A stretch of 64,000 bases of DNA from Moheibacter sediminis (lineage in GTDB: Bacteria; Bacteroidota; Bacteroidia; Flavobacteriales; Weeksellaceae): contig NZ_FWXS01000001.1 of NCBI RefSeq assembly GCF_900176425.1, positions 62,001 through 126,000 of the forward strand. Reading direction: 5' to 3'. Position 1 is the stretch's first letter; each line of letters opens with the position of its first letter. Of this stretch, positions 1 to 64,000 are shown piece by piece. The notes under the pieces are model-generated. The model was given only the letters and a program-made list of their open reading frames with translations, searched no databases and was not told the DNA's origin. The position numbers and the translations under genes are program-made.

Positions 1-687
1 ACCTTCCTGGTATTCTTTGTTCATCGCATTTCGAGAATCTTGTCCTTTCCCGTCAGAGCCTTTTGTGATTTGCTGGTCTTTGGGTTGATTTCCTTCTCCT
101 TCTTCATTTCCGCCTTGTCCCTGGTTTTGTTGATTGCCTTTATTTTTTTCCTGTTCAGATTCGTTTTTATCACCAGACTCAGGATTTTCTTGGTTTTTAT
201 CGCCTTTGTTTTGATCCTTTTGTTGGTCTTTATTTTGATCTTGTTTTTTTTGTTCTTCCAGCATTTTTCTGGCTAACGCATAATTGTAACGCGTTTGTTC
301 ATCATAAGGATTGAATCTCAAGGCTTCTTTCAAATTCTGAACAGCTTTTTCAGGTTCATTTTCATCCAGATAAGTTTTACCAATATTGTGAAAAGCTTTG
401 TGTTTATCTGCTTTTGAAGATTTTATGTTTTTAATGATTTTGTAGTAATGTGCACGAGATTCATCATATTTTTTTTGATGATAAAGAGAATTCCCCAAAT
501 TGTAATTAGCCTTGATGGAATTAGCGTCTTTGGACAAAGCCTGTTTGTATTGCAATTCAGCTTTGGCGTAATCCTTTTGAGCATATAACTGATTTCCGCC
601 AATGATATAGTCTTTCGCGTCCGACTGAGCACAGACGGAAACAAAAACAGTTACCAAAAAGAAGAAAAACAGTATATTTTTTATCAT
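1..687 (-). CDS. batC: BatC-like TPR protein (3' end beyond window)
   Basis: Secreted or periplasmic tetratricopeptide-repeat protein of the Bat operon, read on the minus strand and still open at base 1. The N-terminus is a signal peptide (MIKNILFFFFLVTVFVSVCA, then Q). TPR-like helices cover about residues 30-145 (for example ANYNLGNSLYHQKKYDESRA). They are followed by a very polar linker rich in Lys, Gln, Asn, Glu and Gly (KDQNKGDKNQENPESGDKNE), as in BatC proteins that end in low-complexity sequence. An in-frame ATG two codons upstream (693) is an alternative start. The gene begins 13-19 nt after the batB stop, so it is probably co-transcribed. TPR proteins of this operon are thought to scaffold the membrane VWA proteins, but the molecular role is unproven. 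The complementary strand of the linker gives a spurious hydrophobic ORF. Confidence 0.85.
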   Translation of the reverse strand, partial: MIKNILFFFFLVTVFVSVCAQSDAKDYIIGGNQLYAQKDYAKAELQYKQALSKDANSIKANYNLGNSLYHQKKYDESRAHYYKIIKNIKSSKADKHKAFHNIGKTYLDENEPEKAVQNLKEALRFNPYDEQTRYNYALARKMLEEQKKQDQNKDQQKDQNKGDKNQENPESGDKNESEQEKNKGNQQNQGQGGNEEGEGNQPKDQQITKGSDGKGQDSRNAMNKEYQEG

Positions 688-706
688 AGGCATCACCGTA
701 GCAAAA

Positions 707-1717
707 CTATTGCTTTTTGTTGTTAAAAAGTTTATGGTCAGTTGTTAAAGTATCTATAAATATAAGTAACAATCCCAACGCCAAAAACAGCTGAAAGATA
801 TGTTTTTTGTCTTTACGCATAGCAGTATCCTGGACATTTTTGTCTAAACTGTTCAAGTATCTGTGTAAATCTTCCAATCCGGCTTGTGTTTTATTGATTC
901 TGATGTAAACTCCTGAAGAGGATTCCCCTAGCGACTTCATGGAAGATTCATCCAATTTCGAAATTACCGTTTCACCGTATCGGTCCATTTTGTATTCTTC
1001 AAAACCACCCATCTGAACGGGAATTGGACCGCCGGATTTGGTTCCGATTCCGAGCGTTGCGATGTGGATCTTATTACTTTTTGCCAAATCAATTGCTTTT
1101 GACAAACTCGATTCGTTGTCTTCTCCGTCCGAAAGAATGACCAATAATTTTCCGGTGCTTGGTGCACCCTGAAACAATTCTGAAGATTTCAGCAAAACAT
1201 CCCCAAAATTGGTTCCCTGCTGTGAAATCAAATTGGTTTCAGCACTGTTTATGTAGGATTGAATTGCGCTGTAATCGTTTGTCAAAGGCGAAATCACATA
1301 AGCATCCGCCGCAAAAACAATCAATCCTACACGGTCACCGCCCAATTGCTGCACCGATTCGGAAATGATTTTTTTGGCTTTATCCAAACGGCTTGGAGCA
1401 ACGTCCTGCGCGTCCATACTGTTTGACAAATCCAGAGCATACACGATGTCAATTCCTTCGCGTTTAACTTTTACTTCTTCCTCTCCAAAAAGCGGATCCA
1501 TCAAGGCAATGACCAAAAATAAAATTCCAACTGAAGTCAAGATTATTTTGAATCGGAAACGGTTGTTAGAAGTTTGAGGAAAAATGGAATTAATTAAATT
1601 GGAGTCGGCAAAATTTTCTCTTGTTTTGATTCTCCATTTATAAACATGAATTGCCAATCCGATAAATAAAATCAGGAAAGTTAACCAAGCGATATTTTCA
1701 AAACTGCCCCAATCCAT
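707..1717 (-). CDS. batB: BatB, membrane-anchored VWA-domain protein
   Basis: 336-aa inner-membrane protein with TM helices at about residues 10-26, 58-75 and 306-325 around a von Willebrand factor A domain. The MIDAS metal site is visible as DLSNS at residues 96-100 (DxSxS), followed by the conserved Asp of LSDGEDNE. The fold and position match BatB of the Bacteroidota aerotolerance operon, where Bat proteins are linked to oxygen and stress tolerance; the precise activity is unknown. Its ATG shares one base with the batA stop (TGATG at 1715-1719), which suggests translational coupling. Confidence 0.9.
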   Translation of the reverse strand: MDWGSFENIAWLTFLILFIGLAIHVYKWRIKTRENFADSNLINSIFPQTSNNRFRFKIILTSVGILFLVIALMDPLFGEEEVKVKREGIDIVYALDLSNSMDAQDVAPSRLDKAKKIISESVQQLGGDRVGLIVFAADAYVISPLTNDYSAIQSYINSAETNLISQQGTNFGDVLLKSSELFQGAPSTGKLLVILSDGEDNESSLSKAIDLAKSNKIHIATLGIGTKSGGPIPVQMGGFEEYKMDRYGETVISKLDESSMKSLGESSSGVYIRINKTQAGLEDLHRYLNSLDKNVQDTAMRKDKKHIFQLFLALGLLLIFIDTLTTDHKLFNNKKQ

Positions 1718-2733
1718 CAGGTTAATTCTTTGAATATAGTTTTACGTAAAATCAACTCTAAAAACAAAAAGATTAATCCAAAAGTGAGGAATTTCCCGAA
1801 CAATTCTGTGTAATTGTAATATTTAATTTCATTGATTTCAGTTTTTTCCAAGCGGTCAATTTGTTTATAAATTTCTTCCAAGGATTGGTTGTCAGTCGCT
1901 CTGAAATATTCTCCTCCGGTTTCTGAAGCAATGTGTTCCAACAAAGGTTCGTCAATTTCCACAGGCTGCATGTCGAAAATTAATTCACCCGTAAAAAAAT
2001 CTCTTCTCGTCGGAAACGGTGCCATTCCATTGGTTCCAACCCCGATTGTATAAACTTTTATGTCTTTTTCTACAGCGATTTGCGCAGCTGCTTCCGGCGA
2101 AACATACATCAAATCGTTGGCATAATCAATCGATTCAACCCCATCTGTAATTAATATTACAATTTTACTGGTTGCTTTGCTGTCTTTCAAATGATTAATC
2201 GCCGTTGCAAGTCCCACTCCGATGGCGGTTCCATCTTCTAATTCTCCTGTTTGCAACTGACGGATTTCATTTACCAAAACACGATGGTCTGTGGTCAACG
2301 GAACTTTTGCGATGGCTTCTCCCGAATAAGCAACCAAACCAATTCTGTCCGTAGGACGATGCACTGAAAAATTTTCCGCGACTTCTTTCAAAGCCTCCAG
2401 TCGATCTGGCTTCAAATCGCGCGCAAGCATACTGAGCGAAGTATCAACGACCATCAAAATATCGACACCTTTGTCAGATTTAACAGTGGAACTGATTTCA
2501 ACGATTTGCGGACGCGCCAGTGCAACGATGAACAATCCAATCGCAATCAACCTCAAAAGAAATAGCAATGGTTTTAATTTTGATAAAAAACTTTCTCCAC
2601 CGGAAAAGGCTTTCAAGGAAGAAATTTTCATTGCAGGCTGTGGTCTTCTGTTTTTAATCCGGATGAAAATAATCAAAGGAATGATCAGCAGAAATAGCAA
2701 CAGCCACGGATTTTGAAACTCGAAATTTCCCAT
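1717..2733 (-). CDS. batA: BatA, membrane-anchored VWA-domain protein
   Basis: 338-aa membrane protein paralogous to BatB. It has an N-terminal helix at about 9-25, a second at about 56-73, a VWA domain from about residue 90 to 295, and a C-terminal TM at about 311-333. The MIDAS motif is DTSLS at residues 97-101, with downstream LITDGVES. The motif ALARPQ just before the VWA domain is typical of BatA. It overlaps the upstream gene by one base (TAATG at 2731-2735) and batB by one base, so three consecutive cistrons are joined by stop/start overlaps. Confidence 0.92.
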   Translation of the reverse strand: MGNFEFQNPWLLLFLLIIPLIIFIRIKNRRPQPAMKISSLKAFSGGESFLSKLKPLLFLLRLIAIGLFIVALARPQIVEISSTVKSDKGVDILMVVDTSLSMLARDLKPDRLEALKEVAENFSVHRPTDRIGLVAYSGEAIAKVPLTTDHRVLVNEIRQLQTGELEDGTAIGVGLATAINHLKDSKATSKIVILITDGVESIDYANDLMYVSPEAAAQIAVEKDIKVYTIGVGTNGMAPFPTRRDFFTGELIFDMQPVEIDEPLLEHIASETGGEYFRATDNQSLEEIYKQIDRLEKTEINEIKYYNYTELFGKFLTFGLIFLFLELILRKTIFKELT

Positions 2734-3731
2734 TACTTTAATTTTCTAAATTTTTCATTGGGTTTTATTTCGGGAACGGTATTGTCTTCCAATTCCAAAG
2801 GTTTGATTTTTTCAATCAAATCTTCCGCCCACTTTCTGTAAAAAGAGTGCTTATACTCGTCAGGTTCCGATTTTGCAAATTTTACCAAATCCGAATCGTA
2901 TAAAAATTCTTTTAATTTCTCTAAATCGTTTTTGTCTAAATGAGTAGTTTTCCTGAAATATTCAATCAAATCGTCCGATAATAACTCAAGCGAAGAAAAG
3001 GTGTAAACGCAACCGATATACCTGCGCAAAGTATAAGACAAATCTGAATAAAACGGATAAATTTGTTCTTTTTCCAGGTATTTTTTCTTGTCAATGTTTT
3101 TCAAAGATTCCATCGCTTCTTCGTAAGGCGTTTTGATGTTATAAGATTTCTCGTCTTTTCGTTTTTTATCACGAAGAAATAAAATCAAAACAATCAATAA
3201 CGCAATGAGAACAATCGCTCCCACCACAAAATAAACCCAATATTTGGCCCAATAATCTTTCCACGTATATTCTTCATCCATGATGGGTTTGATGGGAAAT
3301 CCACCCAGATTCGCAGAATCAATTTTTACCTCATCGACCTTGATTTGAAAGGAAGCGGAAAGCAAAGTATCATCGTTTATAATCACCGGAAACGAACGAA
3401 TCAGAAAATCTCCCGGGTCGAAACTCGTAATCGATAAATGTTGGACCAATCTTTTCTTTTCCCCATCTAAAACGGTATCGATTTTTTGGTCGAGAATTTC
3501 GATGTGAAAACTCAATGTATCTTGGAATTGAGGAAGTTGAATTTTATCTTTTGAATTAAGGGGAACGCTTAATGTATATTGAATCGGTTCACCAATTTTG
3601 ATACGTGTAGTATCGATTTCTGTTTTGACTTGACCGAAAGAGAAAATAGAAACAAGGCAAAAGGCAAAAGGCAAAAGGCAATAAAACCTCCAACAACCAA
3701 TAACCAGCAACCAACGACCAATAACCATCAT
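2733..3731 (-). CDS. Bat-operon single-pass membrane protein (BatD/DUF4381-like)
   Basis: 332-aa protein with a signal peptide (about residues 1-33), a beta-rich extracytoplasmic region (35-150), one TM helix (165-186) and a cytoplasmic helical domain ending in a Lys-rich tail. The cytoplasmic part contains YPFYSDLSYTLRRYI, a pattern seen in proteins found between DUF58 and BatA in Bacteroidota. A DUF4381-like or BatD-like role is likely, but I cannot assign the family firmly. It overlaps DUF58 by four bases (ATGA at 3728-3731). The first ~25 codons are built from tandem 7-bp repeats (3656-3726), so the signal peptide appears to have arisen from a repeat. A later start would remove the export signal. 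Confidence 0.75.
   Translation of the reverse strand: MMVIGRWLLVIGCWRFYCLLPFAFCLVSIFSFGQVKTEIDTTRIKIGEPIQYTLSVPLNSKDKIQLPQFQDTLSFHIEILDQKIDTVLDGEKKRLVQHLSITSFDPGDFLIRSFPVIINDDTLLSASFQIKVDEVKIDSANLGGFPIKPIMDEEYTWKDYWAKYWVYFVVGAIVLIALLIVLILFLRDKKRKDEKSYNIKTPYEEAMESLKNIDKKKYLEKEQIYPFYSDLSYTLRRYIGCVYTFSSLELLSDDLIEYFRKTTHLDKNDLEKLKEFLYDSDLVKFAKSEPDEYKHSFYRKWAEDLIEKIKPLELEDNTVPEIKPNEKFRKLK
3656..3726. repeat. Heptad repeats inside a signal-peptide coding region
   Basis: On the plus strand GGCAAAA occurs three times in tandem (3656-3676) followed by GGCAATA. After a one-base phase shift come five heptads of the form CCAAYAA (CCAACAA, CCAATAA, CCAGCAA, CCAACGA, CCAATAA; 3690-3724). The stretch encodes almost the whole signal peptide of the 2733-3731 protein. 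Three heptads equal seven codons, which explains the recurring VIG-W pattern at residues 3-13. Confidence 0.85.
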
Positions 3732-4603
3732 TTCACAGAATGTTTTTTGAAATAATTCAACAAAGGTTTGATATAATCTTCATCGGTTCGAATGTTCAGA
3801 TTTCCTGCGCCGGAAAGATTAAAATTCTTTTCGAAATTTAATTTTGCCAAAGCATAAAATTCTTCATAATTCTTTCTCACAGCAGGTGAAGAAGTATTGA
3901 TCAATCGTTTTTCTCCGGTTTCATTGTCCTGAATTGTAACCAATCCAATATTTGGGAAAAAGGTTTCTTTTTCGTCATAAATTCTGATTCCGGTGATGTC
4001 ATGTTTTTTAGCGGCAATTTTCAGATTGCGTTCATAATTTCCTGCATCTACAAAATCAGAAAGCACAAAAACATTGGCTTTTCGTTTGAAAGAATTCATC
4101 AAAAATTCCAATGCTTTTTCAAAATTTGTAGCTTTATTTTTCGGTTCAAAATTCACCAGTTCACGTATGATTCTGAGCACGTGTTTTTTTCCTTTTTTGG
4201 GCGGAATGAACAATTCCACTTCTTCCGAAAAAAGAATTAATCCGACTTTATCATTGTAAGTAATTGCCGAGAAAGCCAGAGTCGCACAGATTTCCGCAAC
4301 CGTTTCTGATTTCAATTGTTTGCGCGTTCCGAAATTTTCCGAAGCACTGATATCGACCATCAAAATCATCGTTAATTCGCGTTCTTCTTCAAAGATTTTA
4401 ACATAAGGCTCGTTGAAATGCGCGGTTTTGTTCCAGTCGATATTTCGGACGTCATCGCCATATTGGTACGGACGGATTTCAGAAAAAATCATCCCACGAC
4501 CTTTGAATGAACTATGGTATTCGCCCATAAAAAGATTGTTGGCTTTACGACGGCTTTTAAGCTCGATTCGTTTTACTTTTTTAATGATTTCTTTTGTGTC
4601 CAA
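3728..4603 (-). CDS. DUF58-domain protein
   Basis: 291-aa cytoplasmic protein of the DUF58 family, which accompanies MoxR ATPases and VWA proteins. The family core is visible at residues 44-60 (RPYQYGDDVRNIDWNKTA), then EEERE and a VWA-like strand with MVDISAS at about 83-89. The start is a TTG at 4603. I keep it because the resulting N-terminus (MDTKEIIKKVKRIELKSRRK) matches that typical of flavobacterial members, and the next Met is only at residue 26 inside the conserved domain. The gene lies between moxR and the 332-aa membrane protein in the Bat operon. Its role is presumed to be chaperoning or regulating complex assembly with MoxR. Confidence 0.9.
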   Translation of the reverse strand: MDTKEIIKKVKRIELKSRRKANNLFMGEYHSSFKGRGMIFSEIRPYQYGDDVRNIDWNKTAHFNEPYVKIFEEERELTMILMVDISASENFGTRKQLKSETVAEICATLAFSAITYNDKVGLILFSEEVELFIPPKKGKKHVLRIIRELVNFEPKNKATNFEKALEFLMNSFKRKANVFVLSDFVDAGNYERNLKIAAKKHDITGIRIYDEKETFFPNIGLVTIQDNETGEKRLINTSSPAVRKNYEEFYALAKLNFEKNFNLSGAGNLNIRTDEDYIKPLLNYFKKHSVK

Positions 4604-4608
4604 AGCAG

Positions 4609-4678
4609 GTTTTGAGTTTCAAGTTCAAAGTTTCAAGTTGTGATACTTAATACTTTGTACATTCATACATTATACAGA
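4609..4678. repeat. Ten consecutive heptads filling the moxR/DUF58 spacer
   Basis: Read on the plus strand in 7-base steps: GTTTTGA, GTTTCAA, GTTCAAA, GTTTCAA, GTTGTGA, TACTTAA, TACTTTG, TACATTC, ATACATT, ATACAGA. The repeat fills nearly the whole 78-bp gap between two otherwise tightly packed operon genes. It resembles the degenerate heptad strings I recall from flavobacterial intergenic regions. No coding potential or hairpin is evident. Confidence 0.8.
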
Positions 4679-4681
4679 ATT

Positions 4682-5686
4682 TTAAGGAATTGGAACTGCG
4701 TTTAAAATTTCGTCGATGATCTGATCTGCATTGATGCTTTCCGCTTCCGCTTCATAACTCAATCCGATTCTGTGGCGCAAAACATCTTTGCTCATGGCAC
4801 GTACATCTTCCGGAATTACATAAGCACGTCGTCTCAAAAACGCATAAACTCTTGCTGCCAAAGCTAAATTGATGCTTCCGCGTGGTGAAGCGCCAAACGA
4901 AATCAAAGGTTTCAGTTTTGACAAACCAAATTCTTCCGGATTTCTGGTGGCAGATATGATATCGAGAATGTATTTTTCAATTTTTTGATCCATGTAAACT
5001 TTCTTCACCATGTCTCTGGAACTTAGAATTTCTTGCAATGAAATCACTTTTTCAACTTTATGAAAAGTATCGTCGATGCTGTTGCGAAGTACCATTTGTT
5101 CGGCTTCACGTGACGGGTAAGTAATCACAGTTTTCAACATGAAACGGTCAACTTGGGCTTCCGGCAAAGGATAAGTTCCTTCCTGTTCCACCGGATTTTG
5201 CGTAGCCAAAACCAAAAATGGATTTTCGAGCTTGTAGGTTTCATCACCGATGGTCACTTGTTTTTCCTGCATCGCTTCCAATAATGCGGACTGCACTTTT
5301 GCAGGAGAACGGTTGATCTCATCGGCCAATACGAAATTGGCGAAAATTGGTCCTTTTTTGATTTTGAAATCATTTTCTTTGATGTTGTAAATCAAAGTTC
5401 CCACGACATCTGCAGGCAACAGATCTGGTGTGAACTGAATGCGTGAAAATGCACCATCAACGGCATCGGAAAGGGTTTTGATTACCAAAGTTTTTGCCAG
5501 TCCGGGAACGCCTTCCAGCAAAATATGACCATTAGCCAAAAGCCCTATCAAAAGGCTTTCTACCATTTTTTCCTGTCCGATTACTTTTTTGTTGATTTCA
5601 GTGGAAAGCCGATGGATGGCATGGCTTTCTCTTTCGATTTCTTGACTGATTTGTTTTATATCTAACGAAGTTGTTTCAGTTTGCAT
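4682..5686 (-). CDS. MoxR-family AAA+ ATPase
   Basis: 334-aa cytoplasmic AAA+ ATPase, first gene of the Bat operon. Walker A is GVPGLAKT (residues 59-66), Walker B ends in LADEINR (D122, E123), and the sensor-1 region is ATQNPVEQEG at 161-170. The lid domain contains GASPRGSINLALAARVYAF, the usual MoxR signature. MoxR proteins act as chaperone-like ATPases with DUF58 and VWA partners, and here all partners are present downstream in the same direction. Length and motifs are complete. Confidence 0.93.
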   Translation of the reverse strand: MQTETTSLDIKQISQEIERESHAIHRLSTEINKKVIGQEKMVESLLIGLLANGHILLEGVPGLAKTLVIKTLSDAVDGAFSRIQFTPDLLPADVVGTLIYNIKENDFKIKKGPIFANFVLADEINRSPAKVQSALLEAMQEKQVTIGDETYKLENPFLVLATQNPVEQEGTYPLPEAQVDRFMLKTVITYPSREAEQMVLRNSIDDTFHKVEKVISLQEILSSRDMVKKVYMDQKIEKYILDIISATRNPEEFGLSKLKPLISFGASPRGSINLALAARVYAFLRRRAYVIPEDVRAMSKDVLRHRIGLSYEAEAESINADQIIDEILNAVPIP

Positions 5687-5700
5687 TGTCTGGTTTCAAT

Positions 5701-5790
5701 TAAGCACGCTAAGTTGAACAAATTAAACAAATTAATGCGCTAATTTATTGATAGAAATTTGTTAAAGTTTGTTAATCAAAAAATCTTATT
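5701..5790. other. AT-rich spacer with short degenerate repeats
   Basis: Contains TAAGCACGCTAAGTT and two spaced copies of AACAAATTAA (around 5718-5736), then AAATTTGTTAAAGTTTGTTAA. A similar TAAGCACTAAGTT string occurs near 46043, upstream of the DUF445 gene. No gene and no clear terminator were seen; it lies upstream of moxR and downstream of the ABC-associated membrane protein. Confidence 0.4.
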
Positions 5791-5806
5791 GACAGCTTAT
5801 AAACCG

Positions 5807-7585
5807 TTATTCTTCGGGCATTGCTTTCCATTTTTTGATTGCAGGAATGATTAAAATTAAGAATAAAAACACTAAAACCAAATTGATGGAAAGAATTAAT
5901 TCAGAGTGATCATTCATCCATTCTATATGCGGATGTCTATTAAAAAGTGTAACATTTTCTGATTGAGACAAATAAACAGGATATTTCCATTCCAGGTAAA
6001 TTCTATATAGTCCCAGTAAAATTGGAAATATAAATCCAAACGTCCAAATGCTCCAAATAAAATTAACACCTGTAATCAGTTTTCTCTTGCCACACAAAAT
6101 ACCTGAAGATGCTAAAATAAAAAACAGAAAGATAAATGACAAAACCAAGATGAGCGCATAGGTTTCATTGATTGTTGAAAAAAGCATTCCAAATGCAAAA
6201 TAAAGGCAGAAGTAAACAAAAAAGACGACAATAGATCCTACAACTGAAATAACCCATGTACGCATTGTTGTAATTCTAAATGTATAAACGAGTAATGAGA
6301 TTCCTAATGCGATATAGAGAACTATTAAATAACTGTATGAGTCTATAACCCCTGATTTGGCTTCTATTATAGTTTTTAGGGATCTTTCCATATCTGCCTG
6401 AGCAAAATAATCTTTTTTGTAACGTTTGTGGTCATTGTCATCATACCTCGAAGGTGAAGTTAATTCATAATCAACAAAATAATAAGGAGGATTGTAAACA
6501 TAATCTATCCACTTCTTGTCTTTGAACCTATAGCCAACCTCATATTCATCTGCCAGTTTTTGATAGTTATTTAATAAAGCTTGAATTTCTGTTTTTTGAT
6601 CTTCATTTAATAATTTGAATACTTGTTTTGCATATGTATTATCTGTTTTGGTAGAATCAAAAGGATTAACGACCACTCCACAATAATTATAAATACTGTT
6701 TAAATTATAGTATTGATAAGTACTTGATCCAGCAGAGTATACAACATCTGAAGCCGTCTCAGAAACATCTTCTACAACAATATGTTCTTCATAATATCCA
6801 TTATAATTATCTCTTTTGACAAATGGTTCATTTGTTTTGTAATCCTGAGTTGATCTCCAAGCTTTCCGTTTCGGAAAGCTTCTTATCAAAACATCTTCAA
6901 ATTCATCATTTTTGTACAGAGGATAGAAAATGCTATCCGGAAATTTATGATAGTTGATAGTGTCCTCTGCAGCATAATCTACAACATTTCTTTTAAATTC
7001 TTTCGAAACATGCAATTTCAGAACTTCATCCTTGGAAACAAGCGAATCAAAAGCTGGAACATCTACACAACGATTTGATTGTGAATAAAAATAAGAAGTT
7101 CGATAATCATTTCCATAATAAGAAGATTGCAGTGCAAATGCGGCAGCTAAATTGGTGAGATCAATTTCTTTTTCCAATTGCTCAGTTGTTTTCAGTCCGG
7201 AAACGCGGATCTGTAATCCTTTGGTATAAGAAAAGTACTGCGTAATACACAAAAGTGAAATCAGAAATATTATCAAAAATTCTTTGAAGAGAGATAATTT
7301 ACTTTTAGGATAATGGAACTTAAATGCGTTTTGTTTGAAATATTGATTCATCCAAAGAATCAAAATCAAAATCGAAAGCAAAATCCCAATCCATACAAAA
7401 CCCGATTCCAAATAGCTGTCAAACAAATCAGAATCATGTAAATCAACAGCAGAAAAATAAGCAAAAAATCCAATCACAAAAAATCCAATATGCATCAACC
7501 CCATAATCAGAAGCATCCAAACAAGTCGCGTGTTCCAAACCAAAGGATGGTTTTCGAGTAAATATTTATTTAATTTTTTAATCAT
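5807..7585 (-). CDS. Eight-TM membrane protein paired with an ABC ATPase
   Basis: 592-aa integral membrane protein of unrecognised family. Predicted helices are at about 22-44, 62-80, 100-118, then 424-441, 447-472, 477-500, 507-531 and 562-583. A soluble region of about 300 residues (119-420), rich in Tyr, Asp and Asn, lies between helices 3 and 4. The start lies 6 nt after the stop of the ABC ATPase, so the two are almost certainly one operon and this is probably its membrane partner. The 3+5 layout with a giant central loop is unlike MacB or ordinary ABC-2 permeases. Substrate unknown. Confidence 0.75.
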   Translation of the reverse strand: MIKKLNKYLLENHPLVWNTRLVWMLLIMGLMHIGFFVIGFFAYFSAVDLHDSDLFDSYLESGFVWIGILLSILILILWMNQYFKQNAFKFHYPKSKLSLFKEFLIIFLISLLCITQYFSYTKGLQIRVSGLKTTEQLEKEIDLTNLAAAFALQSSYYGNDYRTSYFYSQSNRCVDVPAFDSLVSKDEVLKLHVSKEFKRNVVDYAAEDTINYHKFPDSIFYPLYKNDEFEDVLIRSFPKRKAWRSTQDYKTNEPFVKRDNYNGYYEEHIVVEDVSETASDVVYSAGSSTYQYYNLNSIYNYCGVVVNPFDSTKTDNTYAKQVFKLLNEDQKTEIQALLNNYQKLADEYEVGYRFKDKKWIDYVYNPPYYFVDYELTSPSRYDDNDHKRYKKDYFAQADMERSLKTIIEAKSGVIDSYSYLIVLYIALGISLLVYTFRITTMRTWVISVVGSIVVFFVYFCLYFAFGMLFSTINETYALILVLSFIFLFFILASSGILCGKRKLITGVNFIWSIWTFGFIFPILLGLYRIYLEWKYPVYLSQSENVTLFNRHPHIEWMNDHSELILSINLVLVFLFLILIIPAIKKWKAMPEE

Positions 7586-7591
7586 CTTGAA

Positions 7592-8752
7592 TTAATTTAT
7601 AAAAAAACGACGGCTTGAATTTGAAATATCTCTGATGTAGGTCACAGGAATTTTCTCACTGCTCATCACTGCCATCACATCCTGAATCGATTTATCCTCT
7701 GCGAAATAAAGCACATAATTTCCACCGTTGAAATGCACTTTTACCAATCCGGCAGATTGCAATTGAAGTTGTAATTTTTCTCTTTCCGCAGAAGAATCCA
7801 CTTCCAAAATCAAATATTTTTCGTTTTCAATTTCAGGCTGTATGGAACTGTCATTGACCAATTTTCCTTTGTCCAAAAAGATAATTTTGTCCGAAACTTT
7901 TTCCACTTCATACAATTGCTGCGAGCTCAAAACCACACCAAACGGATGAAGGAGAGAACTGGACAAATACCTCAAATCTTCCAAAATGATTTGCTGGGCC
8001 AAAATGTCAAGGTTTGCCAAAGGCTCATCCAGCAGCAAAACCTCCGGTTTTCGAAGCAAAGTCCGAGCAAGTTCAAAACGCATTTTATATCCGGAAGAAA
8101 GACGGTTCCAGTTCAAATCTTTGTACGGCCAAAGTCCCATTCGCGCCAGCATCGTTTGCGCCAGGTAAAAATTATCTTCACCCGTAATTCCGTGCGTGGT
8201 AAGCGTAAACTGAAGGTTGTCCATCAATCCGCCGCGAAGAACTTCAATCCTTTGTGGAATGTAAACCAATCGCGTTTGTAAATCGTATGAATTTTTATAT
8301 GGCGTCGAAAAGTGATAATCAATCTTCCCCGAATCAGGTTGCAATTCACCGCCCAAAGCGCGGAGCAAAGTCGTTTTACCATTTCCGTTTTCACCCACTA
8401 AGCCGACGATTTCGCTTTTCTGAACCGAAACATCTAACGGGCCCAATTTGAATCCGCCTTTTGAATAAGATTTCGAAATGCCTTTCGCCAAAATGAGTGG
8501 CTGCGCAGACAAATCTTTCGCCGGAGTTCCTGCATTTCTGATTTTGAGGATGAGTCCTTGCGCCTTTTGGTTTTCTGCAGCCGTATCGGGTTGAGCTTTG
8601 TATTTCCATTCCGTGAATTCAATCATGTCTTTCAAAATACTTGTTTTTCCCGTATCCAAAGCGGAGTCTATCATTCTCCGAAATCCCAGCGAAACATCAC
8701 CATTTTGGTAATGTTGTGAAACTTCCGAAAGTCTGTTTTCAAATATGTCCAT
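7592..8752 (-). CDS. ABC transporter ATP-binding protein with N-terminal extension
   Basis: 386-aa ATPase. Residues 1-85 form a helical extension without an ABC motif. The nucleotide-binding domain follows, with Walker A GENGNGKTT, a Q-loop near LVYIPQR, a signature in the variant form LSSGYKMRFELAR, and Walker B EVLLLDEPLANLD. The last ~100 residues form an extra C-terminal domain. LSSGY in place of LSGGQ keeps the key Ser and Gly. The gene is the first of a two-gene unit with the downstream eight-TM protein, so it probably energises that protein. Substrate and direction of transport cannot be told from the sequence. Confidence 0.85.
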   Translation of the reverse strand: MDIFENRLSEVSQHYQNGDVSLGFRRMIDSALDTGKTSILKDMIEFTEWKYKAQPDTAAENQKAQGLILKIRNAGTPAKDLSAQPLILAKGISKSYSKGGFKLGPLDVSVQKSEIVGLVGENGNGKTTLLRALGGELQPDSGKIDYHFSTPYKNSYDLQTRLVYIPQRIEVLRGGLMDNLQFTLTTHGITGEDNFYLAQTMLARMGLWPYKDLNWNRLSSGYKMRFELARTLLRKPEVLLLDEPLANLDILAQQIILEDLRYLSSSLLHPFGVVLSSQQLYEVEKVSDKIIFLDKGKLVNDSSIQPEIENEKYLILEVDSSAEREKLQLQLQSAGLVKVHFNGGNYVLYFAEDKSIQDVMAVMSSEKIPVTYIRDISNSSRRFFIN

Positions 8753-8834
8753 AAAAATGTAATTCGATTAAAACTATGAAAATTAATAATATAAACTCTA
8801 ACTGCCTGCGCTTATTTTAGAGAATCAAAACTCG

Positions 8835-8842
8835 TATATTTG
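8835..8842 (+). promoter_or_regulatory. Probable -7 element (TATATTTG)
   Basis: Exact match to the Bacteroidota -7 consensus TAnnTTTG, 19 nt before the GTG start at 8862. No convincing -33 TTG was found at the usual distance. Confidence 0.5.
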
Positions 8843-8861
8843 TTGGAATGATGTATAAATC

Positions 8862-10166
8862 GTGAACAAATTTTGTTTGATTTTGATTTTATTTGCTTTC
8901 GGTTCTCTGGTTTTCTCTCAAACCACAGAGTCCGGCAGGTTGTTGCAACAAGCATTTGAAACCGTTTATTCCAATCCTGAAGAAGCATTGAAAGTTGCAC
9001 AGCACATTATAAAATCTCCCGAAAATAACCACCAAAAAGCAGAAGCATTTCTATTGAGCTCGCAGGCTCACTACGCAAAAGGAAATTATGACCAGTCTTT
9101 GTCAGACGCATTTGAAGCAAGAAATCTTTCTGTTGGAAAAAAGGGGGAAAAGACTTTTGAGCAAAGCACATTTATAATTTCCGAGATACTTCATTTTCTT
9201 CAGTTGAATAGCGAAGCGGATAAACTATTAGCTGAAATTTCAGGAGAAATTAAATCCCATAAAAATTCATCTGAAATTAATTCACTCATTTCAACAGGTG
9301 ATAATTTTTTTCAGGAAAAGAAAAATGATTCTTCCATCCTAGTTTTTCAAAATGCGCTTTTGATTGCTAAAAAACTAAATAATCCATTTCTGCAACAGGA
9401 AATCCATCAGAAGCTTTCAGCCAATTTTCTTTCATTAGACAACAAAAAAGAATACCATGCACACAACCAAGAAGCTGTTGCATTGCGAAATGTAACGACA
9501 AGGATGGAAAATAATGCATCTAATACTGCGCACCAGCTCATCAATCAAGAAAAAGACAATGAGTTATTAAAAACCAAAAATCAATTTTCAACTTCACTCT
9601 GGATTGTTTTGTCAGTAACGGTTTTGTTGATTTTGATTAAAATCATTCTAGTCATCAGAAACCACAACAAACTGAAAACCTATTCAACACTTCTCAATTA
9701 TTTAAACAAAGAAAAACCAAAGGAAAAAGAAGTTCCCGCTGTCGAAGAAATTACAAATGAAATGCCTCGGACCACGACAATCCTGAAAGAAAGTGAAAAC
9801 CAGATTTTACAAGGGTTGTTAAAATTTGAATCTTCCAAAAGGTTTACCAGCAAAGAAATGTCGTTAGGAATGCTTGCGGTGCAACTCAATACCAACACTA
9901 AATATCTTTCAGAAATCATCAACCGCCACAAAGAAAAAAATTTTAACTCATATATCAACGAGTTAAGAATTAATTACATAACAGAAAAAATAAAAACCGA
10001 ACCTAATTATCTCAATTACAAAGTGAGTTATCTCGCTGAAGAGTGCGGATTTGCATCTCACAGTACATTTACGACAGTTTTCAAATCAGTTGTTGGTGTT
10101 TCACCGATAACATTTGTGGAATTTGTAAGGAAGGAAATTTCAACCGAAAAAGAAATTCTTGTGTGA
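8862..10166 (+). CDS. TPR / transmembrane / AraC-type regulator
   Basis: 434-aa one-component regulator with a signal peptide (residues 1-20), TPR-type helices (about 25-215), one TM helix (about 244-268), a short linker, and an AraC-type double HTH (about 325-425). The second HTH reads AEECGFASHSTFTTVFK followed by VGVSPITFVEF, a canonical AraC signature. The start is GTG; the nearest upstream ATGs read into a TGA that overlaps it. The sensory TPRs should be periplasmic and the DNA-binding part cytoplasmic. It overlaps the next gene by one base (TGATG). A T9SS cargo gene follows at 11441 with a palindromic element in its upstream region, so that gene is a plausible target. Confidence 0.85.
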   Translation: MNKFCLILILFAFGSLVFSQTTESGRLLQQAFETVYSNPEEALKVAQHIIKSPENNHQKAEAFLLSSQAHYAKGNYDQSLSDAFEARNLSVGKKGEKTFEQSTFIISEILHFLQLNSEADKLLAEISGEIKSHKNSSEINSLISTGDNFFQEKKNDSSILVFQNALLIAKKLNNPFLQQEIHQKLSANFLSLDNKKEYHAHNQEAVALRNVTTRMENNASNTAHQLINQEKDNELLKTKNQFSTSLWIVLSVTVLLILIKIILVIRNHNKLKTYSTLLNYLNKEKPKEKEVPAVEEITNEMPRTTTILKESENQILQGLLKFESSKRFTSKEMSLGMLAVQLNTNTKYLSEIINRHKEKNFNSYINELRINYITEKIKTEPNYLNYKVSYLAEECGFASHSTFTTVFKSVVGVSPITFVEFVRKEISTEKEILV

Positions 10167-11302
10167 TGAAATTTAAGTTTAAAACATATAATTTCATTTT
10201 ATTTCTTGGATTAATTTTTTCCCAGATTTCCTTTGCACAAAAAGTTTCGGACGAAGAATACAATGCGGCGACGCTCAATGTTTATGATGATCCTGATAAA
10301 ACTATTGAAGTGGGAATCCGTATGTTTGAAACCAGCAGAGACAAACCAAAAAGACAAATCAATGCACTTTTGTTGCTTTCAAATGCTTATTCGTCGAAAC
10401 GCGAATATGAAAAATCCCTCGATTATGCTATCAAAGCCAGAGAATTAAGCAAGAAAAGTAATGATGCACGCTCTGAAATTGCCGTTCTCAACAAGATAGC
10501 CGCGCAGTATCATCAGCTCGGAATAAATGATAAAGCACTTCAATATTTAGACGAATCCGACCAAATAATTGCCACTTATCCGTACCAGGACTCAGTTCAA
10601 ATGGTCATCGGAAATAATCATGGAGTCCGCGGTTTTATATACCGCGACCAGCTCAGTTGTGATATTGCTATTGATTATTTCAACCGTTCGATTAATCAAT
10701 ACAAAAAAGATATGGGTAACAATAAAACGCTGGCAAATATGAGTGTTGTTACTTATAACAAAGGAAACTGCTTCGTGACATTGGGACAAATGGATTCGGC
10801 GAAAATTACCCTTCAACAATCTCTAAATCTTGCTATCAGAGCCGAAGCAAAAAGCCTTGAAGCCTTTTCCAGAAAAGGACTTGCAGAGGTTTATACTTTG
10901 CAGGGAAATTACAATGATGCAATTTCTGAATTGAATAAGGCATTGGAAATTTCAAAAAATGTGGGCGATTTGGTTCTCAATCAGGGAATTTATAAAGGTT
11001 TTGCTGATAATTATCTCGCTATCAATAATTGGGAAGAATACCAAAAATATTACGATAAATACCTGGAGACTGAAGCCCAAAATAAAACAGAAGAAAGGAA
11101 AACTATCAGTGTTTCTTTAGCGAAACATTCAGAAGAAATTAAGTCAGAAATTAAAGATTTGGAAATCAAATTTGGGATCGGATTTTTTGTCCTTATTGTT
11201 GTCATTTTAGCAATGATAGTTTTGATAATTTTTGGGCAAATAAGGTTTCAGAAACAGTTTAATGCCCTCAAATCACAGTTGAAATTCTCCCAAAGAGATT
11301 AA
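10166..11302 (+). CDS. TPR / transmembrane protein lacking a DNA-binding domain
   Basis: 378-aa protein with a signal peptide (MKFKFKTYNFILFLGLIFSQ), TPR helices over about 25-320, a TM helix at about 336-358, and a short basic cytoplasmic tail ending QLKFSQRD. The layout matches the preceding regulator up to the membrane, but no HTH follows. I chose the ATG at 10166 rather than a longer reading, because it gives the signal peptide and a TGATG overlap with the upstream stop. It could be a co-sensor or antagonist of the AraC-type protein, with which it is translationally coupled. This is inference. Confidence 0.8.
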   Translation: MKFKFKTYNFILFLGLIFSQISFAQKVSDEEYNAATLNVYDDPDKTIEVGIRMFETSRDKPKRQINALLLLSNAYSSKREYEKSLDYAIKARELSKKSNDARSEIAVLNKIAAQYHQLGINDKALQYLDESDQIIATYPYQDSVQMVIGNNHGVRGFIYRDQLSCDIAIDYFNRSINQYKKDMGNNKTLANMSVVTYNKGNCFVTLGQMDSAKITLQQSLNLAIRAEAKSLEAFSRKGLAEVYTLQGNYNDAISELNKALEISKNVGDLVLNQGIYKGFADNYLAINNWEEYQKYYDKYLETEAQNKTEERKTISVSLAKHSEEIKSEIKDLEIKFGIGFFVLIVVILAMIVLIIFGQIRFQKQFNALKSQLKFSQRD

Positions 11303-11360
11303 ACTTATTTGACTTAATAAATGTCTATAAGTCAATGTTTTGTATTTTATTTTCCTTTCA

Positions 11361-11410
11361 GAATTTCATGAAATTCAAAAACCATTTTCTTTTTTCTAAA
11401 GGAATTTCAT
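11361..11410. promoter_or_regulatory. Perfect 16-bp palindrome plus half-site (candidate operator)
   Basis: GAATTTCATGAAATTC at 11361-11376 is a perfect dyad. Its half GAATTTCAT recurs at 11402-11410, 41 bp downstream, just before a -7-like TAATTTTA (11413-11420) and the ATG at 11441. The position in the promoter region of a cargo gene behind a regulator gene suggests a protein-binding site. Confidence 0.5.
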
Positions 11411-11440
11411 TCTAATTTTACTTCATATAAAATAACAACA

Positions 11441-12703
11441 ATGAAAAAAATTTCTTCTTTAAAAAATGCACTTTTGCTTGGTACAATTTCCTTAGGTGCT
11501 TTTGTGTCGGCACAAGTTAAGTTAAATGAATTGACAGATTTCGGTACGAGTATTTATGACATCAACAATGACGGAAAAGGTGTACATGGAAATGGGTATT
11601 ATGATTTTACTACAAACTCATCCTCATCTACAGAAACGGGAGTAGTACAGACCGTTGAGATTACCAATTCAGGTCAGGTTTTAGGATTGATGGCAGATGA
11701 AAGCGGGGAGATTTTTATTCCGGCATTAAAAAATAACGGAGCATGGGCACCACTTGCCAATATGGGCGATGGTTTTACATATACGCTTTATGCAATTTCT
11801 GAAAATGGAATGTACGTAGTGGGACAAACGGATTGGACTGTTGAAACAGGAGCTTGGGGATTTATTTACAATACACAAACAGAAACTTTAAAAGTTTTAG
11901 ACAGCCCTTTGTATGAGTATGGGGCTGCTTACGGCGTAAACAACGAAGGTATTGCAGTAGGCTGGGTAGATGATCTTCCTTCGGGAACAGTGAGAATGCC
12001 GGCTTATTTTGATGAAGAAGGAAATATAACCTTAATCAGTGAAGCTTACGGTGAAGCAAGTAACATCAATGACAACAACGAAATCGTGGGAAGCTTAGAA
12101 GGCGTTCCATTCCTTTATAAAATTGCTGGTGAAGAGCTTACAACTTACGAAATACCGTCTGATTATCTTTCAGCGGCCTTCGCTGACATCTCTGATAATG
12201 GTATCGCAGTTGGTTATGCTGAAACTTTCATAGAAGGACAAGGAGGGCTTAGAAATCCAATCATCTTTCATCCAAACTTAGGAGCTCAGCCAATCTTCTT
12301 GGCAGACTTTTTAAATGATCATGACATAGATACTTCTACATTTGACGGCATTGGTTACAAAATCTCTTCAGATGGAAAATACATCGCAGGCTGGATCAGC
12401 GGACCTGCATTCATGGCAACGGGATGGGCAGTTTATCTGGATGATGCTGTAATGAGCGTTTCAGATTTGAATACTTCAGATTTAACTTTCTATCCAAATC
12501 CGGTAAAAGATATTTTGAATTTAAATTCAAAATCACAAATTCAAAAGGTTTCAGTTTATAATTTAGCAGGTCAGCAGGTAATGAGCAAAGTGAACTTATC
12601 GAATGCACAACTAGATGTCACATCCCTTTCACCGGGCGTATATGTATTTAGGGTGACGCTTGAAGGAGGTCAGCTCGAAACCTTTAAAATCATTAAGAAA
12701 TAA
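11441..12703 (+). CDS. Secreted HAF-repeat-like protein with T9SS sorting domain
   Basis: 420-aa exported protein with a signal peptide (about 1-24, ending VSA), a central repeat region and a C-terminal T9SS sorting domain. The repeats resemble extracellular HAF-type repeats (INDNGKGV, ISENGMYVVGQ, VNNEGIAVGW, INDNNEIVGS, ISDNGIAVGY, ISSDGKYIAGW), spaced about 40-65 residues apart. The sorting domain starts near FYPNPVKDILNL and ends in FKIIKK, so the protein should cross the outer membrane and be released or attached to the surface. Function unknown. It lies 138 nt downstream of the TPR gene pair and has its own promoter-like region and terminator. Confidence 0.85.
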   Translation: MKKISSLKNALLLGTISLGAFVSAQVKLNELTDFGTSIYDINNDGKGVHGNGYYDFTTNSSSSTETGVVQTVEITNSGQVLGLMADESGEIFIPALKNNGAWAPLANMGDGFTYTLYAISENGMYVVGQTDWTVETGAWGFIYNTQTETLKVLDSPLYEYGAAYGVNNEGIAVGWVDDLPSGTVRMPAYFDEEGNITLISEAYGEASNINDNNEIVGSLEGVPFLYKIAGEELTTYEIPSDYLSAAFADISDNGIAVGYAETFIEGQGGLRNPIIFHPNLGAQPIFLADFLNDHDIDTSTFDGIGYKISSDGKYIAGWISGPAFMATGWAVYLDDAVMSVSDLNTSDLTFYPNPVKDILNLNSKSQIQKVSVYNLAGQQVMSKVNLSNAQLDVTSLSPGVYVFRVTLEGGQLETFKIIKK

Positions 12704-12740
12704 ATCTAGCGAGAGTTAAATAAAAATATTTAATAGTTAA

Positions 12741-12766
12741 AGGCATCCTTTTTAGGGTGCCTTTTT
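12741..12766 (+). terminator. Rho-independent terminator
   Basis: Stem AGGCATCC/GGGTGCCT (one wobble pair) followed by TTTTT, 37 nt after the stop of the 420-aa cargo gene. Confidence 0.8.
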
Positions 12767-13032
12767 CATTATAAAGAGATAAAAAAGCATTATTTGCTTT
12801 ACAAATTCGTGAATAAGAAAAGAACAAAAAAATAGAATAACAAGGATAGAATTTTTTAACTTTTAGAATAATTAATAAACTAAAAATTAAATAGTTATAA
12901 AAATAATTACTCTCTCTGTTTTCAGGAAATTAGGGATGCATCTGACTTTTTATGTCAAAAATTTCGTTTAAAATTGCCCGAAAGGGAGGGTAAGCCTCTC
13001 TTAATTTTATTAACCCTTAACAATTAAATTTT
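12767..13032 (+). other. Non-coding leader region of the 1072-aa cargo gene
   Basis: AT-rich, with no ORF of note. Near the 3' end a small CCC-GAAA-GGG tetraloop hairpin (about 12978-12987) overlaps a second possible stem, AGGGAGG/CCTCTCT (12983-13001, one wobble pair). The two stems share bases and cannot form together. No TAnnTTTG promoter stood out. Confidence 0.4.
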
Positions 13033-16000
13033 ATGAGGAAGCATTTATTTTATTTACTCTTGTCCATTTTTCCGTTTACAGGATTTGGACAACTTTTAAA
13101 CGAAGGCTTTGAGGGAAGCACATTCCCTCCGGCCGGATGGACAACCTTTATCGGAACCAATGGTATCGGTACGGGATTTAACTGGGGGCGTGCTACGGCC
13201 ACTCCTTATGAAGGAAGCGGTTATGCATTCGTAAGATACGAAAATGTTACCGGTGGCACAGCAGAAGACTGGATGGTTACCCCTGCTATTGATTTGTCTG
13301 ATTATGAAAATGCAGAGCTCACTTTTTATACCAGACAAGATTTTAGTGCAAACTGGGCAGGTCAGTACTATGTAAAAGTATCAACTACATCTCAGGTAAA
13401 CCATGCAGGTTTTGCAGATGTTGCTAGCTGGACAGAATTAACTCTAAATGCTACATACAACGTTTACGAACAAAAGACGGTTGACTTAAGTGCTTACGAT
13501 GGCCAAACCATCTATATAGCATTTGTCATGGTAAATGATGACGGTGACAGCTGGTATGTGGATAATGTGGTAGTGAACGCTGATGAGATAACAGGAGGAA
13601 GCGAAGAGTGTAACGTAACATATGACGGATCATTAGCAAATGCATTGGGGCCATTGAGTGTTTCAATAATGGCTAATGATTTTACAGTTGATGCAAATAC
13701 AATAATGAATGTTGACCGGCTTACATTAAATGTGATTAGAAATATCGGAACAGCCGATATTTACTTGTTTGAAAATAATGGAGGTTCTCCCGGTACGCTT
13801 GTAGCTTCGCATATGGGTATTACACCCACTTCCAAAACAAATGTTGGAACCGCTTTTGGACAAAACGTATATGAAGTTGTTATAGATTTTCCTGCGGAGC
13901 CCTTGGAAGGAGGAGCCAGCGGATCTATATACTGGATAGGGCTTAAAGTTACCGCTGGAGGAGAAGGAACTCCGATTGGATGGGAAAAAGCCGATGCCAA
14001 TACAAATGCCATGGCTCATACGTCTGTTGACGGAGGAACTACATGGTTGGGAAGCACGACACAAGATGGAGCATTCATCATATCTGGTATTTGCGAAGCA
14101 GTAGAAACAATAGAAGGTTGTTTAGACGCAGAGAATGGACAATGGCCATTCAATACATATACTCCATCATGTATCGGGGTTATTGAAACAGTTACAGATG
14201 CTGCTTGGACGGGAGAATATTCAATGGTACAAGTAACAGCAGGAACGGAATATACTTTCTCAGTATCTGACACAAGCTATTTTATAACAATTGGAGATGA
14301 AACAGGAACAACGGTATTGGCAAGCGGTACAGGTTTAGTAACCTGGGCGGCACCGGCAGATCAGCAGGTAAGGTTCTATACCCACTTTAATTCAGATTGT
14401 GAATGGGATGATGAAACATTCCTGATAAAATCCGTTCAATGTGGGGAGATATTACCACCACCGGCAAACGATGACTGTGAAAATGCCATAGCACTTTCAT
14501 GTGGAGATAGTGATTCGGGAAGTACTTTATTTGCAACGGATTCCGGAGGGAATGCAGCACCTGATGTATTTTACACTTACACCGGATCTGGAACAGAAGA
14601 AATGGTAACGGTTTCCTTATGTGGTTCAGAATATGATACGTTTATCAGAGTTTTCTCGGATTGTACCTTGACTGAAGAAATAGCATTTAATGATGATTTC
14701 TGTAACTTTCAGTCAGAAGTAAGCTTTATGTCAGACGGAACTTCAACTTACGTCATTTTAGTTGAAGGATACGAAGGGATTTTCGGAGATATTGAGTCAG
14801 GAAACTTCGAAATAAGTGTTACCTGTGAATCTACTGAACCAGATGGTTGTTTAGAAGCAGAGAATGGACAATGGCCATTCAATACATATACTCCATCGTG
14901 TACCGGAGCTGTTGAAACAGTTACAGGTTTGGGCTGGACGGGAGAATATTCAATGGTACAAGCAACAGGTGGAACAGAATATATTTTCTCAGTATCTGAC
15001 ACAAGCTATTTTATAACAATTGGAGATGAAACAGGAACAACCGTCTTAGCAAGTGGAACAGGTTCTGTAACCTGGACAGCGCCTGCAGATCAGTTGGTAA
15101 GATTCTACACCCACTTTAACTCTGATTGTGAATGGGATGATGAAATAATTCTGACAAGATCAATTCAATGTGGGGAGATATTACCACCACCTGCCAATGA
15201 TGATTGTGCAGATGCAATTGCTCTATCTTGTGGAGACAGCGAAACAGGAAGTACAACATTTGCAACCGATTCAGGTGGTAACTCTGCAGGTGATGTATTC
15301 TATACCTTTACGGGAGAAGGAGAAGAGCAATTGGTAACAGTTTCATTATGTGGATCAGGGTATGATACATTTGTGAGAGTATTCTCAGATTGTACACTGA
15401 CTAATGAAATTGCATTCAATGATGATTCATGTGGACTACAGTCAGAAGTATCTTTTGTTTCAGACGGAACGTCTACTTATGTGATCATGGTTGAAGGATT
15501 TGCTTCGAATGTAGGAAACTATATAATTGGCTTATCGTGTGAAGAAATTTCTGAACCAACAGACTACTGTGAACCTGTGCTGTATTGTACGGATGGAGAC
15601 TTGATTACCAATGTCACTTTTGTCGGAATTGACAATGATACTGATTGCAGCCCTAACGGTTACGGTGGCTATACAGACCAAATTGCAAATGTCGAAGCAG
15701 GAAACACATATCCTATTTCTGTAACTGTAGGTAGCGGATGGGGCTTTGAATCAGTATCTGTTTGGATTGATTACAACAACAATTTCATTTTTGAAGAAGA
15801 TGAGTTTACTTATATAGGAACAGGTTCCGGAAGTGATGTTGTAGGGAATGTTGTAATTCCAGCAGGCATATCTGATGGAGAATACAGAATGAGAGTAAGA
15901 GTAGCGGCAGTAGGAGAAGGGTCTGCGACATGGGATATGGCATGTGATGAAGACCAGACATTTGGAGAAACAGAAGATTATACTGTCAATGTAGGAGAGC

Positions 16001-16251
16001 TTGGTGTATCAGGCATGAATTCGTTTGAGTTCACTTACTATCCGAACCCTGCGAAGGATGTATTGAATATATCATCTGAGAAATCAGTAGAAAGTATATC
16101 TATATTTAACTTGGCAGGTCAGCAAATGATTAATAATGCAAAAGTTTCTAACGGTCAGGTCAATGTATCGGCATTGACTCCGGGAACTTATGTATTCCGT
16201 GTAACATTTGAGGATGGGCAGGTTGAAACATTCAAAATCATTAAGAAATAA
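13033..16251 (+). CDS. Large modular secreted adhesin-like protein with T9SS sorting domain
   Basis: 1072-aa exported protein. A signal peptide is followed by a cleaved-adhesin/choice-of-anchor-J type domain (about 25-185, starting NEGFEGSTFPPAGW), then a beta module (about 195-355). Two tandem 243-aa modules come next, each starting ENGQWPFNTYTPSC and containing FYTHFNSDCEWDDE and SLCGS-YDTF-RVFSDCTL. A GEVED-type domain follows (WIDYNNNFIFEEDEF), then the T9SS sorting domain (YYPNPAKDVLNI to FKIIKK). Many paired Cys suggest disulfides outside the cell. One copy of the 243-aa module also occurs in the 514-aa protein at 49769. Probably a surface adhesion or binding protein; the ligand is unknown. 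Confidence 0.87.
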   Translation: MRKHLFYLLLSIFPFTGFGQLLNEGFEGSTFPPAGWTTFIGTNGIGTGFNWGRATATPYEGSGYAFVRYENVTGGTAEDWMVTPAIDLSDYENAELTFYTRQDFSANWAGQYYVKVSTTSQVNHAGFADVASWTELTLNATYNVYEQKTVDLSAYDGQTIYIAFVMVNDDGDSWYVDNVVVNADEITGGSEECNVTYDGSLANALGPLSVSIMANDFTVDANTIMNVDRLTLNVIRNIGTADIYLFENNGGSPGTLVASHMGITPTSKTNVGTAFGQNVYEVVIDFPAEPLEGGASGSIYWIGLKVTAGGEGTPIGWEKADANTNAMAHTSVDGGTTWLGSTTQDGAFIISGICEAVETIEGCLDAENGQWPFNTYTPSCIGVIETVTDAAWTGEYSMVQVTAGTEYTFSVSDTSYFITIGDETGTTVLASGTGLVTWAAPADQQVRFYTHFNSDCEWDDETFLIKSVQCGEILPPPANDDCENAIALSCGDSDSGSTLFATDSGGNAAPDVFYTYTGSGTEEMVTVSLCGSEYDTFIRVFSDCTLTEEIAFNDDFCNFQSEVSFMSDGTSTYVILVEGYEGIFGDIESGNFEISVTCESTEPDGCLEAENGQWPFNTYTPSCTGAVETVTGLGWTGEYSMVQATGGTEYIFSVSDTSYFITIGDETGTTVLASGTGSVTWTAPADQLVRFYTHFNSDCEWDDEIILTRSIQCGEILPPPANDDCADAIALSCGDSETGSTTFATDSGGNSAGDVFYTFTGEGEEQLVTVSLCGSGYDTFVRVFSDCTLTNEIAFNDDSCGLQSEVSFVSDGTSTYVIMVEGFASNVGNYIIGLSCEEISEPTDYCEPVLYCTDGDLITNVTFVGIDNDTDCSPNGYGGYTDQIANVEAGNTYPISVTVGSGWGFESVSVWIDYNNNFIFEEDEFTYIGTGSGSDVVGNVVIPAGISDGEYRMRVRVAAVGEGSATWDMACDEDQTFGETEDYTVNVGELGVSGMNSFEFTYYPNPAKDVLNISSEKSVESISIFNLAGQQMINNAKVSNGQVNVSALTPGTYVFRVTFEDGQVETFKIIKK
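14119..15535 (+). repeat. Tandem 243-codon internal duplication
   Basis: Two in-frame repeat units start at TGT codons 14119 and 14848, exactly 729 nt apart. Long stretches remain nearly identical at the DNA level (for example around 14130-14165 and 14859-14894), indicating a fairly recent duplication or ongoing gene conversion. Confidence 0.9.
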
Positions 16252-16294
16252 ATCCTTGTAGTGAATGTTTAATGTGATTTATTATTAAACGAAG

Positions 16295-16318
16295 AGCGCC
16301 TCTTAGAGGCGCTTTTTT
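16295..16318 (+). terminator. Rho-independent terminator
   Basis: Stem AGCGCCTCT/AGAGGCGCT followed by TTTTTT. Its T-run reaches the stop codon of the convergent thioredoxin-like gene. Confidence 0.85.
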
Positions 16319-16853
16319 ATTCTGTTTCGGGATTCAGTTTTAATTCCACCAAGGTCTCCATCATTTGAGGGTCATCTGCATGGATCGCGTAGTAATGTGC
16401 TATTTTCCCTTCCTTATCTATTAACATATATCTCGGAATCCAGTTGATTCCGATATATATCGTAAAAGCATTTTTCCACTCGGCATTGAACCAATAATGC
16501 TCACCCTTAATTTCATATTTATCAATTGCTGTTTTCCAAGCATCTTCCTTCCCAACCCTGTCCAGCGACAAAAACAAATACACAACATCCGGATATTGCG
16601 CCTGAACTTCCTTCAATTTCGGCAAACCTTTTATACAATCAGGGCACCAAGACGCCCACAAGTCCAAAAACACCGTTTTTCCTTTGTATTTCCCCAAAAC
16701 TTCGCCAACTGTAGTTTTGTTTCCTTCCAGATCTTGCAAAGCCTGACCTAGCGAAGTAGCATCAAACTCAGTTTTCATTTCTGTCGGAACTTCCTGAGCA
16801 GAAAGATTTAAACTCAACAAAAACAATCCTAGAATCCATATCGAATTTTTCAT
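16317..16853 (-). CDS. Exported TlpA/ResA-like thioredoxin-fold protein
   Basis: 178-aa protein with a signal peptide (residues 1-20, MKNSIWILGLFLLSLNLSAQ) and a thioredoxin fold. The redox motif is WCPDC (C70, C73) in VFLDLWASWCPDC, preceded by GKYKGKT as in TlpA-like proteins. The cis-Pro loop is seen in NWIPRYMLI. It should act as a periplasmic thiol-disulfide oxidoreductase. It is a single gene, convergent with the cargo gene at 13033 and divergent from gltX. The exact substrate is unknown. Confidence 0.88.
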   Translation of the reverse strand: MKNSIWILGLFLLSLNLSAQEVPTEMKTEFDATSLGQALQDLEGNKTTVGEVLGKYKGKTVFLDLWASWCPDCIKGLPKLKEVQAQYPDVVYLFLSLDRVGKEDAWKTAIDKYEIKGEHYWFNAEWKNAFTIYIGINWIPRYMLIDKEGKIAHYYAIHADDPQMMETLVELKLNPETE

Positions 16854-16912
16854 TTTTCCAGATTAATTAAAATAATGCCCAACCAAATTACAAAAATTCA
16901 GCCAAATTGGAT

Positions 16913-16947
16913 GTTTAAAGTTTAAGGTTTAAGGTTTCAAGTTAGTA
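16913..16947. repeat. Five heptads upstream of gltX
   Basis: GTTTAAA, GTTTAAG, GTTTAAG, GTTTCAA, GTTAGTA in strict 7-base phase. GTTTCAA also occurs twice in the 4609-4678 heptad block. It runs into the probable gltX -7 element. Confidence 0.75.
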
Positions 16948-16953
16948 TCTTCG
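16946..16953 (+). promoter_or_regulatory. Probable gltX -7 element (TATCTTCG)
   Basis: One mismatch to TAnnTTTG, 16 nt before the gltX ATG. It implies a leader of only about ten bases. Confidence 0.45.
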
Positions 16954-16969
16954 CAGAAATTTTTTTAGA

Positions 16970-18475
16970 ATGTCTGAAGTTAGAGTTCGTTTTGCTCCCA
17001 GTCCGACCGGTCCGTTGCACATCGGCGGTGTCCGCACTGCTTTGTACAATTATCTTTTTGCCAAAAACCATGGCGGCAAATTCCTTTTGAGAATCGAAGA
17101 TACCGACCAGAATCGTTACGTTCCCGGAGCAGAAGATTACATTATCGAATCGCTCAAATGGTTAGGACTCGAACCTGACGAAGGTGTGGGTTATGGAGGT
17201 CAGCACGCGCCTTACAGACAGTCAGAACGCAAAGAAATCTATGCAAAATATGCGCAGGAATTAATTGATTCCGGCAATGGATACTATGCGTTCGATACAC
17301 CGGAAGAATTAGATCAATTTCGTGCTGAAGCCGAAGCAAAAGGACAAACCTTCATTTACAATTCTCAAAATAGAAATCAATTAAATAATTCTTTGAAATT
17401 ATCTGCGGATGAAATTCAATCTAAAATCGATACAGGAATTCCTTATGTGATTCGCTTCAAAATTCCTGCAAACGAAACGATTTTGTTAGATGATTTGATT
17501 CGCGGGAAAATTTCCATTGATTCCAATACTCTGGACGATAAAGTTTTGTACAAATCAGACGGAATGCCGACTTATCATTTGGCGAACATTGTCGATGACC
17601 ACTTGATGGAAATCACACATGTCATTCGTGGTGAAGAATGGTTGCCATCGATGCCTTTGCATGAATTATTATACAAAGCCTTCGGCTGGACTGCTCCCAA
17701 ATTTTCTCATTTACCCTTGATTTTAAAGCCTGAAGGAAAAGGAAAATTAAGCAAACGCGACGGTGACAAACACGGATTTCCGGTGTTTCCGTTGCAATGG
17801 AACACAGAAGAAGGAATCGCAAAAGGATACAGAGAAGAAGGTTATTTATCTGACGCAATGGTCAATATGCTGGCTCTTTTGGGTTGGAATCCTGGAACGG
17901 AACAGGAAATATTTACTTTAGATGAATTAATTCAATCCTTTAATTTAGAGAAGGTTAGTAAATCTGGTGCGAGATTCAATCCTGAAAAAACGATTTGGTT
18001 CAACCACCAATACATTCAACAAAAATCAAACGAAGAGATTTTACCTGAATTCAATAAAGTTTTAAATGAAAACGGAATTGATTCTTCTGAGGAATTTAAT
18101 TTACAAGTCATTGATTTACTGAAAGAAAGAGTCAATTTTATCAAAGATATTTTCACACAAGGAAAATTCTTTTTCATTGCTCCAGAAACCTATGCCGAAA
18201 ACGCAGTAAAGAAAGCGTGGAAAGAAGATTCCGCCGAATTATTGAATGAATTTGCGCAAGAATTAAACTCACTGAAATCATTTGACCACACAACCATTCA
18301 CGATAAAGTTCAGGCATTTGTAGCCCAAAAAGAAATAGGATTCGGAAAATTGATGATGCCGGTTCGTTTGTCTTTGGTAGGTGATTTACAAGGTCCTGAC
18401 GTTCCGTTGATAATGGAATTATTGGGCAAGGATGAGGTTGTGAAAAGACTTAATGCGATAGGCAATAAGCTTTAG
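16970..18475 (+). CDS. gltX: Glutamate--tRNA ligase
   Basis: 501-aa class I aminoacyl-tRNA synthetase that charges tRNA-Glu (or also tRNA-Gln if non-discriminating). The N-terminus has the family pattern RFAPSPTGPLHIGG (HIGH-type motif at 17-20), then RIEDTD. The KMSKS-type motif is KLSKRDGDK near residue 259. The length is that of bacterial GltX, with the anticodon-binding domain in the last ~150 residues. It is followed after 2 nt by a small conserved gene, probably in one transcript. Confidence 0.96.
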   Translation: MSEVRVRFAPSPTGPLHIGGVRTALYNYLFAKNHGGKFLLRIEDTDQNRYVPGAEDYIIESLKWLGLEPDEGVGYGGQHAPYRQSERKEIYAKYAQELIDSGNGYYAFDTPEELDQFRAEAEAKGQTFIYNSQNRNQLNNSLKLSADEIQSKIDTGIPYVIRFKIPANETILLDDLIRGKISIDSNTLDDKVLYKSDGMPTYHLANIVDDHLMEITHVIRGEEWLPSMPLHELLYKAFGWTAPKFSHLPLILKPEGKGKLSKRDGDKHGFPVFPLQWNTEEGIAKGYREEGYLSDAMVNMLALLGWNPGTEQEIFTLDELIQSFNLEKVSKSGARFNPEKTIWFNHQYIQQKSNEEILPEFNKVLNENGIDSSEEFNLQVIDLLKERVNFIKDIFTQGKFFFIAPETYAENAVKKAWKEDSAELLNEFAQELNSLKSFDHTTIHDKVQAFVAQKEIGFGKLMMPVRLSLVGDLQGPDVPLIMELLGKDEVVKRLNAIGNKL

Positions 18476-18477
18476 AC

Positions 18478-18975
18478 ATGAAAAAAATCTTCGGAATTCT
18501 TAAAAACCTTTCTGCGAACCTTACTTGGAAAATGATAAAAGCTTTGTTGTCAAAGCCTTTGTTGCTGTTGCCGACGGTTTGGGCGACCATAGAATCCATT
18601 CTTTTTTCTGAATTAAATTTTCGTGAATCACACGGCGGAAGAGGTGCAGCAAACGCTTTTCGTCATGCAGCATGGAATTTGCTGATTGCGAAAAATGCTT
18701 CGTTATTTACATCGAAAAGAAAAGCAATCATTTGGGCAAAATATGTTACAGATTTGCATGAAGAATGTTTCCCAAACGAACCTTTTGACCACCAAATGGA
18801 TTTACACAACAACAAAATAGGACGAGAAGTTTTTCTTGAACTAATGAATCAAAACCTCAAATCCAAAAAGAAAATGATTCAGTTTTTGGTTCAGAAAACG
18901 AAATCTGCGGTTGGATTAACGGATGAAAAATTGATGGTTAAATATCCAGATGAAATGGTTTATTTCCAAGAATAA
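18478..18975 (+). CDS. Conserved small protein (DUF6973-like)
   Basis: 165-aa protein of unknown function. The conserved part holds RHAAWNLLIAKNA, then TDLHEECFPNEPFDHQMDLH and NNKIGRE, a pattern of polar His/Asp/Glu residues on helices that I associate with DUF6973. A putative metal-dependent activity cannot be verified. No signal peptide is evident, although the N-terminus is basic and mildly hydrophobic. It begins 2 nt after gltX. Confidence 0.65.
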   Translation: MKKIFGILKNLSANLTWKMIKALLSKPLLLLPTVWATIESILFSELNFRESHGGRGAANAFRHAAWNLLIAKNASLFTSKRKAIIWAKYVTDLHEECFPNEPFDHQMDLHNNKIGREVFLELMNQNLKSKKKMIQFLVQKTKSAVGLTDEKLMVKYPDEMVYFQE

Positions 18976-19002
18976 TTGTCATTTCGAAAGAAGTCGAGAA
19001 GT
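18976..19002. repeat. Half-copy of a flavobacterial REP-like repeat
   Basis: The gap between two convergent genes begins TTGTCATTTCGAAAGAAGTC. This resembles one arm of the palindromic TGTCATTTCGA... elements that are common between genes in Flavobacteriia. Only one arm is present, so it cannot form the usual hairpin. Confidence 0.45.
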
Positions 19003-20889
19003 CTATACCTGCTCCATCAATTCTTCCCATTCCTGCATTTTGTCCTCTAACTGAAGTTTCATCACATCATAATTTTTCAAATCTTCGTCCGAATGAGTCG
19101 ATTCAAATTTCTTCTCCAATTCAGCAATTTTCGATTCAAATGAAGCAATTTCTTCTTCAACCTTAGAGATTTTATTTTTGATGCGTTTCTGTTCTTTAAT
19201 TTCTTCCTGAGAAAGTTGTGGTTTTTCTTCTTTTGGAGTAGTAACCCTTTCAATTTCAACCTTTTCAATTTCGCGGAAACCGGCGGCTTTTCTTTCTGCT
19301 AAATATTCATTGATTCCTCCTAAGAATTCATTCACTCTTCCATCACGGAATTCAAAAACTTTTTTAGCCAATCCATCCAAAAATTCACGGTCATGCGAAA
19401 CCAAAATCAAAGTTCCATCGAAGTTTTGCAAAGCACGTTTAAGGATTTCTTTAGATTGGATGTCCAAGTGGTTCGTAGGTTCATCCATTACCAAAACGTT
19501 GAAAGGTTTCAATAATAATTTCGCCAGTGCCAAACGGTTTCTTTCACCTCCGGAAAGTACGGAAACTTTCTTTTCAACGGCTTCTCCGCCAAATAAAAAC
19601 GCACCTAAAACGTCACGAACCTGTTTGCGTGTTTCTTCTGTCGAAGCGTATTCAGCCTCTTCTAAAACCGTCCATTTTTCATTTAAAACTTCGGCTTGAT
19701 TTTGTGCAAAATAGCCAACCTCCACATTGTGTCCGAGTTTGATGTCGCCGGTGTGATCCAATCCATCCACCATGGCTCTTGCAAGTGTGGTTTTGCCCTG
19801 ACCGTTTTGTCCGACAAAAGCGAGTTTTTCGCCGCGATTTACGAAGAAATTTACTTTGTCAAAAATCTGTTTTTCGCCGTAAGCTTTTCCAACGTCTTCT
19901 AATTCGAAAATAATTTTTCCGGGAGTTACAGCGGAAGCGAAACGGATATTCATTTTGTGAACATCTTCATTTTCAACTTCAATTCGGTCAATTTTATCTA
20001 GTTTTTTAATCAAAGATTGCGCGGTGGCTGCTTTAGAAGCTTTTGCGCGAAACTTGTTGATTAACTGTTCGGTATGTTTGATGTATTGTTCCTGATTTTT
20101 CTGAGCCTGTTCCATTTTTTCACGTCTTTCTTGGCGCAATTCGATATATCTGGAGTAATTCGCTTTATAATCATGAACTTGTTTGTTGGCGATTTCAAGT
20201 GTTCTGTTCGTTACATTGTCCAAAAATTGTTTGTCGTGCGAAACCAAAACCACCGCTCCCGGATAATCCTGTAAAAAGTCTTCTAACCATAGAATAGAAT
20301 CGATGTCCAAATGGTTGGTAGGCTCATCGAGCAACAAAACATCATGTTTTTGAAGTAAGAGTTTTGCCAATTCAATCCGCATTCGCCAGCCACCGGAAAA
20401 TTCTTCGGTTTGACGATGAAAATCTTCAGCTGTAAATCCTAATCCGAATAGGATTTTTTCCATTTCGGCGTCTTTTGTATATCCGCCCAAAAGTGAAAAT
20501 CGATCGGTCAAAACGGTGATGTCTTCGATGAATTGTGCATACGCATCACTTTCATAATCAGTTCTTTCTGTCAATTGCTGATTGGTATAATCAATTTTTT
20601 TCTGAATTTCATTCAGTTGTTTAAATGCTTGTCCCGCTTCTTCCCAAACAGTTCTTCCTTTTTGGAAATCAATGTCTTGTGTCAAATAACCAACACTTAC
20701 TTCACCTTCATGGACAACATCACCTTCGTCTGAATCTTGTTGTTTGGCAAGGATTTTTAAAAGGGTTGATTTTCCGGCACCGTTTTTACCGGCGAGGCCT
20801 ACGCGGTTTCCTTTGTTGATACGAAACGAAACATTGTCAAATAAATAACTTCCGGCGAAATGAACGCCTAAATTCTGAACTAATAACAT
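19003..20889 (-). CDS. ABC-F family ATPase
   Basis: 628-aa soluble protein with two ABC domains and no TM segments, as in the ribosome-associated ABC-F family. First domain: Walker A GLAGKNGAGKST, signature FSGGWRMRIELAK, Walker B VLLLDEPTNHLD. Second domain: GQNGQGKTT, LSGGERNRLALAK, VLVMDEPTNHLD. The inter-domain linker (about 235-300) is Arg/Lys/Gln-rich. A C-terminal coiled coil spans about 535-628, as in Uup-like members. It probably acts on the ribosome in translation; nothing nearby marks it as an antibiotic-resistance type. Confidence 0.92.
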   Translation of the reverse strand: MLLVQNLGVHFAGSYLFDNVSFRINKGNRVGLAGKNGAGKSTLLKILAKQQDSDEGDVVHEGEVSVGYLTQDIDFQKGRTVWEEAGQAFKQLNEIQKKIDYTNQQLTERTDYESDAYAQFIEDITVLTDRFSLLGGYTKDAEMEKILFGLGFTAEDFHRQTEEFSGGWRMRIELAKLLLQKHDVLLLDEPTNHLDIDSILWLEDFLQDYPGAVVLVSHDKQFLDNVTNRTLEIANKQVHDYKANYSRYIELRQERREKMEQAQKNQEQYIKHTEQLINKFRAKASKAATAQSLIKKLDKIDRIEVENEDVHKMNIRFASAVTPGKIIFELEDVGKAYGEKQIFDKVNFFVNRGEKLAFVGQNGQGKTTLARAMVDGLDHTGDIKLGHNVEVGYFAQNQAEVLNEKWTVLEEAEYASTEETRKQVRDVLGAFLFGGEAVEKKVSVLSGGERNRLALAKLLLKPFNVLVMDEPTNHLDIQSKEILKRALQNFDGTLILVSHDREFLDGLAKKVFEFRDGRVNEFLGGINEYLAERKAAGFREIEKVEIERVTTPKEEKPQLSQEEIKEQKRIKNKISKVEEEIASFESKIAELEKKFESTHSDEDLKNYDVMKLQLEDKMQEWEELMEQV

Positions 20890-20893
20890 TTTG

Positions 20894-20901
20894 CAAAAGT
20901 A
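20894..20901 (-). promoter_or_regulatory. Probable ABC-F -7 element (TACTTTTG)
   Basis: On the minus strand this matches TAnnTTTG exactly and ends only 4 nt before the ATG at 20889, implying a leaderless or nearly leaderless mRNA. Confidence 0.5.
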
Positions 20902-20933
20902 AGTTGATATTTAGGATTGAAAAAGTTTAAACG

Positions 20934-20963
20934 AAAAAAGGAAGAGCATTTACTCTTCCTTTT
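20934..20963. terminator. Bidirectional terminator hairpin in a gene-free region
   Basis: Stem AAAAGGAAGAG/CTCTTCCTTTT (11 bp, loop of six), with a T-run of six on the minus strand and four on the plus strand. It lies upstream of both the ABC-F gene (leftward) and susC (rightward), so it terminates no annotated gene. Confidence 0.6.
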
Positions 20964-21398
20964 CTATGATAATGTTATAATAAAATTCAGTACGATTTAT
21001 GAAGAAACTTTTTTTAACTATTTAACATTTTAACAATTTAATTTTTGTACCGTTTTTTATTACAGTGCAAAGAACTTTCAAAAACTTTACTCTCCAAACT
21101 TTCTAATTACTTATCTAGTACTCTAAAAGATGTTTTAATAAAATTTATTCTAAAAAATGAATTGTTAATGCCATCTTCAATTAAACTATCCTTTAACATT
21201 TTGAAAAATCAATTTTTGCTGAAAATTATTTTTAATAATTTAAAAATCAGACAAATAAACCTTAAGTAAGTACAAAGTGAGTATCTTTTTAAATATGACT
21301 TACCTGTTACTCATTTTACATTCTCTTAATAATTGTACAAAGAATTATGGGTAATGTTTTATTGATTTGTGGTTCTAATTTTTAAAACAAATAAAGAA
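20964..21398. other. Gene-free AT-rich region upstream of susC
   Basis: About 430 bp with no credible gene; a 74-codon plus-strand reading frame (21045-21269) has the composition of random AT-rich DNA. TTTAAC recurs at 21013, 21021 and 21029 and TTTAAT at 21037 (8-bp period). AGTGAGTA (21276-21283) and TACTCATT (21308-21315) form a weak inverted repeat. No exact TAnnTTTG element was found before susC. Confidence 0.5.
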
Positions 21399-24300
21399 AT
21401 GAGGAGAAATGTGTTATTAAGCTTCCTCTTTTTGTTTGCGGTTTTCCAGTTTGTGGATGCGCAGGTAAGAGGAACGGTGAATGACCAGGACGGATTTGCG
21501 GTGGCAGATGCTGAAGTGACCGTAAGAGGTACTGACGCAACGGCAGTCACAGATGAGAATGGAGCATTTGAAATCGATGCTAAAGTAGGTGATGTTTTGG
21601 TAGTGACGGATATGCTGGGGGCTACCAAAGATTTTAGTGTTGCAAGTGCCAATATGGGAACACTTAGTTTTGGAGTTGAAGTTCTAACCGAAGCAGTAAT
21701 CTTAGGATATGGTATTTCGGAATCAGACGAACAAAAAACAGGTGCTTATACAACTGTAAAGGCAGAAGATATTGAAAAAGTTGGATCCGTTTCATTTGAT
21801 CAAGCTTTACAGGGTCAAGTAGCAGGTGTAAGCATTGGAGCTTCGAGTGGACAACCAGGGGCAAATGCTCCGATTTTTGTACGTGGTATTACATCTTTAA
21901 CAGGAAACACGATGCCATTAGTTGTTGTAAATGGAGTTCCTATAACCACTGATGATATGTCAGGAATTGCAGCAGCTTCAAATCCATTGGCAAATATTGA
22001 CCCATCAACTATTGAATCTGTTACTGTGTTGAAAGATGCTGTAGGAACTTCTTTATACGGGTCTCGTGGAGCAAATGGAGTTATTTTGGTTACTTTGAAA
22101 AAAGGAGCTAGAAATTCAGGGAAATTCATGTTCAATACAGAATTTGGTATTGGTGACGTTGCTTTTGAAAAGAATGATTGGTTAGATGCTCAGGGACATG
22201 TTAATTATTTTGCAACTGCTTTGGGTAATGCTTATGGGATGACATACGATGATACTGTCGCTGAATTAGGATGGGATGGTGTTACTAACAATAATTGGAG
22301 AGATGCTGTAAGACAAAATGCAGTTGGTTCACAAAAATATGTCTTCAATTACTCTGGTGGATCTGAAAATATGCGATTATTTACTTCTTTAAGTTACAAC
22401 TCTCAAGATGGTATTGCAAGAGATTCAAGATTTGACCGTGTTTCTGGTTACTTAGGAGCAGATTGGACAGTTAACGACAAATTGGGGATTAATTTTGATG
22501 TGAGTTTAAGTAAAGCGCAACAAACAGGGCCAACTGATGGTTCTTCATTTTCTAACCCAATTTTTGCAGGTAATTTAATGTCACCTACCCAGGCTATTTA
22601 TAACACTGACGGTTCATACAATTTAGATTTATACTTTTTAAATCCTGAATTTAATCCATTAGCACTTCAGGATAAAAATAAAACACTTTCAGATTTTTAC
22701 AAAGCTTTAATCAACATTGGGGGTAATTATGATATCACGAAAGATTTAAACTTTGAAACTAAATTTGGTGTAGATTATAACTTCTACGATGAGCTATTGT
22801 ACTGGAATCCTGATTTTGGAGATGGTAATACAGGACATCCTCTAGGGAATGGATATGGATATGCTTCTCAAAGAAATTTCAATACATGGAATTGGAGTAA
22901 TGCATTGAAGTACGACAAAACATTTGCAGACGTACACAATTTGACATTGACGGCCGGAACGGAGGCTATCAAATATACATATAGTTATGTTATGGCTGAA
23001 AGAAGAGGATACCCTGCAGGTAATACAAAACCAACTCTTGACAATGCAGCCAATCCTTCAGATGCATCTTCGGGTGGAGCAGATTACTCATTCGTGAGCT
23101 ATTTCGGACGTATGGCTTATAACTTTGATGGAAGATACTCTGTTACAGGTAACATTCGTAGAGATGGTTCTTCAAGATTTGGAGCTAATAACAAATGGGG
23201 TACGTTCTGGGGTGTTGGAGCAGCTTGGAACATCAATAGAGAAGCTTTCTTGAGCGGATCAACAGTTAATGAGTTGAAACTTAGAGGTTCTTATGGTACA
23301 GTAGGTAATGGAGAGATTGGGAACTATGCTTCTATGAATCTTTATAGAGCGGCTAACGGTGCTTACATGGGGGCGCCTGCAGGAGCAATTACGCAATTGG
23401 GTAATCCAGAATTAAAGTGGGAAACTACAAGCCAATTAAATGTGGGAATTGATTTTGGAATTTTCCAAAATAGATTAAGAGCAACTGTTGATTATTACAT
23501 CAAAGATGTTGAAGATTTATTATACACAGTACCAACTAATGCTTCATCTTCAGGATTCACATCTTACTGGACAAATGACGGAGAAATGAGAAGTAGAGGT
23601 ATTGAAGCAACTTTAACAGTAGTTCCGGTTAGAACCGAAGATTTCGAATGGTCAATTACAGGTAACTATGCTTACAATGATTCCGAAATTACAAATATCA
23701 ATGGTGGCAACATCGCAATTAGAAATGGTTTCAAAGCTTGGGAAAATGGACACAATCCAACAGAGTTTTATACAAGATTATGGGCAGGGGTAAATCAGGA
23801 AGACGGTACGCCACTTTGGTACACCGATGCAACTAGAACTGAAACAACGGGTGATGTTTCTCAAGCTGCACAAGCATTTACAGGTAAACAAGCATTGCCA
23901 GTACATACTGCAGGTTTATCAACCTCTTTCAATTATAAAGGATTTGTATTGAATTCTCAATTCACTTATGCGGGCGGACACTCAGTTTATGATCGTTGGG
24001 GATTTGTTTACAATAGTGATGGACTTTATGGTCAGTTAAACACAAGAGAAGATTGGGCAGAAGGAGCCTGGACACCAGAAAATGCAGGTAGCGCTACGCT
24101 TCCACAGGTTGTGTATGGTGGAAACAATGCAAGTAGTACAGCTTCTAGCCGTTATTTGTATGATGCAGACCATATCCGTTGGAGATCAGCAGAAATAGGA
24201 TACCGATTTGGTAAAAAAATCTTAGGTGAAAAACTTTTCCTAGATAACGTATATGTTTACGTGAGAGGTTATAATCTTGTTGTTTGGACATTTGATAAAG

Positions 24301-24431
24301 ATTTATGGTTTGACCCTGAAGTAGGTTCAAATGATGCAGACTTGGTGTACGGTATAGAAAGAATGGGTTTATATGACATGACACAGCCGAATCTTAGACA
24401 ATTTGTGTTTGGGGTAAGACTTGATTTCTAA
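21399..24431 (+). CDS. SusC/RagA-family TonB-dependent outer-membrane transporter
   Basis: 1010-aa outer-membrane protein, with the ATG at 21399 chosen because it gives MRRNVLLSF plus a signal peptide ending VDA. A carboxypeptidase-regulatory-like domain comes first (residues about 22-95, VRGTVNDQDGFAVADAEVTV). The plug domain follows (QALQGQVAGVSI, FVRGITSLTGNTMPLVVVNG, SLYGSRGANGVILVTLKKG), then a ~780-residue barrel ending in aromatic VRLDF. It works with the SusD lipoprotein encoded 20 nt downstream to import a macromolecular nutrient. No glycosidase, peptidase or sulfatase is adjacent, so the substrate cannot be inferred. Confidence 0.94.
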   Translation: MRRNVLLSFLFLFAVFQFVDAQVRGTVNDQDGFAVADAEVTVRGTDATAVTDENGAFEIDAKVGDVLVVTDMLGATKDFSVASANMGTLSFGVEVLTEAVILGYGISESDEQKTGAYTTVKAEDIEKVGSVSFDQALQGQVAGVSIGASSGQPGANAPIFVRGITSLTGNTMPLVVVNGVPITTDDMSGIAAASNPLANIDPSTIESVTVLKDAVGTSLYGSRGANGVILVTLKKGARNSGKFMFNTEFGIGDVAFEKNDWLDAQGHVNYFATALGNAYGMTYDDTVAELGWDGVTNNNWRDAVRQNAVGSQKYVFNYSGGSENMRLFTSLSYNSQDGIARDSRFDRVSGYLGADWTVNDKLGINFDVSLSKAQQTGPTDGSSFSNPIFAGNLMSPTQAIYNTDGSYNLDLYFLNPEFNPLALQDKNKTLSDFYKALINIGGNYDITKDLNFETKFGVDYNFYDELLYWNPDFGDGNTGHPLGNGYGYASQRNFNTWNWSNALKYDKTFADVHNLTLTAGTEAIKYTYSYVMAERRGYPAGNTKPTLDNAANPSDASSGGADYSFVSYFGRMAYNFDGRYSVTGNIRRDGSSRFGANNKWGTFWGVGAAWNINREAFLSGSTVNELKLRGSYGTVGNGEIGNYASMNLYRAANGAYMGAPAGAITQLGNPELKWETTSQLNVGIDFGIFQNRLRATVDYYIKDVEDLLYTVPTNASSSGFTSYWTNDGEMRSRGIEATLTVVPVRTEDFEWSITGNYAYNDSEITNINGGNIAIRNGFKAWENGHNPTEFYTRLWAGVNQEDGTPLWYTDATRTETTGDVSQAAQAFTGKQALPVHTAGLSTSFNYKGFVLNSQFTYAGGHSVYDRWGFVYNSDGLYGQLNTREDWAEGAWTPENAGSATLPQVVYGGNNASSTASSRYLYDADHIRWRSAEIGYRFGKKILGEKLFLDNVYVYVRGYNLVVWTFDKDLWFDPEVGSNDADLVYGIERMGLYDMTQPNLRQFVFGVRLDF

Positions 24432-24451
24432 TATTATTAAAGAAAATTAAA

Positions 24452-25885
24452 ATGAAAAAAATATTATTTAGTTTAAGCATCATCGGCTTATTTGCAATGA
24501 CATCATGTCAAGAAGATGATTTTTTAAATTATGATCCGACAGATTCAGTAGAAATAGGTGATGAAACAATTTCTGATGAAGGTCAGTTAGAAACTGCCGT
24601 ATTAGGTATTTATGATGGGCTTCAAAATTTGAATGCATACGGGAACTATTATATTTCTTCACAGGAATTGTTAACTGATAACGGTTTTGTTGTATTGCAA
24701 AACTCAAACAGGTTAACAGATTTCTATCGTTACCAACATGCTTTAGCTACAGGAGGTTCTATTGGCAACATGTGGACAATAGGTTACAGAGTTATCGCAA
24801 GATCTAATTTTGTTCTGTCTTATGAAGACAAAACCACTACCACAGGAGACTTATTATTTACTAGCGTAGCCGCTAAGTCAAGTTTTGCAGAAGCAAGAGC
24901 TATAAGAGCATTGCAATTGTTTAATCTGGTAAATTATTATGCTAGACCCTATGGTACAACAGATCAGGAATTAGGTATTCCAATCCCTTACGAATTCGAA
25001 AGAGATTTACAAATTCCTCGTAGTACTGTGGCAGAAGTGTATGATGAAATAATATCTGAATTAGAATTGGCTGCCGATAATCTTACAAATACTGATAAAG
25101 GTAGAATAACACAACAGGCCGTTTATGGAATTTTGTCAAGAGTTCTTCTTTACAAAAAAGATTATACACAGGCTGCTGAATATGCAGATTTAGCATTGAC
25201 AGGTGCTAATTTGTTAGCTGTTGATTTTACTAATGAAAATCAAACGGATTTACAAAATTATTATATGGATCCCCTTAGTATTACCGGGCAAGGAGAAACT
25301 CTTTTTGCAATTCCATTTACGGAATTAGATAATCCTGGAGAAAATGATGCATTGTTTGCAACATGGACTACTGGTGGTCGTTACGAAGATACTGCTGCTA
25401 CAGAAGATTTTTATAATTTGATTCCAGCAACAGATGCAAGAAAAGGCTTGTATACTCAGTGGGATACATCAGATAGTCCTAAACCTTATGGTGTAGGAAA
25501 ATTTGGTGGTGTTGACAATGATGTTGTTGTAATAAGAGCGACTGAAGTTCTTTTGAATAAGATCGAAGCTCTCTATTACACAAATCCTTCATTGGCATCG
25601 ACTGAATTGGTTAATTGGGTTCAAACATACAGAGATTCTTCTTATTCTTTTTCTGGAACAGGGCAAGCATTGCTTGATGAAATCTTAAAACAAAGAAGAA
25701 TAGAATTGGCGTTCGAAGGTCATAGATATTTTGATATGAATCGTTACGGTCTTGATATCCAGAAAAACGCTAACTGTACTTTGAATTGCGATATGCCATT
25801 CTCAGATTACAGAAGAGTTTTTCCAATTCCATTGAATGAGATGAATACCAACTCAGCAATGGTACAGAATCCCTCTTATCAATAA
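24452..25885 (+). CDS. SusD/RagB-family surface lipoprotein
   Basis: 477-aa nutrient-binding lipoprotein partner of SusC. The lipobox ends at Cys19 (MTSC, followed by QEDD, an acidic stretch typical of surface export). Helical TPR-like core segments include ARAIRALQLFNLVNYYARPYG and the conserved C-terminal block RRIELAFEGHRYFDMNRYG. Length and ending (PIPLNEMNTNSAMVQNPSY) match RagB/SusD. It is co-transcribed with susC and followed by a strong terminator. Confidence 0.94.
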   Translation: MKKILFSLSIIGLFAMTSCQEDDFLNYDPTDSVEIGDETISDEGQLETAVLGIYDGLQNLNAYGNYYISSQELLTDNGFVVLQNSNRLTDFYRYQHALATGGSIGNMWTIGYRVIARSNFVLSYEDKTTTTGDLLFTSVAAKSSFAEARAIRALQLFNLVNYYARPYGTTDQELGIPIPYEFERDLQIPRSTVAEVYDEIISELELAADNLTNTDKGRITQQAVYGILSRVLLYKKDYTQAAEYADLALTGANLLAVDFTNENQTDLQNYYMDPLSITGQGETLFAIPFTELDNPGENDALFATWTTGGRYEDTAATEDFYNLIPATDARKGLYTQWDTSDSPKPYGVGKFGGVDNDVVVIRATEVLLNKIEALYYTNPSLASTELVNWVQTYRDSSYSFSGTGQALLDEILKQRRIELAFEGHRYFDMNRYGLDIQKNANCTLNCDMPFSDYRRVFPIPLNEMNTNSAMVQNPSYQ

Positions 25886-25920
25886 CAATAATTAAGTTAA
25901 AATTAGATTTATTACAACAG

Positions 25921-25955
25921 AAAAGCCGTTCAATTTTGAACGGCTTTTCTATTTT
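25921..25955. terminator. Bidirectional terminator
   Basis: Long stem AAAAGCCGTTCAA/TTGAACGGCTTTT between susD and the convergent regulator gene; usable from both sides. Confidence 0.85.
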
Positions 25956-25970
25956 TATTTAAGATTATCT

Positions 25971-27443
25971 TTATGCCGGAACCAAAGATTGAATCTGAAT
26001 ATTTTGAATCCATTGGTTGATGTTTTCTTCTGTTTCCAGACCAAATTTTTTACGAAGCTTGTATTTCCTGTTTTGAACGGTACGAAGCGAACTGAAAGAA
26101 ATTTCAGCGATTTCCTTGGTCGAAAAATCTAATTTCATCAATGCACACAATTTCAAATCGGCAGTCGTTAAATTAGGATATTCAGAAATCAATTGATTGT
26201 AAAATTCAGGATAAACTTCTATAAATCGGGACAAAAAATTAGGAGAATTTGTTGCTGCCAAATCAGCCACTTCATCAAAAGCATTGTTCAGTTTTTTCTT
26301 GAGCTGAATGTTTTCATTTCTTCTCGTTACCGTTTTTTTCTTCTGTTTTTTTACATATAAATAGACAATCAGAAAAATTAACAAAATAATTCCGCCAAAA
26401 CTTACAATGACCAATTGTGTATTCGACTCCGCTTTTTGTATTTTATTAGCATTGTCCTTATTGGCTATCAAAATCGGAACTTTCAGATTGCGTTTCTTGG
26501 CCTCTTCAAGGCTGTCTTTTACCTCCACATAGCGCTTCAGGTAGGCATTGGAAAGTTTATCTTCCCCTTTTTCATGGTAAGCCTCAGATAATAATTTAAA
26601 CAAAGCGGGGCTCGACCGATCCAATTTTTCATTTAGAATTAATGATTTTTTGTAGGAAATAATCGCTTCAGAAAAATTTCCATTAGCGCTTAGGTATTTT
26701 CCATTTATCTGGCTCAATACCGCATCTGTGAAATCTGAGTTTAACTTTTCTGCATAGTATTTTGCAAATCCAAGATATTTTCTGGCAGAATCCAATTCTC
26801 CGTTTTCAACATACAATTCAGAAATACTTATAGAGCTTGTAAATTTATTATTCAAATTTGTTGTTTGAGAATTGTAAGCATTTTTGTAGTAATAAAACGC
26901 TGAATCTCGTTCATTTTTAAGCTGAAAAATATCTCCAATATTGATATAAACTCCCACCAATTTATTAAGCTTGTCTTCTCTATCAGTAATTTTATTGGAA
27001 GCAGCGATTGATTCTTTGTATTTTTTTACTGCCTCATCATAAAGTCCTAACGAATGCAAATTCAATCCTTCACGGAAAGAAATGTTATACATTTCTTCAG
27101 GATTCTCATTGGCATAGGGCTGTTCTTTTGCTTTGAGCAGATAAGAAGTCGATACATCTAATTTGTTTTGAATGAAATAAATAGAAGCGTAACCGATATA
27201 AGCCTGAGTCAAACCTTTGGAATAATTTTCTTTTTCAGACTTTTCTACGATGTTATTGTAATGCTGAAGCGCTAAATCGTAATTATCGATTTCATAAAAA
27301 TGATTTGCAACTTGAAGCAAAGAATCAATTTCAGGGTTTGCGGATTTTTCAAGTCGAAAAAAATCAAAGCCTGCATTCAGAGGATTATATAAACCGAGGA
27401 ACAGGACTAAACTAAGGATGGTTAAAAAAGCTTTATTATTCAT
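25971..27443 (-). CDS. TPR / transmembrane / LuxR-type HTH regulator
   Basis: 490-aa transmembrane regulator with a signal peptide (about 1-24), TPRs over about 35-330, a TM helix near 342-364 followed by a basic stretch (KKQKKKTVTRR), and a C-terminal LuxR/GerE-like HTH at about 425-485. The HTH reads LTTADLKLCALMKLDFSTKE, then IAEISFSSLRTVQNRKYKLR. There is no receiver or kinase domain, so it is a one-component sensor with an exported TPR domain. It is convergent with the SusCD pair, which could be its target; this is inference from position only. Confidence 0.85.
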   Translation of the reverse strand: MNNKAFLTILSLVLFLGLYNPLNAGFDFFRLEKSANPEIDSLLQVANHFYEIDNYDLALQHYNNIVEKSEKENYSKGLTQAYIGYASIYFIQNKLDVSTSYLLKAKEQPYANENPEEMYNISFREGLNLHSLGLYDEAVKKYKESIAASNKITDREDKLNKLVGVYINIGDIFQLKNERDSAFYYYKNAYNSQTTNLNNKFTSSISISELYVENGELDSARKYLGFAKYYAEKLNSDFTDAVLSQINGKYLSANGNFSEAIISYKKSLILNEKLDRSSPALFKLLSEAYHEKGEDKLSNAYLKRYVEVKDSLEEAKKRNLKVPILIANKDNANKIQKAESNTQLVIVSFGGIILLIFLIVYLYVKKQKKKTVTRRNENIQLKKKLNNAFDEVADLAATNSPNFLSRFIEVYPEFYNQLISEYPNLTTADLKLCALMKLDFSTKEIAEISFSSLRTVQNRKYKLRKKFGLETEENINQWIQNIQIQSLVPA

Positions 27444-27558
27444 AAAATCAAAACATTATCTTTTATGAGAATTTTTAATTTCCCACAAAAGAATCATCAT
27501 TCTACATAACTAAGCTGAGCCAAACATCAATCTTTGTACCACACTTAGAAAGAAAATG

Positions 27559-28026
27559 TTAAGAATGTGTTCCGATTTGGTCGATAGAATTAAATTTAGT
27601 CTGATTTTGTTCAAATTCTTTTATGTTCACAACGCGTGTCTTAGACCATGTGTCGTGCCATCCGGTTTCACCAAGGAAAGAAATTAGTTCAAATGGAACC
27701 ATACGGCAAAGAGATCTAATTGCATACATGCCAAAATGGGGTTCAGTACCATTAATTGTAACGGCTTTTGTCCCAGTTATAAACTTGCCAATGGTTCTTC
27801 CCTTAAATAAAAACTCCTGCATAGTCATAAAGGCAAAGTAAAAAAACCAATCAATAAGTAGTTGAATTAAGCCATTTCCCCAATAAATTAGACCTAGTAA
27901 ATTAGAAAAGTAGTTACGAAAAACAAAATATATAACTATAAACAAAATATAATCAATTAAAAAATTCGTAAAGCGAAGTCCTTTGGACGCCAATGACAAT
28001 TCCACTGGGTCAAGAAAATTATTCAT
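27559..28026 (-). CDS. RDD-family membrane protein
   Basis: 155-aa membrane protein with three to four helices. RDD features are visible: an early RFTNFLIDY motif (Arg-Asp type), then GRTIGKFITGTKAV, and IRSLCRMVPFELISF. I chose the ATG at 28026; an in-frame TTG 18 nt upstream adds MPKIYL without benefit. RDD proteins are small membrane proteins, some implicated in cation exchange; the role here is unknown. It lies 44 nt after the DUF6122-like gene on the same strand. Confidence 0.82.
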   Translation of the reverse strand: MNNFLDPVELSLASKGLRFTNFLIDYILFIVIYFVFRNYFSNLLGLIYWGNGLIQLLIDWFFYFAFMTMQEFLFKGRTIGKFITGTKAVTINGTEPHFGMYAIRSLCRMVPFELISFLGETGWHDTWSKTRVVNIKEFEQNQTKFNSIDQIGTHS

Positions 28027-28070
28027 AAGGTAAATTTTGGGCAATGATAATCAAAAAATATGAATTTATT

Positions 28071-28418
28071 TTAGGGTGAAATTAAATGTTCCGACCATAA
28101 ACAATCTTGATAATCAGTTATCATGTGGAAAAGCAATCCAACAGCAATAATTCTTGTTTTTGGAAAAAATAATAGAATAAAATAAACAGCAATCGCGTAA
28201 TAAGTATGCAGAAAATGATGGTTGATGCTACATCTTCCCGGATCAAAAATAGGAGAGGAGAAGAGGTGGTCAATATCCACCAACATCGTTCCGATCATTA
28301 TCAGCCATGCTTTTTTCCAATTCTCCCGAAAGAAAATATAAGCAATCAATCCAGGAAACAGAAAATGTAAACTGTAGTGAATAATAGGTTGTAAAACACT
28401 TAGGAATTCATCAGACAT
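28071..28418 (-). CDS. DUF6122-like membrane protein
   Basis: 115-aa integral membrane protein with about three to four helices. Conserved polar residues lie within or next to membrane segments (IIHYSLHF, GTMLVDIDHLF, NHHFLHTYYA, HMITDYQDC). The His/Asp pattern recalls membrane metal-dependent hydrolases (YdjM-like) and fits DUF6122. The activity is unproven. It overlaps the upstream FAD oxidoreductase gene by 8 bases, so the two are coupled. Confidence 0.75.
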   Translation of the reverse strand: MSDEFLSVLQPIIHYSLHFLFPGLIAYIFFRENWKKAWLIMIGTMLVDIDHLFSSPIFDPGRCSINHHFLHTYYAIAVYFILLFFPKTRIIAVGLLFHMITDYQDCLWSEHLISP

Positions 28419-29475
28419 TTTGGAAATATTTTTTGGTAAATCTCAAAACGTCGGCTTCTTTGTCGATAGGTTGTTTTTTTTCTGTGAAGTTGAATAATTC
28501 CTCTGCCATCGCAGGTCCGAGCAAAGTTCCGCGCGTTCCCATTCCATTTAAAATCAAAACATTTTCATGAATCGGGTGTGTACCTACAACGGGACGTCGG
28601 TCTATGATTGTGGGGCGGATTCCGGCAGTTTGTTCCAGAATTTCAAAATTTCCTTTGTAAAACGATCTCAAATGCTGAATCATTTCTTCTTTGCCCTTTT
28701 CAGTCGGATCCGGTGCCAAATCATCACGGTCATAAGTTGAAGCAGTAACACAAATTTTTTTGTCGATGGGCATCAAAAAATTATGAGCTTTCCAGATGGC
28801 TTTCGGGATTTGATTTTCGGTTTTTATTTTCAGAACTTCACCTTTTACACCGATGACTGGAATATAATTGAAAAATGGATTTTCGGTCACACCGAAACCT
28901 TCGCAGAAAACTACTTTTTTAGCTTTAAATTCTTTGTATTGAATTTCAGAATCGGAAATAATTAATTCAGAATGGTCAAAATTTTCATTTTCATATAAAC
29001 GCATTTCTATCAGGTGATTGCGAAAATCATTCAGGCATTTCCCTAAATCAATTCTTCCGGTTTGTTTGACTTCTCCATAACCTAAAGGCGTATCAAAATC
29101 GGGATGATGAAGCGGTTGAATTTCCTGATCAAGAAAATCGGTTAAATCAGGATGATTTGCTTTTTTGTTCCAGGCATGGATTTCATTCTCGTCTTTGATG
29201 ATGCGTCTTGTGGGAAATTCATCGATGTAATTTTGCCCCAACAATTTACCAAATTCAGAAAAGTATTCATGCATCCAATCCAACTGTATTTGAGCATTCC
29301 AAATGAGTGAAAATCTTTTTAAAACCACAGGATTGTAAATGCCAACGGCAACGGAAGAAGCTTTGTCTTTATTTTCGTCAATTATAACAAAAGAAAAGCC
29401 TTCCCTAAGCAGTTTCAGAGCAAAACAGCTTCCGGCGACACCTTGGCCAACAATCAGATAATCAGGATTCAACAT
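28411..29475 (-). CDS. FAD-dependent oxidoreductase (DAO family)
   Basis: 354-aa flavoprotein of the D-amino-acid-oxidase/glycine-oxidase-like superfamily. The FAD-binding Rossmann motif is VGQGVAGSC at residues 9-17, with an acidic residue at the end of strand 2 (VIIDEN). The C-terminal FAD site is ILNGMGTRGTLLGPAMAEEL, and GIRPTIIDRRPVVG is typical of the family. Substrate unknown. First gene of a three-gene minus-strand group with the DUF6122-like and RDD proteins. Confidence 0.85.
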   Translation of the reverse strand: MLNPDYLIVGQGVAGSCFALKLLREGFSFVIIDENKDKASSVAVGIYNPVVLKRFSLIWNAQIQLDWMHEYFSEFGKLLGQNYIDEFPTRRIIKDENEIHAWNKKANHPDLTDFLDQEIQPLHHPDFDTPLGYGEVKQTGRIDLGKCLNDFRNHLIEMRLYENENFDHSELIISDSEIQYKEFKAKKVVFCEGFGVTENPFFNYIPVIGVKGEVLKIKTENQIPKAIWKAHNFLMPIDKKICVTASTYDRDDLAPDPTEKGKEEMIQHLRSFYKGNFEILEQTAGIRPTIIDRRPVVGTHPIHENVLILNGMGTRGTLLGPAMAEELFNFTEKKQPIDKEADVLRFTKKYFQNV

Positions 29476-29532
29476 TTGATTTTGTTTATAAAAAAAATTA
29501 ACTCAAAATTAAAGTGAACAAAAATAATCTAT

Positions 29533-29540
29533 ATATTTGA
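29533..29540 (+). promoter_or_regulatory. Probable -7 element (TATATTTG)
   Basis: Exact TAnnTTTG match, 34 nt before the ATG of the first metalloprotease gene. Confidence 0.5.
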
Positions 29541-29574
29541 TGGTTTTATAATTAATACACAATAATACTTCACA

Positions 29575-31767
29575 ATGAAAAAAATCTATTTACTTATCTT
29601 TTTATGCTGTTCTGTTCTGTCTTTTGGACAAATCAGAGCGGTTTCTAAAAAAGTTCAAGAATTAAATGCAAAAAGCCAACAGTTTAAATCTTATGACCTC
29701 TTTTCGATTAATAATGACGCTCACAAAATGGCAAAGTACTTTACGTCTGCAACAGACGTAACAGTTCTCAATTTAAATGAAAATCAGCTTGACAGGTTGA
29801 TGGAAGACGCTCCAAATTATTTGGCGATTTCAGTTCCATATCAAAATGAAATCGTTGAAGTGGAATTGTACAAGCAAAATGTAGTTACCGAGGATTTTAT
29901 CGCGAAGGATGAACAAGGAAATGTTTTGGAGTTTACTTTAGGAGAGTATTACAGAGGAGTTGTTAAAGGAGACTATGAATCATTGGTAGCCATCAGCTTT
30001 TTTGAAGGAGATGTTATGGGAGTTATTTCAACTCATGAATTTGGAAATGTTATTCTGGGAAAATCTACAGACAAACAGGATTTCATCACATATTCAGATA
30101 AAAACATCTTGGGAGAAAATCCATTTACATGTGGTGTAGATGAATTAGAAGAAAACCATAACAGAGAAACCGTAGATTTTGACCCTGCGATGATGTCAAC
30201 TACAATAACGGAAAACTGTGTGAGAATTTATTATGAAATCGCGCGCAGACCTTATGCTCAAAATGGATCAAATGTTCAAAATACAGTTAACTGGATCACA
30301 GGCATTCAAAATAACATAGGAACACTTTATTCAAATGACAACATCAACGTTGCCTTACACGAAATCAAAATCTGGACAATAGCAGATCCTTATACAGGAA
30401 GCTTTTCAGAAAACTTAGCATCATTTAGAAATAACGTGACCGAGTTTAACGGAGATTTGGCGCATTTGGTTAATTTCCCATCTACCACAAGTGTAGCTTA
30501 TTTAAATTCACTATGCACAGATGCGAGATATGCGTATTCAGGAATCAGCATGAGTTATGCGCAAGTTCCCACCTATTCTTGGACAATCATGGCTATGACT
30601 CATGAAATGGGGCATTCCCTAGGGTCTCAGCATACACATGCATGTGCATGGAATGGAAACAGTACTCAGATAGACGGTTGTGGTCCACTATCAGGAAATC
30701 CAGACCCTAACAATGGAAACTGTGCATCAGGTCCGCTTCCATCAAACGGAGGAACCATCATGAGCTACTGTCATTTGATGCCTTCTGTTGGAATCAATTT
30801 CTTAAATGGATTTGGTGATCAGCCAGGAGCATTGATTCGTGCAACAGTAGATTCCAAACCTTGTCTTGGAGCAAACTGTAACACAGACTTTACAACATGT
30901 ACATATGCAATAAGTGAAGTTCGTTTGACAAATTTAAATAATGGTTCTTATCAGGCACAAATCATAGACAATTCTTCTACACAATGGAAATATCAAGTAA
31001 TTCCTTTTGGAAGTGATTTAGCTGATGATCAGTGGCAGACAACTACAGAACAGACTTTTACATTTTCAGGATTGGCAGATAATCAGTATTACGAAGTTTA
31101 TGTTGTGAATGTTTGTCAAGATGGAACAGAAGGAGGAATGAAAACCAACATTGTGCTTACAGGTGATTTCTGTGACGGAACATTGTTTACTGATACAGGA
31201 GGAACAGCTGGAACTTACGGAAACAATCAAAATTTTGTAAAAACATTTTATCCGTCTTTTCCTACCGGTAAAGTATCCTTATCTTTCAATAGAATAGGTC
31301 TTCAGAATAATCAGGACTTCATGTATGTTTACAATTCAGATACAGCAACAAGCTCAGCTTCGTTATTTGAAGGAGGAACAATTACAGGAAACAATAACCC
31401 TGGACCGTCTTTTACATCAACTCATGCCACTGGAGCAATTACAATAAAATTTGTTTCTGACTCTTCAGGTGCATTATATGGCTGGGAAGCAAGCGTTGAT
31501 TGTAATGCAACTATGAGCATTGAAGACATCTCAAATTCAAATCAGATTGCTGTTTATCCAAATCCGGCAACTTCTGTGTTATATATCGATGCGAAAAAAG
31601 AAATCAATTCTGTTAAATTAAATGACATTTCAGGGAAAACAGTTATAAATAAAAAAGCCAGTTCTTTGAAAGAGAAACTAAACATCGAACATTTACCAAA
31701 AGGAATTTATATCTTAACGGTTGAGATGAAAGGTGAAACTGTTACCAAAAAGATTATCAAAAATTAA
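29575..31767 (+). CDS. Secreted reprolysin-like metalloprotease with T9SS sorting domain
   Basis: 730-aa exported zinc protease. It has a signal peptide (about 1-18), a propeptide-like region (20-205) and a metzincin catalytic domain with HEMGHSLGSQH starting at residue 343. The Met-turn TIMSYC follows. After it come a fibronectin-III-like segment (about 445-530), a CUB-like domain (CDGTLFTDTGG, then DFMYVYN) and the T9SS sorting domain ending KKIIKN. It should be exported through the outer membrane and digest extracellular protein. The next gene is a close paralogue in tandem. Confidence 0.93.
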   Translation: MKKIYLLIFLCCSVLSFGQIRAVSKKVQELNAKSQQFKSYDLFSINNDAHKMAKYFTSATDVTVLNLNENQLDRLMEDAPNYLAISVPYQNEIVEVELYKQNVVTEDFIAKDEQGNVLEFTLGEYYRGVVKGDYESLVAISFFEGDVMGVISTHEFGNVILGKSTDKQDFITYSDKNILGENPFTCGVDELEENHNRETVDFDPAMMSTTITENCVRIYYEIARRPYAQNGSNVQNTVNWITGIQNNIGTLYSNDNINVALHEIKIWTIADPYTGSFSENLASFRNNVTEFNGDLAHLVNFPSTTSVAYLNSLCTDARYAYSGISMSYAQVPTYSWTIMAMTHEMGHSLGSQHTHACAWNGNSTQIDGCGPLSGNPDPNNGNCASGPLPSNGGTIMSYCHLMPSVGINFLNGFGDQPGALIRATVDSKPCLGANCNTDFTTCTYAISEVRLTNLNNGSYQAQIIDNSSTQWKYQVIPFGSDLADDQWQTTTEQTFTFSGLADNQYYEVYVVNVCQDGTEGGMKTNIVLTGDFCDGTLFTDTGGTAGTYGNNQNFVKTFYPSFPTGKVSLSFNRIGLQNNQDFMYVYNSDTATSSASLFEGGTITGNNNPGPSFTSTHATGAITIKFVSDSSGALYGWEASVDCNATMSIEDISNSNQIAVYPNPATSVLYIDAKKEINSVKLNDISGKTVINKKASSLKEKLNIEHLPKGIYILTVEMKGETVTKKIIKN

Positions 31768-31789
31768 AAATCTTAAATAATAAGAAAAG

Positions 31790-31815
31790 CGCTGTATTTA
31801 TACAGCGTTTTTTTG
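31790..31815 (+). terminator. Rho-independent terminator
   Basis: Stem CGCTGTA/TACAGCG followed by seven T. It separates the two tandem protease genes, so the second is probably transcribed independently or only by read-through. Confidence 0.85.
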
Positions 31816-31838
31816 TTTAAAATAAAATTGATTAGCAC

Positions 31839-33983
31839 ATGAGAAAATTATTTCAACTAATGACTTTACTGCTTTTTTGTACCCTAATAGCGCAGAACAA
31901 AGCAGTCGCTGAAAAGATTCAGCAGTCACACAAAAACAATCAAAAATTCGAGAAATTTGAATTATTTGGATTAAATATTTCCAAAACCCAGTCGCAGGAT
32001 TACACCAAATCGGCAAAAGATGTTTCGGTTTTAAATTTAAATCATCAACAACTGAATGAATTAATTTCAAAAAAACCAAGAAACCTTGAACTTACAATTC
32101 CTTACAATGGAACCGAGGTCACAGTAGAATTAATCAAACAAGAAATTTTTACTGAAGATTTTGTAGCTAAAAATGAAAAAGGAAATATAATCAGTTATCA
32201 GCCAGGTGTTTATTATCAGGGAATTGTAAAAGGAAACAATACATCACTTGCAGGATTTAGCTTTTTTGAAAACGATGTTATAGGCATTGTTTCTTCCATT
32301 AATTTAGGAAATTTAACTGTTGGAAAATCAAAGGACAAACGAGATTTCCTGGCTTATTCTGACAAAAATATTTTAGGTTCAAATCCATTCGTTTGTGGAG
32401 TAGATGAAATTCCAGAAAACCGACAAACGCCAAGTTTCCAGTTGGAAATGCTCAGCAAAGCTGAAATGACAGAGAAATGTGTAAGGATTTATTACGAAAT
32501 AGCAAATGCCCCATTTCTAGAAAACGGTTCAAGCGAAACTGAAACTATGAACTGGATTACTGCGATACATAATAACATCAATACTTTATATGCAAATGAC
32601 GATATACAGATTTCACTTAGCGAAGTGATGATTTGGACAAATGATGACCCTTATGATGGAGATTATAGTCAAAATTTATACGAATTTGCAGAAACAAGAA
32701 CGAGTTTCAACGGAGATTTGGCACATTTGGTAAATTATCCTTCAACTACCAGTGTTGCATTCCTGAATTCTCTTTGTGGTGACTACAGATATGCTTATTC
32801 AGGAATTGATATGTATTTTGAAGAATTTCCGACATATTCATGGACTATTATGGCAATGACACATGAAATGGGTCACTCAATGGGTTCTCCGCATACACAT
32901 GCCTGTGCATGGAATGGTGATAACACAGCGATAGACGGTTGTGGTCCAGCATGGGGGTACTCTGAAGGCTGTGACGGCCCGATTCCTGACGAAGGAGGAA
33001 CCATCATGAGCTACTGTCATGGGACCTGGGTTGGTATCAACTTCACCCAAGGTTTTGGACCTCAGCCAGCAGCGCTAATCCGAAATACAATTGAAGGCAA
33101 ACCCTGCATCGGAACAGATTGTACGAGTTCTTGCCCTCCAACAGTTCAAGGAATTTCTGTTCAGGAAATAACACCTGACAATTATCAGATTACGATTTCA
33201 GATGAAACATCTAGCGCATGGGCATACCGCGTTTATGAATTTGGAACAACTCCTACTGATTGGGTAGATACAAATTCTCAAACAATTATGATAAGTGGAT
33301 TAAATCCAAATCGTTACTATCAATTTGAATTGGGTAATAAATGCTCAAATGGATTAATGGGCGGAACAACGAGTGCCACACTTCTTATAGGAAACTTCTG
33401 CGGTCAAAATTTCGTAGATACGGGTGGGGATTCAGGTAATTACCAAGATTATCAGACAATTATCAAAACATTCTACCCGGCAGTTGCCAGCGAAAAAGTC
33501 AAATTGACTTTCTCTCAATTTGACCTAGAGTCTGATTACGATTTCATGTATATTTACAATGGAAACAGTGTCAATGCTCCTTTGTTTGCAAACGGAAATA
33601 ACTTATCAGGAAACAACATTCCGGGACCATTTACATCAACAGCAGAGGATGGTTCAATTACTGTTCGTTTTATTTCTGACGGAGGTGTAACTTCGCAAGG
33701 TTGGGTAGCAGCAATAGAATGTACACAACTTTCTGTAGAAGACAATGACAACATTTCAGGAGTTGAAATTTATCCAAATCCAACTTCTTCTGTATTGAAT
33801 ATCGATGCCAAGAAAGAAATCATCTCAGTTAAATTAAATGATGTTTCAGGAAAATCAGTTTTGATTAAAAAATCAAATGCTGTGAAAGAGAAATTAAACA
33901 TCAAACACCTTCCAAAAGGCGTTTACATTTTAACGGTTGAAATGAAAGGACAAACAGTTACGAAGAAGATTATCAAGAATTAA
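31839..33983 (+). CDS. Secreted reprolysin-like metalloprotease with T9SS sorting domain (paralogue)
   Basis: 714-aa protease with the same order as its neighbour: signal peptide, propeptide, metzincin domain, Fn3-like region, CUB-like domain, T9SS sorting domain. The zinc motif is HEMGHSMGSPH at residue 342, with the Met-turn TIMSYC and matching blocks such as NGDLAHLVN and HTHACAWNG. All catalytic residues are kept, so both copies should be active. Divergence is greatest in the propeptide and the Fn3-like part. Only 23 nt separate its ATG from the upstream terminator, leaving little room for a separate promoter. Confidence 0.93.
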   Translation: MRKLFQLMTLLLFCTLIAQNKAVAEKIQQSHKNNQKFEKFELFGLNISKTQSQDYTKSAKDVSVLNLNHQQLNELISKKPRNLELTIPYNGTEVTVELIKQEIFTEDFVAKNEKGNIISYQPGVYYQGIVKGNNTSLAGFSFFENDVIGIVSSINLGNLTVGKSKDKRDFLAYSDKNILGSNPFVCGVDEIPENRQTPSFQLEMLSKAEMTEKCVRIYYEIANAPFLENGSSETETMNWITAIHNNINTLYANDDIQISLSEVMIWTNDDPYDGDYSQNLYEFAETRTSFNGDLAHLVNYPSTTSVAFLNSLCGDYRYAYSGIDMYFEEFPTYSWTIMAMTHEMGHSMGSPHTHACAWNGDNTAIDGCGPAWGYSEGCDGPIPDEGGTIMSYCHGTWVGINFTQGFGPQPAALIRNTIEGKPCIGTDCTSSCPPTVQGISVQEITPDNYQITISDETSSAWAYRVYEFGTTPTDWVDTNSQTIMISGLNPNRYYQFELGNKCSNGLMGGTTSATLLIGNFCGQNFVDTGGDSGNYQDYQTIIKTFYPAVASEKVKLTFSQFDLESDYDFMYIYNGNSVNAPLFANGNNLSGNNIPGPFTSTAEDGSITVRFISDGGVTSQGWVAAIECTQLSVEDNDNISGVEIYPNPTSSVLNIDAKKEIISVKLNDVSGKSVLIKKSNAVKEKLNIKHLPKGVYILTVEMKGQTVTKKIIKN

Positions 33984-34000
33984 TCTGATAAAAATGATAT

Positions 34001-34030
34001 AAAAAATGCCACTATTACGTGGCATTTTTT
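34001..34030. terminator. Bidirectional terminator
   Basis: Stem AAAAAATGCCAC/GTGGCATTTTTT with loop TATTAC, between the convergent protease and ppc genes. Confidence 0.9.
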
Positions 34031-34047
34031 ATTTGCATAATTTAATA

Positions 34048-36594
34048 TTAAGCCGAATTCCTGCTCGCATTAATGTTCCCAAACAACGAACGCGTAACCA
34101 TTCGTTCATATGCTTCTTTTTTAGGCGAATCATTCTGAATTTTCTCCAGCGCATATTGCTGAATTGCCAAAAGCGGTAGTACGATTTTTTCTCTTTGTAG
34201 AATGGAAGATTTATTGATGGGTTCTTTCTCCATCAAACTATTGTAGCCTGAAATCTCCAAAAGCAATTCTTCAGTCAGCAAAAATTCATCATACAAGATT
34301 TTCCAAAACTCTCCGTATTCTTTGTCATTTTCAATGTAAAAAGTCAATGGAAAATAAGTTTTTTGCATCGACATCATACTGTTCAATATCAAAGTTTTAA
34401 AGAAAGATGATTCTTCAAATAGAATTTTTAGATTATCAATTTTCCCTTCGTCTTTGTATTTTTTCAAAGCACTTCCAACCCCAAAATATCCAGGAACATT
34501 TTGTTTCAATTGACTCCAAGAACCTACAAACGGAATCGCTCGCAAATCACTGAATTTCAATCCTGAATCACTGTTTCTTTTGCTTGGGCGGCTTCCAATA
34601 TTGGTTTTTCCGTAATAATTCAGCGTACTTCGGTTTTCCAGATAAGGAATAAATTTCTCATGTGCTTTCAAATTGGCATATTTCTGCAAGCTGACATTCG
34701 CCAATTCATCCAAAATTTCTCTTTCTTCAGGATTCAAACTAGCTTTCGGGTCTTCTGAAACCGTGGATTGAATTCCAGCCGTGAGCAGTTGCTCAAAATT
34801 ATATTTTGCCTGCATTTTTGCGCCATACATACTTGTAATCGTTTGACCTTGAATGGTTAATTCAATTCTGTTGTTGGCAATCGTATTTCCTTGTGAAGCA
34901 TAAAACTGACGCGTTTTTCCGCCTCCCCTTGCCGGGGGACCGCCGCGCCCGTCAAAGAAAATCACTTTCATTCCGTTTCGTTCTGAAACTTTTGTCAACG
35001 TTTCTTTTGTATGGTAAATTTCCCAATTTGCTTTTAAATAGCCCCCATCTTTTGTTCCGTCAGAAAAGCCGAGCATGATGGTTTGATTGTTTTTTCTTCG
35101 GCTCAAATGTTTTTTGTAAACCGGAAGATTATACAAAATGTCCATCGTGTTTTCAGCCATATCCAAACCTTGAATCGTTTCAAAAAGTGGAACGATGTCG
35201 TAGTCGATTTCATCGTCTTTATATCCGCAGAATTTAAACAAAGCATATACATTTAACACATCAAAAATCGTCTCGCTGTCCGAAATTATATACCGGTGAA
35301 CGCCGCGTTTTCCGTTTAGTTTTTGGATGGTTCTGAGTTGTTTTACGTTGAGAATAGTATCTTTGGTCAATTCATCTTCGTAATCATTTTCATCGATGTT
35401 TAATTCTTTTTCAGTGAGGATTTTAATTTGCTCTTCTTCAGATAATTCATCAAAATTTAGTTTAAATTCTTTTTGAACAATATCTCTGATAATTCTGTCG
35501 TGAATGTTTGCATTTTGACGAATGTCGAGCGAAGCAAAGTGTAACCCAAAGATTTTAACGCGCTGGATTAAATTGTCTAAAATATCCAGGAAAATTCCAT
35601 TGTGTCTTTGAATCAAAGTTTTACGAACTTCATTCAAAGTATTTAAAATATCTTCATCCGAAACATTTCCTTCGTTGGTAAACATTTCATCATAAATTTT
35701 CTTGTGAAGAATTTTCAAAGGCTCAGATATTTCTTTGAAAGTCAATCTTCTGCGTACTTCTTTCAAATGTCCATAATAACTTTTGAGGATAGCACTTCTA
35801 AGTTCATCTGCAACTTTTCGGGTAATTTCTGCCGTCACAAATGGATTTCCATCGCGGTCTCCACCCGGCCAGAATCCTAATTGTATAAAAGGGTTTTCCA
35901 CATTTTCTCCATGATCAAAAAACGTAGAATTGATTTGCGAAGCCAATTCGCCAACGGCATCATAATAAACGTTTCTGAGGTAATAAATCACACTCATCGC
36001 TTCATCATAAGGTGTCGGTTTTTCCTCGTTCAGAAAAGGCGTTTTCCCCAATTGCTGCAAAAGCAAATCGACATTACTTACCGAATCATGTTGAACTGCA
36101 GAACGCAAATCCTGAATGATGCGCAAAACATTGTTCGGGTAAAACTGCGTCGGGTGAGCTGTAAAGACAATTCTGATGGCAAAATCAGCCAGCTTTTGTT
36201 TGACTTCTTCTAATTTATTCTGCTGTTTTGCAAGCTGATAAAGACTTTCGATGGTTCCTTCATCAGTGTAACTGAACAAACTACTGAACGCCGCATCTTC
36301 GATGCTGTCAAATAAAACTACTTGACGTTCAATGTACTGTATAAACCTGAACAACAAATCAATCTGTTCATTTTCGTCCTTGATTTCCGTATGTTTCTGA
36401 AAAAAAGTTTCCACAATTTCCGTCGGCGTTTTTCCTTTTGGGAAGCCTTCCGCGCTTTGGTTGTACAAGAACGGAATCAGCGAACCGATGTTGGTCATCT
36501 TGTCATACGGCAGATTCATGAAAAGACTGTTGTAAATCTGGTACTTGTTTTCTACGACCTGTCGGTATTTATTGATGGATTGTTCAGTATTCAT
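34048..36594 (-). CDS. ppc: Phosphoenolpyruvate carboxylase
   Basis: 848-aa anaplerotic enzyme converting PEP and bicarbonate to oxaloacetate. Signature blocks are FTAHPTQ (near 148, catalytic His), GGDRDGNPFV (near 245), GFSDGTKDGGY (near 506) and the mobile-loop region FFDGRGGPPARGGGKT (near 543). The loop differs slightly from the enterobacterial FHGRGG pattern but keeps GRGG. Its ATG overlaps the stop of the upstream GH3-family gene by one base (TAATG at 36592-36596), so the two are translationally linked. Confidence 0.95.
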   Translation of the reverse strand: MNTEQSINKYRQVVENKYQIYNSLFMNLPYDKMTNIGSLIPFLYNQSAEGFPKGKTPTEIVETFFQKHTEIKDENEQIDLLFRFIQYIERQVVLFDSIEDAAFSSLFSYTDEGTIESLYQLAKQQNKLEEVKQKLADFAIRIVFTAHPTQFYPNNVLRIIQDLRSAVQHDSVSNVDLLLQQLGKTPFLNEEKPTPYDEAMSVIYYLRNVYYDAVGELASQINSTFFDHGENVENPFIQLGFWPGGDRDGNPFVTAEITRKVADELRSAILKSYYGHLKEVRRRLTFKEISEPLKILHKKIYDEMFTNEGNVSDEDILNTLNEVRKTLIQRHNGIFLDILDNLIQRVKIFGLHFASLDIRQNANIHDRIIRDIVQKEFKLNFDELSEEEQIKILTEKELNIDENDYEDELTKDTILNVKQLRTIQKLNGKRGVHRYIISDSETIFDVLNVYALFKFCGYKDDEIDYDIVPLFETIQGLDMAENTMDILYNLPVYKKHLSRRKNNQTIMLGFSDGTKDGGYLKANWEIYHTKETLTKVSERNGMKVIFFDGRGGPPARGGGKTRQFYASQGNTIANNRIELTIQGQTITSMYGAKMQAKYNFEQLLTAGIQSTVSEDPKASLNPEEREILDELANVSLQKYANLKAHEKFIPYLENRSTLNYYGKTNIGSRPSKRNSDSGLKFSDLRAIPFVGSWSQLKQNVPGYFGVGSALKKYKDEGKIDNLKILFEESSFFKTLILNSMMSMQKTYFPLTFYIENDKEYGEFWKILYDEFLLTEELLLEISGYNSLMEKEPINKSSILQREKIVLPLLAIQQYALEKIQNDSPKKEAYERMVTRSLFGNINASRNSA

Positions 36595-38111
36595 TATGAA
36601 TGGTTCATTTCTAAAAGTGGCTCTATAAATTCTCTTGTGTTGGCAAGTCTTGGGACTTTATTTTGTCCGCCGAGTTTTCCGCGGAGTTTCATCCAGTCGA
36701 AAAATAAATCTTTTCTGGCGATATTCAGTTTCAATTGGTTAAGCGTAATGTTTTTATAACGTTTGGCTTCGTAATCCGAATTCAATTCCTGCAAAGAATT
36801 ATCTAAAATCTCAGCAAATTGATTGACATCAGTAGGCATTTTTTCAAATTCGATGATCCATTCATGTGCTCCTTTTTCAGTTCCTGACATGAAAATCGGC
36901 GCGGCAGAATATTCCTTAATCAAAGCACCTGTCGCATCACAAGCGCGTTTCAGTCCTTCTTCTGCATTTTCGATGATCAACTCTTCACCAAATGCATTTA
37001 TGTAATGTTTCGTTCGTCCGGAAACCACAATTCGAAATGGATTCAACGAAGTAAATTTCACCGTATCACCGATGATGTAACGCCACAAACCACCATTTGT
37101 CGTGATGACAACCGCATAATTTTTACCAATCTCTACATTTTCAAGCGTAATTGTTTTTGGGTTGTCCGACCCAAATTCCTCCATTGGTATGAATTCATAA
37201 AAAATCCCGTTGTCCAAAAGCAATAATAAATCTTTGCTATGACTTTGATCCTGAATGCCGAAAAACCCCTCCGAAGCATTGTATATTTCGTAAAAATTCA
37301 GTTTTTTCTGGGTTAAATTTCTATAATTGTCTTCATACGGTTTGAAACTGATTCCGCCATGAAAAAACACTTCCAAGTCCGGCCAGATTTCATCCAAATG
37401 CGTTTTCCCGGTTTGATTTAATACGTAATTCAACAAAACCAGCATCCACGAAGGCACGCCCGTCAGACAACCAATATCTTCTTTGATGACTGCATCGGCA
37501 ATGGCTTTCATCTTCGTTTCCCATTCGCTCATCAGGGAAATTTGCTTGTTGGGTGTATTTCTCAGTTCTGCATAAAAGGGAAGGTTGTCAATCAAAATTG
37601 CCGACAAATCACCAAAAAGGGTATCGTATTTCTGGTAAATTTCACTGCTTCCGCCGAGTCTAAGATTTTTATTTTTAAATATTTCCGTTTCCGGATGGTT
37701 GTTGAGGTAAAGCGCAAACATCATTTTTCCTGCAGCATAATGAGATTCTTCCAATGATTGTTCACTGATGGGAATGAATTTACTCTTGGCATTTGTTGTT
37801 CCCGAAGATTTTGCAAACCATTTGATTTTACCTTGCCAGGTCACATCGGGGATTCCTTTTCGCGCCTTATCTATAAAAGGCTCGAACTGTTCATAAGTTA
37901 CCAAAGGAACATTGGATTTAAATGATTCATAAGAATTCACATCATTAAATCCGTATAAATTCCCGTATTCCGTATTTCTCGCGGTAGATAAATTGCTGAA
38001 TAAGATGTTTTCTTGTGTTTCAATTGGGTGTTTGATGAAATTCTCGATCTGGCGAATGCGCTTGCTCATCACCATTTCCATAACCTTATTGACCAATCCA
38101 AGTGCCGGCAT
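36594..38111 (-). CDS. GH3-family acyl-acid-amido synthetase-like protein
   Basis: 505-aa protein of the GH3 superfamily of adenylate-forming enzymes. The ATP-binding motif is KSSGTTNAKSKFIP near residue 100. Further family blocks are YAVVITTNGGLWRYIIGDTV and VVSGRTKHYINAFGEEL, followed by ENAEEGLKRA. Plant GH3 proteins conjugate amino acids to hormones; bacterial members are common in Bacteroidota but their substrates are not established. It is the first gene of a two-gene unit with ppc. Confidence 0.88.
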   Translation of the reverse strand: MPALGLVNKVMEMVMSKRIRQIENFIKHPIETQENILFSNLSTARNTEYGNLYGFNDVNSYESFKSNVPLVTYEQFEPFIDKARKGIPDVTWQGKIKWFAKSSGTTNAKSKFIPISEQSLEESHYAAGKMMFALYLNNHPETEIFKNKNLRLGGSSEIYQKYDTLFGDLSAILIDNLPFYAELRNTPNKQISLMSEWETKMKAIADAVIKEDIGCLTGVPSWMLVLLNYVLNQTGKTHLDEIWPDLEVFFHGGISFKPYEDNYRNLTQKKLNFYEIYNASEGFFGIQDQSHSKDLLLLLDNGIFYEFIPMEEFGSDNPKTITLENVEIGKNYAVVITTNGGLWRYIIGDTVKFTSLNPFRIVVSGRTKHYINAFGEELIIENAEEGLKRACDATGALIKEYSAAPIFMSGTEKGAHEWIIEFEKMPTDVNQFAEILDNSLQELNSDYEAKRYKNITLNQLKLNIARKDLFFDWMKLRGKLGGQNKVPRLANTREFIEPLLEMNHS

Positions 38112-38118
38112 ATTTTTG

Positions 38119-38126
38119 TACTTTAG
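38119..38126 (+). promoter_or_regulatory. Possible -7 element (TACTTTAG)
   Basis: One mismatch to TAnnTTTG, 21 nt before the ATG of the DUF2797 gene and within the short divergent spacer from the GH3-family gene. Confidence 0.35.
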
Positions 38127-38147
38127 TCACAAATTTAAGCAAAGACA

Positions 38148-38939
38148 ATGATTTTTGAGGGACAGATTCGCAAGATGATCACAGAAAATGGTAATCCGAT
38201 TCGTTATTATTTGAATTTAAAGGACGATTACCTGGATGTAAACCAACAGATCGGTAAAAAAATTAAGATTTTTCACCATCATAACGAATGCCTAAGCTGT
38301 GGTTTGGATAAAGAAATTTACCGCATGGGTTATTGCAAATCCTGTTTTTTTCTCGTGCCTGAAGCCAGTGATACCATCATCCGTCCTGAACTTTCTCAGG
38401 CGCATTTAGGAATTGCCGAACGCGATTTGGAATGGGAAATTGCTTTTCAATTGCAACCGCACATCGTTTACCTGGCAGTCGCATCTGATGTGAAAGTAGG
38501 AGTGACGCGCGAGAAACAAATTCCTACCCGATGGATTGATCAGGGTGCTTCTTATGCCACCATTCTTGCGAAAACAAGTAATCGTTACGAAGCCGGAATG
38601 ATTGAAGTTGCTTTGAAAAATTATGTGGCCGACAAAACGAGTTACCAGAAAATGCTCAAAAATGAAGTGCCCGAAATTGATTTGATTCACCAAAAAGAAT
38701 TCCTCAAACAATACCTGCCCGAAGAGCAAGCAAAATTTTACGTCGCTGATGAAACTATTTACAAAATGGAATATCCGGTTTTGAATTTTCCTGAAAAAAT
38801 AAAATCACTTTCCCTTTCAAAACAAAAAGAATTTGAAGGAAAACTTACCGGAATCAAAGGTCAATACTTAATTTTTGAAGACGGAACCGTCTGGAATGTT
38901 CGCGGTCACGAAGGTTTTTATGTTAAGATTAAATTATAA
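38148..38939 (+). CDS. DUF2797 protein with a zinc-ribbon-like Cys4 site
   Basis: 263-aa cytoplasmic protein. Four Cys arranged as C48-x2-C51-x11-C63-x2-C66 suggest a structural zinc site. The following region (IVYLAVASDVKVGVTREKQIPTR..., then NRYEAGMIEVAL) fits DUF2797, which I recall as having GIY-YIG-like features; the identity of the catalytic residues cannot be checked. Possible nucleic-acid role. Monocistronic, ending directly at a terminator. Confidence 0.8.
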   Translation: MIFEGQIRKMITENGNPIRYYLNLKDDYLDVNQQIGKKIKIFHHHNECLSCGLDKEIYRMGYCKSCFFLVPEASDTIIRPELSQAHLGIAERDLEWEIAFQLQPHIVYLAVASDVKVGVTREKQIPTRWIDQGASYATILAKTSNRYEAGMIEVALKNYVADKTSYQKMLKNEVPEIDLIHQKEFLKQYLPEEQAKFYVADETIYKMEYPVLNFPEKIKSLSLSKQKEFEGKLTGIKGQYLIFEDGTVWNVRGHEGFYVKIKL

Positions 38940-38973
38940 AAAAGCCCGACGAAGTAGCCGGGCAAGATTTTTA
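38938..38973. terminator. Bidirectional terminator
   Basis: GCCCG/CGGGC stem (38944-38963) starting 4 nt after the DUF2797 stop, with T-runs on both strands. It also serves the convergent FG-GAP gene. Confidence 0.8.
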
Positions 38974-38989
38974 TTTGATCAAATTTCGA

Positions 38990-40462
38990 TTATTTCTTGA
39001 TAAATTTCTGTGTATTTACATTTCCGTTTACGGTTGAAACTTTGATAATGTAAGTCCCTTTTGGTAAAGAAGAAACATTTACCATATTTTGTTTCGTCGA
39101 ACCAATTTTCTGCCCCGATAAATTAAATATTTCAACAGATTTTATAATTTCTTTGCTTTCAATATTTAATTGACTTTCAGCTGGATTTGGATAAATTTTT
39201 ATTGAATTGAAATTTGAATTGTTTTCAACCACACCCATATCAGAACCTTTGAAAATATAAGCAGAACCCGCATCATTCATTTCATTTTCTCCATTTTCAT
39301 CGAAATCATCTCGTGGCGCACCTATGATTAAGTTTCCCCCGTTCAAGTCAATGCTCCAACCGTAAAATTTTTGTTCAACATCTTCTGACGTTTCTACCAA
39401 TTGAGCTTCTTCCCATTGTCCACTTTCAGTTTTATTGTATAAATAAACTTCGCCTGCTTCTTCTCCATAAATGTGTGGTGCTGAAATCAACATTTGATTT
39501 CCTTCCATTTTACACATCCAGCCGAAATAAGTATTTTCAGCCGAAACAGGGCTTGGGATTTTCTGTATTTCTACCCATTCATCTGCATCATTTTTTTCAA
39601 AAATGTAAGCTGCAGCAATGTTTCCGCCCACACTTCCTTCTGCATAAGCGCCTACCACCAATTGGTTTCCATCGATGCTTACTGAATTTCCGAAATAAGT
39701 ATTTGTCTGTGGGTCGGAAGCTGTGATTCTTTGCGCAAATTCCCAATTTCCATCGATTTTTTGAAAAATGTATGCACTTCCTGCACCATTATCCTCGCCG
39801 CTTGCGCCAGCAATGAGCGTGTTTCCGGAGATACTTACTCCAATTCCGAAAGTTGCGTTTTCTGTCAATTCAGGATGTAAGATTTTGGTTTCATTCCAAT
39901 CATTTCCTTCTTTTTCAAATACGTAAACGGACCCCAGCCAATTGTTTTCGCCAGGCGCACCAGCCACGATTGTATTGTCCTGTAAGTCTAAAGTTGTTGG
40001 GTTTACACCCAATAATGCATTTTCAGTATAGTCAGAAGCGTTCAATTTTATGGTGTTAACCCAAGTATTTCCTACGCGCTCATGAACATACAAAGCTCCT
40101 GTTCTGTCAACACCTTCGTAGTTGGATCGTCCCGCAGCGATTACCATCAAACTGTTTCCAAGTTTTACAGCTCCGCCAAATTCAGCCATTTCGAAGGCAT
40201 CACTTGCAACAATTTTTTGGGATAAATTCCAGTTTTCTCCTTCTTTTCTATAAACATAGGCGGCACCTGCAGCAATAGACTCACGAGAGGTTCCCACGAT
40301 AGCAAATTCGTCATCGATTGCTACGGAAGTTCCAAATTCGGCGCGGCTTTCTCTTTCGCCAACGATTTTTTGCGCTTGTTGAAATTGTGCATTTCCGGCT
40401 ATAGTTAGTCCAAGAAATAATGCGCTTAGGGCAGGTTTGTAAGATTGTAAAAATGTTTTCAT
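38990..40462 (-). CDS. Secreted FG-GAP beta-propeller protein with T9SS sorting domain
   Basis: 490-aa exported protein. The signal peptide is followed by about seven repeats of ~50 residues with the FG-GAP pattern (FGTSVAIDDEFAIVG...GAAYVY, FGNSVSIDGNQLVVG...AAYIF, FGIGVSISGNTLIAG...GSAYIF), predicting an integrin-alpha-like propeller. The C-terminal T9SS domain runs from KIYPNPAESQLNI to QKFIKK. Repeats of this kind often bind calcium or ligands; no enzymatic site is visible. It stands next to another propeller-type T9SS cargo. Confidence 0.88.
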   Translation of the reverse strand: MKTFLQSYKPALSALFLGLTIAGNAQFQQAQKIVGERESRAEFGTSVAIDDEFAIVGTSRESIAAGAAYVYRKEGENWNLSQKIVASDAFEMAEFGGAVKLGNSLMVIAAGRSNYEGVDRTGALYVHERVGNTWVNTIKLNASDYTENALLGVNPTTLDLQDNTIVAGAPGENNWLGSVYVFEKEGNDWNETKILHPELTENATFGIGVSISGNTLIAGASGEDNGAGSAYIFQKIDGNWEFAQRITASDPQTNTYFGNSVSIDGNQLVVGAYAEGSVGGNIAAAYIFEKNDADEWVEIQKIPSPVSAENTYFGWMCKMEGNQMLISAPHIYGEEAGEVYLYNKTESGQWEEAQLVETSEDVEQKFYGWSIDLNGGNLIIGAPRDDFDENGENEMNDAGSAYIFKGSDMGVVENNSNFNSIKIYPNPAESQLNIESKEIIKSVEIFNLSGQKIGSTKQNMVNVSSLPKGTYIIKVSTVNGNVNTQKFIKK

Positions 40463-40591
40463 CTGTGTTAATTTTTTTGAGTTGTGAATTTGATAAATTA
40501 ATTGATAATTTAAGCAAAGTTGATGAGGACATTTTGTGACATTGGGTTTAATTGGTTGATTAGTAATGTAAAATTTGAAAATGTTACACCT

Positions 40592-40628
40592 AATAAAAAA
40601 GAAAACCCTCCAGATTTCTGAAGGGTTT
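40592..40628 (-). terminator. Rho-independent terminator
   Basis: On the minus strand, stem AAACCCTTCAG/CTGGAGGGTTT (one mismatch) followed by a T-rich tail, 26 nt after the stop of the 776-aa gene. Confidence 0.8.
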
Positions 40629-40653
40629 ATCTATGAGGAGATTTAATAAATTA

Positions 40654-42984
40654 TTATTTTTTAATCAATTTATGTGTTTCGATTTTTCCATTTTCTAAAA
40701 GAATTTTTAAAATATATATTCCTTTATTGAGATGTGAAACATTGATTTTTTTATCATTTGAATTAAATAATTTCTGACCTGCCAATCCGATAATTTCAAC
40801 TGAAGAAATATTTTCTTTGCTTTCAATATTTACAACATCAGTTGCTGGATTTGGATAAACAACGGTTGAGTTTTTAACCAATAAATCAGATTCGATAACC
40901 TTTAAAGTAGTTAAATCAATTGTGAATTTAATTAAACCTAAACCGGAAGTTGCAACATATACATCTACATATTGATCATGAAAATCAAAGTCCGTTGAAC
41001 CAAAAACTGAAGAAGAGCTTAAAAACATCATTTCTTCATCTGCTATTTCCGTCCACGTTAATCCACCATCTGTAGAACATCTCAAACCGAATTCTGAATC
41101 ATTTGAATCATGTGTAGCAGCGATAATATGCCCTTCTGTAACGGTTGAATGTTTTAAATTGTGAACAAAAGAATTGTTTATTCTTGTCCAGTTTGCACCC
41201 CCGTCGACAGTTGTAAATATTCCTTTATTTGAAGTGATTGAGATCTGATTTGCATTTAATGGATTCTCTACTAATTTGAAAATCATGTCATTGTCAGCAT
41301 GTAACGTTGAAAGACCGTTGCTGATTTCTGTCCAGGAAGTTCCTCCGTTTGTAGTTTTATGAACACGGCTTCCTTTTGCCGCAATGGCAGTATTGGCATC
41401 AGTTCCGAATAGAAATCCAATAACAACACCCGAAGAATTTGGTAATGTAATGGAGTTTGCCTGAATGTTTCCTAAATCGGCAAAATCAATTTCATAGACT
41501 TCCGGATTGTCCCCAAAAGAAGAAAACGAAGCCCAAACTTTATTTGGATTTCCCGGCAGAGATTTCACATCGTGCAGACTATTTGAGAAAATCGAATAAA
41601 TCTCAGTTGATGTTTCTCCATGATTGTTGCTCATTTTTAGGCTTGAACCCATAAATCCCCCTGAAAAAGTATAAACTCTTCCAGCCATATTTGGATCAAT
41701 CATAGCTCCGGTTCCGGAATTATTGGTCACAAAATTTAACGGCATGATGTCATAACCATTTTCTTCTGAAGTTTGTAAATTTCTATGAGAAAACCCATAT
41801 TGAACTCCATAATACAAATGTTTTTCTGTCCCGTTGTTGAAATAATTAACTCCTCCTTCTGCTGCAAAATATTTTGTTTTAACTCGCGTCATTGTTTCAC
41901 CTTTGTTAGTTGAAAACATAGGATAATAATTTGCAGAAATGAATACTTCATTTTGATTAAATGGATTGAATGAAGCATCTAAACCATAAGAATATTCTTC
42001 CGGGTGATCCAAAGCATCTTCATAAACGTGTAGATTCCAAGTAGCTCCTCCGTCATTTGAAATGGCAACTTCATTATCTTCCAAAATAATCATGTTTAAT
42101 GGATTAGACGGGTTAAACTGAATCACATTGATACAGTCTAATAAATAATCTGTCCAAGGAATTTCAACTTCATTCCATGTATCGCCTCCATCTGTAGATT
42201 TGTATAGACCCTCCGGGTATTCCCCAAAACTGATTCCTGTTCCAACCCAGATTTCATTTGGGTTACTAGGGTTAAATGCGATTGGCTGTAATACAATTCC
42301 TTCAATTTTTTCTTCCCAGATTTGTCCACCATCTTCCGAAACCAAAAGACCTCCGTCAACATCTGTATTTCCATTTCCTCGAGCGATATAAAGCTTTTGA
42401 GGATTTGTTGGGTGAATTGCAACTTGTCCCGGAATGATGTCAATATTTTGGGTAGAATCATAAACTACTTCCCAGGTTTGTCCGCCGTCGGTGGTGTAAT
42501 AGGTAGTTTCAGCAGCACCAAAACCCAGAGGATAACCAATTGACAACATAGCATAATCAGAATCTGATGGCGAAATAGAGTAAGAGGAAACCCAACTGTC
42601 TCCACCCGGATTTGGATTTGGAGCAGTGTACTGAAGATCAATTTGACGAGTAACAGTATTTAAAGCATAGACTGTACGACCAATGTTTCCAACTGAACGC
42701 ATTGCAAAAGTCAATTTATCGTTTCCGTAATTTTTTAAATTATTATCTAATTTGTTGAAATAACCATTTTCAATGGAATAAAAAATATCCCAGTTTTGAC
42801 CGTTGTCATTTGAGCTCAAAATATGATTTCCCAATGTGATTGCATATAACTTGTTCTCCGTTGTTTTGTCGTAAGTAACGCCAAAAATTCTTCCGTATTC
42901 TTTGGATCCGATCACTTCGAATTGTCCAAATAAAAATGAAAGACAGCAACAATTGAGTAACAATAAAAGTGTAATTTTTCTCAT
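40654..42984 (-). CDS. Secreted BNR/Asp-box propeller protein with T9SS sorting domain
   Basis: 776-aa exported protein with a signal peptide (about 1-20). About ten Asp-box/BNR-type repeats follow (TTDGGQTWEVV, SEDGGQIWEEK, STDGGDTWNEV, SNDGGATWNLH, TTNGGTSWTEI, TVDGGANWTRI, STDGGLTWTEI and weaker ones), as in sortilin-like or sialidase-like propellers. No sialidase catalytic triad is evident, so an enzyme call is not justified. The T9SS domain runs from VVYPNPATDVVNI to THKLIKK. It lies 111 nt downstream of a TPR/HTH regulator on the same strand. Confidence 0.88.
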   Translation of the reverse strand: MRKITLLLLLNCCCLSFLFGQFEVIGSKEYGRIFGVTYDKTTENKLYAITLGNHILSSNDNGQNWDIFYSIENGYFNKLDNNLKNYGNDKLTFAMRSVGNIGRTVYALNTVTRQIDLQYTAPNPNPGGDSWVSSYSISPSDSDYAMLSIGYPLGFGAAETTYYTTDGGQTWEVVYDSTQNIDIIPGQVAIHPTNPQKLYIARGNGNTDVDGGLLVSEDGGQIWEEKIEGIVLQPIAFNPSNPNEIWVGTGISFGEYPEGLYKSTDGGDTWNEVEIPWTDYLLDCINVIQFNPSNPLNMIILEDNEVAISNDGGATWNLHVYEDALDHPEEYSYGLDASFNPFNQNEVFISANYYPMFSTNKGETMTRVKTKYFAAEGGVNYFNNGTEKHLYYGVQYGFSHRNLQTSEENGYDIMPLNFVTNNSGTGAMIDPNMAGRVYTFSGGFMGSSLKMSNNHGETSTEIYSIFSNSLHDVKSLPGNPNKVWASFSSFGDNPEVYEIDFADLGNIQANSITLPNSSGVVIGFLFGTDANTAIAAKGSRVHKTTNGGTSWTEISNGLSTLHADNDMIFKLVENPLNANQISITSNKGIFTTVDGGANWTRINNSFVHNLKHSTVTEGHIIAATHDSNDSEFGLRCSTDGGLTWTEIADEEMMFLSSSSVFGSTDFDFHDQYVDVYVATSGLGLIKFTIDLTTLKVIESDLLVKNSTVVYPNPATDVVNIESKENISSVEIIGLAGQKLFNSNDKKINVSHLNKGIYILKILLENGKIETHKLIKK

Positions 42985-43024
42985 GTGAATGTGGGTGTAA
43001 ATTTTTATAACCGCAAATTCGTAA

Positions 43025-43050
43025 CAAAGATTTTCAACACAAAAATTTTC
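43025..43050 (-). repeat. 11-bp direct repeat upstream of a T9SS cargo gene
   Basis: CAAAGATTTTC (43025-43035) and CAAAAATTTTC (43040-43050) differ at one base and are 15 bp apart, in the 111-bp gap between the TPR/HTH regulator and the 776-aa cargo gene. A/T richness makes chance a real possibility. Confidence 0.35.
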
Positions 43051-43095
43051 GTCGGAAATAACACGACCACCATTCAGAAAAAGCGTGACATTTGT

Positions 43096-44745
43096 TTAAA
43101 CAACTGAAAGATAGTTATATAAGTCAGCGTCTTCAGCGAGGTTCATTTTTTTGATAATTCGTTCTTTTCGTTTACGACAGGCTTCCACAGTGATATTGAG
43201 AAGCAATGAAATTTCCTTAGTTGACAAATTCATGTACACATAACTGATATATCGAACGTCATTTGAAGTCAAGTCCGGATGTTTTTCTTTTAAAGTTTTC
43301 AGAAAACCATGATTAACTTCCTCAAAATGTGAGAAAAAATCATCCCAATCCGAATCTCTTTTCAATTGATTTTTTAATTCTGAAATTGATTTTCGAAGTT
43401 TTGGATTTTGGGAAATTTCACTGTGAACCGATAGAGAGTCAATGACATCTTCAATGAGTTCATTACGTGTTGAGAGTGAAAGTGCTTTTGCGGCGAGTTG
43501 GCGATTTTTAGCTTCGATTTCATTTTTGAATTTTTCCTGTTCAAGCAATGTCAAAGCCTCTTTTTCATTCAGTTGCTGTTCCAGTAAAATTTTATCGTTC
43601 TTCTGTTTTTCTAATTCAAGTTCAGCAATTTTCTGATTGCTTTCAGCAATTATTTTTGTTTGTCTTAATCTTGAAAAATAATTCCAAATCGCCCAAAGTG
43701 TAATTAAAATTAAAAATAAAATTCCGCCTAAAATCATGTAAAATAACTTTCGTTCCGATTTTAATTTACTCTGACTTTCAGATAATTCCTTTTGGTAATT
43801 TTGTAATTCAAACTTAATCCTGCTGTTTTCGAAAAGTTTTCCGTTTTTGATTTGACTCAAAGAATCTTTTGCAAAAAGTACCGAGTCTTTATAAGCAAAT
43901 GCGACAGAATTGTCATTTAATTTTCTGTATAATTCAGTCAACCGATTATAAATATCAATCTTATTTTCCAAGCTGACATTGGCATCTTTTCCCGCGCGTT
44001 TTACATAATCAATCGCGAGCGGAAGATTGTTTTCGTTTTCATAAACCTTGGAAAGTATCATGTAAATAGAAATCCGATGTTCGCTGAATTCTGAAGTTTT
44101 CAAAGTGGGCAATAGTTCAAGTGCGATTTCTTTTGCTTCTTCAAATTTGCCTTTTAACACTAAGTTTTGTGCATTTGTGATTTTTGCCTGAGCCAGAACC
44201 GGGGGCATATTTTTCAATAAAGGAAGCGCAATTTTGATGTAAGATTCTGCTTTTTGAATCTCATTTTCAGCATTGGCAACAGTCGCTAAATTCGTAGCAT
44301 ATAAACCGATTTTCACACTGTCATTGTTCTCTTTTGCAATTTCATAGGCTTTTAAAAAATATTCTTCGGCTTTGTCATTTTTGGCATCTTTGGAATAGAG
44401 AATTGCAATGTTGTTGAGCACAATCATCTCATGTTTTGCATCCAAATCTTTGAGCGCAATTTTGTAAGCTTCGAGATAATTATCGAGTGCTTCGCCATAA
44501 TCGAGCATGAGATAATAATTAGCTCCGATATTGTTGATAGCAAGAAAAAGTTGTTTGCTCCAATTATTAGTTTGCGCCATAGACTTGACCTCCGTGAGCA
44601 ACTCAAGAGAACGTGCATGGTTTTTCTGGTTCATTTCTTTTACCGCTTCGACGAGGATTTTATCGCATTCTTCTACGGTTTGCGATTGAGAAAAACCACA
44701 AATCATTAAAAAAGTAAAAAATAAAAGATACTTCAAATTGTTCAC
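43096..44745 (-). CDS. TPR / transmembrane / coiled-coil / LuxR-type HTH regulator
   Basis: 549-aa one-component regulator with a signal peptide (about 1-21), TPRs over about 25-300, a TM helix near 334-357, a long coiled coil rich in Glu, Lys and Gln (about 360-440), and a LuxR-like HTH at about 480-549. The HTH reads LTSNDVRYISYVYMNLSTKE, then ISLLLNITVEACRKRKERII. The start is GTG at 44745, and a TAAATTTG -7 match (44748-44755, minus strand) lies 2 nt upstream, suggesting a leaderless transcript. A T9SS cargo gene follows on the same strand. Confidence 0.87.
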   Translation of the reverse strand: MNNLKYLLFFTFLMICGFSQSQTVEECDKILVEAVKEMNQKNHARSLELLTEVKSMAQTNNWSKQLFLAINNIGANYYLMLDYGEALDNYLEAYKIALKDLDAKHEMIVLNNIAILYSKDAKNDKAEEYFLKAYEIAKENNDSVKIGLYATNLATVANAENEIQKAESYIKIALPLLKNMPPVLAQAKITNAQNLVLKGKFEEAKEIALELLPTLKTSEFSEHRISIYMILSKVYENENNLPLAIDYVKRAGKDANVSLENKIDIYNRLTELYRKLNDNSVAFAYKDSVLFAKDSLSQIKNGKLFENSRIKFELQNYQKELSESQSKLKSERKLFYMILGGILFLILITLWAIWNYFSRLRQTKIIAESNQKIAELELEKQKNDKILLEQQLNEKEALTLLEQEKFKNEIEAKNRQLAAKALSLSTRNELIEDVIDSLSVHSEISQNPKLRKSISELKNQLKRDSDWDDFFSHFEEVNHGFLKTLKEKHPDLTSNDVRYISYVYMNLSTKEISLLLNITVEACRKRKERIIKKMNLAEDADLYNYLSVV

Positions 44746-44747
44746 AC

Positions 44748-44755
44748 CAAATTTA
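44748..44755 (-). promoter_or_regulatory. Probable -7 element (TAAATTTG) abutting a GTG start
   Basis: Exact TAnnTTTG match on the minus strand, two bases before the GTG codon of the 549-aa regulator. Confidence 0.45.
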
Positions 44756-44788
44756 TCGGATTCAAAGATACAATAATCACAAGACTGT

Positions 44789-46030
44789 CTAAGTGGTGAA
44801 AAGTTGCGTGACGAAGTAAATAATTAATCCAACCAAGCCACCTACAAGTGTTCCGTTTATACGAATGAATTGTAAATCCTTGCCGACTTCGAGTTCCAGT
44901 TTCTCGCTCAACTCTTTTCCTTCCCAGCCTGAAACAGTTGAACTGATGAGTTGCTCAACTTCTGTGCTGTTTTTCAGAATCATTCGGTAAAGAAAATGAC
45001 GAATCCATTTGTTGATTCGAAGCCCTAGACCCTCATCATTGGTAAGATTTTCCGAAAGTTTTTCGATGTTTTTATGAAGGTGTTTTTTCAAAGAAGAATT
45101 GGGTTCTTCGATATTTAACCAAAGCATTTTTTTAATGGAATCCCAAGCATCGTCGGTATAATTCCTAAGGTTTTCGGCAGAAATCAATTCATTTTTTAAC
45201 TGTTCAAATTTTTCATTCCACTTTTCTGAAATCAACAATTCTTCTGCAAATTCTTCAAGATTTTGAGTTAATTTTTTTCGGACAAAATGTTCTTTATTTA
45301 TTTCAATTTCTTCAATGAAAGCACTCAAACCATCGGTCAGCTCACGAGAAATTCTTTTTCCAGCCAAAAATGAAATGAAAGGACGGTTTTCACTGATTCG
45401 ATCACGAATCATTTGCTGACTTTCGTCGATGTATTCTTTGATTTGTGGTAAGAGCGTTTCGAGCAATTTTATGTGCTCATCTTTTTCGATCATGTAATGA
45501 ATTCCTGAAGAAGTAATTTTTTGATAATCAATTGATTTTAGAATTTCAGAACTTTTATTCGCCATAAAATTTTCTACTTCATCGTCATCTAAATCCTGAA
45601 TGATTTTTTTAAGTAGATTAATGATTTCAACTTCTAAAACTTCTTTGCTGCTGGGTTTATTTAACCAAATGGAAACAAATTTTACAACATCTAATTTCTC
45701 AATATAAGGACGTATGTTTCTGGGAGTTAGAAAATTATCTTTGACGAATTTCCCTAAATTTTCACCCAAGTCATTTTTCTTTCGTTCAATCAGATTTGTA
45801 TGCGGAATCGGAATTCCCAGCGGATGCCGAAACAAAGCCGTAACCGCAAACCAATCAGCCAATGCCCCGACCATTCCAGCTTCGGCAAAAGCTTCTACAT
45901 ACCCCATCCAACTTTGCGGATTCTGATGCTGAAAATACACCATCAAACTATACACAACCGCCATCAGAAAGAAAAGCCCGGTGGCGATTCTTTTGTGTTT
46001 ACGGAGTTGAAGTTCTTTGTTTGATAACAT
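44789..46030 (-). CDS. DUF445 membrane-associated protein
   Basis: 413-aa protein with a TM helix near residues 15-33, the DUF445 motif GMVGALADWFAVTALFRHPL followed by GIPIPHTNLI, a long helical middle part, and a hydrophobic C-terminal segment (GTLVGGLVGLIIYF). Members of this family are widespread envelope proteins of unknown function. It lies upstream of the TPR/HTH regulator on the same strand, separated by 43 nt. Confidence 0.88.
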   Translation of the reverse strand: MLSNKELQLRKHKRIATGLFFLMAVVYSLMVYFQHQNPQSWMGYVEAFAEAGMVGALADWFAVTALFRHPLGIPIPHTNLIERKKNDLGENLGKFVKDNFLTPRNIRPYIEKLDVVKFVSIWLNKPSSKEVLEVEIINLLKKIIQDLDDDEVENFMANKSSEILKSIDYQKITSSGIHYMIEKDEHIKLLETLLPQIKEYIDESQQMIRDRISENRPFISFLAGKRISRELTDGLSAFIEEIEINKEHFVRKKLTQNLEEFAEELLISEKWNEKFEQLKNELISAENLRNYTDDAWDSIKKMLWLNIEEPNSSLKKHLHKNIEKLSENLTNDEGLGLRINKWIRHFLYRMILKNSTEVEQLISSTVSGWEGKELSEKLELEVGKDLQFIRINGTLVGGLVGLIIYFVTQLFTT

Positions 46031-46072
46031 TGTGCGAATTTCTAAGCACTAAGTTAAGGTTTAAAATTTAAC

Positions 46073-46597
46073 TTATTTTCCCAATTCCCAATTCGCCTTT
46101 TCTGACTTCACAATCTTTACAGGATTTTGCAATTCAAAATAAGGTGTAATTTGTTTGGAATGAATCGTATCAATTTCAATTTTTAAGGTATCAATTTGAC
46201 TTTTAGATTCAATGATTTTGATTGTTTCAGATGAGTGTGATTTATTGAAATATAAATTTTTAGACTTCGAAATTTCACGATTCCAAAAGCTATGCTCCTG
46301 ATATTGAAAATGACCGTGATAAAGCAAAAACGGAATTGTTGCAAATAAAAATCCAATTAACAGAATCAATAATTTTTTCCACCATTTCAAATTAGATTTA
46401 ATTTGAAAAATGAACAACAAATAAATCGAAACGCCTGTAGCAAAAACTAAAATCTGCGGAAAATAGGAAGCAAAAACCCGGTCCGAAAATGTTAGCGAAA
46501 ATTCTTCTCCACGCAAAAAATACACGGCAAACCACGAGATGATGATTCCGCATAAAGCGGCTGTAATTTTCTGTAAAACGGAGTAAAATCTTTTCAC
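46073..46597 (-). CDS. Small membrane protein of unknown function
   Basis: 174-aa protein with three predicted N-terminal helices (about 8-27, 44-63, 74-92) and a soluble, Ser/Lys-rich C-terminal half. The start is GTG at 46597. It begins only 3 nt after the methylmalonyl-CoA mutase stop, so it is probably translated from the same mRNA. I do not recognise a family. Confidence 0.65.
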   Translation of the reverse strand: MKRFYSVLQKITAALCGIIISWFAVYFLRGEEFSLTFSDRVFASYFPQILVFATGVSIYLLFIFQIKSNLKWWKKLLILLIGFLFATIPFLLYHGHFQYQEHSFWNREISKSKNLYFNKSHSSETIKIIESKSQIDTLKIEIDTIHSKQITPYFELQNPVKIVKSEKANWELGK

Positions 46598-46600
46598 TAA

Positions 46601-48724
46601 TTAAGCATTTAAAAAATGATTCAAAACTTCAATTGCCGATTCAGACAAGTTTGTTCCAGGTCCGAAAATCGCGTGTGCACCATTTGCATACAAGAAATCA
46701 TAATCCTGTCTCGGAATCACCCCTCCAACCACAATGAACATATCATCACGACCTAAGTTTTCCAACTCTTTCACCACTTCTGGCACCAAAGTTTTGTGTC
46801 CGGCTGCCAAAGAAGAAATCCCTAAAATGTGTACGTCATTTTCTACAGCTTGTTTCGCAACTTCGGCAGGCGTTTGGAAAAGTGGCGCGATGTCCACGTC
46901 AAACCCCATATCGGCATAGCTGGTGGCTACAACTTTTGCACCGCGATCATGTCCGTCTTGTCCCATTTTGGCGACCATAATTCGGGGTCTGCGTCCGAAT
47001 TTCAATGCGAATTCATCTGCTAATTTTCTGGCTTCTGAAAATGAATTATTTTGATTGGCTTCCATAGCGTAAACTCCTTGTATGCTTCTTGTCTGTGCTT
47101 TGTGACGACCAAAAATGCTTTCCAAAGCGTCAGAAATTTCTCCCAAAGTTACTCTTCTTCTAGCTGCTTCGATGGAAAGTTCTAATAAATTTCCTTTTCC
47201 GGTTTTGGCGCATTCGGTCAATTGAGTCAAAATTTCATCTACTTTTTGGGAATTTCTTTCTTGTTTAATTTTGTTCAATCTTTCGATTTGACTCAAACGA
47301 ACTGCGGTATTGTCAATGTCTAAAATGTCTAAATCTTCTTGCTTTAATTTTGATTTATAAGAATTTACGCCAATAATTGCGTCTTCGCCGATGTCGATTT
47401 TCGCTTGTTTTTTCGCAGCTGCTTCTTCGATTCTCATTTTTGGAATTCCGGCTTCGATGGCTTGTGTCATCCCGCCTAATTCTTTTACTTCTTCGATATA
47501 TTCCCAAGCTTTTTTTACCATTTCGTTGGTTAAAGCTTCAATCATAAAACTTCCGCCCATTGGGTCTGCGGTACGGGAAATTTGGGTTTCTTCTTGGATG
47601 ATTAATTGTGTATTTCGGGCAATTCTTGCAGAAAAATCTGTCGGCAAAGCTATCGCTTCATCCAAAGCATTTGTATGTAAAGACTGGGTTCCGCCAAGAG
47701 CGGCAGCCATGGCTTCGATAGCCGTGCGGGTAATATTGTTGTAAGGTTCCTGTTCAGTTAAGCTCCAGCCCGAAGTCTGGCAATGCGTTCTGAGCATCAA
47801 AGATTTATCACTTTTCGGATTAAATTCTTTCATCATTTGCGCCCAAATAATTCTCGCGGCACGCATTTTTGCAATCTCTTGAAAGAAATTCATTCCAATT
47901 GCCCAAAAGAAAGATAATCTCGGCGCAAAATCGTCGATATTTAATCCTGCATTTAATCCAGTTTTTACATATTCGTATCCGTCCGCCAATGTATAAGCCA
48001 TTTCCAAAACGGGCGTGGCACCGGCTTCCTGCATGTGATAACCGGAAATTGAAATTGAATTAAATCTTGGAATTTTTTGAGAAGTATATTCAAAAATATC
48101 GGCGATGATTTTCATAGAAGGTGTCGGTGGATAGATGTAGGTATTTCGCACCATAAATTCCTTTAAAATATCATTCTGAATTGTTCCGCTGAGTTGATTT
48201 TGGTTCACGCCTTGTTCTTCTGCAGCTACAATGTAAAAAGCCAGAATCGGTAAAACTGCACCATTCATGGTCATCGAAACCGAAATTTGATCCAATGGAA
48301 TTTCATCGAATAAAACTTTCATATCTTCCACAGAATCGATAGCAACTCCTGCTTTTCCCACATCTCCAACAACGCGTTCGTGGTCAGAATCATACCCGCG
48401 ATGCGTTGCCAAATCGAATGCAACGGAAAGACCTTTTTGTCCGGCCGCTAGATTTCTTTTGTAAAAAGCATTGGATTCTTCAGCAGTGGAAAACCCAGCA
48501 TATTGGCGGATGGTCCAAGGTTTACGGACATACATGGTCGTATAAGGCCCGCGGAGAAAAGGAGAGATTCCCGGAAGATATTCCAGTTGTTTCAAATCCT
48601 TTACATCGTTGTAATCATAAAGATTTTTTACCGTCAAACTGTCTAATTCAAACGACTCATATTCAGTGGTTTGATACGATTTATTTTTATATTGAAGTTG
48701 AGAAAAATCCTTTCGTAAATTCAT
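46601..48724 (-). CDS. scpA: Methylmalonyl-CoA mutase, large (B12-binding) subunit
   Basis: 707-aa adenosylcobalamin-dependent enzyme interconverting methylmalonyl-CoA and succinyl-CoA. The catalytic barrel includes [13 protein letters not shown] and [12 protein letters not shown]. The C-terminal cobalamin domain has the DxHxxG site in [17 protein letters not shown] (near 585-600 in the protein) and VVGGVIP. I prefer the ATG at 48724: the ATG at 48739 lies upstream of a -7-like TATTTTAG (48729-48736), while MNLRKDF matches the family start. No small-subunit gene adjoins it, so it may be a homodimeric type or its partner is elsewhere. Confidence 0.92.
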
Positions 48725-48728
48725 AGGG

Positions 48729-48762
48729 CTAAAATACATTTTTTCTGTAAGAGAAAGGCAAA
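48729..48762 (-). promoter_or_regulatory. Probable scpA promoter
   Basis: On the minus strand, TTTTG (TTG at 48759-48761), a 22-nt spacer, then TATTTTAG at 48729-48736. The -7 part ends 4 nt before the ATG at 48724. It shares the 74-bp divergent spacer with the era promoter. Confidence 0.45.
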
Positions 48763-48783
48763 ATATCTATGCGAGAGAATTAG

Positions 48784-48791
48784 TACTTTTG
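48784..48791 (+). promoter_or_regulatory. Probable era -7 element (TACTTTTG)
   Basis: Exact TAnnTTTG match, identical to the one at the ABC-F gene, ending 7 nt before the era ATG; implies little or no leader. Confidence 0.5.
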
Positions 48792-48798
48792 TAAAATT

Positions 48799-49686
48799 AT
48801 GTCAGAAGAAATAAAATTCAAATCGGGTTTTGTCAATATCATCGGGAATCCCAATGTCGGAAAATCAACGCTCCTCAATTTGTTGATGGACGAAAAACTT
48901 GCTATCGCTACGCACAAAGCACAAACAACACGTCACCGCATCAAGGGAATTCTTTCCGGCGAAAATTATCAAGTTGTTTTTTCTGATACACCGGGCGTTT
49001 TGGAGCCTGCTTATGAGCTGCAGTCCAAGATGATGGATTATGTAAAGGAAGCTTTGGTCGATGCTGATTTGATTTTATATGTCGTAGAAATCGGTGAAAA
49101 AGGTTTGAAAAATGAAGATTTCTTTGATAAATTAAAAAAAGTGAACATTCCGATTTTACTTTTGATCAATAAAATCGATACGACTGACCAGAAACGATTG
49201 GAATCGGCGGTTGAATATTGGCACGAACAACTTCCGAAAGCAGAAATTCTACCGATTTCTGCAACGGAAAAAGTAAACATTGAATTGCTTAAAAATAAGA
49301 TTATCAGCATTTTGCCGGAAGGTCCTCAGTATTTTCCGGGAGATCAATTGACCGACAAATCTGAAAGGTTTATTGTGAATGAAACCATTCGCGAAAAAAT
49401 TCTTTTGAACTACAAAAAAGAAATTCCTTATTCGGTAGAAATTGTGACACAGATTTTCAAGGAAGGTTTGGAATTGATTCAAATCGAAAGTGAAATTTAT
49501 GTGGAACGCGATACCCAGAAAGGAATCATCATCGGTCATAAAGGCGAATCTCTTTCCAAAGTTGGGAAAGAAGCGCGTGAAGATTTAGAGAAATTCTTCG
49601 GAAAAAAAATCTTCCTGAAACTTTTTGTAAAAGTCAAAAAAGACTGGCGCAAGAAAGACGGTGACTTGAGGAGGTTTGGGTATTAA
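48799..49686 (+). CDS. era: GTPase Era
   Basis: 295-aa GTPase for 30S ribosome and 16S rRNA maturation. G motifs: G1 GNPNVGKST (residues about 13-21), G3 DTPG, G4 NKID, G5 ISAT. The C-terminal KH domain includes GIIIGHKGESLSKVG. The length is normal. Single gene, divergent from scpA. Confidence 0.96.
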   Translation: MSEEIKFKSGFVNIIGNPNVGKSTLLNLLMDEKLAIATHKAQTTRHRIKGILSGENYQVVFSDTPGVLEPAYELQSKMMDYVKEALVDADLILYVVEIGEKGLKNEDFFDKLKKVNIPILLLINKIDTTDQKRLESAVEYWHEQLPKAEILPISATEKVNIELLKNKIISILPEGPQYFPGDQLTDKSERFIVNETIREKILLNYKKEIPYSVEIVTQIFKEGLELIQIESEIYVERDTQKGIIIGHKGESLSKVGKEAREDLEKFFGKKIFLKLFVKVKKDWRKKDGDLRRFGY

Positions 49687-49712
49687 TCAGATGCTTAAAA
49701 AACAAAATTTAT

Positions 49713-49744
49713 AAAAAATCCCGCCGAATTTCTCCAGCGGGATT
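49713..49744 (-). terminator. Terminator between era and the 514-aa gene
   Basis: Stem AATCCCGC/GCGGGATT with a T-run on the minus strand, 24 nt after the stop of the 514-aa cargo gene. It may also stop era transcripts. Confidence 0.85.
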
Positions 49745-49768
49745 CTCATTTAAACATTTGAGAAAAAT

Positions 49769-51304
49769 TTATTTCTTCACAATTTTAAAAGTTTCAATTT
49801 GTCCATTTTCTAATTCCATTCGGAAAACATAAACTCCCGGTGGAAGTGAAGACAAATTCACTTGATTGTTTGAAATCTTTGGGTGTGTCAAAACTTTTTG
49901 TCCTTCCAAATTGTGAACAGAAAGCGTTTTGATTTCTTTTTCTGATTTGAAATTCAATATATCGCTTGTAGGATTTGGGTAATATGAGAAATTGAATTTT
50001 TCCAAATCCTCTGCATTTAAAACTTCTTCGCAAACTAATTTATAAACGAATTCTCCTCCGGGCGCTATAAATCCAGTTCCATCATCTACTACTGCAAACC
50101 TTCCGATTGTAGAATCTGGATCATAGGTAATTACCCATCCGCCTGCATCTGATTTAACCTCCATCCAATATACTGTATTGGGTTCTAAGGTTAGGGGCTG
50201 GTCGAATTCTAGTGTATAATTTAAGAAGTCAAATCCATGCAAGGTTCCATAAACCTCCTCGCTTAAGATTTGTGTTGTTGTGGTTGCAATTTCAGTTCCT
50301 GGTAAAGAATTTTCGTTTGATAGTAGTGTAACTTCAAAAAATGTTCCTGCAAAAAATGCTGAAAGCTCTAAGCCTTCTATGATAAATCCATTGTCGCCAA
50401 CTGGGATGTCAGCAAATGTACGGAACTCGAAAAAATATCCATCTTCCATGTTGTTATCCAACACCAAATGGTCTGAGCAGTTTTCCGGTGCTTCCGGCAT
50501 CGCTTCGCAGGTTACATTAATCACATAGTCTCCAACATAATCCGTTTCCCCAAATATTCCATAACCCTCGACCATTATGTAATAAGTTGAAACGCCATCT
50601 GAAACAAAAGTAATTTCGGACTGTTCACCACATTTGTTATCATTGTAGGCTACAAGACTGGACAAAGTACAGTCGGTGTATATTCTTAAATAAGTATCGT
50701 AGTCTGAGCCGCACAATGATACTGTAACGATTTCTTCTTCACCCGAACCTGTGTAAGAATAAAAAACATCTGCATAAGGGTAGCCTCCTGAGTCTGTAGC
50801 GATTGTGGTAGTGCCTGAAGAACTATCACCACAAGCCAATGGTATGGCATTTTCGCATTCGTCATTTTCTACAGGAGGTTGTATGTCTCCGCATTGAACT
50901 CTTTTTTCTCTGTTACTGTCGGCTACGCCATCTACACTACAATCCTCATCAAGATGCGTGTAAAATCTTACAATTTGGTCGGAAGTTGATTCATAACTAA
51001 CGGATGAAAATCCTGCGGCTAAAACAACAGTTCCGTTTTCATCACCAATGGTAATCAAGTCAGTTGATTTTGAACTTGAAAAAATGTAGGTATTTCCTGC
51101 TGTAAGTTGTATCAAGGCATATCTGCCACTTATGTTTGCAAAAGAAACATTTTCATAGTGGCCTGAACAGGTTGGAATAAAAGTTTGTAAAGGACTTGGA
51201 ACATTTTGATAATCCGGGTTATTAATTAAACATCCGTCTTGGGCGTTACCATAGGAAAATAACAGACAATTAATTAATGTCAGAATTAATAAATAATTTT
51301 TCAT
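49769..51304 (-). CDS. Modular secreted protein with T9SS sorting domain
   Basis: 511-aa exported protein (ATG at 51304 gives MKNYLLILTLINCLLFSYG; an ATG three codons earlier is possible). After the signal peptide comes one copy of the 243-aa module also found twice in the 1072-aa protein (matching FYTHLDEDC, NDECENAIPLACGDS, SLCGSDYDTYLRIYTDCTL). A second beta module (about 265-420) resembles residues 195-355 of the 1072-aa protein. The T9SS domain runs from YYPNPTSDILNF to FKIVKK. It lies downstream of a TPR/HTH regulator, with a repeat-containing promoter region between them. Probably a surface-binding protein. Confidence 0.88.
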   Translation of the reverse strand: MKNYLLILTLINCLLFSYGNAQDGCLINNPDYQNVPSPLQTFIPTCSGHYENVSFANISGRYALIQLTAGNTYIFSSSKSTDLITIGDENGTVVLAAGFSSVSYESTSDQIVRFYTHLDEDCSVDGVADSNREKRVQCGDIQPPVENDECENAIPLACGDSSSGTTTIATDSGGYPYADVFYSYTGSGEEEIVTVSLCGSDYDTYLRIYTDCTLSSLVAYNDNKCGEQSEITFVSDGVSTYYIMVEGYGIFGETDYVGDYVINVTCEAMPEAPENCSDHLVLDNNMEDGYFFEFRTFADIPVGDNGFIIEGLELSAFFAGTFFEVTLLSNENSLPGTEIATTTTQILSEEVYGTLHGFDFLNYTLEFDQPLTLEPNTVYWMEVKSDAGGWVITYDPDSTIGRFAVVDDGTGFIAPGGEFVYKLVCEEVLNAEDLEKFNFSYYPNPTSDILNFKSEKEIKTLSVHNLEGQKVLTHPKISNNQVNLSSLPPGVYVFRMELENGQIETFKIVKK

Positions 51305-51380
51305 GTGTATCATTTTGTTAATGTTTTACGCTATGAAATAGGAAAATTGAAGGAGGGGAGGGAGTGAATAAAATTCAGTA

Positions 51381-51411
51381 CAATTCTATCTTAATCATAG
51401 CTAACTGCCAA
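51381..51411 (-). promoter_or_regulatory. Probable promoter of the 511-aa cargo gene
   Basis: Minus strand: TTG (-33) at 51409-51411, a 20-nt spacer, then TAGAATTG (-7, one mismatch) at 51381-51388. It implies a leader of about 70 nt. The 51417-51472 direct repeats lie immediately upstream. Confidence 0.45.
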
Positions 51412-51416
51412 AAAAC

Positions 51417-51472
51417 AGCATCCTCAAAAGTGTCCCTACCTAAGATTTGGAGCAACCTCAAAGTGTCCTTAC
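51417..51472 (-). repeat. 22/23-bp direct repeat, candidate regulator binding sites
   Basis: 51417-51439 and 51451-51472 are the same sequence, differing by two substitutions and one single-base indel. Both read AGCA-CCTCAAA, then GTGTCC, then TAC on the plus strand. Starts are 34 bp apart (about three helical turns). They sit just upstream of the promoter-like sequence of the T9SS cargo gene and just downstream of the TPR/HTH regulator gene, where an activator would be expected to bind. Confidence 0.6.
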
Positions 51473-51510
51473 TTTGAAATCTATTTTACAAAGTATTAAA
51501 AATCAAAATT

Positions 51511-52869
51511 TTAGAAATCATGAAACCATTGATAAATATCGGTTCCATCGGGTATATTTAATTTTCTTCGGATGCGGTATTTTTTATTTCTGACGGTTTT
51601 TGCTTCGATATTTGTGTAAGCAGCAATATCTTTTGTAGGGATTTTCAACTTTAAAAGGGCACAAAATTCTATCTCGGACTGAACTATTTTTGGATTTAAT
51701 TCTAATAATTTTTTAGAGAATTCAGGAAAAGCCTCATCAAAATGAACCATGAAAGATTTGTCTTTATTCTTTAGAATTTCGACCAGTTTAGAATAGTCAT
51801 AATTCCAAATATTTGTTTCTGATTCTTTCGAAATAGTGTTTTTTCTTTTGAGAGATTTTCTCAGTAAAAAATAAAAAATTATCAATAATAAGATAACAAA
51901 AACCGAAAATGCAATGATAGCATTTTTCCCAAACATGGGTTTTTCATTTTCGTTGAGTGCGCGAAGCAGATATTTCTTTTGATTTTGGGAAATTAATATG
52001 GTGAGAGAATCATTTTTGGATTTATATTTCGTAAGATTTTCCTGATCATTTAGTTTTTCATAGGCATCAATTACGTTGGCATAAAGTAATTGAATGTTAT
52101 ACCAATCTTTATATCCTTTTATTTCTTCCGCTTTTTTAGCGTAATTAATTACATCCTGATACTTTTCTTCTTTTAAAGCAACCTTGCTTAGAACCATGTA
52201 ATTGTTGAAGATGTAATCACTTTTTGCATTTTTTGCCTTTAAAGATAATAACGCATAATGTTTTGCAGAATCAAGATTGTGCTTATAAAAAACTACAGCC
52301 AAGTTGGAATAACCCATATACAATTCCTTTGCATATTGGTTTTCATTTGATTTTTTTATGTATTTAATTCTCGTTTCGAAATCCGTATGATAATTTGATA
52401 GACATATATAGATGTTGGAACGAGTGAGCATTGTCAAAGAATCATCGGGAGGAGATTTTTCCAAAACTTTTAACGCATATTCCAATGCAGCCCGCCATTT
52501 TTTTGGTTGCGAATTATGGTAATAAATCTCAGATTGATAAACTTTGGCAGAAGCCTCATAAATAGGTTCGTTGTACAACTTGGCTTTTTGTTCCAGTTTT
52601 TTTGTCATTTCCATAAATTTTTCATAATCAGAAGCATTTCTGTAATATTTGCACTGAGTCATGATAGCGGTTAATTCCGCCTTATGCGCATTGATTTTCT
52701 TTGCATTTTTTATAAATAAAACTGCTTTTTCAAAAGCTTTTTTAGGATTTTCATTAAAATTATTATGATTTGCCTGAGTTTCTTTTAGTAGCTTTTTTTG
52801 CGGGTCATTTTCTTGAGCGATTGAAAATGTAGATGTCAGAAAGAATATAAATAAAATAAGTACCCTCAT
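51511..52869 (-). CDS. TPR / transmembrane / LuxR-type HTH regulator
   Basis: 452-aa one-component regulator with a signal peptide (about 1-18), TPR helices over about 30-300, a TM helix near 315-337 followed by RKSLKRK, and a LuxR-like HTH at about 390-452. The HTH reads VQSEIEFCALLKLKIPTKD, then IAAYTNIEAKTVRNKKYRIR. No receiver or kinase domain is present. The domain order matches the regulators at 25971 and 43096. The downstream gene on the same strand is a T9SS cargo with repeated elements in its promoter region, a likely target by position. Confidence 0.86.
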   Translation of the reverse strand: MRVLILFIFFLTSTFSIAQENDPQKKLLKETQANHNNFNENPKKAFEKAVLFIKNAKKINAHKAELTAIMTQCKYYRNASDYEKFMEMTKKLEQKAKLYNEPIYEASAKVYQSEIYYHNSQPKKWRAALEYALKVLEKSPPDDSLTMLTRSNIYICLSNYHTDFETRIKYIKKSNENQYAKELYMGYSNLAVVFYKHNLDSAKHYALLSLKAKNAKSDYIFNNYMVLSKVALKEEKYQDVINYAKKAEEIKGYKDWYNIQLLYANVIDAYEKLNDQENLTKYKSKNDSLTILISQNQKKYLLRALNENEKPMFGKNAIIAFSVFVILLLIIFYFLLRKSLKRKNTISKESETNIWNYDYSKLVEILKNKDKSFMVHFDEAFPEFSKKLLELNPKIVQSEIEFCALLKLKIPTKDIAAYTNIEAKTVRNKKYRIRRKLNIPDGTDIYQWFHDF

Positions 52870-52930
52870 AATTTCGATGAAAAGATAGGGAAATTTTGAG
52901 TTTTGACGGAATTAAGAATTTCTGAAAACA

Positions 52931-52962
52931 AAAAAATCCCGTTGGATTGCTCCAACAGGATT
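52931..52962 (-). terminator. Rho-independent terminator of clpB
   Basis: Stem AATCCTGTTGGA/TCCAACGGGATT (one mismatch) with a run of T on the minus strand, 24 nt after the clpB stop. Confidence 0.88.
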
Positions 52963-52986
52963 TCACAATGAAAAAACTTAACTTAA

Positions 52987-55596
52987 TTATTTAACATTGA
53001 ATATTAACTTACTTTCTCCTTCTTTTTCCGGGAAATAATCGATTAAAACGACACTGTTGTCATGAATATTTCCTTTCAGAATTTCTTTTGATAATTCATT
53101 CAAAACATCATGCTGAACGACCCTTTTCAACGGTCGTGCTCCAAATTGCGGATCATAACCTCTTTGCGAAATATAATCCAACGCTTCCTGAGTGATGTCC
53201 AAAGTAATATCACGTTTTGCCAATTTTTTTGCCAATTCGTCAATCTGGATTTTTACAATTCCTGAAATCTGACTATTGCTTAATGGTTTGAACAAAATAA
53301 TTTCATCAATTCGATTCAAAAATTCCGGACGGAAATTTCGTTTCAATTCTTCAAAAACTTCAGATTTCGTTTTGTCATAAACGTTCCAAACATTTTCAGA
53401 ATCCACATTTTCAAAATTTTCCAAAATGATATGTGAACCAAAATTCGAAGTCATGATGATGATGGTATTTTTGAAATTCACGACGCGCCCTTTGTTATCG
53501 GTCAATCTTCCGTCATCCAAAACCTGCAGCAAAATATTGAAAACATCCGGATGCGCCTTCTCTACTTCGTCCAAAAGCACGACCGAATAAGGTCTTCTGC
53601 GCACGGCTTCCGTCAATTGCCCGCCTTCATCATAACCCACGTATCCCGGAGGTGCACCAACCAAACGGCTTACCGAATGACGTTCTTGGTACTCGCTCAT
53701 GTCGATCCGGGTCATCGCATTTTCATCGTCAAAAAGAAATTCCGCCAAAGCTTTCGCCAATTCTGTTTTTCCAACTCCCGTCGGACCGAGGAACATAAAT
53801 GATCCAATCGGTTTTCCTTCATCGCTCAATCCGGCACGGCTTCTGCGGATCGCATCTGCAACTGCCTGAATCGGTTCATTTTGTCCGATGACTCTTTTAT
53901 GCAGTTCATCTTCTAAATGAAGCAATTTTTCGCGTTCGGTTTGCATCATTTTATTGACCGGAATTCCCGTCCATTTAGAAACAACTTCCGCAATATCTTC
54001 AGAATCAACCGCTTCTTTTACCATTTTATTGGTTTGATTGTCCGCCAACCTTTCTTCTAATTGGTGCAATTTTTCTTCTTCATTTTTCAAAGATTCATAA
54101 CGGATGCGCGCTACGGTTTCATAATCGCCGCTTCTTTCGGCTTGTTCCGCCTGAATTTTCAAATCATCAATTAATTTCTTGATTTCCTGAACGTCATCTG
54201 CTTTTGATTTTTCTTCTAACCATTTGGCATTTAGCTCAGTACGTTGTTCTTGTAAATTGGCTAATTCTTCTTTTAAAAGATTTAATTTCTTTTCGTCATT
54301 CTCCCTCTTTATCGCCTGAATTTCAATTTCCAATTGAATGATTTTACGGTCTAAATTGTCAATTTCTTCCGGTTTGGAATTCATTTCCATTCGCAATTTT
54401 GACGCAGCTTCGTCCATCAAATCAATCGCTTTGTCCGGTAAAAATCGATCTGAAATATAACGTGTTGAAAGCTGAACGGCAGCAATAATTGCTTCGTCTT
54501 TTATTCTGATTTTGTGGTGAACTTCATATTTTTCTTTGATTCCACGCAAGATAGAAATCGCAGATTCTTCATCCGGTTCCTCCACCAAAACCTGTTGGAA
54601 ACGACGTTCCAAAGCTTTGTCTTTTTCGAAATATTTCTGGTATTCGTTCAAAGTTGTGGCACCGATTGCCCGCAATTCCCCCCTTGCCAATGCAGGTTTC
54701 AGGATATTTGCAGCATCCATGGCGCCTTCGCCGCCGCCGCCAGCTCCGACCAATGTGTGAATTTCATCGATGAATAAAATGATGTTTCCGTCAGAGGAAG
54801 TTACCTCTTTGACAACGGCTTTCAGACGTTCTTCAAATTCACCTTTGTATTTTGCACCGGCAATCAATGCGCCCATATCGAGCGAAAAAACATATTTGTT
54901 AGCCAGATTTTCAGGAATATCTCCGCTGATAATTCTATGTGCAATTCCTTCAGCAATCGCAGTTTTACCCACGCCTGGTTCACCAATCAATATTGGATTG
55001 TTCTTGGTTCTTCTTGAAAGAATTTGCAAAACACGGCGGATTTCTTCATCACGTCCAATCACTGGATCAAGTTTTCCTTCGCGGGCCAGTTCGGTTAGGT
55101 TTTTGGCGTATTTATTTAATGAATTATATGTTTCTTCCGCATTTTCGGAAGTTACTTTTTGTCCTTTTCTCAATTCATTTATTGCTTGAAAACTTCCATC
55201 GTAAGTTGTTCCTTGGTCTTTTAATAATTGAGCAACATTGGAATTATTTTTCAAAATTCCTAAAAGCAAATGTTCCAGACTGATGTATTCGTCTTTCATC
55301 TTTTTCGCTTCCTCCATAGCGGAAATGAGAATTTTGTTGGCATCGTTGGAAAGATGATTTCCGGATCCGCCCTGAACTCTTGGAAAACGTGAAATTATGT
55401 CAGTTAATTCATTTTTAATATGCTCTACATTTCCACTTTGCTTCTCAATGATAAAGTCCAAAACGTCTTGTTCGGTTTCCATCATTCCTTTCAAAATATG
55501 TGCAGGTTCGATGGCCTGATTTCCGTTGCCCAAAGCAATTTGCTGTGCTTTTTGAATGGCATCTCTTGATTTGATAGTATATTGATTAAAATCCAT
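52987..55596 (-). CDS. clpB: Chaperone ClpB (protein disaggregase)
   Basis: 869-aa Hsp100 ATPase that resolubilises aggregated proteins with DnaK. N-terminal Clp_N repeats (about 1-145), first AAA+ domain with GEPGVGKT and Walker B ILFIDEIH, a coiled-coil middle domain (about 405-530), second AAA+ domain with GPTGVGKT and VVLLDEVEKAHPDVF. The C-terminal D2 small domain contains GARPLKRV. Complete, normal length. A TAATTTTG -7 match (55625-55632, minus strand) lies 28 nt before the ATG. No CIRCE-type inverted repeat was seen. Confidence 0.97.
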   Translation of the reverse strand: MDFNQYTIKSRDAIQKAQQIALGNGNQAIEPAHILKGMMETEQDVLDFIIEKQSGNVEHIKNELTDIISRFPRVQGGSGNHLSNDANKILISAMEEAKKMKDEYISLEHLLLGILKNNSNVAQLLKDQGTTYDGSFQAINELRKGQKVTSENAEETYNSLNKYAKNLTELAREGKLDPVIGRDEEIRRVLQILSRRTKNNPILIGEPGVGKTAIAEGIAHRIISGDIPENLANKYVFSLDMGALIAGAKYKGEFEERLKAVVKEVTSSDGNIILFIDEIHTLVGAGGGGEGAMDAANILKPALARGELRAIGATTLNEYQKYFEKDKALERRFQQVLVEEPDEESAISILRGIKEKYEVHHKIRIKDEAIIAAVQLSTRYISDRFLPDKAIDLMDEAASKLRMEMNSKPEEIDNLDRKIIQLEIEIQAIKRENDEKKLNLLKEELANLQEQRTELNAKWLEEKSKADDVQEIKKLIDDLKIQAEQAERSGDYETVARIRYESLKNEEEKLHQLEERLADNQTNKMVKEAVDSEDIAEVVSKWTGIPVNKMMQTEREKLLHLEDELHKRVIGQNEPIQAVADAIRRSRAGLSDEGKPIGSFMFLGPTGVGKTELAKALAEFLFDDENAMTRIDMSEYQERHSVSRLVGAPPGYVGYDEGGQLTEAVRRRPYSVVLLDEVEKAHPDVFNILLQVLDDGRLTDNKGRVVNFKNTIIIMTSNFGSHIILENFENVDSENVWNVYDKTKSEVFEELKRNFRPEFLNRIDEIILFKPLSNSQISGIVKIQIDELAKKLAKRDITLDITQEALDYISQRGYDPQFGARPLKRVVQHDVLNELSKEILKGNIHDNSVVLIDYFPEKEGESKLIFNVK

Positions 55597-55624
55597 TTTT
55601 TAAGTTTAATTTCTTATTCAATAT

Positions 55625-55632
55625 CAAAATTA
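55625..55632 (-). promoter_or_regulatory. Probable clpB -7 element (TAATTTTG)
   Basis: Exact TAnnTTTG match on the minus strand, 28 nt before the clpB ATG. Confidence 0.45.
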
Positions 55633-55673
55633 AAACCAATCAGAATTTATGCCATTTTGACAGAAATTTGACT

Positions 55674-57470
55674 TTACAAATTCTTCAACTCCTCCTGTTC
55701 ACTGATTCCACCAGAAATATTGATCGCTGTCTGAATTAGTGCTAAATGTGAATATGCTTGTGGGAAATTTCCCAGCAAACGCTTCGTTTCAAAGTCAATA
55801 TCTTCACTAAAAAGTCCTAAATGATTGCTGTAAGATAGGATTTGGTCGAAATACTGAATCGCTTTTTTCTTTTCTCCGATTTTGTACAAGCTATTGATGA
55901 ACCAAAAACTGCAAATGGTAAAAGACGAGCTCGGCAATCCGAAATCATCGCGGTTCTTGTACCTATACATCAAACCATCTCGCAAAAGCTCTTTTTCTAT
56001 TGCCTGTACCGTGGAAATATATCTCGGGTCACTGGCTTTGATGAAATCATATTCTTCCATCAATAAAATAGAAGCATCCAAATCAGGTGAGCCGTAAGAT
56101 TGTGTATAGGCTTCCACATCCGGATTCCAGGCATTTTCATAAATATCATTGTAAATATTATCGCGCAATTCAGTCCATTGTTCCATCATTGAAGTTTTAT
56201 GAATGAGCTCCGCAATTTTGATGGCGCGGTCAACCGCAACCCAGCAAAGCAATTTCGAAAACGTAAAGTGTCTGTCTTCCGCACGGTGCTCCCAGATTCC
56301 TTTGTCGGGTTTCATCCAGTTTTCTTCGACCACATGTACGCTCTGACTTACAATCATCCAAAGTTCTTCGCTGTGTTCCAGTGAATTTTTAAAATAAAGA
56401 AATTGTTTGTAAATGATTTCTATTAAAATTCCGAAAATGTCATTCTGTTTTTGAATGTAAGCCGCATTTCCAACTCGTACAGGTGTTGAATTTTCATAAC
56501 CTGAAAGATGTTCCAGTGTATTTTCAGTCAAAATGGTTTCGCTGTTGATTCCGTACATAATTTGCATTTTATCGCCTTTGTTGGCAACTGTGCTTGTTAT
56601 GAAATTCATAAATCTCTGCGCCGAATCGACGTGTCCCAATTCAAACAAAACCTTCAATGCCATTGAAGCATCACGAATCCAACAGAACCGGTAATCCCAA
56701 TTTCTTACTTCGCCGATTGTTTCCGGAAGTGAAGTTGTTGCTGCAGCCAGAACCGCTCCCGATTTTTCATAAGTGAGCAATTTTAAAACCAATGCACTTC
56801 TGCGGATTTCTTTGTTATAAAGTTTATAATTGGTTGTTTTTTCTGACCAGTTGAGCCAATAAGCATAAGTTCTTTGGTATTGCAGAAATGCCCTTTCTAT
56901 GCTTTGGTCAAGGATTTTTTCATAATAACTCATCAATAAATATGAATCTTCCGTAAGTGTAATTTCTTCCTCATTTAAAATCGAATCATAATCAAAATTG
57001 GAATACATATAAACCGAGTCGTACATTCCTTCCAAAGTGTGGCTTTTTATATAACCATCTTTGATTCGGCTGATGGTTTCTTCCTTCGCATAACCAATTT
57101 TAGGATTGTATTTAACTTTGAATTTCGGAATTCCTTTCAACGGGACTAAATAACGTATGATAACCAGCGGCGTATTCAATTTTCCATTATCATCATAATA
57201 TCGAGGCATAAAATCACGCACTTCAAAAGCCGCATCGAAACTTTCAAAATGCGTGACAAGGATATTTGTTTTGGGTAAATATTTCTGCGAAATTTTATAA
57301 GAATCATCAACTTCAAAACCGAAACTTCCGCCTTTTTCTTCATCAAGCAATTTTGCAAAAATCGAAGGAGAATCAAACTTAGGCAAACAGCACCAATCTA
57401 TGGAACCATTTTTGGAGATTAAAGCAGCAGTTAAACAATTACCGATGATACCATAATTCAAATTATCCAT
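55674..57470 (-). CDS. Glycoside hydrolase family 15 protein (glucoamylase/trehalase-like)
   Basis: 598-aa cytoplasmic enzyme without a signal peptide. The N-terminal beta-sandwich starts YGIIGNCLTAALISKNGSID. The (alpha/alpha)6 barrel carries the family motif RNWDYRFCWIRDAS near 254-267, and ends with SSSFTICSFWFINSLY. GH15 includes glucan 1,4-alpha-glucosidases and prokaryotic trehalases. The divergent neighbour is a trehalose-6-phosphate synthase/phosphatase, so a trehalose or storage-glucan role is likely, but the substrate cannot be settled from sequence alone. Confidence 0.88.
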   Translation of the reverse strand: MDNLNYGIIGNCLTAALISKNGSIDWCCLPKFDSPSIFAKLLDEEKGGSFGFEVDDSYKISQKYLPKTNILVTHFESFDAAFEVRDFMPRYYDDNGKLNTPLVIIRYLVPLKGIPKFKVKYNPKIGYAKEETISRIKDGYIKSHTLEGMYDSVYMYSNFDYDSILNEEEITLTEDSYLLMSYYEKILDQSIERAFLQYQRTYAYWLNWSEKTTNYKLYNKEIRRSALVLKLLTYEKSGAVLAAATTSLPETIGEVRNWDYRFCWIRDASMALKVLFELGHVDSAQRFMNFITSTVANKGDKMQIMYGINSETILTENTLEHLSGYENSTPVRVGNAAYIQKQNDIFGILIEIIYKQFLYFKNSLEHSEELWMIVSQSVHVVEENWMKPDKGIWEHRAEDRHFTFSKLLCWVAVDRAIKIAELIHKTSMMEQWTELRDNIYNDIYENAWNPDVEAYTQSYGSPDLDASILLMEEYDFIKASDPRYISTVQAIEKELLRDGLMYRYKNRDDFGLPSSSFTICSFWFINSLYKIGEKKKAIQYFDQILSYSNHLGLFSEDIDFETKRLLGNFPQAYSHLALIQTAINISGGISEQEELKNL

Positions 57471-57548
57471 TTTAATTTTTTAAAGCTTTTAACCAATTAT
57501 TGAACCGTAATTTAAAAAATTTAATTCACTGCGTAAAAGATTTAAACA

Positions 57549-59747
57549 ATGAAAAACAAAACCATTATCGTCTCTAACCGGCTACCTTTGAATGTATCAG
57601 TGGAACAGGGAGATGTTAAAGTTTTTCCAAGTGTAGGCGGGCTTGCGACGGGAATGAAGTCAATTCACCAAAACTCGGAAAGTTTGTGGATTGGATGGGC
57701 AGGTGTCGCTTCGGATGAAATCGATGAAATCACCGCTGAAAAAATTAAAAAATTATCCATCAAAGAAAAGTGCGTTCCCGTTCCGTTGACGCACCAGGAA
57801 TTGGAGGAATATTACTTCGGATTCAGCAACCGTGTTTTGTGGCCGCTTTTTCATTATTTTATGGAATATGCGGATTATGACGAAACCCATTGGGAAGCCT
57901 ACAAAAAAGTAAATGAAAAATTTGCGGAAATTATTCTTGAAAATTTAAACGAAGGTGATAAAATCTGGGTTCACGATTACCAATTGCTTTTGCTTCCACA
58001 AATGATTAAAGACAAAAGACCGGACATTTCAGTCGGATTTTTTCAGCATATTCCTTTTCCTTCATATGAAATTTTCCGAACGGTTCCATGGCGCGAAGAA
58101 ATCTTGAAAGGAATGCTGGGAGCAGATTTACTTGGATTTCATACGTATGATTACGAGCGTCATTTCATCAGTTCGGTTAGCCGGATTTTGAGATACGAAA
58201 CCAATATTAATTCCATCCACGTGGGAAGCCGCACCGTAAAAGTAGATTCGTTTCCAATGAGCATCGATTATGAAAAATTCCATAATGCGGCGATTGAACA
58301 TCAATTGAAAAATGAAAAAACTTCGCTTCAAATTAGAATAGACCAATACAAAGAACTGGTTCCGGATTCGAAATTAATTCTTTCAATTGACCGTTTGGAT
58401 TACACAAAAGGAATTGCCCAAAGACTAAAAGCGCTTGAATATTTTTTAGACAAATATCCTCAGTTCACAGAAAAAGTAAGGCTCATTATGCTGGCGGTTC
58501 CTTCTCGTGAAGAAGTGCCTCAATATCAACATTTAAAAAAAGAAATAGATGAATTGGTCGGAAGAATTAATGGTAAATTTTCTACGCCCACCTGGACACC
58601 CGTTTGGTACTTTTACCGCTCGCTTCCATTTGAAGAATTGATTGAATTATATACTTCTTCTGACGTTGCTTTTTTAACGCCCATTCGTGACGGAATGAAT
58701 TTAGTGGCGAAAGAATACATCGCTTCCCGGACTGACCAAACCGGAGTTTTGATTTTAAGTGAAATGGCGGGCGTTGCACATGAGATGAACGATGCCTTGC
58801 TCATTAATCCAAATGACGACAAACAAATGTCAGAAGCACTGAAGCAAGCTTTGGAAATGCCTTTGGAAGAACAAATCTCCCGAAATAAAATCATCCAAAA
58901 AAGAATCAAAAGGTACAATGTGGACAAATGGGCGGAAGATTTTATGGAAGCATTGGATGCGGCGAGTCAGTTGAAAGAAGAAAATTTAACCCGATTTTTA
59001 GGTGCAAATAACCTTGAAAAAATCATTGAAAAATTCAATCAATCTGAAACCAAAATATTTTTTCTCGATTATGACGGAACGCTCACAGGTTTTCATGCAA
59101 ATCCCGAAAAAGCATTGCCAGACGAGGGAATTTATCATATTTTAAATGAATTGATTCAAAAAAATGTGAAAGTTGTCATCATAAGCGGGCGTGGAAGATT
59201 TTTTTTGGAAGAACAATTTGGACATCTTCCGGTCGATTTGGTGGCGGAACATGGTGTTTGGATCCGAAGAAAAAATCCGGAATGGAGAATGAGCCAAAAT
59301 CTGGATACACATTGGATGGAATCCATCCGTCCCATCATTGAAAATTTTGTGGACAGAACGCCTGGTTCATTTCTGGAAGAAAAAGAATTTTCACTTGTCT
59401 GGCATTACAGAAAAGTCGCACCGGGACTGAGTGAAAAAAGAGCAAATGAGCTCAATAATGTTTTGACCGGGCTGTTGGCAAATAGCAATATCGGCGTGAT
59501 GCCTGGAAACAAAGTTTTGGAAGTTAAAAATGCAATTGTAAATAAAGGCAGCGCAGCAAACAGCTTTCTTAGCAAACCTTACGATTTCATTTTTGGGATG
59601 GGAGATGACTGGACGGATGAATATATTTTCCGTGAACTGCCCGAAAGCGCCATTACGGTAAAAGTCGGAACCGAAGAAACTGCAGCCAAATATTACATCG
59701 AAAATCAGGAAAAAGTAAAAGATTTATTGAGAAAATTTATTCTTTAG
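57549..59747 (+). CDS. Bifunctional trehalose-6-phosphate synthase/phosphatase
   Basis: 732-aa fusion of OtsA-like and OtsB-like enzymes. The GT20 synthase part (about 1-465) has IWVHDYQLLLLPQM, FFQHIPFPSYEIFR and SIDRLDYTKGI. The HAD phosphatase part (about 485-732) has the nucleophile motif DYDGTLTGF near 507, ISGRGRFFLEEQFG, and GMGDDWTDEYIF as the metal-binding end motif. Together they make trehalose from a nucleotide-glucose and glucose-6-phosphate. Divergent from GH15 by 78 bp and followed by pgi 81 bp downstream, placing hexose-phosphate enzymes together. Confidence 0.95.
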   Translation: MKNKTIIVSNRLPLNVSVEQGDVKVFPSVGGLATGMKSIHQNSESLWIGWAGVASDEIDEITAEKIKKLSIKEKCVPVPLTHQELEEYYFGFSNRVLWPLFHYFMEYADYDETHWEAYKKVNEKFAEIILENLNEGDKIWVHDYQLLLLPQMIKDKRPDISVGFFQHIPFPSYEIFRTVPWREEILKGMLGADLLGFHTYDYERHFISSVSRILRYETNINSIHVGSRTVKVDSFPMSIDYEKFHNAAIEHQLKNEKTSLQIRIDQYKELVPDSKLILSIDRLDYTKGIAQRLKALEYFLDKYPQFTEKVRLIMLAVPSREEVPQYQHLKKEIDELVGRINGKFSTPTWTPVWYFYRSLPFEELIELYTSSDVAFLTPIRDGMNLVAKEYIASRTDQTGVLILSEMAGVAHEMNDALLINPNDDKQMSEALKQALEMPLEEQISRNKIIQKRIKRYNVDKWAEDFMEALDAASQLKEENLTRFLGANNLEKIIEKFNQSETKIFFLDYDGTLTGFHANPEKALPDEGIYHILNELIQKNVKVVIISGRGRFFLEEQFGHLPVDLVAEHGVWIRRKNPEWRMSQNLDTHWMESIRPIIENFVDRTPGSFLEEKEFSLVWHYRKVAPGLSEKRANELNNVLTGLLANSNIGVMPGNKVLEVKNAIVNKGSAANSFLSKPYDFIFGMGDDWTDEYIFRELPESAITVKVGTEETAAKYYIENQEKVKDLLRKFIL

Positions 59748-59799
59748 AAATTTAAGTAATATTTCACATCTGTAAGGATTCGCAAAAGCTTAAATGCAT

Positions 59800-59807
59800 T
59801 ATTTTTG
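59800..59807 (+). promoter_or_regulatory. Probable pgi -7 element (TATTTTTG)
   Basis: Exact TAnnTTTG match, 21 nt before the pgi ATG. It overlaps an in-frame upstream TTG, which argues against that TTG as the start. Confidence 0.5.
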
Positions 59808-59828
59808 TTAATTAATCTTAGAAAGAAC

Positions 59829-61481
59829 ATGTCTTTACACAAAATAAATCCTACCGAAACGGCTGCCTGGAAAAAACTAAATTCTCATTTTGAAGAAATT
59901 AAAAATCAAAAATTGAGAGATTTATTCCAAAATGACAAAAACCGTTTCGATAATTTTCACCTGAAATTTCAAGAATTTTTATTTGATTATTCTAAGAACA
60001 GGATCGATTCTGAAACCATAAATTTATTGGTGGAATTGGCCAATGAATGTGAGCTGAAAGACGCAATTGAAAAACAATTTTCAGGCGGGATAATCAATGA
60101 AACCGAAGGCCGCGCAGTTTTGCATACAGCACTGAGAAACCGCGACAACCGTCCGGTTTATGTAGATGGAAAAGATGTGATGACTGAAGTAAATGTCGTT
60201 TTGGAACAGATGAAATCTTTTTCGGACAAAGTCATTTCAGGCGAATGGAAAGGATTTTCAGGAAAAGAAATTACAGATATCGTCAACATCGGAATCGGCG
60301 GTTCAGATTTGGGACCTGTAATGGTTATAGAAGCATTAAAAAAATACAAAACAAGGCTTAGCCTCCACTTTGTGTCGAATGTGGATGGAACACACATTGC
60401 AGAGACTTTGAAAGAATTAAATCCTGAAACCACACTTTTCATCATAGCTTCTAAAACCTTTACTACACAGGAAACTATGACCAATGCGTTGACTGCAAGA
60501 GATTGGTTTTTGAATTCTGAAGCAAATGAAAATGATGTTGCCAAACATTTTGTGGCGCTTTCTACCAATAAAACAGAAGTTGAAAAATTCGGAATTGATT
60601 CAGCCAATATGTTCCAATTTTGGGATTGGGTTGGAGGACGATATTCACTTTGGAGCGCAATCGGATTGAGCATTTGCTTGGGAGTTGGATTTGAAAATTT
60701 TGTGGAATTATTGGAAGGCGCATTTGCAATGGACAACCATTTCAGAAATGAAGATTTCAATGAAAATATTCCGGTAATTTTAGCACTTTTAGGCATTTGG
60801 TATAATAACTTTTTCAATGCTGAGAGCGTTGCGATTTTGCCTTACGAACAATATTTATCAAGATTTGCGGCTTATTTTCAGCAAGGTGATATGGAAAGCA
60901 ATGGAAAATACATTGACCGTAACGGAAAATCTGTTGACTATCAAACCGGTGCGATTATTTGGGGTGAACCCGGAACAAACGGGCAACATGCTTTCTATCA
61001 ATTGATTCACCAAGGAACGAAATTGATTCCTTGTGATTTTATGGCTGCGGCAAATTCATTGAACCCGATTGGCGATCATCATGCTAAATTGATGTCAAAT
61101 TTCTTTGCGCAAACAGAAGCTTTGGCTTTTGGAAAAACGGAAGAAGAGGTAATTTCTGAATTGAAAAGCCAAGGAAAATCGACTCCTGAAATTGAATTTT
61201 TGAAACCATATAAAGTTTTTGAAGGAAATAAACCGACCAATTCTTTTTTGTATAATGAACTAAGTCCAAAAACTCTGGGAAGTTTGATTGCGATGTATGA
61301 GCAGAAAATCTTCGTTCAGGGTGTGATTTGGAATATTTTCAGTTTTGACCAATGGGGCGTGGAATTAGGGAAACAATTGGCAAATAAAATCCTTCCGGAA
61401 TTGAATTCCGATGCAGAAATTACTTCGCATGATTCATCTACAAATGGTTTGATCAACGCTTACAAACAAATGAGAAAATAA
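59829..61481 (+). CDS. pgi: Glucose-6-phosphate isomerase
   Basis: 550-aa enzyme interconverting glucose-6-phosphate and fructose-6-phosphate. Family motifs: [45 protein letters not shown] and [11 protein letters not shown]. Start ATG at 59829 ([14 protein letters not shown]) rather than the in-frame TTG at 59805. Its stop overlaps the ATG of the next gene by one base (TAATG at 61479-61483). Confidence 0.96.
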
Positions 61482-62389
61482 TGAGGTTAACGTTTCTGTT
61501 CATTTTTTTATACACTTTTTTATCGGCTCAAAGTCATTTGAATGATTTTAATTTAAAAGGGAAGGTCAGGAATTTGGAAAGTACAACTTATTTATTTTCA
61601 GACAAATCAAAAACAAATCCTTCCGGTTTTTTGGACAGTGAAAATTTTGATGCAATTAAATTAAGTTTTGACCAAAAAGGAAATCTGATTTTGTGTGAAA
61701 ATTATTTGGATTACCAAGGGAAATTGGGTTTGTTTGACAAAACGATTTATCAGTTTAATTTTTCCAATCAAATTGAAAAACAGGAAACTACGCTCATTCA
61801 AAATGGTGAAGAACCTAAGAAAATTTCGCAAAGAATTAAATTTTATTATTTGACCAATCAACTGATTCGCAGAGATGAATTCAATTCAGGAAGGACTACA
61901 AATCAATTTTGGGTGATTAACCATATTTACAATGGCAGCAGGCTGAAAAAGAAAGAATTTTGGATGGATGATGAAATTTTTTCTACTTCAGAATTTGAAT
62001 ACCGGTTGCAAAAAATTATTTCTGAAACAACGATTCACAACAATGGAAAGAAGGGTCAAACCATTAACTTTGAATACGATGAAAACCAAAATCTGACGCA
62101 TAAAACGACCGAAGCAGGCAATGAAAAGACGATTGAAACGTTTAATTATGATAGGCATGTGTTGAAAGAACGTGTGGTTAAAAATAAAAAAGAAGAAATT
62201 CAATTGAGAGAAACATTTGATTCGAGCCAACTTCCGGTTTTAATTGAAAAAATGAATTACCGCAAAAATTTGTTATCAAAATATAAATTTGAATATGAAT
62301 TTGACGCTCAAAACAATTGGATAAATTGTGTAATTTTAGAGGACGAAATGCCGAAGTTCAAAATCATCAGGACAATTAATTATTATTAA
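61481..62389 (+). CDS. Exported protein of unknown function with YD-like strands
   Basis: 302-aa protein with a signal peptide ([17 protein letters not shown]). The mature part is a series of short beta strands with a recurring pattern such as IKLSFDQKGNLILCENY, INFEYDENQNLTHKTTE and YKFEYEFDAQNNWINCV, reminiscent of YD/RHS-type strands and of small Bacteroidota lipid-transfer or WG-like proteins. I do not recognise a named family. Translationally coupled to pgi by a one-base overlap, which may only reflect shared transcription. Confidence 0.7.
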   Translation: MRLTFLFIFLYTFLSAQSHLNDFNLKGKVRNLESTTYLFSDKSKTNPSGFLDSENFDAIKLSFDQKGNLILCENYLDYQGKLGLFDKTIYQFNFSNQIEKQETTLIQNGEEPKKISQRIKFYYLTNQLIRRDEFNSGRTTNQFWVINHIYNGSRLKKKEFWMDDEIFSTSEFEYRLQKIISETTIHNNGKKGQTINFEYDENQNLTHKTTEAGNEKTIETFNYDRHVLKERVVKNKKEEIQLRETFDSSQLPVLIEKMNYRKNLLSKYKFEYEFDAQNNWINCVILEDEMPKFKIIRTINYY

Positions 62390-62399
62390 ATAAAAATTT

Positions 62400-63356
62400 A
62401 TGGAATTAGAATCATCCAATACAAATCTAACCAACCATACAACCCCACCTAAGAAAACTAAAGAATATGTAATCATCGGTATTTTGAGCGTTTTGCTTTT
62501 GGGAAGTGTGGGTTACAATATTTTTCAAAGCCAGAAAACAGAAGAAAATACGCGCTTGTTTGCAATTGATTTGAAAGACGAAGAAAATGCAAAGATTTTG
62601 CTTCAGAAAGAATTGGATTCGCTTACCGGTGAATTTGAAAAAACAAAAGAAGGAATTGATGTACGTGATTCGCTTTTGTCTAAAAGAGACGCGGAAATTT
62701 TTGACAAACAAAGAGAAATTCAAAACATACTCAACAAAAACGATGTTACCCAATCTGACCTCAAACAAGCGAGACGAATGATTGCGGCTTTAAATGCAGA
62801 TATTGGAAGATTTAAACAGGAAATCATTGTGCTTAAACAACAAAATGATTCGCTTACGGTTGCAAATACGACGCTAAACGATGAGAAAAATACGATTTCA
62901 GAAGAATTAAATTCCGAAAAAGAAAAAGCACAGGAAACGGAAGCCAATGTTCGTAGCACATTCTCTATTTCTAATTATAAACTAACTGGTTTACAGGTGA
63001 AAAAGAGTGGGAAAGAAGTTGAAACTGATAAAGCAAAACGCATCGATAAGCTTCGTGTAAGTTTTGATTTAGATCCTAATACTTATGCAGAAACGGGTGT
63101 AAAAGAGATTTTCATTGCGATTTATAAACCTGATGGAACTTTAGGTAAATTCTCAGATGCGTCGCCAGGTATTTTAGATACTTGGTCGCTGGGTCAAGTG
63201 TCTTATTCTGACAAAGTTAAATTTAATTATACAAAAGGTTCTAATCAAAATATTTCGTTTGACTGGGAAGATTTTGAATTCCCAAAAGGAACTTACAAAA
63301 TCGATTTGTACCAAAACGGATTTAAAATCGGACAGAAGTCATTGGATTTGAGATAA
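62400..63356 (+). CDS. Inner-membrane coiled-coil protein of unknown function
   Basis: 318-aa type II-like membrane protein. It has a short cytoplasmic N-terminus, a TM helix (about 24-43), a long coiled coil (about 50-190; LLQKELDSL, IGRFKQEIIVLKQQNDSL) and a C-terminal beta domain (about 195-318; GVKEIFIAIYKPDGTLGKF, GTYKIDLYQNGFKIG). The shape suggests a periplasmic spacer with a terminal binding domain. It starts 10 nt after the preceding gene and ends before a terminator, closing the pgi-led transcript. Function unknown. Confidence 0.75.
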   Translation: MELESSNTNLTNHTTPPKKTKEYVIIGILSVLLLGSVGYNIFQSQKTEENTRLFAIDLKDEENAKILLQKELDSLTGEFEKTKEGIDVRDSLLSKRDAEIFDKQREIQNILNKNDVTQSDLKQARRMIAALNADIGRFKQEIIVLKQQNDSLTVANTTLNDEKNTISEELNSEKEKAQETEANVRSTFSISNYKLTGLQVKKSGKEVETDKAKRIDKLRVSFDLDPNTYAETGVKEIFIAIYKPDGTLGKFSDASPGILDTWSLGQVSYSDKVKFNYTKGSNQNISFDWEDFEFPKGTYKIDLYQNGFKIGQKSLDLR

Positions 63357-63375
63357 TTTAGCGTGAGTCAAGAGA

Positions 63376-63426
63376 AATGCCAGTGTTGTTATTTTGTAAA
63401 AATTAACACTCTGGCATTATTTTTTG
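63376..63426 (+). terminator. Rho-independent terminator
   Basis: Stem AATGCCAG(-)TGTT/AACACTCTGGCATT with a two-base bulge, then TTTTTT, 20 nt after the coiled-coil gene. Confidence 0.75.
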
Positions 63427-63481
63427 TATATAAATTTTAACAAGTATTAAAATTTACAATTGAATCTTAAATTCATGAATT

Positions 63482-64000
63482 ATGAGCACAAATGAAAACA
63501 CTTACAATATCACGACGTCGGTTTACAATCCGCAGTTAAGAACACTTATGTCCATAAAAGATTTTGGTACAGGATTGGAATCTTTCAAAACCAAAGTACA
63601 TGATTCCACTCAAAAGTTGATTAAAACTTACGAAAACGGAATTGTGATTTTAGAAACAGAAGGAAATAAAGATTTTCAGAATGAATGGAATGATTCACTC
63701 AACGAAGTACGGGTTCATTCCAATCATTTGAACCAATATTTGGAGGTTGCCAAGGAAAAGTCAGAACAAAACAGTGATTTTCCCTTTAAAATTCTTTGGC
63801 AAGAATTCGAAGAAAGACTTAAATCATTAAAAGTATCTGCTCAAAAATTTGAAAATACAGGAGCGAAGGCGCTTCCGGCAGATAAAAAAGAGAAATGGGG
63901 AAATGAGTTTGAAATATTTGAATCAGATACAGAACCCGAAATCGAGCGAAATGCGAAAGCGGTTAAGCTAATCCTTCAGTTCATGGTCAGGTATTCGCCA
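63482..64000 (+). CDS. Hypothetical protein, 5' part only (runs off window)
   Basis: The reading frame from ATG 63482 stays open for 173 codons to the last base. The protein begins MSTNENTYNITTSVYNPQLR and is hydrophilic, predicted mostly helical, with no signal peptide or TM segment in this part and several long charged helices (EFEERLKSLKVSAQKFENTG). An ATG 7 nt upstream is in another frame and stops after six codons. No family recognised. Confidence 0.7.
   Translation, partial: MSTNENTYNITTSVYNPQLRTLMSIKDFGTGLESFKTKVHDSTQKLIKTYENGIVILETEGNKDFQNEWNDSLNEVRVHSNHLNQYLEVAKEKSEQNSDFPFKILWQEFEERLKSLKVSAQKFENTGAKALPADKKEKWGNEFEIFESDTEPEIERNAKAVKLILQFMVRYSP

Follow-up and report, generated by a model that had tools for sequence, protein, structure and literature searches.

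Head-to-tail 11-bp direct repeats upstream of a promoter are the arrangement of OmpR/PhoB boxes, and the well-studied members of the NarL/FixJ/LuxR type of regulator mostly bind inverted repeats. The type IX secretion system (T9SS) of many Bacteroidota exports a cargo of adhesins, enzymes, and other proteins; to our knowledge, the regulation of single cargo genes in this system has been little described. A further relevant group is the SusR-like regulators of Bacteroides, which according to PMC3878776 are inner-membrane one-component proteins with a periplasmic sensor, a cytoplasmic C-terminal DNA-binding domain, and surface-protein genes as targets. The same paper predicts their sites to be directly repeated on one face of the DNA, with centre-to-centre distances of 67 or 77 bp, states that site similarity tracks regulator similarity, and reports the SusR DNA-binding domain to be unlike any other known.

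Here we describe a direct repeat in Moheibacter sediminis, located within a window (the whole stretch of DNA analysed) of 64,000 nucleotides, for which the predicted sites of SusR-like regulators are the closest precedent: the logic is the same, and the spacing, HTH type, and targets are different. As in SusR, a predicted membrane one-component regulator with a cytoplasmic HTH adjoins a surface-protein gene, to judge from gene order and a modelled topology. Where SusR-like sites are 67 or 77 bp apart, the units of a pair here are set at 11 bp and the two pairs at 33 bp, and the SusR-type lags were not raised over 38 spacers of the present kind (z -1.2 at lag 67 and 0.6 at lag 77). The predicted fold is also of the NarL/LuxR type, and the targets are T9SS-type cargo rather than SusC/SusD systems. 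The cytoplasmic domain is modelled with a fold like that of NarL/FixJ/LuxR-type regulators such as StyR, VraR, DosR, and LiaR, but the locus differs from theirs in its strong direct repeats and lack of short-gap inverted repeats, and the sensor is a TPR solenoid rather than a receiver or small-ligand domain. Head-to-tail 11-bp units 5' of a promoter recall OmpR/PhoB boxes, although the DNA-binding fold is another one, the pairs recur at 33 bp, and the units vary between paralogous regulator/cargo pairs. The element is undescribed in titles and abstracts among the open-access matches listed; the terms "LuxR" and "repeat" have zero occurrences in the main text of PMC6414381, as do "LuxR" and "direct repeat" in that of PMC9723704. 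We consider it probable, with good confidence, that the repeat serves as the operator of the neighboring membrane-anchored one-component regulator, comprising four head-to-tail half-sites on one DNA face and most likely activating the sigma-A promoter of the secreted cargo.

As a preliminary description of this DNA had proposed, a regulator gene lies upstream of the repeat and a cargo gene downstream; both are on the minus strand. The regulator (51511..52869, minus strand; 452 aa) is predicted to consist of an N-terminal hydrophobic helix, a TPR solenoid at residues ~23-308, a TM helix at ~315-342, and a NarL/LuxR-type HTH at ~397-436; the structural model has a pLDDT of 84.8, with helices at 23-308, 315-342, and 397-436. 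By prediction it thus has the TPR region, single TM helix, and C-terminal GerE-like HTH of a TPR-TM-LuxR-type HTH family of Bacteroidota, and a membrane-anchored topology can be inferred from the model. Its GerE match of 21.4 bits is under the 23.5 cut-off, and among eight paralogs GerE was matched in six and TPR_12 in seven. In Foldseek searches, NarL-type HTHs ranked top, with a best E of 0.079 (none reaches 0.001) and TMt of 0.67-0.84 for isolated C-terminal domains. The cargo (49769..51313, minus strand) is a secreted-type protein that carries a T9SS type A sorting domain; it has 514 aa from the first ATG, and the 511 aa given earlier hold if translation begins at the ATG at 51304. The C-terminal sorting domain was identified by profile (PF18962, E 9.8e-11; TIGR04183, E 6.4e-14) and the hydrophobic N-terminus by eye only. 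The genome contains at least seven further full-length regulator paralogs (L073-L079), each followed 125-275 bp downstream by a same-strand gene with a secretion-type N-terminus (by eye).

The two 22/23-bp copies reported at 51417-51472 are present, with two core substitutions and one indel between them. The distal copy runs from 51472 to 51450 on the minus strand (GTAAGGACACTTTGAGGTTGCTC) and the proximal copy from 51439 to 51416 on the same strand (GTAGGGACACTTTTGAGGATGCTG), with a start-to-start offset of 33 bp in the first part and 34 bp in the second. Each copy is itself a head-to-tail pair of ~11-bp units, which in the minus-strand reading, the direction of the genes, run AAGGACACTTT GAGGTTGCT ... 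AGGGACACTTTT GAGGATGC; the distal copy has its GG cores 11 bp apart and the proximal copy 12 bp, and matching cores of the two copies are 33 and 34 bp apart. The first two units form a candidate distal operator pair (51451..51470, minus strand; units 11 bp apart) whose start is 82 bp ahead of the -7 box, and the last two a candidate proximal pair (51418..51437, minus strand; units 12 bp apart) whose start is 49 bp ahead of it. The proximal pair has a motif score of 13.4, and its 3' end lies 5 bp before the TTTG of a candidate -33 box. Immediately 3' of the repeat on the minus strand we recovered the promoter-like element noted previously, composed of TTG (51411-51409), N20, and TAGAATTG (51388-51381). 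In the window sequence the candidate -33 box TTTG (51409..51412, minus strand) is 20 bp before the candidate -7 box TAGAATTG (51381..51388, minus strand), which has one mismatch to TAnnTTTG. According to PMC9723704, flavobacterial sigma-A boxes of the form TAnnTTTG occupy -12 to -5. On this basis transcription is predicted to start near 51376, and the proximal pair would lie at about -61 to -42, with the distal pair at about -94 to -75.

Taken alone, the chance values of this single spacer are only moderate; its gapped self-match (199 bp) was reached by 1 of 300 dinucleotide shuffles, and its best ungapped lag score (lags 8-60) by 7 of 1500. A chance or neutral duplication of ~22 bp in this one spacer would be compatible with such values, but the cross-locus evidence decides the matter: many loci share the lags and the -7-box distances, which already contradicts this explanation and makes it very improbable. 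Direct repeats may also be target duplications or element ends, and the repeat could in principle be the remnant of a mobile-element end or part of an invertible promoter. This seems more improbable still, given that the genome lacks dispersed copies, the inverted arms listed for the 1-kb region are AT-rich, imperfect, and 12-30 nt long, and the architecture is conserved at fixed promoter distances. Across the 3.2-Mb genome, the repeat-core pattern with up to three mismatches had, besides the proximal copy, a single further match (3 mismatches), versus one match for the reversed control, which indicates that the repeat is not dispersed; with that one weak further match, and none in viral contigs, we rejected a dispersed repeat or mobile element.

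We assembled spacers downstream of regulators that scored at least 340 against a profile of the eight paralogs and had a same-strand secreted-type gene downstream. This yielded 31 spacers from three genera: eight from the same genome, one from a sister species (L103), eight from the genus g9, which includes Epilithonimonas caeni (L201), and 14 from g20 (Chryseobacterium), the 23 of g9 and g20 having been drawn from 246 family genomes searched. Removed from the 34 regulators reaching 340 were L115 and L118, whose next gene is no secreted cargo, and L105, whose next gene is on the opposite strand; L119-L123 scored below 340 and were left out, and by eye a repeat is present in L119 and L120 and no obvious one in L121-L123. 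For every lag between 6 and 40, self-matching was compared with that of 100 dinucleotide shuffles. Two lags, 11 (z 9.7) and 33 (z 7.9), stood out from lag 22 (z 0.5) and from all remaining lags (z 2.5 or less), and lags 11 and 33 without 22 are the layout of the window: a pair, a gap, and a pair. Over 38 spacers, the maximum among lags 41-100 was at lag 44 (z 3.3), the sum of 33 and 11. By subset, z11 and z33 were 7.0 and 4.6 in the own-genome paralogs, 1.5 and 9.4 in g9, and 5.5 and 2.0 in g20, whose 14 spacers are orthologs and hence not independent. Seven additional named loci, none of them among the 31 (Aequorivita, Gelidibacter, Flavobacterium cerinum, a Marinifilum-labelled MAG, and three Chryseobacterium), gave z11 of 8.8 and z33 of only 1.2.

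The 11/33-bp direct repeats, together with a fixed distance to the -7 box, recur at paralogous and orthologous regulator/cargo loci, and the repeat thus passes the test of conservation in relatives set beforehand. By comparison of these sequences, the repeat of the window is one instance of a wider conserved element of Chryseobacterium-like bacteria, namely paired 11-bp repeats at set distances upstream of a promoter. The spacing of three helical turns suggested earlier, with binding on one DNA face, fits the conserved 33-bp lag; the accompanying suggestion of two dimer sites needs refinement, as each copy comprises two 11-bp head-to-tail half-sites, four in all, and no palindromic dimer site. 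When 36 promoter-anchored regions were considered, direct repeats were again enriched, with z of 13.0 at lag 11 and 8.2 at lag 33. For inverted repeats whose arms are 0-9 bp apart, z was -2.4 to 0.8 in the same 36 regions, and a palindromic site of the NarL/LuxR type was dropped for this lack of short-gap enrichment. Inverted repeats with longer even gaps were raised in these operator regions (z of 4.6 at gap 16, 3.8 at gap 18, and 2.2 at gap 12, with 100 shuffles); the weak gap-16 excess is present alike in the Chryseobacterium half and in the half made up of other loci, and we count it against our main reading.

A motif found unsupervised in the 31 spacers, aAAGTATcTaATGAGTAt.T, corresponds to a pair of 11-bp units, and in 29 of the 31 the start of the pair lies at a standard distance from a TAnnTTTG-like box. 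Three distance classes were observed: 49-50 bp at eight loci (the window, at 49, with L073-L078 and L096), 69-71 bp at the 14 Chryseobacterium loci (exactly 70 in 12 cases), and 82-84 bp at seven loci of g9, an Epilithonimonas-type genus. The window combines two of these positions, its proximal copy being at 49 and its distal copy at 82. L079 and L103 had no motif match at any standard distance, and motif scores were low (8.7-10.1) in L073, L075, L076, and L096. The -7 boxes of the window, L073, L074, L096, and L102 each differ from the consensus at one position, and each was chosen over a second candidate; L125 has an additional exact -7 box at 52.

These positions bear on the direction of regulation, and our preference for activation is inferred from site position only. 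The sign of regulation is unreadable from sequence, and with the proximal pair so close to the -33 box the site might mainly repress, the regulator blocking polymerase at the promoter until a signal releases it. However, 5 bp separate the end of the proximal pair of the window from the candidate -33 TTTG downstream of it, the -7 box is left uncovered by this pair, and the Chryseobacterium pair, 69-71 bp before the box, is further upstream and better suited to an activator than to a blocker. A reverse-oriented site at a second T9SS-type gene, considered further below, is likewise upstream of the core promoter, and this measured position (44-45 bp before the -7 box) led us to drop the idea that it covers the -33 box as a repressor site would. 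Because the second-gene site proved to be upstream of the core promoter, we rate a mainly repressive role lower and regard it as unlikely; activation by the neighboring regulator remains our preferred reading.

The combined lag-11 and lag-33 signature is absent from control regions. No lag-11 excess was found 5' of 34 close-subfamily regulators (z11 0.1; lag 10, z 3.0), in ten other intergenic regions of the window (z11 0.7), or upstream of seven cargo genes of the same genome that lack a directly adjoining full regulator (z11 -0.4). Among 91 other promoter-bearing intergenic regions from the fetched loci, which may include a few regions 3' of regulators where a locus has several regulators on different strands, z11 was 4.5, but lags 8, 10, and 14 were just as high (z 4.5-4.8 for all four lags), and z33 was -0.3. 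Expressed as excess bits per spacer, the 38 spacers reached 3.87 +/- 0.67 at lag 11 and 2.63 +/- 0.74 at lag 33, versus 0.92 +/- 0.37 and -0.03 +/- 0.19 in the 91 intergenic regions. Full-motif scores were 19.6-28.2 in the 14 Chryseobacterium spacers versus at most 12.0 in 23 regions upstream of cargo paralogs. With weights derived from 13 non-Chryseobacterium sites, which had themselves been located using the full motif, the Chryseobacterium spacers scored 6.9-23.2 versus 3.0-11.8 for cargo paralogs, with 4 of 14 inside the control range. A single locus is a natural control: in L082 the TPR protein (1553-2638) upstream of a cargo gene (2792-4195) matches the regulator up to about the TM helix and not in the HTH, and the spacer has no GG-type units by eye.

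One may postulate that the site is a real operator for another protein, such as an OmpR-type response regulator, and that its linkage to the TPR-HTH gene is incidental; OmpR/PhoB sites are the classic example of 11-bp units repeated head to tail, and binding by the linked regulator is itself only putative. The signature nevertheless sits beside these regulators, and a lag-11 excess is found downstream of distant regulators of the same type as well (z 3.4 at 34 loci; z 8.6 at 27 loci), but it is missing both from the seven own-genome cargo genes without an adjoining full regulator and from the 23 cargo-paralog regions. Moreover, the units differ by paralog, where a single shared regulator would predict a single sequence. 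We consider a different binding protein rather unlikely on these grounds, and favor the linked regulator as the probable binder.

A strict pattern, AAGTAYNHAATGAGTAY, had ten matches in 23 genomes. Seven adjoin the regulator, and two are upstream of the second T9SS-type gene; a further strict match, in the 30-contig assembly of a Chryseobacterium (G167), is upstream of the cargo ortholog, with its -7 box at exactly 70 and the regulator on a different contig. In this genome the repeat has been kept with the cargo apart from the regulator, which indicates that the element is part of the cargo promoter rather than a mere trailer of the regulator gene. The 455-aa form of the cargo was found in none of the 33 Chryseobacterium genomes whose best regulator match is weaker than 1e-65; in 19 of these genomes there is just a paralog, whose frame is 694-699 aa long, and the other 14 have no match at 1e-60. 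The converse fails, as Chryseobacterium G152 and G240 have the regulator and lack this cargo form.

Operator sequence also covaries with the regulator. Over 19 loci, HTH identity correlated with operator similarity (r 0.36; reached in 0 of 2000 Mantel permutations) versus r 0.01 for an adjacent 26-bp control region, and the correlation was r 0.22 (p 0.009) when only pairs with TPR identity below 0.5 were included. TPR identity gave slightly higher values (r 0.46, and 0.33 for the restricted pairs). As the TPR correlation equals or exceeds that of the HTH, the coupling is to the whole regulator and not to HTH specificity, and we set aside HTH-specific coevolution, which is inseparable from overall relatedness (TPR r 0.46 versus HTH r 0.36). 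The clearest matches are two that cross genus boundaries: own-genome L079 with Flavobacterium cerinum L199, at 91% identity in the HTH, 39% in the TPR region, and 77% in the operator window, and own-genome L073 with Aequorivita L195.

From these observations a sequence of events can be proposed. The TPR solenoid is predicted to be periplasmic, with a single TM helix passing through the inner membrane to a cytoplasmic NarL/LuxR-type HTH. The repeat suggests that HTH monomers bind the 11-bp units head to tail, so that neighbors would share a face of the DNA with one helical turn between them. Both pairs, 33 bp or three turns apart, would be occupied on that face; the proximal one, at about -61 to -42, is just 5' of the -33 box. 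The regulator would then most likely recruit sigma-A RNA polymerase and switch on the secreted cargo. Diverged unit sequences at paralogous pairs further suggest that each regulator may mainly serve its own cargo. Tentatively, and with slightly less than even confidence, we extend this to a large Bacteroidota family of TPR-HTH membrane regulators that would share one operator grammar (11-bp units, a 33-bp pair offset, and a helical phase that is fixed relative to the -7 box). The units would have diverged, giving many parallel, mutually insulated lines per genome from sensor to secreted protein whose targets could be read from sequence alone. Such a readable grammar, if true, would make the targets of many unstudied membrane regulators predictable and testable by simple reporter or binding assays, and might supply a set of insulated regulator/promoter pairs.

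Several minor observations concern other sequences near these genes. Downstream of distant TPR-HTH regulators, L137, L155, L163, L171, and L176 have repeats of the type GTAATATCTAAGTAACATCTG immediately followed by a T-rich run ending in TTTTG, like a -33 box. The second T9SS-type gene (442 aa) has close orthologs, 72-100% identical, in 11 genomes, and in 8 of these a reverse-oriented Chryseobacterium motif lies upstream of it, namely at L282 (the same genome as L185), L283, L285, L286, L287, L289, L186, and L277; the motif is absent from L284, L288, and L290 and from all 14 diverged copies. At the six loci measured, the site starts 44-45 bp before the TAnnTTTG box, approximately the position of the proximal pair in the window but reversed, and the gene is perhaps a further target of the regulator. 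We did not retain this second target as proof of regulator dependence, given that the species lacking the close regulator carry no ortholog other than a diverged one, and five diverged copies in regulator-bearing genomes also lack the site.

The sequence TCTATTTTACAAAA or its reverse complement occurs after the stop codons of several regulator-type genes in either orientation, and four of its five exact genome copies are found there. It is present with one mismatch at 51480-51493 of the window, exactly in L075, L077, L078, and L082, and in similar form in L073 and L074. As a part of the system, TTTTGTAAAATAGA/TCTATTTTACAAAA after the regulator stop was set aside, its 11-bp core occurring 48 times in the genome versus 21 for the reversed pattern. 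Lastly, the regulator/cargo pairs of L075, L076, L077, and L078 are at contig ends (contigs C26, C8, and C16 of the M. sediminis assembly, G000), where the contig stops inside the cargo gene. Repeated cargo genes may fragment this assembly; three of the cargo genes cut in this way have similar starts.
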